DNA of 34,759 nt from Candidatus Jordarchaeia archaeon (GTDB lineage: Archaea > Asgardarchaeota > Jordiarchaeia > Jordiarchaeales > Jordiarchaeaceae), in the NCBI GenBank assembly GCA_029856435.1, contig JAHQXB010000163.1:1-34759 (forward strand), in the 5' to 3' direction. How positions within the stretch are numbered: position 1 is the stretch's first letter; each line of letters starts with the position of its first letter. Shown here piece by piece: positions 1-34,759 of this stretch. Position numbers and translations under genes: made by a program. Below the pieces are notes generated by a model. The model did no database searches and was not told the DNA's origin. It saw only the letters and a list, made by a program, of their open reading frames with translations.

Positions 1-2
1 TC

Positions 3-509
3 AAGAAGCATACCATGTATAGGAAGCGGTGGGGGTGGAACCGCGAACTGAGCTACACCGACTGGAAGAGGATAGTGTCTCTAATAAAGTATAAGAGCTG
101 CGTGGAGCTTTTAAGTCCCCGTCTGGCCTCTAAGACCTGCTCTGTGTGCGGGTGGTTGAATAAAGACCTGAGGGGAGCGGTCTTCAAGTGTTGGCGGTGG
201 GGCGTTGTAATCGGTCGTCAGCTCAACGCAGCCATAAACCTTCACCTAAGGATGGAGGGTCTTTCTCCCCACCCGACCACGTTCTTCCGCTCGATCGTGA
301 GACCTCTCCTGCACTCCTCACGGCGTTGGCGGCAACACCCGCAGGAGAAGTGGTCAGTGAAGAAGCGGAGACGTGGATTCGTGAAGGTGGGGAGCGGGTT
401 CACCCTGACTGGGGTGGAGTGGAAGGCGGCTGATGAGCTCGCGAGGCCGCCGCATGATACTGTGAAGTCCCAACTCCTATGTAATTCTATGAATTTCTAC
501 ATAGAGTAG
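3..509 (+). pseudogene. C-terminal remnant of a TnpB-like (IS200/IS605, OrfB) protein
   Basis: The frame is open from the window edge to the stop at 507-509, so the 5' part is outside the window. It carries the TnpB C-terminal signature: SKTCSVCG, then about 20 residues later a second zinc knuckle and a final NAAINL block. Two key positions are damaged. The second knuckle reads CWRWG instead of CxxCG. The usual DRDxNAA, which carries the last RuvC Asp, reads GRQLNAA. In the family that Asp is needed for RNA-guided nuclease activity, so this copy is probably dead. Base composition is GC-rich compared with the A/T-rich DNA that follows, as expected of a transferred element. A different frame at 188-433 is open too but shows no family features. 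TnpB ancestry is fairly sure; how intact the upstream part is cannot be judged. Confidence 0.75.
477..504. repeat. 7-bp-arm inverted repeat at the end of the TnpB remnant
   Basis: CTATGTA at 477-483 and TACATAG at 498-504 are perfect reverse complements with a 14-nt loop. It overlaps the stop of the TnpB frame. IS200/IS605 elements carry subterminal hairpins at their ends, so this may be a relic of the right end, but the arm is short and A/T-rich. Confidence 0.35.
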
Positions 510-661
510 AACCCCAAGGCCACATTTTTCCATGAATTCATCCCATTTTTTTAAAGAGATATAGAATTTCTTAATTGAAAAGATTTTTGATTCTGAAATT
601 ATCTTTATTGTTATCAAATTTAAAAACAGTATAGTTTAAGGAAAACTGGGAGTTGCAGTTT

Positions 662-1531
662 ATGAATAGGAATATTTTGAGGATTGTGGCACATGGAGAC
701 TGGGATGGGGTGGTGGGAGCGGGACTTCTCGCACGTGTTTATGATGTGCCTCTGGAGTTTCCTCTCGAATTAGCGGATTTAGTTATTGAGGATGCAGCCT
801 GCATTGAGATTACTCCTGGCCGTGTAAGCAGTATAAGGAACTCTATCATAATTGACCATCATGCAACTGAAACCCACCCATATACAGATGAGAAGGGAAA
901 CGTTTGGATTCTTAACCCGGAGTACCGGGCGGTTTCCTCCCTAATAGCAGACCAATGGTCACTGGAATTTCCAAGTGAATGGAGAACTGCTATAGAGGAG
1001 GTGGACACAGCAAACCTCAACTCACCACTGAGCAAAACATTATGGAAAGCCTATCGTGTGGATGCTAAAGGCTTTCCCCGCCAAAAAGTCGCAGAAATGG
1101 TCAAGAAAGGAGAATGGGAACAGCTCGGTAAATGGGCTTATGAGAAGAAAGAGGAGTACCGGAAAGTGGAGGAAAAAACCAAAGAGCTCCTCGGCAAAAG
1201 CACCAACCTAACTTCGGAGTCGGTCTATTTCACCTTCCAGTTCAGCAACCGTTGGGAGAGGGGAGCCTCCAAGGACGCCATGCTCCTACTAGAGGAAAAG
1301 AATCCCATAGTGGTCGCCATAGCGGTTGAAGAAAAGGGCATCAAGGGTGGAACCATAGCCACAAGGAGAAACATTGACCTTACCAAAGCCTATGAACACC
1401 TGAGAAAAAAGGGCTACACCTCCGGCGGCCACAGAAACGTTGGAGGGTTCCAAGCCTTAAAGCCAAAAACCTTGGAGCAGACCCTAAGGGATTTGAAAAG
1501 TGCTTTGGAAAATCTGAAAGAAGAAACTTGA
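662..1531 (+). CDS. DHH/DHHA1 family phosphoesterase
   Basis: This is a metal-dependent phosphoesterase of the DHH superfamily (RecJ / nanoRNase / pAp phosphatase-like), expected in the cytoplasm and hydrolysing phosphodiester or phosphoanhydride bonds of small nucleic-acid substrates. Numbering from the TTG at 653, motif I is AHGDWDGVVGA (residues 13-23), the signature IIDHHATE has Asp68-His69-His70, and the C-terminal DHHA1 loop GGHRNVGG starts near residue 258. The 290-residue length suits the short archaeal DHH-DHHA1 proteins, which lack the extra RecJ domains. I chose ATG 662 over TTG 653 because GGGAG at 648-652 lies about 9 nt before it and is too close to the TTG. An AAATTTAAAAA stretch around 617-627 could be the TATA box. 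It stands alone and converges with the next gene. The family is certain; the substrate is not predictable. Confidence 0.9.
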   Translation: MNRNILRIVAHGDWDGVVGAGLLARVYDVPLEFPLELADLVIEDAACIEITPGRVSSIRNSIIIDHHATETHPYTDEKGNVWILNPEYRAVSSLIADQWSLEFPSEWRTAIEEVDTANLNSPLSKTLWKAYRVDAKGFPRQKVAEMVKKGEWEQLGKWAYEKKEEYRKVEEKTKELLGKSTNLTSESVYFTFQFSNRWERGASKDAMLLLEEKNPIVVAIAVEEKGIKGGTIATRRNIDLTKAYEHLRKKGYTSGGHRNVGGFQALKPKTLEQTLRDLKSALENLKEET

Positions 1532-1578
1532 AAAGTAGAATATTTGTTTCTCGTTTTTCGGATTAATCTAGTCTTTCT

Positions 1579-2805
1579 TTAAATAAGCTCCATTATAAGT
1601 ATGGAGGCTAGTAGGGCTAGGGAGGTTATAGTGTCTGCAAGTGAGGTTTCCACTGGAATAACAAAATTGTCCGGGTCTAACCCCCTCTTAAAAGTCAAGA
1701 TAGCAATGAAAAGAGTCAGCAGAAGGATTATGGAAACCGCAATTAGATTGGTGAGCAACAGTAAAGCAGTGAGCCTCAAGAACTTTTGTAGGGTAAAGAT
1801 GTTGTTTATAACTAGTGAGCATAGGGCGTATATAAGAAACATTATTATTGAGGCGATCCATGTTGAAAAAATTCTCCTAGCATGGTTTTTCATGCTGGAT
1901 AGTGATGGTTCAAGGAGGCCAAGTATAAGCTTTGTGGTGGCAGTGGAGCCGACAACCGAGCCAACATCGCCCACAGTGTCAATTAAGGCGGGGTACACCG
2001 TATAAATTTCCAATCTACTGCCCACGGTTTCGCTGATTACCCTCAAAAATGTCCCAGTAAAGTTCACAATAAATGCCACCAACACCAGGGTGAGCAGAGA
2101 CTCCTTTATTGTTTTTTCAAATTCCCGCTCACGAATACTTTTTGGCAAAACAGCTAGCGACAATACTAGCAGCAACATTCCAAATAGCATGGTCGCGTGT
2201 CTGCCTCCAGGTCCCAACAGAAAAAACAGGTTAAGGGTAAAGGAGTAGCATAGGGTGATGAAAATGTCTGCCACCGTAGACATCACGGGATAGGTGATAA
2301 TATCGGGGTCCAAACCCTTTTTAAATGAAATAAAGGATACCTGAACGGTAACCAGAGACAAAGGCAAACCCAAAAACATGGTGGAAGACGCGACAACTAG
2401 AATATCCCAAAAATCCCCAAAAGTTAAACCCCAAAAAAAGACTCCTAAAAATAAGGACACCAAACTTATCACAAAGCTCGATATCAATGTCAAAACTATT
2501 GCTGCTTTGAAAAGCAGATAGAAATCCTTGGTGTTTCCTAAAATCCTCGGATAGGCAGTACCCAAATGCAGTGCGGTGCCTAAACGTCCACTAAGCAAAC
2601 CACTAATCATACCCCTCACAGTCAAAATCCCCGGATATATAGCCAGAGCCCAACGGGAAAGCTGAAACACGTCAAGCTGGTAAGCCACAGTGAAGCCCGC
2701 AACAATCCCCCCAAGATTAAAAAGGAGAGCTAACAGAGCCTCCCCGAAGTATCTTGGCAACAGAATATTTCTCCAAGAAATAAGTGTAGCCTTGACAGAC
2801 TTCAT
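1579..2805 (-). CDS. SLC41/MgtE-type divalent cation transporter, double MgtE membrane domain
   Basis: An integral membrane protein of about 408 residues with roughly ten hydrophobic helices arranged as two homologous halves. Each half ends with the MgtE membrane-domain motif: KKGLDPDIITYPVMSTVAD in the first and RGLDPDNFVIPVETSLAD in the second. An additional LIDTVGDVGSVVGS block opens the second half. Bacterial MgtE has one such domain preceded by N and CBS regulatory domains. This protein has two and no cytosolic sensor, which is the archaeal/eukaryotic SLC41 layout. The likely substrate is Mg2+ or a related divalent ion. The frame could begin at a GTG 33 nt upstream, but ATG 2805 is preceded by AAGGTGG at a normal distance, so I place the start there. 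It converges with the DHH gene, with a 47-nt gap. Confidence 0.85.
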   Translation of the reverse strand: MKSVKATLISWRNILLPRYFGEALLALLFNLGGIVAGFTVAYQLDVFQLSRWALAIYPGILTVRGMISGLLSGRLGTALHLGTAYPRILGNTKDFYLLFKAAIVLTLISSFVISLVSLFLGVFFWGLTFGDFWDILVVASSTMFLGLPLSLVTVQVSFISFKKGLDPDIITYPVMSTVADIFITLCYSFTLNLFFLLGPGGRHATMLFGMLLLVLSLAVLPKSIREREFEKTIKESLLTLVLVAFIVNFTGTFLRVISETVGSRLEIYTVYPALIDTVGDVGSVVGSTATTKLILGLLEPSLSSMKNHARRIFSTWIASIIMFLIYALCSLVINNIFTLQKFLRLTALLLLTNLIAVSIILLLTLFIAILTFKRGLDPDNFVIPVETSLADTITSLALLASILIMELI

Positions 2806-3666
2806 ACTGTCCACCTTCCAATAACAGAGAAGCAGCACCAGAATTATTCAAGCACGCTACAAATTAAGCTAGAAAATCTGGAGTCCGCACCACACACATG
2901 GGGAGGCAACATTGGAAATTTTACATGTTCATTACGCCACATTCACTCTGTGTAGCTGCTCTTTAAGCATTAAAGACCCATTACCACCAATTGAGAATAG
3001 CGAAAAGTACATCAACACACACGCAATCCTTGCGCAATCACCTGCCTGAAAGCTTCATACCGTTACTTAGGTATGTCTTCAAAGAGTTGAAGCAAAACCA
3101 AAATATAAGGTTAACCCTGTTTCAGCACTGTTTCCTCCAAGCATCACCTATTTATGGGATGGTGCTGTTTCATGTCTCCCCCTGCCCTCTCCACCTTAAA
3201 TTTGTATTTCCCCTCTCATAAAATACGATTTCAAAACTTTAAATAAACGCGCACCTACCCTCAATAAGTGACACTGAATTAACAACACTACCTATTCCGG
3301 CAATGCTGTGGGCGGTATACTTCTAAACGTTTGAGGTTAATGATTTTTATTTTTAGGGTACTAGGGGGTGCCAGTTCTCAAATTAGTAATTCCATCGCTT
3401 CCTAGAAGCTTTTTGAAAAAACGCCAAACAGTAAATACCAAAATTCCTTCTGCGTTGCGTCATCATCTTTAAATTAATACAGTAGGGGGATGGCTGATTT
3501 TCTTAATCAAAATTTTTATATACAATTTTTTATTTAGTATAAGCATTGCAGTTCATTTACTTATAAATTTTTAAATAGTTCTCGCATTAATGTTTTATTT
3601 TGTGGAGGGCGTAGTTGGTGTCTTAATCTAGCTGTTTATGCTTAAGGCGTTTTTTGGGGTGATGTT
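2806..3666. other. 861-bp intergenic region, no convincing gene
   Basis: The region lies between divergent genes. The only longer open frame (2991-3221, +) has no ribosome site, no recognisable motif and a low-complexity composition, so I do not call it. Composition becomes strongly A/T-rich from about 3440 to 3600, where promoter-like elements for the next operon lie. No tRNA, repeat array or clear hairpin was seen. Confidence 0.6.
3561..3568 (+). promoter_or_regulatory. TATA-box candidate for the thiol-redox operon
   Basis: TTATAAAT at 3561-3568 matches the archaeal TATA consensus and lies in the most A/T-rich stretch before the operon. Transcription would then begin near 3590, giving a leader of about 75 nt that contains a GGAGGGCG motif at 3604-3611 and the ribosome site GGTGA at 3658-3662. 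A second TATA-like stretch lies at 3514-3523. Confidence 0.4.
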
Positions 3667-5061
3667 TTGGTTGAAGAGTTTGACGTTATAGTGGTTGGTT
3701 CTGGTTCAGGAATGATTGTGGCTTCGAATGCTGTTGAAAGCGGTTTGAAAGTGGCCTTGGTTGAGAAGGGACCCCCTCTGGGTGGAACTTGCCTCAATTG
3801 GGGTTGTATTCCTTCAAAGATGCTCATCTACCCGGCGGATGTCGTGACCATGATTAAGGAAGCGGAAAAAATTGGCATCAGGGCCAAAATAGAGAAAATC
3901 GATTTTCAAAAGATTATGCACCGAATGCGTCACCTCATCAGCGAGGAGAATCGAGGAATGGCTTTAGGGGTGGAGCGGGATCCAAATATTAAGTGGTTTA
4001 AAAACATAGGCGAATTCGTCTCCGATTACACTATGAAGGTGGGAGACCGAAAGATTAGGGGCGAAAAAATCTTCATAGTTTCTGGAGCCAGGCCTTTTAT
4101 TCCTCCAATTAAGGGTATCGATGGTGTAAACTATTTGACCAATGAGACCGTGCTGGAACTAGAGGAGCTACCTTCAAGTATTATCATCATTGGTGGGGGA
4201 TATGTGGGCTGTGAATATGGCCACTTCTTTGCGGGAATGGGTAGTGAGGTTACAATAGTGGAGTTGGGTCCCAGACTTGTGCCGGGCGAGGAGCCCGAAA
4301 TATCAGAGCTACTCAAAAAGGAGATGGGAAAAAGAATGAAGATACTCACGAATCACCAAGTAGTTGAGGTTGGGGAAAAAAATAAGGTAAAGACGGTGGT
4401 GGCCAAGGAAACTACCAGTGGGAAGGTTAAAGAGCTGTCAGCTGAGGCCTTAATGGTTGCTGTGGGCCGCAAGCCCAACTCTGACTTACTTAAGCCGGAG
4501 AAAACTGGTGTAGAGGTAGATAGTAAGGGATTCATAAAGGTGAACGATTACTTGGAAACCACCAAGAAGAACATTTGGGCTTTCGGAGATGCCATTAATA
4601 AGCAGATGTTTAGACACGCAGCCAATTACGAGGCACAGGTGGCATGGCATAATGCCTTCAGCGACCACAAGGTGCCAATAAACCTCTCTGCGACACCCCA
4701 CGCGGTTTTCACGCATCCCCAAATAGCGTCGGTTGGCTTAACCGAGGAGCAGGCGAAAAAGGAAGGACGCAAAATTTTGGTGGGTTACTACCACTTTAGA
4801 GAGACCGCCAAAGGCTCAGCGATGGGAAACCCTGAGGGATTTGTGAAGGTCATAGTGGAGCAAAGCACGGGGAAAATTCTGGGCGGACATATAATTGGCC
4901 CCTTTGCACCTGAACTCATACAGGAGATTGTAAACGCTATGGCTTATGGGAATGGTTCCTATGCCCCCATCATTAGGGCTATGCACATTCACCCCGCAGC
5001 CACAGAAACAGTTAAGTGGGCTTTTGGCAACCTGAGAACAGTGGACGATGATTCCATTTAG
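3667..5061 (+). CDS. Dihydrolipoamide-dehydrogenase-like flavoprotein disulfide reductase
   Basis: A 464-residue class I pyridine-nucleotide disulfide oxidoreductase that moves electrons between NAD(P)H, FAD and a redox-active disulfide. The N-terminal FAD loop is VVGSGSGM (9-16). The active disulfide is Cys42-Cys47 in GGTCLNWGCIPSK. The NAD(P) loop IIGGGYVGCEYG is near residue 175, the second FAD motif WAFGDA near 305, and the C-terminal catalytic pair sits in HIHPAATE. There is no N-terminal HMA domain and no C-terminal vicinal Cys pair, which argues against mercuric reductase. The start is TTG with GGTGA about 5 nt upstream. It is followed after 14 nt by a glutaredoxin-like gene and then an FTR-like gene. 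No lipoyl-protein or 2-oxoacid dehydrogenase genes lie nearby, so its true substrate may be the glutaredoxin-like partner or a low-molecular-weight disulfide rather than lipoamide. Confidence 0.85.
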   Translation: MVEEFDVIVVGSGSGMIVASNAVESGLKVALVEKGPPLGGTCLNWGCIPSKMLIYPADVVTMIKEAEKIGIRAKIEKIDFQKIMHRMRHLISEENRGMALGVERDPNIKWFKNIGEFVSDYTMKVGDRKIRGEKIFIVSGARPFIPPIKGIDGVNYLTNETVLELEELPSSIIIIGGGYVGCEYGHFFAGMGSEVTIVELGPRLVPGEEPEISELLKKEMGKRMKILTNHQVVEVGEKNKVKTVVAKETTSGKVKELSAEALMVAVGRKPNSDLLKPEKTGVEVDSKGFIKVNDYLETTKKNIWAFGDAINKQMFRHAANYEAQVAWHNAFSDHKVPINLSATPHAVFTHPQIASVGLTEEQAKKEGRKILVGYYHFRETAKGSAMGNPEGFVKVIVEQSTGKILGGHIIGPFAPELIQEIVNAMAYGNGSYAPIIRAMHIHPAATETVKWAFGNLRTVDDDSI

Positions 5062-5075
5062 GGAGTGATGTTGGA

Positions 5076-5360
5076 ATGGATGTGGTAAAAGTTCCAGGTA
5101 GCAATAGGAAGCATAAGGTTCGCATGTATGCTTTGAGCACCTGTATCTGGTGTAAGCGGACAAAACAGTTTTTGAAGGATAACAACATAGAATACGAATA
5201 CGTGGATGTGGACCTGGCGAACAGGGAGGACTACGAACAAATCAGGCAAGAGATTTTGAGTAGGGGAGGAAGCCTCTCCTTTCCAGTAATAATAATAGAT
5301 GATAACAAGTTAATTAATGGTTTTCGTGAAAACGATTTGAGGGAGGCTTTAGAGATTTGA
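5076..5360 (+). CDS. Glutaredoxin/NrdH-like redox protein
   Basis: A 94-residue thioredoxin-fold protein. The redox motif is STCIWCKRTKQFL with Cys23 and Cys26, followed by the typical glutaredoxin segment IEYEYVDVDL, the cis-Pro region SFPVIIID and a C-terminal helix. A short N-terminal extension of about 14 residues precedes the first strand. Such proteins shuttle electrons to target disulfides. The start ATG is preceded by GGAGTGAT. It sits between the flavoprotein (14 nt gap) and the FTR-like gene (4-nt overlap), so all three are almost certainly translated from one mRNA. The natural reading is that it is the electron carrier of this operon, reduced either by NAD(P)H through the flavoprotein or by ferredoxin through the FTR-like protein. 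Confidence 0.88.
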   Translation: MDVVKVPGSNRKHKVRMYALSTCIWCKRTKQFLKDNNIEYEYVDVDLANREDYEQIRQEILSRGGSLSFPVIIIDDNKLINGFRENDLREALEI

Positions 5361-5908
5361 CCACTCTGGAAGAGGTTCAAAAAAGAGCGGAAAGCGACGC
5401 AAAAACTTACGGCTACTACCTAAACCCAGACCCAGAATTTCTCAAAGGGCTCATCGAGGGACTTAAGAAAAACTGGGACCGCTATGGCTATCCCTCCTGT
5501 CCCTGCAGATTGGCCTCAGGAAACATTGAAATCGACCGCGACATAATCTGTCCCTGCGATTACCGAGACCCCGACGTGGCAGAGTACGGACAGTGTTACT
5601 GCTCCCTATACGTCAGTAAAGAGGTGTACGAAGGTAAAGCCCCCCTAAGATCAATTCCGGAACGCAGACCCAAAGAAAAACAAATCAGATCCTTCGAAGC
5701 CGCCAAGGCCCCCACCAAAAAGGAAAAAGCTGAAGGGGAGATAAAATTGGAAGCCGAGAAACCTATTACAATTGAGAAGAGGTTGTGGTACTGTAAGCAG
5801 TGTGGCTACGTGGTCTACAGGGAGGACCCCCCATACATTTGCCCCATATGCAAGGCGAAGAGGGAAATGTTTTCCGAAATAAAAATAGTCATCTCCGACA
5901 AGAGATAA
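5357..5908 (+). CDS. Ferredoxin:thioredoxin reductase-like catalytic protein fused to rubredoxin
   Basis: The N-terminal domain (1-95) is the catalytic subunit fold of ferredoxin:thioredoxin reductase. By alignment with the plant/cyanobacterial enzyme, Cys48, Cys65, Cys67 and Cys80 would bind the 4Fe-4S cluster, and Cys50 and Cys82 would form the redox disulfide, in the motifs SCPCR, CPCDY and CYCSL. A charged linker of about 45 residues follows. Residues 143-172 form a rubredoxin-type domain with Cys146/149 and Cys162/165. A rubredoxin-fused enzyme of this type, called ferredoxin:disulfide reductase, is known from Methanosarcina. No variable (alpha) FTR subunit is seen. The start is a TTG overlapping the stop of the glutaredoxin gene by 4 nt, showing translational coupling. 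The likely role is one-electron ferredoxin or rubredoxin input to a two-electron disulfide, with the adjacent glutaredoxin-like protein as target. Confidence 0.9.
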   Translation: MTTLEEVQKRAESDAKTYGYYLNPDPEFLKGLIEGLKKNWDRYGYPSCPCRLASGNIEIDRDIICPCDYRDPDVAEYGQCYCSLYVSKEVYEGKAPLRSIPERRPKEKQIRSFEAAKAPTKKEKAEGEIKLEAEKPITIEKRLWYCKQCGYVVYREDPPYICPICKAKREMFSEIKIVISDKR

Positions 5909-5984
5909 AAAATAGGATGCAAGAAGATAATTTTCCAAAAATAGTTCTTTAATTGAGAGCTTTAAATAATAAGTTGTTTCTCCT

Positions 5985-6260
5985 TTATTTTTTTGTCTTC
6001 TGTTGTTCTTCTGTGCCTCGGGTGCAAAAGTAGTCCTTGGTGAATTTCATTTCTTTCCATACTGGGCAGTCTGGACACTGACAGCCTACTTCCTCAGTTA
6101 TCTTTTTACTTTTTCCCCTTAGGGGGTGGCAGTAGACTATGTAGGTGTCAGGTTCTCCTAGGCTGGCGTAAGTTGGACAGTCCCTGCAGATACATATATT
6201 TTCAAATCGCTTCAACTTCTCCTGAGCCTTCCCAAGTTTTTCCCCGCGTGATCTAGACAT
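5985..6260 (-). CDS. Small Cys-rich protein, DUF2769-like
   Basis: A 91-residue soluble protein with eight Cys in the central part, arranged as CICRDCPTY, a lone Cys, GCQCPDCPV and a final FCTRG. This spacing, together with the GKS..I.E segment, resembles the DUF2769 family of archaea, whose function is unknown; the Cys pattern suggests a zinc or iron-sulfur site. The frame can start at a GTG at 6269, but GAGGTGA overlaps that codon and sits 5-6 nt before ATG 6260, so the ATG is the real start. It is divergent from the WrbA-like gene and shares its promoter region, which suggests a redox or stress role by association only. Confidence 0.75.
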   Translation of the reverse strand: MSRSRGEKLGKAQEKLKRFENICICRDCPTYASLGEPDTYIVYCHPLRGKSKKITEEVGCQCPDCPVWKEMKFTKDYFCTRGTEEQQKTKK

Positions 6261-6315
6261 AGATTTCACCTCATTTTAACCCTTCTAAAAATGTTAGGAT
6301 TAGAATAAATTTTAA

Positions 6316-6326
6316 CTTATAAAGCT
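6316..6326. promoter_or_regulatory. TATA-like element between divergent genes
   Basis: ACTTATAAAGC around 6316-6326 reads as a TATA box in both directions (TTATAAAG on one strand, CTTTATAA on the other). On the reverse strand it lies about 57 nt before the DUF2769-like start. On the forward strand it is about 178 nt before the WrbA-like start, so that gene may use a nearer box such as AAATATACT around 6348-6356. Confidence 0.35.
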
Positions 6327-6501
6327 TTACTAAAAAATCGTTTACACAAATATACTATTCATTTGAAATGTGAATACACATTCATAAATGGGGATTGTAA
6401 AGCCACTTACGAAGTCGTAGGGGGGAAATATTTTTCAATAACCACTTATTTCAAAGGCATGGAACAAGAAGGAAAGGAAACATTTTTCGGGAGGTGGAAA
6501 A

Positions 6502-7134
6502 ATGGAACCGAGGAAGACCAAAGTTTTAGTAGTGTTTTACAGCATGTATGGTAACACCGCTAAACTAGCAAAGGCTGTAGCTGAAGGAGCCCAACAGGTA
6601 GAAAATGTTGAAGTTTCCCTAAGACAGGTGGAGGAACTTATCCCCAAAGAAATTATACAGGCAAACGAGAGAATGAGGAAAGTCAAGGAGGAGCTGAGGG
6701 ATATTCCCCTCGTAACAGATAAGGATCTAGTGGAAGCAGATGGAATAGTGTTCGGTTCACCCACACGCTACGGAAACATGGCTGCCCAGATGAAAAATTT
6801 CATTGATAAAACCGGCGCTCTTTGGACACAGGGAAAACTGGTAAATAAAGTTGCGGGTGTATTCACCAGCACCAGCACACTCCACGGAGGGCAGGAAACC
6901 ACGCTCATAACAATGATGATACCCCTTTTACACCATGGCATGATAATAGTTGGTATTCCATATGCCATAGAGCCGAGGCTATTTTCCACAGAAGTGGGTG
7001 GAGGCAGCCCATATGGTGCGTCTTCCATATCTGGACCCAACTCCGAAAGAGAACCAACAAAAAATGATTTGGAAATTGCGAAAACCTTAGGAAGGAGAGT
7101 AGCGGAAATAGCTAAGAAAATATCTCAAAAGTAG
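6502..7134 (+). CDS. wrbA: WrbA-like flavodoxin-fold NAD(P)H:quinone oxidoreductase
   Basis: A 210-residue flavodoxin-fold protein. The FMN phosphate loop is YSMYGNTAKLA (13-23). The WrbA-type insert (VEELIPKEIIQANE) follows. The flavin-ring loop GSPTRYGNMAAQMKNFID is near 90-108, TLHGGQETT near 130, and the family-typical PYGASSISGP segment near 175. Length and motifs fit type IV NAD(P)H:quinone oxidoreductases, which reduce quinones by two electrons and protect against redox cycling. The ATG start has a strong GGAGGTGG 5 nt upstream. It converges with the methyltransferase/ATP-grasp fusion, and the 62-nt gap contains A- and T-runs that may end both transcripts. In an anaerobe the true electron acceptor may be something other than a quinone. 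Confidence 0.92.
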   Translation: MEPRKTKVLVVFYSMYGNTAKLAKAVAEGAQQVENVEVSLRQVEELIPKEIIQANERMRKVKEELRDIPLVTDKDLVEADGIVFGSPTRYGNMAAQMKNFIDKTGALWTQGKLVNKVAGVFTSTSTLHGGQETTLITMMIPLLHHGMIIVGIPYAIEPRLFSTEVGGGSPYGASSISGPNSEREPTKNDLEIAKTLGRRVAEIAKKISQK

Positions 7135-7196
7135 GTACAACTAATTGATTGCCAAAATTTGAAAAAAAATTAGGAGCAAAAAAATCTTTTTTAGTT

Positions 7197-9197
7197 TTAG
7201 GTAACTCGCACCAGGCTTTCCTGTAGTTTGCCGTTCGCCTGTTCCTCTTTTTTACCATTTTTTCCATTTAGGGGCTGCAGTCCCAATCTTTGTTCAGCAG
7301 CTTGTAGGATAGCACCCAACATTTCAGAGTAGGACATTCCAGCGATTTTTGCCATTTTAGCAAGGTGTCCGTCCCAACACCATCCAGGGTTGGGGTTTAC
7401 TTCGAGAAGTTTTGGGTTTCCATTAGAGTCAAGCCTCCAGTCGAAGCGGCAGTAGTCTCTGCATTCCAGCCTCTGGAACAGGGTAATGCACCACTTTATG
7501 ATTTTACTTTTTACGTCTTCTGACAGATCTGCGGGTATAGATTTTATGTTCCAGTAGGGAGAATCTGGTAGCCACTTGGCTTCATATCCACAGATTTTAG
7601 GGAGCCCCTCTGGCAGTGAAGAGTAGTCCTCCTCGGTGATGGGCAGTACTGTGTAAGACTCTGGGGGGTTACCAATTATGCCTACACTAAGATCTTTGCC
7701 GGATAGAAATTCTTCGACTAGGATGGGCCTGTTGTACCCGAATTTTTCACGTATCTCGGAAATTGCATTGATGAGTTCTTCGGGATTGTTTACCACACAT
7801 CTCTGCGTGATGCCGAAGCTTGAGTCACCAAAGTTTGGCTTTACCAGAGCTGGGAAGACGAAGGTTAAATCGTATATGGAGTCTTCAGGTTTAACGAAGA
7901 TAGCTCTGGGAACTGGGATTCCCATCTCGTTGGCTATACCTCTTACCAGAGACTTGTCATAACAATGCGCAAGACACTGGGGACCGGAGCCGGTGTAGGG
8001 TATGCCTAGCTCCTCCAGTAGAGCAGGAATGTGTAGTTCTTTTCTGGGATCGTTAAAGAAACCTTCATCGCACAGGTTGAAGACGTAGTCTATCTTGCCC
8101 CTTAATTTCATTAAGTCTTGGATGAGGGTGTCGTGGTTGTGCAGATATGTGAAGTTGTAACCTTTGAGTTCTCTGAGAGCGTCCTTCATTTGGTCGATCG
8201 TGTAGATGTCGTCGTCGTCAAATCTTGCTCCCGGTTTGAGGCGGTCTGGCTTTGAAGGGTCACCGGTTATCACTACTACTTCTCTCAGCTCCTCTTTGGG
8301 TCTTTTCTTGATGGGTGTCCACTCTTTTCTGACAACACCTGTGATTATGATCCGTCTCTCCATCATACCTAGGTCTTGGTTACGCTGGGAAGAGGAGGCA
8401 ATTTCGGTGTGTATTGTTACATCGCTTAATCCCGCCTGTTGTAGAATATGGGTTATGCTATCTCTAGTGTAAAGTCTTTCGGCGTAGAATTGGTCGGCTA
8501 TTGTACCTTTTTCTACGTTGTTAATTATTTCACGGGTTATGAGACGTTGGCCATCGGCAGAAATGGAGCGTTCCCTGCACACGAAATGCTTTTTGTCTAT
8601 CCACTCCCATGAGCGTGGCTGATAGTGTTTCTTCAAGTATTCGCCATCAGCAACATCTATGAGTAGTTTGCCCCAGGGTTTGAGCACCCTGAAAGCCTCT
8701 TTAAGAACTCTAACGTCGTCCTGAACTGTTTCAAAGTAGCCAAAACTGTTCCCTAGAATCATAACCACATCGAAGGTATCTGGCGCATATGGAAGTTTTC
8801 TTGCATCGCCTTCCCTGAATCGAACATTTAAGCCTTCCTTTTTAGCTTGCGTCTTCGCCTTTTGAATTAGGTAGTGGGAGCGGTCCAATCCTTCAACATT
8901 CTTGAACCCTCTTCTTGCCAGTTCTAGAGAGTGACGCCCTTGTCCACAGCAACAATCCAGAATTCTATCGTCTGGTTGAAGATTCAGAATCGAAGAGAAG
9001 AGATCCACCTCTTCTCGGGTGATTTTCTGGTCGTCTACTACATCCCCATCAGTTTTTAGATAAAGGGAGTTAAAAATACGCCGCCACCAATCAGGAGGAA
9101 CATACTGCTCGAGATCATCGATAGGCCCTAGAACTTTTAATTGAGACTTACCATTTTTCCCCCGCGAGGGGGGTTTATCCCCTGCCTTTTCAGTCAT
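7197..9197 (-). CDS. Fusion protein: SAM methyltransferase + D-Ala-D-Ala-ligase-like ATP-grasp
   Basis: A 666-residue two-enzyme protein. Residues 60-295 are a class I SAM-dependent methyltransferase with motif I LDCCCGQGRHSLELA (80-94), an acidic GLDRS after strand 2, GDARKLPY and FDVVMILGNSFGY. Residues about 305-640 are an ATP-grasp ligase closest to D-alanine-D-alanine ligase: LGIPYTGSGP (397-406), LVKPNFGDSSFG (451-462), EEFLSGKDLSVG (495-506), and the Mg/ATP-binding FDWRLDSNGNPKLLEVNPNPG region (585-605). No stop or frame change lies between them. Both termini carry Asn/Gly/Lys-rich tails with GKNGK. Archaea lack murein, so the ligase half probably joins another amino acid or carboxylate, and the methyltransferase half may act on the same product. 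The ATG start follows GAGGCGC. No partner genes lie next to it. Domain identity is firm; the pathway is unknown. Confidence 0.85.
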   Translation of the reverse strand: MTEKAGDKPPSRGKNGKSQLKVLGPIDDLEQYVPPDWWRRIFNSLYLKTDGDVVDDQKITREEVDLFSSILNLQPDDRILDCCCGQGRHSLELARRGFKNVEGLDRSHYLIQKAKTQAKKEGLNVRFREGDARKLPYAPDTFDVVMILGNSFGYFETVQDDVRVLKEAFRVLKPWGKLLIDVADGEYLKKHYQPRSWEWIDKKHFVCRERSISADGQRLITREIINNVEKGTIADQFYAERLYTRDSITHILQQAGLSDVTIHTEIASSSQRNQDLGMMERRIIITGVVRKEWTPIKKRPKEELREVVVITGDPSKPDRLKPGARFDDDDIYTIDQMKDALRELKGYNFTYLHNHDTLIQDLMKLRGKIDYVFNLCDEGFFNDPRKELHIPALLEELGIPYTGSGPQCLAHCYDKSLVRGIANEMGIPVPRAIFVKPEDSIYDLTFVFPALVKPNFGDSSFGITQRCVVNNPEELINAISEIREKFGYNRPILVEEFLSGKDLSVGIIGNPPESYTVLPITEEDYSSLPEGLPKICGYEAKWLPDSPYWNIKSIPADLSEDVKSKIIKWCITLFQRLECRDYCRFDWRLDSNGNPKLLEVNPNPGWCWDGHLAKMAKIAGMSYSEMLGAILQAAEQRLGLQPLNGKNGKKEEQANGKLQESLVRVT

Positions 9198-10256
9198 GAT
9201 GTTTTTGCGCCTCTATTATAAGTGGCCTACACCTATTTATTGTTTCGTAATTCACCTTTTTGATTCTAAATTACACTTGTATTTTTTATACTTACGTTTT
9301 TATGATAACGTTTTAGTATATAAAAATTATCATTCATATCACCCCCACAATTTTGTTAAAACATGCCGCTTTCCGCTTTTTGGCCCCACATGTTTAGGCC
9401 GCACTCCTATTTGTAGGGATTTGTTTTTGTGGCCGGCTTTGAGAGAAACAATTTCCCCACTTTTTTAAACATCTTTGTGTGGAAAAATGGAGGCAGGAGG
9501 GGATGCGGAGGCAGGCTAAAGGCAAGGTCACCACAAAAATTCAGCCCCCCGGAGTGTTGCTTAAACATATGGTTTGGCCAAAAAACTATTTTAAAACTTC
9601 CTTTTGAAGGCTCAAAATTAAAAATGGAGCCCTAATAAAGCCCCTTCTCCAAACACCAAAATAAAGGGAAAAAGGGCGTGTACACATGTTACTTTGAATC
9701 CCCCTACATGGAACACGTGTACCATAGCTCAGAAGGCTTGCCAACTGTCTGGTTTTCCAGCTGAAAGCAGGTAGCAAAACCTCACGCTGGCAAGTTGGTG
9801 GTTACGAAGAGCAACAGCAAACTCGGCTTCACGTCCGCTAAAGGGGGGCGGGAGCTTCGGCGGGTTTACAGGCACATATAGGCTAGGTTGGCTTTATTTG
9901 GTGTGGTTGTGATTGCAAAATTTGGGCTCACTAAAAGCCTTTCAGAAGGGGGTGGCTGGAATTTTGGTCAGGGGATTTATTTTTGCGTTAGGCATAATCC
10001 AATGGGGCCTCGTCTTTAAGTGTGTGGCTTCCCTTTATGCATGATCTTTTGTTCCTCTCAAAAAAAGGAGGCTTTACATGGCTTCCTTCAATATAAGCCT
10101 TAAAAATGGTAAGACTGGCTAACCTTGCACACAATTCATGTCAACAAACTACATACTTACGGCAAGGTTCCTAATTCAATGGTAGAAACATTTTTTATTT
10201 TCATATGCTACTATTCAATCATAACTGGGGATGAATACAGATTCACGCAAGGAGGA
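9198..10256. other. 1.06-kb intergenic region with candidate structured RNA
   Basis: No convincing protein gene lies here. The short open frames at 9196-9468, 9429-9635 and 9586-9777 lack ribosome sites and family motifs. The stretch 9360-9880 is more GC-rich than the surrounding intergenic DNA and contains several inverted repeats, including AAACATG/CATGTTT near 9359-9394 and the three consecutive hairpins listed separately. The reverse-strand promoter of the fusion gene probably lies at 9219-9245, where AATAAATAGG and TTATAATA occur. Confidence 0.5.
9678..9870. ncRNA. Candidate structured RNA with three consecutive hairpins
   Basis: Three stems follow one another. Stem 1: GTACACATGTT (9680-9690) with AACACGTGTAC (9712-9722), 11 bp with one mismatch and a 21-nt loop. 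Stem 2: CTTGCCA (9737-9743) with TGGCAAG (9788-9794), a perfect 7 bp enclosing smaller CTGG/CCAG and AGGT/ACCT hairpins. Stem 3: AAACTCG (9819-9825) with CGGGTTT (9861-9867), 7 bp with one G-U, enclosing an inner TCCGC/GCGGG stem and followed directly by ACA (9868-9870). On the + strand the third unit recalls an archaeal H/ACA guide: symmetric pocket, and about 15 nt from the upper stem to ACA. No kink-turn was found. Strand and identity are unproven. Confidence 0.35.
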
Positions 10257-10397
10257 ATGTGTTTTTTGTGGGAAGAACTGCCTATTTGTGAAAATTGTGG
10301 CAAGTTTATAGATGATTGTGATTGTAAATGTCCATACTGTGGTGAGGCTGCGGATTGCCACTGCTGTGTGGGAAGAGAAGCTACAACTGGCGGATGA
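10257..10397 (+). CDS. Small Cys-rich (zinc-ribbon-like) protein
   Basis: A 46-residue (ATG 10257) or 43-residue (TTG 10266) protein with the pattern C-x2-C-x6-C-x-C-x-C-x2-C-x5-C-x-C-C, nine Cys within about 26 residues, beginning ICENCGKFIDDC. GGAGG at 10251-10255 is almost touching the ATG but is about 10 nt from the in-frame TTG, so the TTG may be the true start. The frame is open upstream to 10125, but that part has no motif. It ends 44 nt before the 2-oxoacid:ferredoxin oxidoreductase gamma/alpha gene on the same strand and is likely cotranscribed with it. The Cys pattern suggests zinc binding. I do not recognise a named family; a role in assembling or regulating the oxidoreductase is only a guess from position. 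Confidence 0.6.
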   Translation: MCFLWEELPICENCGKFIDDCDCKCPYCGEAADCHCCVGREATTGG

Positions 10398-10441
10398 GAT
10401 CTCAAACCAAATCAGATAGAATTCTTTGGTGATGACACGAA

Positions 10442-12379
10442 TTGTTGAGAGAAGATTTTGTATGGATGGCTGGCGGGCCTCAGGGCAGTGGTGTTGATTC
10501 GGGCACTAACATATTTGCCCGTGCTTGCTGCTATGGAGGGCTTCACGTATATGGAAAAAGAGAGTACCACTCCAACATTAAAGGACTGCACAGCTATTTC
10601 CAAGTCAGAGTTTCGCCTAAAGAAATTCAGGCGGATGTAGATCGTGTTGATTTACTTGCTGCATTCGATGCAGAAACCGTAGTGAGACACATATGGGAAG
10701 TTTCCCCAGGCGGGGGAATAATTGTCGATGCGGAAACGCTGGAAACCAAAATTGACGAAATCAAAACTTTAACCTCGGCTTTCAAAGCTGATTTTCAAAA
10801 AAATTTGGAAAGCAGGGGAGTTAGGGCGGAGACATTAGACGAACTGCTAAAAGCAGCCAAAAAAGAAAATAACATTAAGGTTTACGCCATACCCTATACC
10901 GATGTTCTAAGAGAGGTTGCTGAGGAGATTCACGAGGAGAAACTAAGCCGATTAACACGAATGATAAACGTATTAACCTTGGGAGTTTCCCTAGCCCTAG
11001 TTAACTATGAAAGGGAGCCCGTTGAAAGAGCCATCAAAACCATTTTCGGCGAAAAAAACAAAATTGTACAAATGAACATTGTAGCCTTCGACAAATCTTA
11101 CCGGTACGCTAGGAGAACCTTTGGGGATGACTTTGGCTATAAACTAGAAACGATTTCCACAGAGGAGAAAAGAATATTTCTGCAGGGAACGCAAGCTGTA
11201 GCCCTGGGAAAACTAGTTGGAGGCTGCAGATTCCAGTCCTACTACCCGATAACTCCCGCGGCCGACGAAAGCGAATACTTGGAAGAAAACGAGATACTAG
11301 AGTTAATAGGCGATAGGAATCCTGGCTCCATACTTGTTATGCAGACAGAGGATGAAATAGCAGCCATCAACATGGCCATTGGAGCGGCTCTGACTGGAGC
11401 TAGAGCAGCAACCAGCACCTCTGGCCCAGGTTTTTCATTAATGGTGGAAGGTTTGGGATGGGCGGGAAATAACGAGGTGCCAGTAGTGGTAAACTATTAT
11501 CAGCGTGGTGCACCGTCAACGGGTCTGCCTACCCGTCATGGACAGGCGGATCTTAGATTTGCGATGCATGCTTCTCATGGGGAGTTTCCCAGAATAGTTT
11601 TGTGCTCTGGCGACATCCAGGAGTGCTTCTATGATGCGGCGAGAGCCTTCAATTATGCTGAGCGTTACCAGATGCCTGTTATCCACCTAATTGATAAGGC
11701 CTTAGCTAACAGCAGTAAATCTTACAAAATGTTTGACATCAACCAGATTAGGATAGAACGCGGCCAACTGCTAGGCGAAAAGGATGTCGGGAACGAGGAG
11801 TATTTGAGATTTAAATTCACGGAGTCCGGATTGTCTCCCAGGGCTCCGCTGGGAACGTCCAACATTGTTTTCTGGAATTCGGGGGATGAACACGACCCAC
11901 TTGGACATATAAATGAGGAGTCCACTAATAGAACCTTGATGCTGGAAAAAAGGATGAAGAAACTGGAATTGGCAGACAGGGAGATTCCTTTGGAGGAAAG
12001 GGTTAACTTTTTTGGAGACGAGGAGGCTCCTAACACCGTTGTGAGTTGGGGTTCACCTAAGGGTGCAGTAATTGAAGCCTTGGAGAGAATACTTGGAGAA
12101 GGCTACAAAATGAACTTCATACAGGTGAGAATGCCCCTACCTCTCCCCAAAGACTACTTGGCTGAGAAACTGGAGAGGGCTGAGAAGAAAATTGTTGTTG
12201 AGGGTAACTATATGGCGCAATTAGCGGGAGTAATTCGGGAGCAAACTGGCATAGACATGGATTATTTCGTACTAAAGTGGAATGGCCGACCAATATCTTC
12301 AGACGAGGTTTATGATGCGTTTAAACTGATTATGGAGGAAAAGGCTCCAAGAAGGCAGGTGTTGAACCGTGGTTCTTAA
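10442..12379 (+). CDS. 2-oxoacid:ferredoxin oxidoreductase, fused gamma-alpha subunit
   Basis: A 645-residue subunit of the enzyme that oxidatively decarboxylates 2-oxoacids with CoA to acyl-CoA, CO2 and reduced ferredoxin. The first ~190 residues are the gamma domain ([13 protein letters not shown] near the start, then [19 protein letters not shown]). The alpha part follows, with the diagnostic [14 protein letters not shown] (YPITP near 268-272), [25 protein letters not shown] and [13 protein letters not shown]. The fused gamma-alpha plus separate beta layout is that of the two-subunit archaeal enzymes studied in Sulfolobus, which have broad 2-oxoacid specificity, so pyruvate, 2-oxoglutarate or branched-chain acids are all possible here. 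The start is one of two adjacent TTG codons (10442 or 10445), with GGTGA at 10429-10433. It overlaps the beta gene by 11 nt. Confidence 0.93.
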
Positions 12380-13337
12380 AGCAGCAGACTATAAAAGCAC
12401 ATACTTTGCAGATTGGTGTCCGGGATGCGGAAACTTTGGCATACTTTCAGCCATGCAAATGGCGCTTGCAGAACTGCAATTACCGCGCCACAAAACAGCC
12501 ATATTTACAGGAATAGGGTGCAGCGGTAAAATGGCCCAGTGCCTAAACATTAACGGGATCCATGTACTACACGGCAGAGCATTGCCCTACGCCATTGGAG
12601 CAAAACTAGCTAACCCTGAACTGGAAGTGATTGCAGAGGGCGGAGACGGAGACGGCCTCGGAATAGGAGTAGGACACTTCGTAAGCGCCGGCAGGAGAAA
12701 CATAGACATAACATACATTATCCATGACAATGGAGTCTATGGATTAACTAAAGGGCAGGCGTCCCCCACCCTTGAACTGGGACTACAAACCAAGTCTTTG
12801 CCCAAACCCAACATAAACGCAGCAATTAACGCGATAGCCATAGCTCTAGCAGCAGGCTACACGTTTATCGCCCGGGGATACGCTTACGATGTCCGACACC
12901 TAAAAGAAATGATAAAAAGAGGAATTCAGCATAGAGGACTGGCTCTAATAATTGTTCAACAGCCATGCCCCACATATAACAACATCAACACAAAGGAATG
13001 GTATGGAGGGGAAGACCGCATAGATCCCAAAACCGGAAAGCCCACACCCAGACTGTACAAGCTTGAAGAAACTGGCTACGATGGAGTAGTTCACAGTCCA
13101 GACGAGGCTTTTGAAAAGCAAATGGCGGCTTTAACCAAGGCTCAGGAGTGGGGCGACAAAATACCCATAGGAGTATTCTACCAGAACGAGTTTGAACCCA
13201 CCTACCAAGATAGAATAGTGAAAAGAATACCAAACTACCTGCAAAGCCCACCAGCCAAACAGCCCATCAGTGACCAACAAGGCAAACCAATCACAAACAT
13301 AACCGCCCTACTTGAGAAACTTAAAGTCACTGGTTAG
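12369..13337 (+). CDS. 2-oxoacid:ferredoxin oxidoreductase, beta subunit
   Basis: A 322-residue thiamine-diphosphate-binding subunit. The cluster ligands expected from the Sulfolobus enzyme are all present: Cys17 and Cys20 in [10 protein letters not shown], Cys51 in GIGCSGK and Cys200 in QQPCPTYNN. The TPP/Mg motif is [10 protein letters not shown] (91-100) with the following Asn in [14 protein letters not shown] (117-130). No separate delta (ferredoxin) subunit is fused, so an external ferredoxin must take the electrons; the Zn-ferredoxin gene 168 nt further on is the obvious candidate. The GTG start lies within the last codons of the gamma/alpha gene, a coupling typical of stoichiometric subunits. 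Confidence 0.94.
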
Positions 13338-13505
13338 GACCCAAGGAAAGACAAAAAAGTTAGGGGGCTAGCTCAAAATGAAGGGAAATTTCTAGGCTCT
13401 CCAAATACATGTTATTGTCAGCCAATCTGGATAGAAGCTCCGAAATATTTTCATTTTTTATTTTTTGTTATTCCTTAATCCTCTAAGGTTTGCCCTTTTT
13501 ATGTG

Positions 13506-13820
13506 TTAGCTGGTTTTTATTTTTATTGCATTAACTGGGCATTGTTCTTCACAAGCCATACATTGGATGCAGTCCTCTTCTCTAGCGGGGTCAGATTTCT
13601 TTTCGGAAACTGGATGATTGGGTGCGTCTGCCCATTCAAAAACTGACACGGGGCATACGTCGATACAAACTCCGTCCCCTTCACAAATGTCCCAATCAAC
13701 TGCCACATTGGTTCCATGAATACCCAGTTTTTCTGGTGGCTCAACAGGTCCCCATACATTGTGATTTTGGTGTCTACCCACTATTCTGCGACTCTTTTCA
13801 AAATTAGTATCTATAGGCAA
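13506..13820 (-). CDS. Zinc-containing dicluster ferredoxin
   Basis: A 104-residue ferredoxin of the type described from Sulfolobus and Thermoplasma. The N-terminal extension contains the zinc ligands His17, His20 and His35, with Asp77 from the core as fourth ligand, all in the expected places (VGRHQNH, LGIHGT, KKSDP). The first cluster motif is C46-x2-D49-x2-C52-x3-C56-P, where Asp replaces the second Cys, which predicts a 3Fe-4S cluster. The second motif is C84-x2-C87-x2-C90-x3-C94-P for a 4Fe-4S cluster. In Sulfolobus this ferredoxin is the electron acceptor of the 2-oxoacid oxidoreductase whose homologue lies next door, convergent. The start is TTG with GGAGGGAT 7 nt upstream. Identification is very secure. 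Confidence 0.95.
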
Positions 13821-13968
13821 AAATATCCCTCCTATGGATTTTAGAGAGAATTGCTATTAATATCTCTTCCCATTTTTTTTAAGGGAAGGCAAAAATTGGA
13901 GAACTGGATCTGGATGCAAAATTCACGGTGAATTTTGTAGAGGAGAAGAAATGAAGGGTATTTTTTGA

Positions 13969-15348
13969 CTATTGCTTTGTTTTCTCTATGGGATAGCCGG
14001 CCTCCTTCCAGGCCATTATTCCGCCTAGTACGCTTGTTACTTTTTCGTAACCATTCATTTTTAGTATGCTGGCTGCGATGCTGGTTTTATATCCCGAGTC
14101 GCAGTACACCACTACGTGTTTTTCTTTGGGCACTTCCCTTAATCGGTTTTTTAGGTCTCCTACCCAGATGTGGTGGGCGTTCTTCACGTGGCCTTCCTGC
14201 TCCCACTTGTTTTCGTCTCTTACATCGAGGATAAAAAGGGACTTGTCTTCAAGGTTCTTTTCAAATTCGTGAACAGACCAAGTATTTACCTTTTCGACTT
14301 GTTCGGCTTCCCTGTACCAAGCAGGAAATCCTCCGGCTAGGTAGCCTTGGAGGTTGTCGTAACCTAGGCGAATAAAGTATCTCACGGTTTGGTCAAGGGC
14401 AGCATTGCCATCAGTGATGATAATAATTGGGTCTTCATAGTTTAGCATCCAGCCTATGAAGAGTGGCAGGCCGCTTCGCCATATATTTATGCTTTTGGGC
14501 ACATGTCCCCCCGAGAAACCTGTGGGCATCCTCGTATCCACGATTTGGGCACCGTTTTCGCGGTGCTTTTTTAGTTCTGCTACATTTACTGCTTTAAGAG
14601 GGGGTAAGCGTTGTAGGAGGGGAGGACCCTCTTTGTTGTACTCTTCCATTTTTCTAAAGTATGGGGGTCTATCAAGCTTCTCCCTCATTTTGCGGGCAAC
14701 AAATGCCGCTTTATCTTTTAGTTGTAATGCCTTATTAGTTTTCTTTTCAAACCCTATTGTGGTGTATTCAAGGTCTCCAATCGCCCCTCCACAAACGGAG
14801 CCCTTTCCATGAGCTGAGCAAACAATGACTCCCTCACCCAATTTTAATAGTTTGCCAAAAAGGCTATCATATAAATTGCTTGCTAACCTTTCCTTTTCTT
14901 TTTCTCCATAGAGGTCTGTTCTTCCAACATCTCCCGCAAACAGGGTGTCACCAGTAAACACCATGTACACTTCGTTGGAGGATTCTCTATCCTTTAAGGT
15001 AATTGAGATGCTTTCATCAGTGTGCCCCGGTGTTTCAAGTACTTCCAATTCCAGCATACCTACCTCAAATTTGTCTCCTTCCTTTACTCCCCGCCCATAG
15101 GAGAAATCTAGTCTTGAGCCATGATGAATTTCTGCACCAGTCACGTTTGCCAGTTCCAATGAACCGACAACGTAGTCCTCGTTCCTGTGGGTTTCAAAAA
15201 TGTGAGTAATTCTTACTTCATACCTGTTTGAGAGATCAAGATAAACGTCTATGTCTCTTCTCGGATCAATGACTGCAGCCCGATTTCCAGAACCCACAAA
15301 ATAGGAGTTATGCGCTATTATTTCAGACTTCACCTTCTCAAATATCAA
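13969..15348 (-). CDS. Persulfide-dioxygenase-like MBL hydrolase with two rhodanese domains
   Basis: A metallo-beta-lactamase domain (residues 1-240) followed by two rhodanese domains (about 258-360 and 370-460), the same order as bacterial CstB. Numbered from the GTG at 15363, the mononuclear-iron ligands of ETHE1-type persulfide dioxygenases are conserved: His59, His114 (TPGHTDES) and Asp139 (FTGDTLF). The rest of the HxHxDH motif reads HRNEDY, so a two-metal hydrolase is unlikely. The first rhodanese lacks the catalytic Cys (ITDGNA at the loop); the second has it, Cys421 in YCDSGYKTS. Expected chemistry is oxidation of glutathione- or CoA-persulfide sulfur to sulfite, with sulfane-sulfur transfer by rhodanese. 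GGAGG lies 7-8 nt before the in-frame TTG at 15348, so I start there, not at the upstream GTG. The tandem rhodanese gene lies upstream on the same strand, 130 nt away. Confidence 0.88.
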   Translation of the reverse strand: MIFEKVKSEIIAHNSYFVGSGNRAAVIDPRRDIDVYLDLSNRYEVRITHIFETHRNEDYVVGSLELANVTGAEIHHGSRLDFSYGRGVKEGDKFEVGMLELEVLETPGHTDESISITLKDRESSNEVYMVFTGDTLFAGDVGRTDLYGEKEKERLASNLYDSLFGKLLKLGEGVIVCSAHGKGSVCGGAIGDLEYTTIGFEKKTNKALQLKDKAAFVARKMREKLDRPPYFRKMEEYNKEGPPLLQRLPPLKAVNVAELKKHRENGAQIVDTRMPTGFSGGHVPKSINIWRSGLPLFIGWMLNYEDPIIIITDGNAALDQTVRYFIRLGYDNLQGYLAGGFPAWYREAEQVEKVNTWSVHEFEKNLEDKSLFILDVRDENKWEQEGHVKNAHHIWVGDLKNRLREVPKEKHVVVYCDSGYKTSIAASILKMNGYEKVTSVLGGIMAWKEAGYPIEKTKQ

Positions 15349-15478
15349 TCCAAAAACCTCCACAAAAAATTATTCAAAACTTTTAACAAAACCACACACT
15401 ACACATTTCAAACCAATTTGAAATAAGAAAAAAATGGTTGAGTCCCACTCAAACATGGTAGAAATAGGGGTCTGAGAT

Positions 15479-16348
15479 TTAGCGTGGGTTTTTTCCCACC
15501 ACTGTTGGATTTTCGGGGTAGGCTGTCCACTCTGTGAATGAGCCTTCGTATATTTTTACTTTGGGGAATTCCAGGTAATATTTGAACAGGAGGAACTCAT
15601 TTGTTGCTTCTCTCCCTGTTCCGCAGGAACAGATTATGGTTTTGTCGGGCGTAACTTTGCTGGCGTCAAGTATGGCCTGAATCTCTTTATCGGGTTTAAG
15701 CAGTCTTTTGTTTTTGGCGTCCATAAAGTTTGCCCAAGGTAGGTTTATTGCCCCCGGTATGTGGCCAGGCTTAATCCAGGGTCCTTGGCCCTCGTAAACG
15801 GGTGCGGGGCGGGCGTCCAAAAGAATCACATCTTCCCGATCCTTTATTTTCTTGAATTCCTCATATTCGACGTAGAATTCTTTGCGGACTTGGACCTTGA
15901 AGTTGGATTCTTCTATTTTGGGAAATTCTTTGGTGAGTTTTTTGCCCTCCTCCTTCCACTTGTCAATGCCTCCGTCAAGAATGTAAACATTATTGTGTCC
16001 GAAGCGAATCAGGGTGTAGGCTACCATGGTCTGCTCTAAACCATCACCCCAACCCTTAACGGGCCCTACACCAGTATAAACGACCACTGGTACATCTGGC
16101 TTGAGGCCGTTTCTGCGGAAAAGTGCTTGGGCAACCTCTTTGGGAACGTATTTTCCAGGGATTCCCTTATAAGGGACGCGGAACAGTTTCTCGCTTATAT
16201 AAACTGCTCCGGGTATATGCTCCTGAATATAGTCGTGGATGTCGGGCTGAGTATCCAGTATCATCAAATTTTCCTCTAGGTGCTCCTCCAACCAGTCGGT
16301 TGAAACCCATTTCACTATACCCCTTCCATAAGGATATTTCTTAGCCAT
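15479..16348 (-). CDS. Thiosulfate/3-mercaptopyruvate sulfurtransferase (tandem rhodanese)
   Basis: A 289-residue protein of two rhodanese domains. The N-terminal one (to about 140) lacks a Cys in its active loop ([11 protein letters not shown]) and is structural. The C-terminal one has the catalytic loop CGTGREA with Cys242, preceded by Cys240. [11 protein letters not shown] and [11 protein letters not shown] are the conserved CH2 motifs. It transfers sulfane sulfur from thiosulfate or mercaptopyruvate to cyanide or thiol acceptors. The ATG start is preceded by GAGGAGGCG. It lies on the same strand as the MBL-rhodanese gene downstream and the rubrerythrin pseudogene upstream, a sulfur/oxidant-stress neighbourhood. 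A TATA-like AATTTAAAT lies near 16403-16412, so it probably has its own promoter. Confidence 0.92.
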
Positions 16349-16558
16349 AAAAACAACGCCTCCTCAAAATCATAAATTAAAATTGACCTCCCAGTCTAAT
16401 TCAATTTAAATTATGAATATTATCTAATACTAGATATCCATTTTAACTTTGCCCTAAAATCCTCCACCCCACCCGAAGGCTCCACCAAAAAATAGAAAAT
16501 GGGTGGTGCAGGGATTTCGACCAAACTATAAACAGTAGATAATTGTGGAGAAAGCCTT

Positions 16559-17107
16559 CTAGAAGGATTTGAATTTTCCTTTGGGGGAGTTGTATATGGA
16601 GCACTTGTTTGGAGTTTCACCTTTGGGGGTGTAGCCACACACGGAGCACATGTTTATTGGTCCAAAACTGGCGTCTTTGCCCTAGTCTACAGATTTTTTG
16701 CCTTTTCATATAAATCAAGATGGGTGGGTCTTCTCAGCTACAAGAGCCTACTCAAAACTATTCGCTGCAGCCTTTTCGTCTTGAAGATTAGCTACAGCAA
16801 TGTAGGTGGGGTACATCTCGTTGACTTCGAAGGTTTCCCCATCAATTCCCGCTTGAAGATCCTCATAAGTGTTTGTGGTTCCAAAGATGGCTCCAGAAAT
16901 GGTAACGGCTTCCCCCCTGCTTTTTATAATGCGGTAGTGGTTGCCTGCATGAAACTTCTCGGCAAAAGATGTTGCCTGAAACAATCGGACAACGTTGGGA
17001 AACTTGTTCTTCTCTGCTCTCTCTGAATAAATTAAATATCTCATGTGAGCCTGGCCCTCTTCAGCATAAACACTTCTAAGATTAGTTTCAGTCATTTCCT
17101 TAGCCAT
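16559..17107 (-). pseudogene. rbr: Rubrerythrin, inactivated by nonsense and frameshift changes
   Basis: The intact first part starts at ATG 17107 (GGAGGG upstream) and reads as a rubrerythrin diiron domain: AKEMTETNL, GQAHMRYLIYSERAEK, SFAEKFHAGNH, GETFEVNEMYP. After ANSFE comes TAG, where the family usually has Trp. The sequence then continues as ALVAEKTHPS. A +1 shift gives DLYEKAK, a compensating shift in an A-run gives KSVD, then another TAG, GKD, and finally the C-terminal rubredoxin domain MCSVCGYTPKGETPNKCSI ending at the stop 16559-16561. In that domain the last Cys has become Tyr. The second ExxH iron-ligand helix (EKTHP) lies beyond the first stop, so the 119-residue product from ATG 17107 could not form the diiron site. 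Normal function would be peroxide reduction. Confidence 0.9.
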
Positions 17108-17493
17108 AAAATACGCCCTCCAATATTTTAAAAATTGATAGTATATCATATAGGGGAAGAAGTATATTCATTTCCTAATCATTTGTGGAAAATAAATCCC
17201 CACGGATTTAGGAAAACACTCTTTAAATCTTCTTCCCAGAATTAGTTTGGTTCGTGCATTTGAGGACCAAGGGGCCTTCAACGTCAAAAAAGCTGAATTT
17301 AAGTTTAACGCGTTGATAAAAAACTTGAAACAGCCCCCTTTTTCAGAAAAGGAGTCTTATAAAACCAGATCTATTCTCACTGGTCAAACGTGGGCAAGTT
17401 AGATTTTGGTTTCCAAGAGATTAAAAAAGTTTAAGAAGCAAGTTTTACAATGGTTTTCAAACAAGCTATTATAACGGGAAAATATTTTGTTGC
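17108..17493. other. 386-bp divergent intergenic region
   Basis: It separates the rubrerythrin pseudogene from the glycyl-radical enzyme gene. It contains the overlapping inverted repeats listed separately at 17171-17215 and A/T-rich stretches that may hold both promoters. No short gene with a ribosome site or RNA gene was recognised. Confidence 0.5.
17171..17215. promoter_or_regulatory. Overlapping inverted repeats, operator candidate
   Basis: TTTCCTAA (17171-17178) is the exact reverse complement of TTAGGAAA (17208-17215). Nested inside, TAAATCC (17193-17199) pairs with GGATTTA (17204-17210) around a 4-nt spacer. The two pairs share three bases, so they are alternatives if formed as RNA, but both could be protein-binding dyads on DNA. 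It lies about 65 nt upstream of the rubrerythrin start and about 280 nt upstream of the glycyl-radical enzyme start. Confidence 0.4.
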
Positions 17494-19896
17494 GTGGTAG
17501 GTTTTATGAAAGCCTCCCAGGATGTTAAGGGTAAGCTTATTGTTAAGGCGGTTAGAAATGTTAGAAGAGGCTATACGAAGGATGAAGCCACAAGGGGCAT
17601 GTTTCGTCCAGGAATCAAGTTGGATTTACAGAGGTCACGCCTAATAACTGAATCGTACAAGATGACTGAAGGCGAGCCCATGCCCATAAGGAGGGCTAAG
17701 GCTCTAGACCATATCCTCAGCAATTTAAAGATTTATATTCAGCCCTGGGAACGCATAGTGGGTAACCACACTGAGGAGCCCAGCGGTCTCTTTTTCCCCA
17801 TAGATATGAATTGGAGAAGCGTTTGGAGGGCTGTCAATTCTGTGGAGGGAAAAGGCCTCCTTGACGATGATGGGCGAAAAGAGTTGGAGGAACTCTGCAA
17901 ATACTGGGATGGTAAATGCATGAGTGATAGGCACAAAAACTTTTTTGGCGGAGAATTAGCCAAATACTGGAGGTATGATGGAACCTTCCTGTGGACCCAC
18001 TGGTCAGAGTTAGGAGTGCCTGATTACGAGAAACTGTTCCGTGTCGGGCTCAAGGGCCTAATTAAAGAAGCAGAGAATAAGCTGGAAGAAATAGAGAGGG
18101 AAGTTCCCCGCAGCTACGTGGAAAAGAAGGAATTCCTACTAGGAGTTATAATCGCACTCAAAGCAGTCATAAAATATGCCCACAGATACGCTAAACTCGC
18201 CAGAGAAATGGCTGAAAGGGAAACCAGAGATAAAGAGTTGAAGCAGAGGCTTCTGGAGATTGCTGAGAACTGCGAATGGGTTCCAGAAAACCCGCCTCGC
18301 ACATTTCTGGAAGCCCTACAGTTCTTCTTCATCATCCACCTGGTACGCTACGTGGAATATTCCACGTTGGGAATTGGAGTGAGGTTCGACAAGGTTTTTG
18401 GGCCCTACTACGAAAAGGATATCGCTGAGGGACGCCTCACAAGAGAGGAAGCCTTAGAACTGTTACAGTTGCTCTGGGTTAAACTGCACGAATTGGGGCT
18501 AATTTATTCCCCCCTACTTACAGCTATTTATGGGGGCGTAGCCTCCCTCCAAGCCATCACAATAGGTGGAACAGACTCAGAAGGCAGGGATGTTACAAAC
18601 GAAGTTAGCTACCTTGTTCTAGACACCGCCCTATCTATGCGCACCCTTGAGCCGAGCATCGCCCTGCGGGTTCACGATGGCACTCCAGACGAACTCTTGG
18701 AGAAGGCTGTCGATGTAATACGTACGGGCATAGGGTACCCTTCACTATTCAATGATCGAGCCATTATTCCCCTACTTCAGAGGTGGAATGTGCCCCTAAA
18801 GGATGCCCGTGACTACTCTGTAAGTGGCTGTGTCTACATAGAGATTCCCGGAAAGTGTATGGCCCGCCGCGCCCCGGGGGGCATCGTCCTACCTAAATGT
18901 TTGTGGTGGGCTCTTCACCAAGGCAAAGACCCAAAGACTGGGGAGCAGAGGGGTGCGCCCACGCCGGATCCCCGAACTTTTAAATCTGTGGAGGACGTGA
19001 TGAACGCTTATCTGGAGCAAGTGCGGTTTTTCTTTGATAAACAGTTGAAGTTGGAAGATACTTGCCGTGAACTCTACGAGAAGTATCTTCCAAGGCCCTA
19101 TTACTCGGCAATTCTGGACGGCTGTATAGAGAAGGCGATGGATTGCAGAAAGTGGGCCTATCCCACTAACTCATTCTGCGTAATTATTGGTCCCACAAAT
19201 GTTGCGGACTCCATAGCGGCTATTAAAAAGGTGGTTTTTGAGGATAAAAAGGTCACCATGGAGGAACTCATAGAGGCCATGGATAATAACTGGAAAGGAT
19301 ATGAGCACATTAGGCAGTTAATGCTCCAGGCGCCCAAGTATGGAAACGATGACGACTATGTGGATGAAATAATGAATGAGGTGCAAGTAAAAACAGAAGC
19401 AGTGATAGAATCATTCAGGGATCGCTTTGGACATCCCTGCCGTGGTGATGGGAGCGGTGTTTCTGCCACCTATGGTGTTGCTTTTGACACCCCTGCAACT
19501 CCTGATGGGCGCTTCGACGGGGAACCATTCGCAGATGCCACTCTCTCCCCCATGATGGGCAGAGATCAGAAAGGGCCCACTGCTGTTCTCAGCTCTGCTG
19601 CCAAAGTCGATGCAGTTAAAACTTACAATCATCTGCTTAATCAGAAGTTTTTGCCAAGTTATCTTGAGGGCGATTACAAACCCGTTTTTATACAGTATCT
19701 CAAAACTTGGAGAGAAATGGGAATACCCCACATACAATTCAACATTGTGGACAAGAAAACCCTAATCGAAGCCCAGATGAAGCCTCAGGAGCACCAGGAC
19801 CTTATTGTACGTGTTGCGGGTTATAGTGCCTACTTTGTGGATCTCAGTAAGGGATTGCAGGACGCAATAATAGCAAGAACCGAACAAAAGTTTTAA
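17494..19896 (+). CDS. Glycyl-radical enzyme, pyruvate-formate-lyase family, atypical active site
   Basis: An 800-residue glycyl-radical enzyme. The C-terminal radical loop is IVRVAGYSAYFVDL with Gly776 as the radical site. The thiyl residue is Cys446 in YSVSGCVYIEIPGK. In most eliminase, dehydratase and decarboxylase members the motif is GCVE, where Glu two residues after Cys is the general acid/base. Here that position is Tyr448. It is not true PFL, which has a Cys-Cys pair. Length and the rest of the fold, for example GGVASLQAITIGGTD and the DATLSPMMGRDQKGPTA C-terminal segment, are normal for the family. The start is GTG 17494 or the in-frame ATG 17506. The activase follows 56 nt downstream. 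The substrate cannot be assigned; loss of the acid/base Glu argues against diol dehydratase, choline lyase and 4-hydroxyphenylacetate decarboxylase chemistry. Confidence 0.9.
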   Translation: MVGFMKASQDVKGKLIVKAVRNVRRGYTKDEATRGMFRPGIKLDLQRSRLITESYKMTEGEPMPIRRAKALDHILSNLKIYIQPWERIVGNHTEEPSGLFFPIDMNWRSVWRAVNSVEGKGLLDDDGRKELEELCKYWDGKCMSDRHKNFFGGELAKYWRYDGTFLWTHWSELGVPDYEKLFRVGLKGLIKEAENKLEEIEREVPRSYVEKKEFLLGVIIALKAVIKYAHRYAKLAREMAERETRDKELKQRLLEIAENCEWVPENPPRTFLEALQFFFIIHLVRYVEYSTLGIGVRFDKVFGPYYEKDIAEGRLTREEALELLQLLWVKLHELGLIYSPLLTAIYGGVASLQAITIGGTDSEGRDVTNEVSYLVLDTALSMRTLEPSIALRVHDGTPDELLEKAVDVIRTGIGYPSLFNDRAIIPLLQRWNVPLKDARDYSVSGCVYIEIPGKCMARRAPGGIVLPKCLWWALHQGKDPKTGEQRGAPTPDPRTFKSVEDVMNAYLEQVRFFFDKQLKLEDTCRELYEKYLPRPYYSAILDGCIEKAMDCRKWAYPTNSFCVIIGPTNVADSIAAIKKVVFEDKKVTMEELIEAMDNNWKGYEHIRQLMLQAPKYGNDDDYVDEIMNEVQVKTEAVIESFRDRFGHPCRGDGSGVSATYGVAFDTPATPDGRFDGEPFADATLSPMMGRDQKGPTAVLSSAAKVDAVKTYNHLLNQKFLPSYLEGDYKPVFIQYLKTWREMGIPHIQFNIVDKKTLIEAQMKPQEHQDLIVRVAGYSAYFVDLSKGLQDAIIARTEQKF

Positions 19897-19904
19897 ACTA
19901 AAAA

Positions 19905-19922
19905 GGCGGTGGGATTTCCGCC
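19905..19922 (+). other. Small hairpin between enzyme and activase genes
   Basis: GGCGG (19905-19909) pairs with CCGCC (19918-19922) around an 8-nt loop, just after the glycyl-radical enzyme stop. No T-run follows, so it is more likely an mRNA processing or 3'-end stabilising structure, giving more enzyme than activase, than a terminator. Confidence 0.35.
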
Positions 19923-19952
19923 ACTGTTATTGGAGATGTTGCTTGAAATGGA

Positions 19953-20882
19953 TTGTTAAGGGTGGGTGTAAAAAATCTGAAGTTAAAGGGACTTATTTTT
20001 AATATTCAGAGGTTCAGCATTCATGATGGGCCTGGAATAAGAACCACGGTTTTCTTGAAGGGGTGCCCTCTGAGATGCCTTTGGTGTTCCAATCCTGAAT
20101 CTCACGAGCCCTTTCCTACTATTATTGTTCGAGACATTAAGTGTGCTAAGTGTGGAAGCTGCGCTTTGGTGTGTCCTGTGGGTGCCATAAGCTTTGACAG
20201 GGAGAGGGGAAGAGTGATTAACTGGTCGGCTTGTAATCAGTGCTTGGTTTGTGTGGATGCTTGCAAATACCGGTCGCTTAGCATTTGTGGAAGACATATG
20301 GATGTTGATGAGGTTCTTGGGGAGGTGTTGAGAGATGTGCCCTTCTACAAAAATTCTGGTGGTGGGGTGACTGTTTCGGGGGGTGAGCCTCTATTACAAT
20401 GGGAGTTTGCTTCTGAGCTTTGTAAAACCTTTAGGGAAAACAAGCTCCATACTGCTCTCGAGACGTGTGGCTTTGCTCCCTGGAAAATTTTTGAGAGGGT
20501 TTTGGAACATGTGGATTTGGTTCTTTATGATGTTAAGCACCTTGACCCCGTGAAACACAGGGAGGGTACTGGTGTGGATAATGAAGTGATTTTGGATAAC
20601 CTTCATAAAGCAGCAAAAAGGAGACCGGTCTGGATTAGGGTACCCTTAATTGCGGGTTATAATGATTCAAAAGAGCACATTAAAAGCGTGGTGAATTTAG
20701 CCAGAGAGGTGGACGCCAAAAAGATTTCATTGCTGCCCTACCATGAGGGTGGGAAGTCTAAGTGTGAACAAATTGGAAAAACTTATCCCATTCCAGACGC
20801 TAAAGCCCCCCCAGAAGAGTATGTCAAAGAACTAAAAAAGTATATTACAGAGTTAGGAGTGGAAGCAACCATAGGTCACTAG
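19953..20882 (+). CDS. Glycyl-radical enzyme activating protein (radical SAM)
   Basis: A 309-residue radical-SAM protein that makes the glycyl radical on its partner. The N-terminal FSIHDGPGIRTTVFLKGCP leads into the cluster motif Cys38-x3-Cys42-x2-Cys45 (GCPLRCLWC). An inserted dicluster ferredoxin domain follows (Cys64, 67, 70, 74 and Cys94, 97, 100, 104), as in activases of glycerol dehydratase- and decarboxylase-type enzymes and unlike PFL activase. The SAM-binding GGGVTVSGGEPLLQ is near residue 131. The start is uncertain: TTG 19953, or GTG 19962 in the same frame; no clean ribosome site decides. It lies 56 nt after the enzyme gene, same strand, so pairing is clear. Electrons probably come from reduced ferredoxin. 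Confidence 0.92.
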   Translation: MLRVGVKNLKLKGLIFNIQRFSIHDGPGIRTTVFLKGCPLRCLWCSNPESHEPFPTIIVRDIKCAKCGSCALVCPVGAISFDRERGRVINWSACNQCLVCVDACKYRSLSICGRHMDVDEVLGEVLRDVPFYKNSGGGVTVSGGEPLLQWEFASELCKTFRENKLHTALETCGFAPWKIFERVLEHVDLVLYDVKHLDPVKHREGTGVDNEVILDNLHKAAKRRPVWIRVPLIAGYNDSKEHIKSVVNLAREVDAKKISLLPYHEGGKSKCEQIGKTYPIPDAKAPPEEYVKELKKYITELGVEATIGH

Positions 20883-20971
20883 TGACAGGTAAATATGACC
20901 AAAAGACTTTTCAATTATGGGTAAAGCATGGTATTTTAACTAGGAATTAGTTAATTTAGAGGTGTCAAGGT

Positions 20972-21628
20972 TTGGAGATAAAGGCTCTCGTCTTTGATTT
21001 GGAGGGTACACTTTACAACTCTAGGGAACTTGCCAATGAGTGGCGTGTTCAGGTATTTAAACTACTCAAGGAGAAAACGGGGAGAAGCGAGGAGGATATT
21101 TTGAAAGAATTTTTAAAGATAACTGAAGAATTAAGGGGGCAAGGCTTCAGGAGACCGCCCGTTTCTATGATAGTGGAAAAAGTGGGAATAACTAGGGAGG
21201 AATTCTACAAAGCGATAGACTCGGTGGATGCTAAAAAATTTTTGAAACCAGACCCGGAACTGAAACAAGCTTTGGAACATATGAAGAAGCGGTGGAAGCT
21301 GGCTATGCTTACAAATCTGAGCCGTAAAAGTACTCTCAACATAATTGAAGCCCTGGGCTTAGAACCAGAGATTTTTAATCCCCTGATTACTGCGAGTGAA
21401 ATGGAAAAAGGAAAACCTGACCCGGAACCCTTCAAAAAAATAATTGAGGATTTAGACTTGGAGCCCTCATCCATATTGATGGTGGGTGACAGTGTTTCCT
21501 CGGACCTGGCACCCGCCAAGAAGTTGGGAATGAAAACCGCTCTTGTCAGCGAGAAGGAAAGCTCCCCCCTAGCAGACATAAAAGTTAAAAACATCGTAGA
21601 ATTAAAAGAAATCCTTGAAAACAAATAA
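20972..21628 (+). CDS. HAD-superfamily hydrolase with DxE motif I
   Basis: A 218-residue HAD hydrolase with an alpha-helical cap inserted after motif I (subclass I). Motif I is VFDLEGTLYNS (7-17), with Asp9 as nucleophile and Glu instead of the usual second Asp. Motif II is MLTNLS, motif III the Lys in EKGKPDPEPF, motif IV VGDSVSSDL. A DxE variant is known in enolase-phosphatase E1 and some other HAD proteins, so the change does not mean inactivity. The start is TTG with GAGGTG 8 nt upstream. It follows the activase by 89 nt on the same strand and may be in the same transcript, suggesting dephosphorylation of a metabolite linked to the glycyl-radical reaction, which is inference from position. 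Confidence 0.85.
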   Translation: MEIKALVFDLEGTLYNSRELANEWRVQVFKLLKEKTGRSEEDILKEFLKITEELRGQGFRRPPVSMIVEKVGITREEFYKAIDSVDAKKFLKPDPELKQALEHMKKRWKLAMLTNLSRKSTLNIIEALGLEPEIFNPLITASEMEKGKPDPEPFKKIIEDLDLEPSSILMVGDSVSSDLAPAKKLGMKTALVSEKESSPLADIKVKNIVELKEILENK

Positions 21629-22090
21629 AAACTATCCATTTAAACACAATCTTTAGTTCGAAAATCAACCACTTACATACATAAATCTGACTTAAAAAAA
21701 TAAGGAGGATAAAAGCTATTCAAGAAAACTTGGAATTCTTTTCTCAAGTGAAAAAGGGCTAATTACCGCTTGAAAAACCTCAATTAACTTCCCCAAAAAT
21801 AATTGAATGTTAGGGTCACACTTTTTTTGAGACGAATTCAGGCAACCTTTTGTATCCCCACTATTCTCTAAAATAGGCTTAATTTTTCAAGATTGGTAGA
21901 GATGTTGATTTTTCTGCTCTTACCTCTTTTTTTGGGCCGGAACATGAAACCTATTCCACAAAGATTTTTCTGAAGAAGCGAAAGAATCTAAAAACCATTC
22001 AGGTAGACATCAAAAACTTTTTATTAAGTTGCTCTTCCTAAGATATGAGAAGTCGTGATTCTGTTATCCTCTCTTTTGGAGTGATGAGTT
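21629..22090. other. 462-bp intergenic region, no gene seen
   Basis: A/T-rich DNA between two same-strand genes. A perfect ribosome-site-like AAGGAGGA occurs near 21700-21708 but is followed only by a frame of about ten codons starting at a TTG near 21729, so I do not call a gene. GGAGTGATG at 22079-22087 is the ribosome site of the next gene. Confidence 0.5.
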
Positions 22091-23575
22091 TTGTCTGAGA
22101 AATTTGATGTGGTAGTTATTGGCGCTGGTTTAGGTGGGCTCTCCTCAGCCGCCACCCTAGCTAAAAACGGTCTGAGCGTTTTGCTCCTGGATAAACACTA
22201 CAAGCCGGGTGGATATGCAACTTCCTTTGTTAGGGGTAGGTTTGAGTTCGAAGTGGCGCTCCATGCTCTCTCTGGACTGGATCTTGACCGTAAGCGGGGT
22301 TACATGTACCGAATGCTTGAGGAGCTTGGAATAACGAAGAGGGTGGAATTCGTTAAACTTTCCACGCTCTACAAGTCAGTCTACCCAGATTTTGAGTTTG
22401 TGATGCCCGCCGGAAGAGAGAATATTGAGAATGTTCTATTTGACACTTTTCCCAAGGAATCTGAAGGCATTAAGCGTTTCCTTGACCGAATAAGTGCTAC
22501 AAACGCTGTTCTCACCGGGCTTCAGAGAGGGGGAGTGACAAAAGAGCAGATTCAGGAACACTTTGTAAAGTATCAAGATAAGACACTTGCAGAAGTGTTA
22601 AATGCCGACGTTAAAGATGTTAGGGCTCGCGCAATCCTCTCCCAGCTTACTGGCTACTTTGGACTTCCACCCTCAAAGGTTTCCTACATAATAGCTGCGT
22701 CTGGCCTAGACACCTACTTCATGTATGGCGGAGCCCAAATAAGGGGTACCTCCCACACCTTGGCAAATGCCTTCGTAGAGTCCATTACCGAATTTGGGGG
22801 AGAAGTTAGATTAAGCAATGGAGCAAAGAAAATTCTCACAGAAGAAGGCAGAGTAACCGGAGTTGTAACTGAGAAAAACGAGAAAATACAAACAAATTAC
22901 ATAGTTTCAAATGTTAACCCCTTTGCACTATGCAACTTAATAGGCCTAGATAAGATGCCTGAGTCCTTCTTGGAGAAGCTACGCTCAAAGCCCATAGCCA
23001 TAGCAACAGTCTGTGTTTACTTGGGACTGGATGTACCGTACACTGAGCTGGGACTGGATGAATTTGAAATGTTTATTAGCTCAAGCTACGACTTTGACCG
23101 ACTCTACAAAATGAGAAGTCTGGAGCCAACCGAGATTGGACTTGCCACCTACAACCTGGCTTACTCTGAGGCCTCACCGCCCGGAACAACCATTGTGGTG
23201 CTTACCACCATCGCTAATGGCGATGCCTGGACAAAACTGAATCCCGCACAGTACTTTGAAACCAAGACTAGAGTTGGTGACAGAATATTAAGGATCGCTG
23301 AGGAGAAAGTTCCAGGATTAAGGGAGCATATTGAGGTGGTGGAGGTAGCCACACCAATCACAAATATGCGGTACACGGGGAATCCTGAAGGCACAATACT
23401 TGGAACCCCTTACACTCCCGATAACATCCTTGGAAAACGCTTGCCACAAGATGGCCCATTTAAAGGGCTTTACCTTGCCGGAGCCTGGACCCAGGTTGGT
23501 GGAGGATACCAAACCTGCTTGATGTCTGGAAACTGGGCCGCAAACAAGATTCTCAGCGAGTTTAAAAGAAAATAA
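22091..23575 (+). CDS. CrtI-like FAD-dependent oxidoreductase (phytoene desaturase/retinol saturase family)
   Basis: A 494-residue flavoprotein. The N-terminal FAD loop is VVIGAGLGGLSSAATLAKNG (8-27), followed by the family Gly-rich motif DKHYKPGGYATSF (35-47). The C-terminal FAD motif is GLYLAGAWTQVGGGYQTCLMSG. This arrangement is that of phytoene desaturase, carotenoid isomerase (CrtISO) and retinol saturase-like enzymes, which desaturate, isomerise or reduce isoprenoid chains. No phytoene synthase or lycopene cyclase gene lies nearby, so carotenoid synthesis is not supported by context; archaeal homologues may act on other isoprenoids such as lipid side chains or quinones. The start is TTG with GGAGTGATG just upstream. 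It appears monocistronic. Confidence 0.82.
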   Translation: MSEKFDVVVIGAGLGGLSSAATLAKNGLSVLLLDKHYKPGGYATSFVRGRFEFEVALHALSGLDLDRKRGYMYRMLEELGITKRVEFVKLSTLYKSVYPDFEFVMPAGRENIENVLFDTFPKESEGIKRFLDRISATNAVLTGLQRGGVTKEQIQEHFVKYQDKTLAEVLNADVKDVRARAILSQLTGYFGLPPSKVSYIIAASGLDTYFMYGGAQIRGTSHTLANAFVESITEFGGEVRLSNGAKKILTEEGRVTGVVTEKNEKIQTNYIVSNVNPFALCNLIGLDKMPESFLEKLRSKPIAIATVCVYLGLDVPYTELGLDEFEMFISSSYDFDRLYKMRSLEPTEIGLATYNLAYSEASPPGTTIVVLTTIANGDAWTKLNPAQYFETKTRVGDRILRIAEEKVPGLREHIEVVEVATPITNMRYTGNPEGTILGTPYTPDNILGKRLPQDGPFKGLYLAGAWTQVGGGYQTCLMSGNWAANKILSEFKRK

Positions 23576-24340
23576 AAAGAATTAGTGTGTCCACATTCAA
23601 GGATTTAGAAAAGCCCTTACAAAAAGTGAGTAGATAAGAGGGGTAGCCTGAACTTTAAAATCCTTTACTACTAACATGATTTAGGAGAGAAGGTGTTAAA
23701 ACTGCTTCCATTTAGAAAGTTTGTTAACTTGATTCCAACTGTTAACAGGGCTTAAAGAAAAACCATTAAAATTATTATTCTTTAAAAACAGCCGTACACA
23801 TAACATGTGCCGTGCAGCCGATTCCAGCCAAGGATGCGGGAAATTCGAAAAAAACCAAAGAGGGCAGGGCCACAACCGCAATAGTGTTCGAAAAATTGGG
23901 TTGAGGGAGCGGAGTGGGCTTATCTGGAGGCTTGTTTGCGCACTTGTTTTTCTCGCCAAAAACAGCCACAGAGCACATAATTTTCCCTTAAGTAAAAACG
24001 GCTAAAAACATCTTTCGAACAGTATTGGCCACAACTGGGAAAATCCCTCACCAAAAGCAGGGGAGATGTGTCTGCTTCAACCGTTCCCCGGGCGAAAATC
24101 TCTCCATGAAACCGGGGAAGGAAGACCCAAATTTATGCAAGGTTAATGCTGGGTCAGAACGGGTCTTGGAATTATTCTAAATTCTTTTATTCACAGTTAT
24201 GAGTAGTATTCTCCATTCTTTGTAGCTAAGATAATTGTTTAACGGAGAAGCTTCCTAGTTAGGGATGTGGATAAATCTAATATATTTCCAGTAAAACTTT
24301 ATTTTTTGCCTACACCGATGCTTTGGAAGTCTGTGTTTTT
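23576..24340. other. 765-bp intergenic region with candidate structured RNA
   Basis: No convincing protein gene. The frames at 23696-23978 (reverse strand) and 23805-24005 (forward) have no ribosome site or family motif. The second half, 24037-24167, is rich in inverted repeats and is listed separately. AATATATTT near 24279-24287 is a TATA-like box suited to the MFS gene; it lies downstream of the structured stretch, so that stretch is not simply the leader of the MFS mRNA. Confidence 0.45.
24037..24167. ncRNA. Candidate structured RNA with a possible kissing-loop
   Basis: Hairpin A: AAGCAG (24055-24060) with CTGCTT (24072-24077), 11-nt loop. Hairpin B: TTCCCCGG (24084-24091) with CCGGGGAA (24112-24119), a perfect 8 bp with a 20-nt loop. 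The loop of A (GGGAGAT, 24061-24067) can pair with the loop of B (ATCTCTC, 24098-24104) through 7 bp including one G-U. Hairpin C: AAGACCC (24122-24128) with GGGTCTT (24161-24167), with an alternative partner TGGGTC at 24150-24155. A weak GGGA/TCCC hairpin precedes A at 24037-24047. Two loops that match each other are unlikely in random DNA but not impossible. Strand is unproven; described as read on +. Confidence 0.35.
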
Positions 24341-25864
24341 ATGACAGTTACTTTATCTCCCGAGAAGGTTTCTAAGGGTTTAAAAAACATAATTTATGAT
24401 GGTGTTTGCTCCCAATCTCTATTCACCCTGACCGGTGGCCCATTTCTAGTGGCTTTTGCACTTATTATGGGGGCGGATAATGCATATATAGGTTACATTA
24501 CTGCGGTATCTTTTCTAAGCCAGTTGATTCAAATCCCCACCATATACTTGATTGAAAAGCTTGGCAGGAGGAAGCTCATAACAATACTAGGTTCCCTAAC
24601 AAGCCGAGCTTTGTGGATTATTATTGCTCTTATGCCCTTCTTTGCCCCACAGAACCTACTTCTACTGATTAGCGTTTTTTCCGCTAGCTCTATGCTCGCC
24701 AATATATCTGCGTGTAGCTGGAACTCCTGGATGAGAGATTTAGTTCCCATGGAAACCCGTGGAACGTTTTTTGCAAAAAGGTTCAAGCTGAGTTACTCTC
24801 TAAGCTCTACGCTGGGCATTCTGGCTGGACTTTATATTGATAACTTTGGCGGGGTATCCTCAGAGACGCTAAAAAGTTACTCGGTAATCTTCATCATAGG
24901 AGTAATCTTTGGGATGGTGGGTGTTTTTTTCATTACCCGCATCCCTGAACCTAGCATGGTAAAATCAAAATTCAGCTTCGAACTCCTAAAACAACCATTC
25001 GTGGACAAAAACTTCAGAAAACTGCTCTCCGCCCTTGGCTTTTGGAGTTTTGCCTCTAACCTTGCCACACCATTCATGGCTGTTTACATGCTATCAGTAT
25101 TAGATCTGAACATAGCTTACGTCATGCTTTTCACAATAATTACCCGAATATCCAACATTTATTTCATGGGACCGTTTGGAAAACTAACTGACAGGTTTGG
25201 CAACAAGCCTCTGCTCTCAGTAAGTGCTAGTGTTTTCGTAATTACCACTTTTGCTTGGACATTCACCACGCTCCCCCAAAAGCATATTTTAAGCCTGCCA
25301 ATTCTATTTGTTTTGAGCATATTTCTGGGTATGTCAAATGCGGGCACGGACTTAACCACCCTAAATATTGCTGCTAAATTATCTTACCCTAAGCCCGCTT
25401 CCACCTACCTAGCAAGCGTAGCGATTGTAACTTCCATAGCCTCTGGCATTGCATCAACTCTTGGAGGACTTTTTGCAGACTTTTTTGTACAAAAGCAATT
25501 ATCCCTAACTCTGGAGTGGTCACAGTATGGAATATCCGCCAAGGTGCCGATTCTGTCCTTCGAGGGATTAGATTTCCAATTTATTCTATCATCCCTCGTG
25601 GGCGTATTCTCGGTGGCTTTACTGGGACACGTGGAGGAGGTCGGAGAAGCTCCCCGAAGCATCGTGATTCATGAACTCATAGGTTGGCTGAAAAAAGACG
25701 CAGGACAACTAACTGTAATTGGAGGACGCATCCGTTCCTCACCCCAAATCTTCTACGCACCCATTAGATATTTAAGCAAATATTTCGAGTCACACAAAAA
25801 TAGTTCAAAAAAAGAAAATCGAAAACACAGAGATGACCACTCCACCGATTCAATATTAAAATAG
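24341..25864 (+). CDS. Major facilitator superfamily transporter
   Basis: A membrane protein of about 507 residues with roughly 12 hydrophobic helices and the MFS A-motif-like loop EKLGRRKLITILGS after helix 2, repeated in degenerate form as KLTDRFGNKPLLSV after helix 8. The N-terminal half contains SWNSWMRDLVPMETRGTFFA, a cytoplasmic segment seen in a subgroup of MFS proteins of unknown substrate. The C-terminus is a hydrophilic Lys/His/Ser-rich tail of about 35 residues. I chose ATG 24341 over the TTG at 24323 because the intervening codons encode nothing conserved; no strong ribosome site decides. It converges with dnaJ. Substrate unknown. Confidence 0.82.
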   Translation: MTVTLSPEKVSKGLKNIIYDGVCSQSLFTLTGGPFLVAFALIMGADNAYIGYITAVSFLSQLIQIPTIYLIEKLGRRKLITILGSLTSRALWIIIALMPFFAPQNLLLLISVFSASSMLANISACSWNSWMRDLVPMETRGTFFAKRFKLSYSLSSTLGILAGLYIDNFGGVSSETLKSYSVIFIIGVIFGMVGVFFITRIPEPSMVKSKFSFELLKQPFVDKNFRKLLSALGFWSFASNLATPFMAVYMLSVLDLNIAYVMLFTIITRISNIYFMGPFGKLTDRFGNKPLLSVSASVFVITTFAWTFTTLPQKHILSLPILFVLSIFLGMSNAGTDLTTLNIAAKLSYPKPASTYLASVAIVTSIASGIASTLGGLFADFFVQKQLSLTLEWSQYGISAKVPILSFEGLDFQFILSSLVGVFSVALLGHVEEVGEAPRSIVIHELIGWLKKDAGQLTVIGGRIRSSPQIFYAPIRYLSKYFESHKNSSKKENRKHRDDHSTDSILK

Positions 25865-25904
25865 ATAGTTCCAACGAATAATACTTTTTTGAAGAATAGA
25901 AAAA

Positions 25905-27053
25905 TCAATCAAAATTGGGTTTATGGTACTTTTTTTCTTCTTCGGCTAACTGTCTTAGCAATTCCCTCTGGCGTGGAGTTAACTTTTCGGGAACACGCAC
26001 TATAACCCTCACAAATTCGTCTCCTCTCTGGCCACTTGATATGTCAGGCATTCCCCTACCTTTTAACCTGAACACAGTATGGCTTTGCGTGCCCGGAGGT
26101 ATTCTTAGCTCAGCCTTACTATTTATTGTTGGAACCTCAATTCTTGCGCCAAGAGCGGCCTGTGTGAACGTTATGGGGACATCCACTAATAGATCGTTTC
26201 CCTCCCTTTGAAATATGGGATGGGGTTTAATGTGTGTTACCACATATAAGTCACCTGGGGGACCTCCCCTTATGCCTGGTTCACCTTCACCCTTTATTCT
26301 AATACGGGTGCCATTGTCCACCCCGGGAGGTATGTCCACTGCTATTTTGCGTTTAATGTGAACCTTTCCTGAGCCCTTACATTCATGACACGGGTACTCA
26401 ATTATTTGTCCTCTCCCTCCACACTTGGGACAGGTTGTGATTTGCACAAATCTTGTGGTTGCCGATTCCCTCACATGTTGCAGTTGACCCGTGCCTCCAC
26501 ACTGTGAACATCGAGTGGGCTGTTTTCCGGGCTCAATCCCTGTACCTTTACAGGTATTACAGTCTCGAGCGTGGGGAACACTTATCTCTGTTTTTAGTCC
26601 CGTAAACGCCTGTTCCAAGGTTATTTCCATGTCGAACCTCAAGTCATCCCCTGGTATAGGGCGATTATCCCAGGATTCCCATCTTGCCCTGCGGCCCCGC
26701 TCTCGACCACGCCCAAAGAACATATCAAATATACTGTCAAAACCTCCGAAGCCAAATTCGAACCCCAGATCTCTGAATATGCTGTCGAAGTCGGTGCCTC
26801 TGAATATGTCTTCCTGCGTGTATCTACCGCTTATTCCCGCGTGTCCAAACATGTCGTACTGCCGCCTCTTCTCATCATCAGACAGCACCGCGTAGGCTTC
26901 TGATATTTCCTTAAATTTCTCCTCTGCGTCTGGCGACTTGTTACGGTCTGGATGGTACTGCATAGCCAATTTGCGGTAAGCGTTTTTTATCTGTTCCTTT
27001 GTAGCATCTCTCGGAACACCCAGCACATCGTAATAATCTCTCTTATTAGACAT
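25905..27053 (-). CDS. dnaJ: Chaperone DnaJ (Hsp40)
   Basis: A 382-residue type I J-protein. The J domain has His34-Pro35-Asp36 (YHPDRN), a G/F-rich segment follows ([20 protein letters not shown]), then four CxxCxGxG-type zinc repeats ([32 protein letters not shown]) and the beta-sandwich substrate domains. It delivers unfolded protein to DnaK and triggers its ATPase. It is the last gene of the regulator-grpE-dnaK-dnaJ set, 75 nt after dnaK. In archaea this bacterial-type trio is thought to come from horizontal transfer. Full length with all motifs intact. Confidence 0.97.
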
Positions 27054-27128
27054 AGTTGTTCCCCTTTAAAACAAAGAAGCTTCACAAAAGTTCATTTACT
27101 CAAAGAATAAAAAAATGGGAATCATTTT

Positions 27129-29033
27129 TTAGCTTTTCTCCTCATCCACAACCTTGAAGTCTGCGTCAACCACCTTTTCCTTTTTTCCTCCTGCGCTAGA
27201 GCTTCCCGCAGCTCCTGCGCCTGCTGCTCCTGCCTGACTTGCTTGAGCCTGCCTTGCCTGTTCCTGAGCCACCCTCTGATAAACAGTTGTGCTCACTTCT
27301 TGTAAGACGTTCTTTAGGTTTTCAATCTTGCTTTTTATTGGCTCTATTTCTTTCTTGCCCAGTGCTTCTTGAAGCTCTTTTACCGCCTTTTCTAGTCGTT
27401 CTTTTTGATCTGAGCTGATTTTGTCGCCCAAATCCTTTATGGTTTTGTTCGTGGTGTATATTAGGGAGTCAGCCTCGTTTCTGGTCTCCGCTTCTTCCTT
27501 CTTCTTGCGGTCCTGTTCGGCGAACTGTTCAGCTTCCCTTATCATGCGTTCCTTCTCCGCTTCTGAGAGTTTGGTTGTGGCTGTTATGGTTATCTTCTGC
27601 TCGTTCCCCGTAGCCAAGTCCTTAGCAGACACATTTAGTATTCCGTTCGCGTCTATGTCAAATGTAACCTCGATTTGAGGCACTCCCCTAGGTGCAGGTG
27701 GGATACCTGTAAGGTTAAACATTCCTAGGGAAACATTATCCGCAGCCATAGGGCGTTCTCCCTGAACGACGTGGATGGTTACTGTGGTTTGGAAGTCAGA
27801 AGCAGTTGTGAATATTTGACTTCTCCTAGTAGGAATAGTGGTGTTTCTCTCAATTATTTTTGCTACTACTCCTCCCAGTGTTTCTACTCCTAGAGAGAGA
27901 GGAGTTACGTCTAGTAGTAGAATGTCAGTTACTTCTCCTGCTAGAACTGCGCCCTGTATAGCGGCGCCCATAGCTACGCACTCCATCGGGTCTACTCCTC
28001 TTTCCGCGGGCTTGCCCATAAAGTCCTCCACAAACTTGCGCACTATGGGCATTCTGGTTGGTCCACCCACTAGAATTATTTTGTCTATGTCCTTTGGAGT
28101 GAGTTTAGCATCGGAAAGAGCTTGCCTCATGGGTTCACGGCAACGTTCAATAATTGGAGCAACTAGTTCCTCTAATTTGGCTCTTGTGAGGGTCATGTTT
28201 AGATTCTTTGGGCCGCTGGCGTCTGAGGTTATGAATGGAAGGTTTATGTTTGTTGTCAACATGGTTGAAAGTTCTATCTTCGCCGTTTCTGCGGCTTCCC
28301 TTATTCTCTGCATAGCTGTCTTGTCTCTTCGTAAATCGATTCCCGTACTCTTCTTGAACTCCTCAACTATGTAGTCGACAATTGCGTTGTCCATGTCTGT
28401 ACCGCCAAGCTGTGTGTTGCCGCTGGTGGATTTTACTTCGAAAACGCCGCCGCCAAACTCCATTATGGTAACATCAAGGGTTCCTCCGCCAAAGTCAAAG
28501 ACCATGATTTTCATTTCTTTTTCGGCCTTGTCTAAACCATAAGCCAGAGCAGCTGCTGTTGGTTCATTTATGATTCTCACAACTTCTAGGCCAGCGATGG
28601 TCCCAGCGTCTTTAGTTGCCTGTCTCTGGTTATCGTTAAAGTAGGCGGGAACTGTAATCACTGCCTTGTTAATCTTTTCTCCCAGAAAGGTTTCGGCGTC
28701 TCTCTTTATCTTCTGGAGTATAAATGCGGATATTTGTTGGGGAGTGTACTCCTTGCCTCTGATTTTAACCTTGTAGTCGGTGCCCATTTTTCTCTTAATA
28801 GCCATCACTGTTCCCTCAGGATTTGTGATCGCTTGTCGTCTCGCCGGTTCACCCACTAGGAGGGTGCCGTCCTCAGTAAATGCCACAACTGAGGGAAAAG
28901 CTTTACCATAAAGTGTAGTACCCTCAGCACTGGGAATTATCACGGGCCGTCCAGCTTCCATGACGGCAGCCGCAGAGTTGCTAGTACCCAAGTCTATACC
29001 AATAATTTTTTCCTTTTTACTCTCCTTAGACAT
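27129..29033 (-). CDS. dnaK: Chaperone DnaK (Hsp70)
   Basis: A 634-residue Hsp70. The ATPase domain begins [19 protein letters not shown] and contains the phosphate-2 motif [18 protein letters not shown] and the adenosine motif VGGPTRMP. The linker and substrate-binding domain start at [19 protein letters not shown]. The lid is coiled-coil rich, followed by a Gln/Ala/Gly-rich tail and a terminal acidic segment [12 protein letters not shown]. The frame runs 20 codons further upstream, into grpE, but ATG 29033 has GGAGGCGC about 7 nt before it and starts the conserved sequence, so that is the start. It binds exposed hydrophobic segments in an ATP cycle driven by DnaJ and GrpE, both encoded beside it. 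Confidence 0.98.
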
Positions 29034-29061
29034 TTTTTTGCGCCTCCATTTATTTATAAGA

Positions 29062-29667
29062 TTAGCATGAACCTCCAATGGGTTTTTTGGCAACTACAAC
29101 GGTGCTTGGTCTAACGACCTTACCATTGAGCATGAAACCCTTCCTAGTTTCCTCAATAACGGTGTTGTTAGGGTGCTCCTCTGTTTGAACTACAAGTGCA
29201 GCTTCATGAAGCTCGGGGTTGAAGGGTTTGCCCAAAGCTTGAATCTCGCTCAGCCCCTCTTCGCACAATAGTTTTTGTAATTTGTTATAAACCATTTCCA
29301 CCCCTTCCACCAAAATGTCTTTCCTTTCAGCCTCTTTCCCATTCTTGATTGCTAATTCAAGTTCGTCCAGTATGACTAGAAGTCTGGTGATCAATCTTGC
29401 TTTTTCCCGGCTTGCTATTTCTTCCTTCTCTCTTTCCACTCTTTTCCTATAATTTTCAAAATCCGCCTGCAAATACTTTAACCTGTTTAGGTACTCATCT
29501 GTTTTTTTCTTCTCCGCCTCTAGTGATTTTGAAAATTCTTCTGCCCTTTTTTTCTCCTCCTCTAAGCATTTCTCCAGTTCTTCTACATTTTTGGATTCTT
29601 CTTGGCCTTTCTTCATAGTATTCTTGTCTTTGTTTCCCCCGTGTTCCTCTTTTTTAGAACTTTCCAT
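29062..29667 (-). CDS. grpE: Nucleotide exchange factor GrpE
   Basis: A 201-residue protein with a Lys/Glu-rich, coiled-coil N-terminal half (to about 85) and the GrpE signature in the second half: [49 protein letters not shown] and the terminal [16 protein letters not shown]. It releases ADP from DnaK. The ATG start is preceded by GGTGGTGA. It lies 28 nt before dnaK and 93 nt after the HTH regulator, all on the reverse strand. Confidence 0.97.
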
Positions 29668-29760
29668 AAAATTTCACCACCAGTTTCCAGATTATTACAG
29701 TTTTTTGCAGTGTCGGATGCTTCAAAATTTGAGATGTTCTATTAATCACCGAATTGGGTT

Positions 29761-30465
29761 TTATTTAGATTTGTCAACCTTCACCTCTATGCTCTTAAGG
29801 CCTCGTTCTATGAGTTTTTTTATGACTTCTCTGACTTTGTTCTCTCTCATGTCTAGCTGTTCAGATATTGCTTCGCAACTGGTTGTTTTCTGATCCAGAA
29901 TTCTGTACATTACTCTCCGTTCCGGCTGCGGAAGGTCACTCATCAGGAGACCCGCTTCTTTCATAGCCATGTTTCTGATTAGGAGCATACCAGCGCGTTT
30001 TTCTTCGAGAGAGTTGATTTCATCTTCAATTTCTGAAATTAGAATATTTAAACCATCCAGCTTTTCACCCTTCTCTTTCAGAGCTCTTATTTCCTCGAGC
30101 CTTTTTTTAAATTTTTCCAACCCCAAATCACTATAGGCCAATTCTTGAGAGTTATCCAAACACCTCAGTGACTCAAGGTAAAGGTTGGGGCCAAAATCTA
30201 TCCTTAAAGAATAGAATTTTTTGATGGAGTACTGCTTCCTTTTGGGACCGGAAGGGCTCTCCCTCTCTACGCTCTCAATTATTCCTCCCATCTCCATGTT
30301 TTTGAGGTGCTTGTTCACATTCTGCTGTCCTAATCTCAGCTCCTTGGATAGCTGTAAAGCGTAAGTAGGCTCCTCGCTAAGCTTGCGAATAATCTTCCTT
30401 TTAATAGGATTATCAAGAACTGACATTACAGTCTCTAACTCTTCTTGGTTGCAGTTTTCCATATA
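29761..30465 (-). CDS. ArsR-type winged-HTH regulator next to grpE-dnaK-dnaJ
   Basis: A 234-residue DNA-binding protein. The N-terminal winged helix (about 10-85) contains NPIKRKIIRKLSEEPTYALQ and the recognition region LGQQNVNKHLKNMEMGGIIE, typical of ArsR-like archaeal regulators. A Glu/Lys-rich coiled coil (about 115-160) leads to a second HTH (DQKTTSCEAISEQLDMRENK) near the C-terminus. The frame can begin at GTG 30474, but GGTGGG overlaps that codon and lies just before ATG 30465. It is the first gene of the chaperone set and is probably its autoregulated controller, an inference from position. Unlike Pyrococcus Phr, it carries a second HTH. Confidence 0.8.
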   Translation of the reverse strand, partial: YMENCNQEELETVMSVLDNPIKRKIIRKLSEEPTYALQLSKELRLGQQNVNKHLKNMEMGGIIESVERESPSGPKRKQYSIKKFYSLRIDFGPNLYLESLRCLDNSQELAYSDLGLEKFKKRLEEIRALKEKGEKLDGLNILISEIEDEINSLEEKRAGMLLIRNMAMKEAGLLMSDLPQPERRVMYRILDQKTTSCEAISEQLDMRENKVREVIKKLIERGLKSIEVKVDKSK

Positions 30466-30488
30466 TCCCACCACGCTCCGGGCATACT

Positions 30489-30496
30489 TTATTTAA
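30489..30496 (-). promoter_or_regulatory. TATA-box candidate for the chaperone operon
   Basis: Read on the reverse strand, TTAAATAA (complement of 30489-30496) lies about 25-30 nt before the regulator start, which would give a transcript with almost no leader. A ribosome site is also present before the ATG, so a further upstream promoter cannot be excluded. Confidence 0.35.
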
Positions 30497-30584
30497 TCCG
30501 GATAATGATTACGAAACTTTATTGGGGCTGATTATTTTTAATTCGGAATGTTTCTTGCGTGTATCCTAACATATTAAATTTAGG

Positions 30585-30622
30585 TATACAACTTGAATAA
30601 TTATACAAATTCAAGTTGTATA
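30585..30622. promoter_or_regulatory. 38-bp palindrome, operator candidate
   Basis: TATACAACTTGAAT (30585-30598) and ATTCAAGTTGTATA (30609-30622) are perfect 14-nt reverse complements with a 10-nt spacer. The spacer itself holds a third TATACAA (30602-30608). It is the strongest dyad in the window. It lies about 120 nt upstream of the regulator start, and on the + strand it directly precedes a TATA-like TATAAAAATTT at 30630-30640. A binding site for the neighbouring ArsR-type or FilR1-type regulator is the simplest reading. Confidence 0.6.
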
Positions 30623-30706
30623 GTTAAAGTATAAAAATTTAAACATTTCGGTCAACAAACAACTATCACCAGAAACTCAGATTCGCCTTCCCTCGCAAAG
30701 AATTGC

Positions 30707-30714
30707 TTATAAAA
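30707..30714 (+). promoter_or_regulatory. TATA box candidate upstream of a small ORF
   Basis: TTATAAAA at 30707-30714, in the context GCTTATAAAAGGC, is a strong archaeal TATA match on +. The expected start point near 30740 precedes AAGGAG (30748-30753) and a short frame at 30766. The complement TTTTATAA also reads as a TATA box towards the chaperone operon. Confidence 0.4.
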
Positions 30715-30765
30715 GGCTCTTCTCTCAGTTAAGCCCAAAAAAGAAAAAAGGAGAAGCGAACCGCA

Positions 30766-30864
30766 ATGTTAAGGAAGTTGGATATAGACTATCCATTTAA
30801 TTTTTTCCTTTTCGCTTTCAGGGAACATGGTTTTTTCCGCCTTTTTTGGGAAAAGAAGCCTTAA
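30766..30864 (+). CDS. Possible 32-residue small protein
   Basis: ATG 30766 opens a 32-codon frame, MLRKLDIDYPFNFFLF at its start, rich in Phe and with a basic C-terminus, ending TAA at 30862-30864. Support is contextual only: a good TATA box about 55 nt upstream, AAGGAG 12 nt before the ATG (a long spacing), and a perfect 6-bp hairpin TAACCC/GGGTTA (30866-30880) directly after the stop. It lies between two reverse-strand genes. It may be a small protein, or the transcript may be non-coding. No homologous family is recognised. Confidence 0.25.
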   Translation: MLRKLDIDYPFNFFLFAFREHGFFRLFWEKKP

Positions 30865-30865
30865 A

Positions 30866-30880
30866 TAACCCCCCGGGTTA
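30866..30880. terminator. Short hairpin after the small ORF
   Basis: TAACCC (30866-30871) pairs perfectly with GGGTTA (30875-30880) around CCC. An A-rich stretch rather than a T-run follows, so a terminator role is uncertain. Confidence 0.25.
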
Positions 30881-30976
30881 GGGAGAGGTTTAGGAAAAAA
30901 ATTAGTGAGAAAATCTATAGTTCTTTGTTCTCCAGCAATGCAAAAATATAAGCGCAAAAATACCGAGTATTCCTTT

Positions 30977-31717
30977 TTATAAAGTTTCTGCCTTCCTCCA
31001 GAAGTAGGAGTGGAGGTCTGTTAACCATTTGTAGGAGACCTGATCGATGCAGCCTATCATATAGGACATATCTATGTTTCCCTCGACTGAGGGGAAACAA
31101 ATTCCACCCGCTTGGTCGAGCACTCCTATAACAAGGTCTACTTTTTCCAAGAATCTTGTGAAGTGACTGCCATATTGCTCAAGTTTTTTGAACTGTTGTG
31201 TCTCAATAATGGATTTGGGGAGAATGATTCTTATGTCAACACTCCTTCCTGTGAGTCTTTCCAGCACCGGAAATACTCGGTGAAAAATCTGTCTGGACAG
31301 AGTCCACAGTCTAGATTGGGTTTCTTCCATATATTTCTCTTGGATGTTAATAATTCTATAGACACCCTCCACCATCACTGAATCTTTTAATTCTCCTAGT
31401 CTATGGATGAATTCGGGGGGAATAGCTGTTAAATTGTGACTCACAAAGTACTCCCTATGCTTCGTTAAGAAATTGAATACGTCCAGTGATTGTAGTATCA
31501 GTTTACCATAGGGCGTTACTTCATAGAAGCCCTCAGAGGTTTTGTTAACAATTTCCTGAGACACCAACCTGTTAAGTTGCCTAGAAACCTCGGGAGTTGT
31601 GATATCCACCTCCCTTGAAATGTCAGATAGCCTCCTAGGCTTCTCATTAATAAGCATCAGTAAAGATAACCTCTCCACAGAAGCCAATTCAAACAATAAC
31701 TTAACAATCTCCTGCAA
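30977..31717 (-). CDS. HTH transcriptional regulator with FilR1-type domain
   Basis: An N-terminal winged helix (RLSLLMLINEKPRRLSDISR, then EVDITTPEVSRQLNRLVSQE) is followed by a long C-terminal region ending SYKWLTDLHSYFWRKAETL. This layout matches archaeal regulators with a FilR1/DUF1724 domain, known from methanogens and common in archaea. The open frame extends upstream to 31804, but TTTAAATAT (complement of 31751-31759) is a near-perfect TATA box inside that extension, so the start is more likely TTG 31717, which has GGAG about 9 nt upstream. About 246 residues from there. It could regulate itself or the neighbouring chaperone set; ligand unknown. Confidence 0.78.
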   Translation of the reverse strand: MQEIVKLLFELASVERLSLLMLINEKPRRLSDISREVDITTPEVSRQLNRLVSQEIVNKTSEGFYEVTPYGKLILQSLDVFNFLTKHREYFVSHNLTAIPPEFIHRLGELKDSVMVEGVYRIINIQEKYMEETQSRLWTLSRQIFHRVFPVLERLTGRSVDIRIILPKSIIETQQFKKLEQYGSHFTRFLEKVDLVIGVLDQAGGICFPSVEGNIDMSYMIGCIDQVSYKWLTDLHSYFWRKAETL

Positions 31718-31750
31718 CCAAAAATCAACTCCGCCAGAACCCAATTCCAA

Positions 31751-31759
31751 ATATTTAAA
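31751..31759 (-). promoter_or_regulatory. TATA box of the FilR1-type regulator
   Basis: On the reverse strand TTTAAATAT at 31759-31751 matches the archaeal consensus. A start point about 25 nt downstream, near 31727, leaves only a few nucleotides before TTG 31717. Confidence 0.5.
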
Positions 31760-31926
31760 CCGATGCTTAAGAATTAGTACTGATAATAAAAAGGTAGTAA
31801 ACAAGTACTATAAATTGTTTCCTATCTGAAAATTCCAAAATACACCAAGAAGAATTTTTACACCCTCATAATGCTTTAAAAATTGATTAAATGTTTTTTA
31901 AGACAATAAAAAAAGAAAGTGGAGAG

Positions 31927-32712
31927 TTATTTCCCGAAGAATTTGGGTTGCCTCTTTTCTAGGAAGGCTGAGGTGCCTTCCACCATATCTTGAGTTCCAA
32001 AAAGGATTCCAAACACTCCAGATTCTAGAACCAATCCCACGTCTAGTGGAACTTGGGTTCCAAAGTTGCAGGCGTACTTAGCCATTTTGAGGGCTACTGG
32101 TGGGCCTTCAGCTAATCTGTTGACAAATTTTTGTACTTCTTCCTGGAATTTATCCGCGGGAACCACCTTGTTTACCAGACCTATGCGGTATGCTTCTTCC
32201 GCCGAGATACGATCGCCCAGCATGCAGAGTTCCTTGGCTCGTCCCAGACCTATGAGTCTGGAAAGTCTTTGGGTTCCTCCTGCACCGGGAATCAAGCCCA
32301 GCCTTATTTCAGGCTGCCCAAACGCGGACTTATCGGTTGCTATTCTGAAATCGCAGGAAATGGCAAGCTCACACCCTCCACCTAGAGCAAAACCATTGAT
32401 TGCCGCAACAATGGGCTTGGGAAACTTCTCCATCTTCTCGGTAACTTCAACTATTTTTCTTATAATATGAAACATGGTGTGGGGACTTTTCCCTTGGAAC
32501 ATGGTTATGTCTGCTCCAGCACAGAAAGCCCTATCTCCTGCACCTGTTAAGACTAGTACTCTAATTTCCTCATCGTTCCAAAGTTTGTCCAACACATCGC
32601 CCAATTCCTCTATCAGAGTTAGGGATATGGCATTAAGCTTATCTGGTCTATTAAAAGTCACCCACGCAACAGGAGGCTTTCTCTCAAAAATTATGTCCTT
32701 ATAACTGCCCAT
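31927..32712 (-). CDS. Enoyl-CoA hydratase (crotonase family)
   Basis: A 261-residue crotonase. The oxyanion-hole and CoA-binding loops are AFCAGADITMF (62-72) and INGFALGGGCELAISCDFRIA (105-125). The two catalytic glutamates of hydratases are present, Glu115 (GGGCEL) and Glu135 (GQPEIRLGLIPGAGGTQRL). It hydrates trans-2-enoyl-CoA to 3-hydroxyacyl-CoA in fatty-acid, amino-acid or butyrate-type metabolism. The ATG start follows GGAGATGAT. It is followed, 209 nt on, by the FilR1-type regulator on the same strand. Just upstream lies the left end of the decayed IS, so its promoter overlaps or lies inside the insertion. Confidence 0.93.
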   Translation of the reverse strand: MGSYKDIIFERKPPVAWVTFNRPDKLNAISLTLIEELGDVLDKLWNDEEIRVLVLTGAGDRAFCAGADITMFQGKSPHTMFHIIRKIVEVTEKMEKFPKPIVAAINGFALGGGCELAISCDFRIATDKSAFGQPEIRLGLIPGAGGTQRLSRLIGLGRAKELCMLGDRISAEEAYRIGLVNKVVPADKFQEEVQKFVNRLAEGPPVALKMAKYACNFGTQVPLDVGLVLESGVFGILFGTQDMVEGTSAFLEKRQPKFFGK

Positions 32713-32745
32713 TACAAATCATCTCCGTTAAATCAAATTAAATTT

Positions 32746-32770
32746 ATTATAACCCATTTTTCGCAGATTT
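32746..32770 (+). repeat. Left terminal inverted repeat of the IS
   Basis: ATTATA followed by the perfect 19-bp core at 32752-32770. It matches the right end in reverse complement at 24 of 25 positions. Confidence 0.88.
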
Positions 32771-32808
32771 AACTTTTATATTTTTGTGCTGCTTATTTTA
32801 CTGGAATT

Positions 32809-34326
32809 ATATGAAACTGCTGAGCGTCAAAAGCAAGGGCGTGAACCAGCTTACAGTCATCGTGCCAATAATGAGGAAGCTTAACATAGCTGGAGAAGTT
32901 AACAGACGCTGCGGAGCAAGCCCCACCAACCAGTCCAGGACCAGCCACGGAAGCACCGTTGAAGCCCTCAATAGCCAACCGCCTAACCAGCCCCACCATG
33001 TACCGCGTCAGCACCTGGGCTGAAGACCTAGCAGTCGAAGAAACACTGGAAATCCCCCAGAATTCCTCAACGACGACGACAGAAATAGCCCGAACCCTAG
33101 ACACCCTAAACCCCACATACAGGAAATAGAGGCCACCATCGCCGCGAACGCCATCAACCGAGTTCAAGGTGAGCAAAGCTCGTACACTGGGACACAACCA
33201 TCCTCCTCTTCCAAGGAGAATACAAGGAGAGCGAAATCGTCAAGTTCGGCTACAGCAGAGACCACAGACCAGACAAGAAGCAGATCGCAACTAGTCTTGA
33301 TGTAACACATGAGGACGCCCCCTCATACACGAAATCCACCCCCGGAAACACGCCCGACCAGAAAACCGTGGAATCAAACATGGGAGCCCTCCAAGCCCGC
33401 CTCAAGGAGTCAATCTTCATAGTAGTGGGGAACCGAAAGATGCTTGAGGGGAAAAACCTCAAGGCGATGGTAAAACGGTGCCAGTTCGTGGAGGCCCTCA
33501 AACTCAACAATGGACTAAAAGATATGATGGTATACATTCCCTAGAAGGACTACAAGAAACTCAACTGCCGGGGCAGAAACGGAGCCAAGTTCTTTGCTGC
33601 TGAGAGAACCCCTAAGGAGCTGAAAGTGAGGGTGATCATCATCTGGAACCAGGACAAGGCTCCCAAGACGCCAAAAACCGGAAGAAGAAACTGGGAAGGA
33701 TGTTCAAAGCCCTCAAAAAGGTAAGGGGCAAGCTCAACACCCGCCGCTACAAGAACAAAACTATTCCCAAGAGCAGATAAAAAGGGTGGTGAAGGGGGGA
33801 ATACAAGAAGTGTATACGCTGGGAGCCCTCCGGAGAGGAGGGGAAAACCCACCTACACTACACCATAAATTGGGAGGAGCTTGCAAGGATTAAGGCGTTT
33901 TAGGAGAAATATGTTTTGGCGACAAACAGGGAGGAAGTACTCTAGGGTGTGTGCCACATGCCTATAAGAGCCACCACGAAGTTGAGAACGCCTTCAAAAA
34001 CCTGAAGTAGCGCACAAAGGTTCACCCCATCTTCCTCCACAAGGATACGCGTGTCACATCCTTGGTCTTCATCATGGTACTGGCCCCCATGGTCTACTCT
34101 CTCCTTCAGACGCTGTGTAGGAGGCAGGGAGTGCAGATAACTACCCACCCCCTCTTCTGGCTCTTCAGAAGGGTGAACCTTCTCCACCTTTCCCTTGCAA
34201 GGCGGAGAGCTGTGGCTGCTTGAGGATCCGCCGCCTTCCCTCAAGCTCGTACTGGACCAGCTTGGGCTTCTCCACCTCGAACAGTACATCTCAGTGCCTA
34301 TGCCCATCAATCCCAGTCGAGAATAG
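32809..34326 (+). pseudogene. IS1634-like DDE transposase, multiple stops and frameshifts
   Basis: Family blocks appear in order but in different frames. An N-terminal part starts MKLLSVKSKGVNQLTVIV. Around 33000 comes YRVSTWAEDLAVEETL. At 33188-33541 comes the catalytic part, WDTTILLFQGEY with the first Asp, GYSRDHRPDKKQIATSLDV and GNTPDQKT, ending in TAG at 33542. Next come VRVIIIWNQDKAPK and, after a shift, KALKKVRGKLNTRRYKNK. Then NWEELARIKAF, a stop, EKYVLATNREEVL, a stop, and after another shift YKSHHEVENAFKNLK with the last Glu, followed by HKDTRVTSLVFIMVLAP. The tail LGLLHLEQYI ends near 34326. About 505 codons in total, the usual IS1634 length. Certainly inactive. Confidence 0.88.
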
Positions 34327-34511
34327 GAAGAGGGTGAGCATGCCTGTTGGTGCTAAAACCGTTTCGATGGAAGCTCTCAAGGAAGAAGCAGGCATATAGC
34401 GCGGAAAAGTGGGGCCTTGGAACTAAAAGCGGGGAAAGAATGTTTCAAGGTGTTTGGAGGACACAAAACGGATGTAAAGGGCCTACATCCTCCAGACAAA
34501 ATAAAAAATTC

Positions 34512-34536
34512 AAATCTGCGAAAAATGGGTGATAAT
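34512..34536 (-). repeat. Right terminal inverted repeat of the IS
   Basis: AAATCTGCGAAAAATGGGT at 34512-34530 is the exact reverse complement of 32752-32770; GATAAT continues the match with one mismatch to 34536. Confidence 0.88.
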
Positions 34537-34713
34537 ACCTCTCGGTTTTTCTTTTTTTCCGTCAAAACCTAAATAAAATTAAAAATTCTAGGAACGTAGG
34601 CTTCTTTGTTCCTTTTTGAAATTCGTCCTAAATATACTGTTGAGAATAAAGTTTAAAGGGTGGCAAATGGAGTTAAAACACAATTTTTGAATATGTTTTA
34701 GGAATTGATTTTC

Positions 34714-34759
34714 ATGATGGATTATGATTTTGACGCGGTAATTGTAGGTGCCGGTATAG
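34714..34759 (+). CDS. Start of an FAD/NAD-binding oxidoreductase (partial)
   Basis: Two adjacent ATG codons at 34714 and 34717 open a frame that runs off the window and reads MMDYDFDAVIVGAGI, a Rossmann-fold dinucleotide-binding beta strand and the beginning of GxGxxG. This is the usual N-terminus of FAD-dependent reductases such as geranylgeranyl-reductase-like or FixC-like proteins, but the family cannot be fixed from 15 residues. An in-frame TTG at 34705 is an alternative start; AGGAATTGAT just upstream is a weak ribosome site. Confidence 0.7.
   Translation, partial: MMDYDFDAVIVGAGI

Follow-up and report, generated by a model that had tools for sequence, protein, structure and literature searches.

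A conserved operon in Jordarchaeia and Bathyarchaeia encoding an Lpd-like flavoprotein, a glutaredoxin-like redoxin and a ferredoxin:disulfide reductase, a candidate two-input thiol-reducing module

The 34,759-nt stretch of DNA analysed here (hereafter the window; contig JAHQXB010000163.1 of assembly GCA_029856435.1, from an Asgard archaeon of the Jordarchaeia) carries an operon encoding a dihydrolipoamide dehydrogenase (Lpd)-like flavoprotein, a glutaredoxin-like redoxin and a ferredoxin:disulfide reductase (FDR), a gene set that is also found in Bathyarchaeia. Based on the sequences and their gene neighbourhoods, we propose that this operon may serve anaerobic archaea under peroxide and disulfide stress, as a thiol-reducing module with two electron inputs, a reading to which we assign a probability of about one half. 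The biochemistry of the redoxin-FDR half is already known in Methanosarcina, so the novelty is confined to the addition of the Lpd-like flavoprotein and to the gene context. No earlier account of the three-gene operon was found in the open literature, a coverage that excludes most subscription journals. Both Bathyarchaeia and Asgard archaea are anaerobes of high abundance, their redox defence has scarcely been studied, and the conserved set constitutes a direct, testable candidate for oxygen and disulfide handling in both.

All three genes lie on the forward strand, downstream of an A+T-rich, TATA-box-like stretch recognised by eye at 3560..3578 (+). The first (3667..5061) encodes a class I flavoprotein disulfide oxidoreductase of 464 aa with the Pfam domains Pyr_redox_2 and Pyr_redox_dim, the second (5076..5360) a Glutaredoxin-family redoxin of 94 aa with a CIWC motif, of the NrdH/YruB/methanoredoxin type, and the third (5357..5908) a protein of 183 aa in which an FTR-beta domain (FeThRed_B) is fused to a rubredoxin-type domain (RUBY_RBDX); all of these assignments scored above the Pfam cut-offs. 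The layout given by the initial annotation, a gap of 14 nt between the flavoprotein and redoxin genes and an overlap of 4 nt (TTGA) between those of the redoxin and FDR, is exact to the base. Comparison with other Jordarchaeia gave dN/dS values of 0.05-0.15 for the three genes in the seven comparisons with estimable dS, two more being saturated, and an excess of third-position changes in each comparison. All three genes are under purifying selection among Jordarchaeia, and the low dN/dS together with the third-position excess identifies the ORFs as real genes.

The redoxin-FDR pair closely resembles its Methanosarcina counterparts. FDR scored 83.6 bits against PF02943 and 42.8 bits against PF21349, and its top PDB match is the Methanosarcina structure 4tpu (1.8e-46, residues 4-173), aligned over both domains, which agrees with the earlier statement that rubredoxin-fused FTR is known from this genus. 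It contains the motifs CPC-CPC-CYC and, in the rubredoxin-type domain, CKQC-CPIC, with all catalytic cysteines kept; CPC-CPC-CYC is found in 71 of 81 relatives and both rubredoxin CxxC pairs in 78 of the 81. Tyr occupies the middle of the CYC motif, the CHC position, a replacement of His in FDR that Prakash reportedly described in 2018. The protein thus has the architecture and the CxC motifs of an FDR, from which ferredoxin-dependent activity is predicted. The redoxin (54.1 bits against PF00462) has as its closest PDB structures the glutaredoxins 5cax (3.9e-20), which is methanoredoxin-like, and 3nzn; the CxWC pattern is shared by 73 of 79 redoxin relatives, and GFREN replaces the glutathione-binding GG motif, an ending that we take to be an NrdH-type feature. 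Membership of the Glutaredoxin family, a CxxC motif and no glutathione motif are the sequence features expected of a methanoredoxin/NrdH-type redoxin, while the score against the YruB-family glutaredoxin model TIGR02196 (61.8 bits) fell below its cut-off of 88.55.

In Methanosarcina, the substrates of FDR include Trx5 and methanoredoxin, and with NrdH the enzyme feeds class III ribonucleotide reductase. The pair from the window shares with it the FTR-beta and rubredoxin domains, the CPC-CPC-CYC motifs and a CxWC glutaredoxin-like partner; in the window the two genes have 4 nt in common and the flavoprotein gene is added to them. The pair is kept widely in archaea, and at 57 of 64 loci with calls for both ORFs the overlap is exactly 4 nt. 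FDR also aligns with the FTR part of 7pwe, which carries a glutaredoxin-like domain too; here, as in a protein of the Asgard genome G051, redoxin and FTR are coupled in one chain, although in these fusions neither a rubredoxin domain nor an Lpd partner was seen. Given the homology to the Methanosarcina proteins, transfer from ferredoxin through FDR to the redoxin is the well-supported half of the mechanism, and it is very likely that FDR would reduce the redoxin. In another Asgard family, an FTR-like gene with CPC-CPC-CYC kept follows a gene for a Ras-family small GTPase fused through a long proline-rich linker to a glutaredoxin-like domain lacking CxxC (LSRGGFGRR). Such loci include L044:5750-7045 (G041), L019:3-1415 (G028), L043 and L022, with only the linker-glutaredoxin end visible in two genomes with short contigs, and further Ras-like GTPases and thioredoxin-like ORFs are found beside the fusion.

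In a survey of 59 Asgard relatives, the flavoprotein gene adjoined the redoxin-FDR pair only within the genus of the window. The view that adjacency is limited to this genus was overturned by a scan of named genomes, which gave 30 loci with operon-type Lpd, 26 of them belonging to Bathyarchaeia or close to them. The flavoprotein gene lies upstream on the same strand in 27 of the 30 and on the opposite strand in three, and is situated no more than 300 nt upstream of the redoxin gene in 22, comprising all four Jordarchaeia and 18 Bathyarchaeia loci. As the same order recurs in three other Jordarchaeia and these 18 loci, the three-gene set is not due to chance; the initial annotation had treated adjacency in relatives as decisive, and the set proved to be adjacent in two archaeal groups. 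In several Bathyarchaeia the flavoprotein gene is found at a distance of 0.6-1.6 kb or on the opposite strand, and in most non-Bathyarchaeia the redoxin-FDR pair comes without operon-type Lpd, so the flavoprotein is not an obligatory partner.

The Bathyarchaeia loci place the operon in a context of oxygen defence, which the interpretation in the initial annotation had omitted. Their typical order is rubrerythrin (optional), superoxide dismutase (SOD), ferredoxin (optional), a primase-like protein, Lpd, redoxin, FDR, endonuclease III (Nth) and peroxiredoxin. Among the 26 Bathyarchaeia-type loci with operon Lpd, endonuclease III was present in 23, a PrxQ-type peroxiredoxin in 17 (always on the same strand), the primase-like protein in 17, Fe/Mn SOD in 15, ferredoxin in 10 and rubrerythrin in 9. 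Loci with and without operon Lpd differ strongly in these genes, with PrxQ, for instance, in 17/26 against 5/48 and SOD in 15/26 against 2/48, although the p-values are inflated by common descent, the Bathyarchaeia not being independent of one another. Representatives were identified with Pfam and NCBIfam as HhH-GPD proteins with the EndIII cluster, Fe/Mn SOD, rubrerythrin, 2[4Fe-4S] ferredoxin and a flavodiiron protein; the peroxiredoxin belongs to AhpC-TSA, its best NCBIfam models being of the BCP/PrxQ type, below cut-off. The enrichment of SOD, PrxQ and endonuclease III argues for a role in defence against oxygen and peroxide, and the unit probably serves this function in Bathyarchaeia. The defence context comes from Bathyarchaeia alone, the Jordarchaeia operon not adjoining SOD, Nth or Prx.

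Alternatively, the module could mainly serve class III ribonucleotide reductase, like the NrdH and FDR of M. barkeri, with the oxygen-defence neighbours being incidental. Wei et al. are said to have found in 2015 that an FDR delivers electrons to the M. barkeri enzyme, and NrdD was present in every one of the 25 operon genomes searched for it; NrdD is, however, common in anaerobes, which makes its co-occurrence weak evidence, and the neighbour clusters examined contained no NrdD, with Nth, PrxQ and SOD there instead. We regard this alternative as rather unlikely, and prefer a module directed at peroxide and disulfide stress.

How the flavoprotein would contribute to such a module is less clear-cut. 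It has the redox disulfide GGTCLNWGC (CxxxxC) and the His-Glu dyad HIHPAATE, and the Glu that follows its second Rossmann strand (VTIVELG) suggests use of NADH; several Bathyarchaeia homologues carry QR after this strand and may use NADPH. No C-terminal Cys extension was found in the protein from the window, the C-terminus of which has no Cys. The usual substrates of classical CxxxxC/His-Glu enzymes without a C-terminal extension are lipoyl groups or small disulfides, and direct reduction of the redoxin by a site of this kind therefore appears unlikely. Of the thiol-redox hub suggested by the initial annotation, what stands is a conserved unit in which a ferredoxin-type and a pyridine-nucleotide-type reductase surround one redoxin, while the notion that the flavoprotein feeds the redoxin directly finds no support in its active site.

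Domain order, CxxxxC and the His-Glu dyad are those of dihydrolipoamide dehydrogenase (E3/L-protein), an activity predicted by NCBIfam model NF004947, which the protein passed (643 vs 592 bits), failing the general model TIGR01350 (389.5 vs 408.8 bits). In a 68-row tree, where the operon label was assigned by score and locus and the reference rows are long-branched, the operon-type proteins formed one clade (support 98/97) within an archaeal family, across a 100/98 branch from E. coli Lpd, E2-linked Asgard Lpd and GCS-linked Brockarchaeal Lpd; the Lpd reference set comprised four sequences, one of them labelled Lpd in this analysis without linkage evidence. Clustering with the Lpds of lipoate-using systems, which the initial annotation regarded as contrary to its reading, was thus not observed, the flavoprotein being separate from the E2- and GCS-linked enzymes. 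Automatic models call the clade dihydrolipoyl dehydrogenase, and metabolic reconstructions may be misled. Membership of MerA was rejected (357.6 vs 454.45 bits, no C-terminal Cys pair, a separate clade in the tree). In one genome (G081), a non-operon Lpd-like gene is preceded, at 0.5 kb and in the same orientation, by the gene for a second redoxin (138 bits; L277:5503-6936, 7425-7730), apparently a separate Lpd-redoxin pairing.

One possibility is that the flavoprotein reduces a low-molecular-weight thiol, comparable to the glutathione, mycothiol and CoA reductases, and that this thiol then reduces the redoxin. Among PDB structures, mycothione reductases match it best and Lpds less well, and in the tree the operon-type family is placed together with mycothione reductase and haloarchaeal Lpd, at a fork of modest support (95/77) with a long mycothione reductase branch. 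Membership of the mycothione reductases was rejected by both cut-offs (406.3 vs 501 bits for NF005884, 373 vs 636 bits for TIGR03452), the redoxin has no glutathione-type GG motif and no thiol biosynthesis genes were identified, and we consider a dedicated small-thiol reductase of this kind improbable.

The other possibility, which we judge equally improbable, is that the flavoprotein is an ordinary glycine-cleavage L-protein whose place beside redoxin and FDR is convenient rather than functional. Consistent with the initial annotation, no lipoyl enzyme is encoded near the operon within the window; the genome as a whole, contrary to what this might imply, has three GcvH genes, GcvP and lipoate-ligase genes, and the three GcvH-type proteins keep the lipoyl Lys region. 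It contains two Pyr_redox_dim proteins, the one besides the flavoprotein being CoA-disulfide-reductase-like, and no 2-oxoacid dehydrogenase E2 was found in the four Jordarchaeia genomes, in a search that covered Asgard relatives. The flavoprotein may thus also be the L-protein of this cell, and possibly its sole Lpd; in Wukongarchaeum a related Lpd gene is divergent from a GcvT-like gene (by eye). L-protein is nevertheless not the general role of the clade, as GcvP is missing from 19 of the 24 Bathyarchaeia with operon-type Lpd, where one or two GcvH are kept. The position in the tree outside the E2-/GCS-linked cluster, the linkage to redoxin and FDR repeated across two phyla, and the missing E2 in Jordarchaeia likewise count against an ordinary L-protein.

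GcvH was present in 28 of 28 genomes with the operon-type clade, with the lipoyl Lys in every sequence read, and a lipoate-ligase homologue in 26 of the 28 (22 of 24 Bathyarchaeia); the lipoyl-lysine motif ESVKAVS is kept in GcvH in the 19 neighbourhoods of GcvP-less Bathyarchaeia and in one GcvP-bearing genome. Co-occurrence was rejected as proof of a link, being too weak given that 45 of 48 genomes have GcvH anyway. What function lipoyl-GcvH might serve where GcvP is missing is a question raised by these counts. A CoA-disulfide-reductase-like flavoprotein gene follows the lone GcvH gene in 20 of 20 Bathyarchaeia loci read (L248-L267), with a myo-inositol-1-phosphate synthase-like gene usually on the other side. 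This neighbour could be the true partner of the lone GcvH, which would count against a link to the operon Lpd. The operon was also considered as a replacement for thioredoxin reductase, an idea rejected because NTR is present in nearly all operon genomes; the presence of thioredoxin reductases also counts against the module proposed here.

In the two-input module that we favour, the first input, a strong inference, would start at reduced ferredoxin, enter FDR by its rubredoxin domain, reach the [4Fe-4S]/CPC-CYC site and end at the CxWC redoxin. For the second, a weak inference, electrons from NADH, or in some Bathyarchaeia probably from NADPH, would pass by way of the Lpd-like enzyme to a small dithiol partner and from there to the redoxin; the likeliest partners are the lipoyl arm of a GcvH-type protein and a low-molecular-weight disulfide. 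On the output side, gene context suggests a PrxQ-type peroxiredoxin as the target of the redoxin, with class III ribonucleotide reductase as a possible further one. That the redoxin served by FDR is also fed by the flavoprotein, with a lipoyl group or a small thiol in between, is tentative, and somewhat less likely than not.

The redoxin of M. thermoautotrophicum is reduced by dihydrolipoate and not by GSH, Trx or CoM (PMC7278568), and M. tuberculosis has a chain of NADH, Lpd, DlaT, AhpD and AhpC (PMC12028322); these precedents make a lipoyl protein a natural go-between of Lpd and redoxin. The chain that may exist here would by analogy share with that of M. tuberculosis an Lpd-type flavoprotein, a lipoyl protein, a small thioredoxin-like adaptor and a peroxiredoxin, but the adaptor is a glutaredoxin-fold redoxin instead of AhpD, the putative lipoyl carrier GcvH instead of E2, and the operon has a second, ferredoxin input. 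Genes for the parts of such a chain are present in the genome, Prx being near the operon in the Bathyarchaeia loci described above and GcvH elsewhere. The full relay, from NAD(P)H through the Lpd-like enzyme, a free-standing lipoyl-GcvH with no need of GcvP and the CxWC redoxin to PrxQ, parallel to that from ferredoxin through FDR to the same redoxin, is a speculative proposal that we consider improbable. If true, one small protein would join the ferredoxin and pyridine-nucleotide pools, in an archaeal NADH peroxidase/thiol relay previously undescribed.

In the window itself, the genes next to the operon encode WrbA and a Cys-rich DUF2769 protein (5985-6269, -), the latter just downstream and convergent; each of the four Jordarchaeia keeps the DUF2769 gene near the operon. 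Two genes lie 8-11 kb away: a 2[4Fe-4S] ferredoxin gene (13506..13820, -), of the same family as one near the Bathyarchaeia operon and a possible candidate for the electron donor to FDR, and a rubrerythrin-family gene (16748..17149, -; 11 kb off), of the same cluster as the member of the Bathyarchaeia oxygen-defence island, whose link to the operon is uncertain. AhpC-TSA proteins are encoded elsewhere in the genome, and an AhpC-TSA peroxiredoxin gene with an in-frame TGA is found in all four Jordarchaeia (L296, at G000:C157:753-1130 in the genome of the window, L297 and L298); a selenocysteine peroxiredoxin of Jordarchaeia has already been reported (PMC9723677).

Several other genes of the window were recorded. 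A fusion of a methyltransferase with a D-Ala-D-Ala-ligase-like ATP-grasp domain is encoded near the operon (7197-9197, -), and a homologue (L047:10079-11998) lies 7 kb from a glutaredoxin-FTR pair in a distant Asgard genome (G010). The region 13969-16348 (-) encodes a metallo-beta-lactamase/double-rhodanese protein with persulfide-dioxygenase-like architecture and a second double-rhodanese protein, which suggests sulfur handling near the operon. Finally, a pyruvate-formate-lyase-like glycyl radical enzyme and its radical SAM activase are encoded at 17494-20882 (+).

Follow-up and report, generated by a model that had tools for sequence, protein, structure and literature searches.

The window analysed here, 34,759 nucleotides of genomic DNA from a Candidatus Jordarchaeia archaeon, contains the gene for a glycyl-radical enzyme (GRE) with tyrosine two residues after the catalytic cysteine and, adjoining it, the gene for a radical-SAM activase (Table 1). 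The host genome (3.54 Mb in 181 contigs), which belongs to a phylum sampled with 228 genomes, encodes an actin (PF00022, 456 bits, E 1e-136) and three more GREs, with the motifs GCVE, GCLE and GCVE; the neighbouring 2-oxoacid:ferredoxin oxidoreductase subunits score above the archaeal equivalog cut-offs. The actin and these scores point to an Asgard archaeon. The first-pass annotation had recognised a dicluster-type activase beside the enzyme, and this agrees with the cysteines at positions 38/42/45 (CX3CX2C), with the two four-cysteine ferredoxin-type motifs at 64/67/70/74 and 94/97/100/104, and with a score of 357 bits against TIGR02494 (cut-off 174). The only other neighbours of the GRE gene are a HAD-family hydrolase, a phytoene-desaturase-like FAD protein and an MFS transporter, and no beta-oxidation gene was found within 6 kb. 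A pathway read from these three neighbours was rejected, since none is indicated and the synteny is conserved only within the genus. A HAD gene, not necessarily orthologous to that in the window, adjoins the GRE gene at locus L030 as well. Homologues of the FAD protein occur near a Cys-x-Tyr GRE (L156:10610-12112) and a CMSW GRE (L037:4196-5665), a recurrence that covers Asgard archaea and Chloroflexi and was seen at none of the other GRE loci compared. No Rfam element was found in the window, and promoter-like and terminator-like matches near the GRE gene were close to the shuffled expectation. Elsewhere in the window are two fused genes, one for a 666-residue protein with a class I methyltransferase and a D-Ala-D-Ala-ligase-type ATP-grasp domain (7197-9197, minus strand), the other joining the catalytic chain of ferredoxin-thioredoxin reductase to a rubrerythrin-type rubredoxin domain (5357-5908, plus strand).

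Table 1. Genes and selected codons at the GRE locus (positions in the window)
Feature	Position	Strand	Basis or remark
Cys-x-Tyr glycyl-radical enzyme	17494..19896	+	800 aa; ORF, Pfam, NCBIfam, model, alignment
Tyr346 codon, column of BSS Phe385 (toluene pocket)	18529..18531	+	24/24 clade members
Cys446 codon, thiyl-radical residue	18829..18831	+	alignment and index
Tyr448 codon (Cys+2)	18835..18837	+	Tyr throughout the clade (24/24); BSS/MASS have Ser and eliminases Glu
Arg459 codon, candidate counterpart of fumarate-binding Arg508 (BSS)/Arg492 (MASS)	18868..18870	+	24/24; Ile in L148
Ser654 codon, column of BSS Gln707/MASS Glu690 (fumarate contact)	19453..19455	+	24/24 clade members
Gly776 codon, glycyl-radical site (RVAGYS)	19819..19821	+	alignment and index
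Radical-SAM activase bearing two additional ferredoxin-type 4Fe-4S motifs	19953..20882	+	TIGR02494, Pfam, Cys motifs
HAD-family hydrolase after the activase	20972..21628	+	profile matches; retained in sister genome; candidate link to GRE
Phytoene-desaturase-like FAD protein	22091..23575	+	weak association; homologous genes close to the GREs of L156 (Cys-x-Tyr) and L037 (CMSW)

The GRE gene is called from a GTG start codon, with ATG at codon 5 as an alternative start, and its product matches both PF02901 (E 2.8e-172) and PF01228 (E 2.3e-26). An index check placed Cys446 and Tyr448 in the stretch DYSVSGCVYIEIPGK and Gly776 in RVAGYS, so that the earlier description of an intact radical machinery holds. 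The traits of the GRE superfamily are all present, namely the finger-loop cysteine, the RVxGY glycine motif and a PFL-like barrel fold in the AlphaFold2 model (mean pLDDT 89.2, pTM 0.92), and Gly776 is not replaced by Ala, Ser or Thr (the AARE criterion). To judge from the radical residues and the adjacent activase, the protein is an intact GRE, a radical enzyme sensitive to oxygen. The adjacent cysteine pair of PFL is missing, as had been noted (Gly445-Cys446; TIGR01255, 96 bits against a cut-off of 994), and the score stays under the cut-off of every full-length NCBIfam GRE model, including the broad PFL2-3 subfamily TIGR01774 (586 bits, cut-off 678), the eliminase equivalogs HpsG (554/1000), HypD (516/1100) and CutC (437/1050), and the decarboxylases IAD (432/1100) and HPAD (328/1150). 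In a Foldseek search with the model, glycerol dehydratase (GDH), PD, benzylsuccinate synthase (BSS) and (1-methylalkyl)succinate synthase (MASS) scored almost equally (TM about 0.9), with GDH at the top; thus, comparison of folds cannot tell the subfamilies apart.

Tyr448 stands at the position of the usual Glu, as the first-pass annotation stated. Its comparison, however, omitted Ser in BSS and MASS (CMSP) and Gln in phenylacetate decarboxylase (PMC9248008), and with these the missing Glu alone has precedent. A sequencing accident is not the explanation of Tyr448, because a 97% identical copy with the identical motif is present in a second genome of the genus, and because all 24 relatives in the alignment, which come from several phyla, have tyrosine at the position.

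These relatives form a clade with the signature GCVY[ILM][DE][IL]PGKN and with members in Asgard archaea, Desulfobacterota, Peptococcaceae-type Firmicutes and Chloroflexi. Tyr448, Arg459, Tyr346 and Ser654 are invariant among the 24 full-length aligned members; a divergent member (L148) keeps Cys-x-Tyr and has Ile at the position of Arg459. By these alignments, Tyr448 is a mark of the clade and not a stray substitution. In the phylum of the host, a Cys-x-Tyr enzyme was found in four genomes (G000, G002 with 97% identity, G099 with 62% and G084 with 66%, the last a partial sequence). A scan of 84,980 species genomes yielded ten bacterial loci of 62-67% identity, every one with GCVY, from Peptococcaceae, Syntrophomonadaceae, Deltaproteobacteria/Desulfobacterales, Desulfatibacillum, Chloroflexi and Syntrophaceae. 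At E <= 1e-250, and with the seed genomes counted in, matches occurred in 9/390 genomes of the order to which the Desulfatibacillum MAG belongs, in 2/113 of the Peptococcaceae class and in 5/393 of the Chloroflexi class, the last count including L158 and L159, which are not Cys-x-Tyr. Relatives borne on plasmids were just ordinary HypD/YbiW/CutC/PflD-type enzymes (at most 36% identity), and no X-succinate synthase (XSS) was found on plasmids. No account of the clade was found in the open literature, subscription journals lying outside that search. Two assemblies have broken reading frames of Cys-x-Tyr GREs (L035:9977-12363 and L044:1109-3552). An 8.9-Mb MAG (G232, the source of L031) has 22 GRE matches at E <= 1e-40, of which four are Cys-x-Tyr enzymes and several are MasD-like.

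Maximum-likelihood trees were built (LG+C20, PMSF) with TutD (BSS), MasD (MASS), GDH, HplG and the isethionate lyase IseG/IslA as references, the reference chains being taken from PDB alignments. The first-pass annotation had proposed that a separate Cys-x-Tyr clade would support novelty, and such a clade was obtained with support of 100/100. Its immediate sister is a group of GREs with CM[RS]W or CMVP (100/99; L036-L043, L009, L022-L024), and the pair joins the XSS (TutD, MasD) with 99/95, while GDH, IslA and HplG are on the opposite side of the tree. Approximately unbiased (AU) tests rejected grouping the pair either with GDH (p 9.3e-6) or with the decarboxylase-like group that contains indoleacetate decarboxylase (IAD; p 4.4e-4), as well as the grouping of the Cys-x-Tyr clade with XSS without the CM group (p 1.6e-4). 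Because the alternative groupings are rejected, the enzyme is to be regarded as a sister of the XSS family, which it joins via the CM group, and not as belonging to it; no placement inside the XSS clade was found. No clustering inside a characterised Tyr-bearing subfamily was seen either, consistent with the earlier suggestion that the enzyme belongs to none of the best-known subfamilies; by these trees, which hold no PAD and HPAD sequences, the clade is outside every characterised subfamily tested. Within the clade, the window enzyme and L021 sit apart, and L021 groups with a deltaproteobacterial sequence (100/100), which suggests two transfers from bacteria to Asgard archaea.

The CM group shares with the Cys-x-Tyr clade the PGK and DG[ST] motifs and, in 9/10 sequences, Arg459. 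It differs in Met at Cys+1 and in Arg, Ser, Val or Ile at Cys+2, and it is uncharacterised too. GREs of the CM type with Val, Arg, Ser or Ile (L009/L015, L022-L024, L036-L043) occur in Asgard archaea and in bacteria. One Cys-Met-type GRE of G002 is split across two contigs, and four tandem GRE genes, all Cys-Met-Arg-Trp, were found in a genome of the Chloroflexi class (G763; L158:7934-17845).

One alternative is that the protein is a divergent eliminase, a dehydratase or lyase of the diol, choline or hydroxyproline type, in which tyrosine serves as the general base instead of Glu. Its top sequence and fold matches are glycerol/propanediol dehydratases; the score against TIGR01774 points in the same direction, and pairwise identity is 35% with GDH, 32% with BSS and 31% with MASS. 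The B12-independent glycerol dehydratase (PDB 1R8W) also has the same radical residues and a closely similar fold (TM 0.90). However, its polar substrate residues H164, H281, S282, Y339, E435 and D447 are replaced by L173, L292, G293, L352, Y448 and A460, that is, by Leu, Gly or Ala apart from the change of Glu435 to Tyr448. Together with the AU result and the scores under all NCBIfam cut-offs, this makes an eliminase improbable. The kinship with GDH implied by the ranking of PDB entries with the single protein was not accepted, given the long branches of the XSS and the contrary outcome of the trees and AU tests; the model-based tests answer only partly the caution raised by the higher raw identity.

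An arylacetate-type radical decarboxylase is about equally improbable. An apolar pocket and a possible carboxylate anchor would suit such an enzyme, and phenylacetate decarboxylase also does without Glu. However, the AU test speaks against it, and a genuine indoleacetate decarboxylase (L201; 1576 bits, cut-off 1100), when added to the tree, left the topology unchanged and fell on the other side from the Cys-x-Tyr clade, in a tree that holds no PAD or HPAD sequence.

The active-site columns were also compared with those of the fumarate-adding enzymes. Cys+2 is Ser in 11/12 of the XSS set and Glu in 19/21 of the eliminase-side set; the CMSP motif was not found in the clade, where 24/24 members have GCVY. 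The column of GDH Glu458 holds Glu in 12/12 XSS and in 19/21 eliminase-side sequences, and Trp471 here. The columns of the BSS toluene pocket stay apolar or aromatic, Ile384 being Val or Ile, Phe385 being Tyr, and Leu391, Ile617 and Val709 being unchanged. In XSS, fumarate is bound by a single Arg (Arg508 in BSS, Arg492 in MASS) together with an oxyanion hole that the Cys loop provides, and the remaining fumarate contacts differ even between BSS and MASS (PMC12358834, PMC4848970). Arg459 shares a column with this Arg in one alignment and stands in the adjacent column in another, a shift that stems from a Cys-x-Tyr loop shorter by two residues; since the alignments disagree, we consider the equivalence of Arg459 with the BSS/MASS Arg as likely but unproven. 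TutD/BssA (PDB 4PKC, 5BWE), on the same side of the tree, resembles the enzyme in a largely kept apolar pocket and in an Arg508 near the column of Arg459; it differs in Ser495 against Tyr448, in the fumarate contacts Tyr197, Ser199, Trp613, Asn615 and Gln707, none of which is retained here, and in its BssB/BssC subunits. MasD/AssA (PDB 9O8U), of the sister group, shares the Cys and Gly radical residues, the Arg after the Cys loop and the lack of Glu at Cys+2, and differs in the Ser of its CMSP, in the longer loop, in Glu690 against Ser654 and in its beta, gamma and delta subunits.

Fumarate-adding GREs initiate anaerobic hydrocarbon breakdown and, in the characterised cases, have small accessory subunits. 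Those of BSS and MASS have been described as unique to fumarate-adding enzymes (PMC12358834, PMC6776118). We searched with PF08201, which covers only the gamma subunit (BssC/TutF); beta and delta subunits were sought just as small Cys-rich reading frames. As a positive case, a gamma subunit was detected near the BSS-like enzyme of L066 (E 8.6e-25). The 23 genomes with Cys-x-Tyr enzymes gave nine matches, confined to the three genomes that also bear MasD-like genes, and each of the nine is no more than about 300 bp away from a GRE gene whose score puts it in the MasD-like group. Comparison of coordinates found none beside a Cys-x-Tyr gene in the 23 genomes, and the other 20 genomes, that of the window included, gave no match. 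Because the same search succeeds in these genomes, the Cys-x-Tyr system appears to have a two-gene layout of enzyme and activase only.

The activase is the sole regularly retained neighbour, being near the GRE in 22/25 Cys-x-Tyr loci. Recurrent neighbours in bacteria include genes for acyl-CoA dehydrogenase, enoyl-CoA hydratase, thiolase, CoA ligase, class III CoA-transferase, TetR-type regulators and TRAP transporters. For example, the GRE and activase genes of L157 are accompanied by TRAP transporter genes and by two class III CoA-transferase genes in tandem, and those of L148 by genes for an OYE-type reductase, an acyl-CoA dehydrogenase, an enoyl-CoA hydratase and an AMP-forming ligase. TRAP C4-dicarboxylate genes are also present in FAE operons of Atribacteria (PMC6776118). 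In six shared genomes, CoA or beta-oxidation genes occurred within 6 kb of 6/8 Cys-x-Tyr, 5/7 MasD-like and 9/33 other GREs; the one-sided Fisher p of 0.019 is optimistic, because the context families were picked after the Cys-x-Tyr loci had been seen. The Fer4 domain of EtfA was removed before this final count, since the EtfA matches of the first count were suspected to be cross-matches of ferredoxin domains.

We consider the best explanation, with a probability of roughly 45%, to be that the protein is a stand-alone fumarate-adding enzyme that forms a C-C bond on a largely apolar substrate. The outline of the mechanism follows the established glycyl-radical scheme. The activase would make the radical on Gly776, which would oxidise Cys446 to the thiyl, and this would abstract hydrogen from a mainly apolar organic substrate. 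The substrate carbon radical would add to an acceptor that bears a carboxylate and is most likely fumarate; Arg459 would hold this acceptor, along with Ser654 and the Cys loop. After the return of hydrogen, the product would be activated with CoA and beta-oxidised. Tyr448 would shape the site, or form a hydrogen bond in it, in place of Ser495 of BSS, whose mechanistic details have been described (PMC4848970). The radical machinery is backed by sequence and model; substrate and acceptor are what we infer. Fumarate addition is favoured by the grouping with XSS, the AU tests, the apolar pocket columns, the conservation of Arg459 and the CoA/beta-oxidation neighbours. Against it count the slightly higher identity with GDH, the dependence of Arg459 on the alignment and its replacement in L148, the lost contacts, the lack of BssC/TutF, the optimistic p value and the window's own lack of beta-oxidation genes near the GRE.

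The missing accessory subunits and the loss of most BSS fumarate contacts would also suit a radical lyase, mutase or isomerase that acts, without fumarate, on a single carboxylate-bearing apolar substrate. Arg459 would then anchor the carboxylate, Tyr448 would be an acid/base or radical-stabilising residue, and the product of a C-C cleavage or a rearrangement would enter CoA pathways. The genes for organic-acid uptake and CoA metabolism nearby are compatible with this, as is the fully conserved pair of Tyr346 and Tyr448, unlike any XSS. However, the nearest characterised relatives in the phylogeny add to fumarate, and such chemistry is seen in no characterised member on the XSS side of the tree; we regard it as less likely than fumarate addition. 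Of the three reactions listed in the first-pass annotation, then, fumarate addition is the one favoured by the phylogeny, and a C-C lyase or a new decarboxylation is less likely. More tentatively, the clade may be a new subfamily for a radical reaction that forms or breaks C-C bonds in a way unknown among GREs, working as a lone alpha subunit without iron-sulfur or rubredoxin-like subunits, with Tyr448 (perhaps also Tyr346) as a catalytic residue, and acquired by Asgard archaea from bacteria at least twice.

The Cys-x-Tyr clade, whose function is putative, is a sister group of wide distribution that has retained the radical machinery and an apolar pocket, has no BssC-type subunit and carries Tyr at a key position. 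The pair of enzyme and activase is a simple two-gene system for expression, and the clade can reveal how branches of the eliminase type and of the addition type came to diverge. Claims of hydrocarbon degradation by Asgard archaea are affected too: as the clade is separate from XSS and its function only putative, a single Cys is insufficient for naming a gene ass or bss.

Archaeoglobus fulgidus PflD has reportedly been proposed as an archaeal alkylsuccinate synthase. GREs of Hermodarchaeota were named Ass/Bss mainly from a single Cys and similarity to this protein (PMC8163825). The A. fulgidus structure (PDB 2F3O), an archaeal GRE with 32% identity to the window enzyme and a TM score of 0.88, scores 520 bits with an eliminase-side enzyme of Sulfolobales (L055) against 401 with the window enzyme, and the Ass label of archaeal pflD genes thus merits a re-test. 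A paper on a benzene cluster names no glycyl-radical enzyme as the candidate (PMC13101534).

Three labels or sequences of other GREs deserve mention. PDB entry 8IOF has the molecule name benzylsuccinate synthase alpha subunit and a title that refers to N-methyl-cis-4-hydroxy-D-proline dehydratase. The enzyme of L076 (4804-7095) is above the NCBIfam cut-off for trans-4-hydroxy-L-proline dehydratase (1266 against 1100 bits), a call that is doubtful because GCVT replaces GCVE. In a gammaproteobacterial MAG (ZC4RG14; L104), the GRE at 10001-12340 reads AVAGSLGVNIPG, with Ser at the position of the catalytic Cys.
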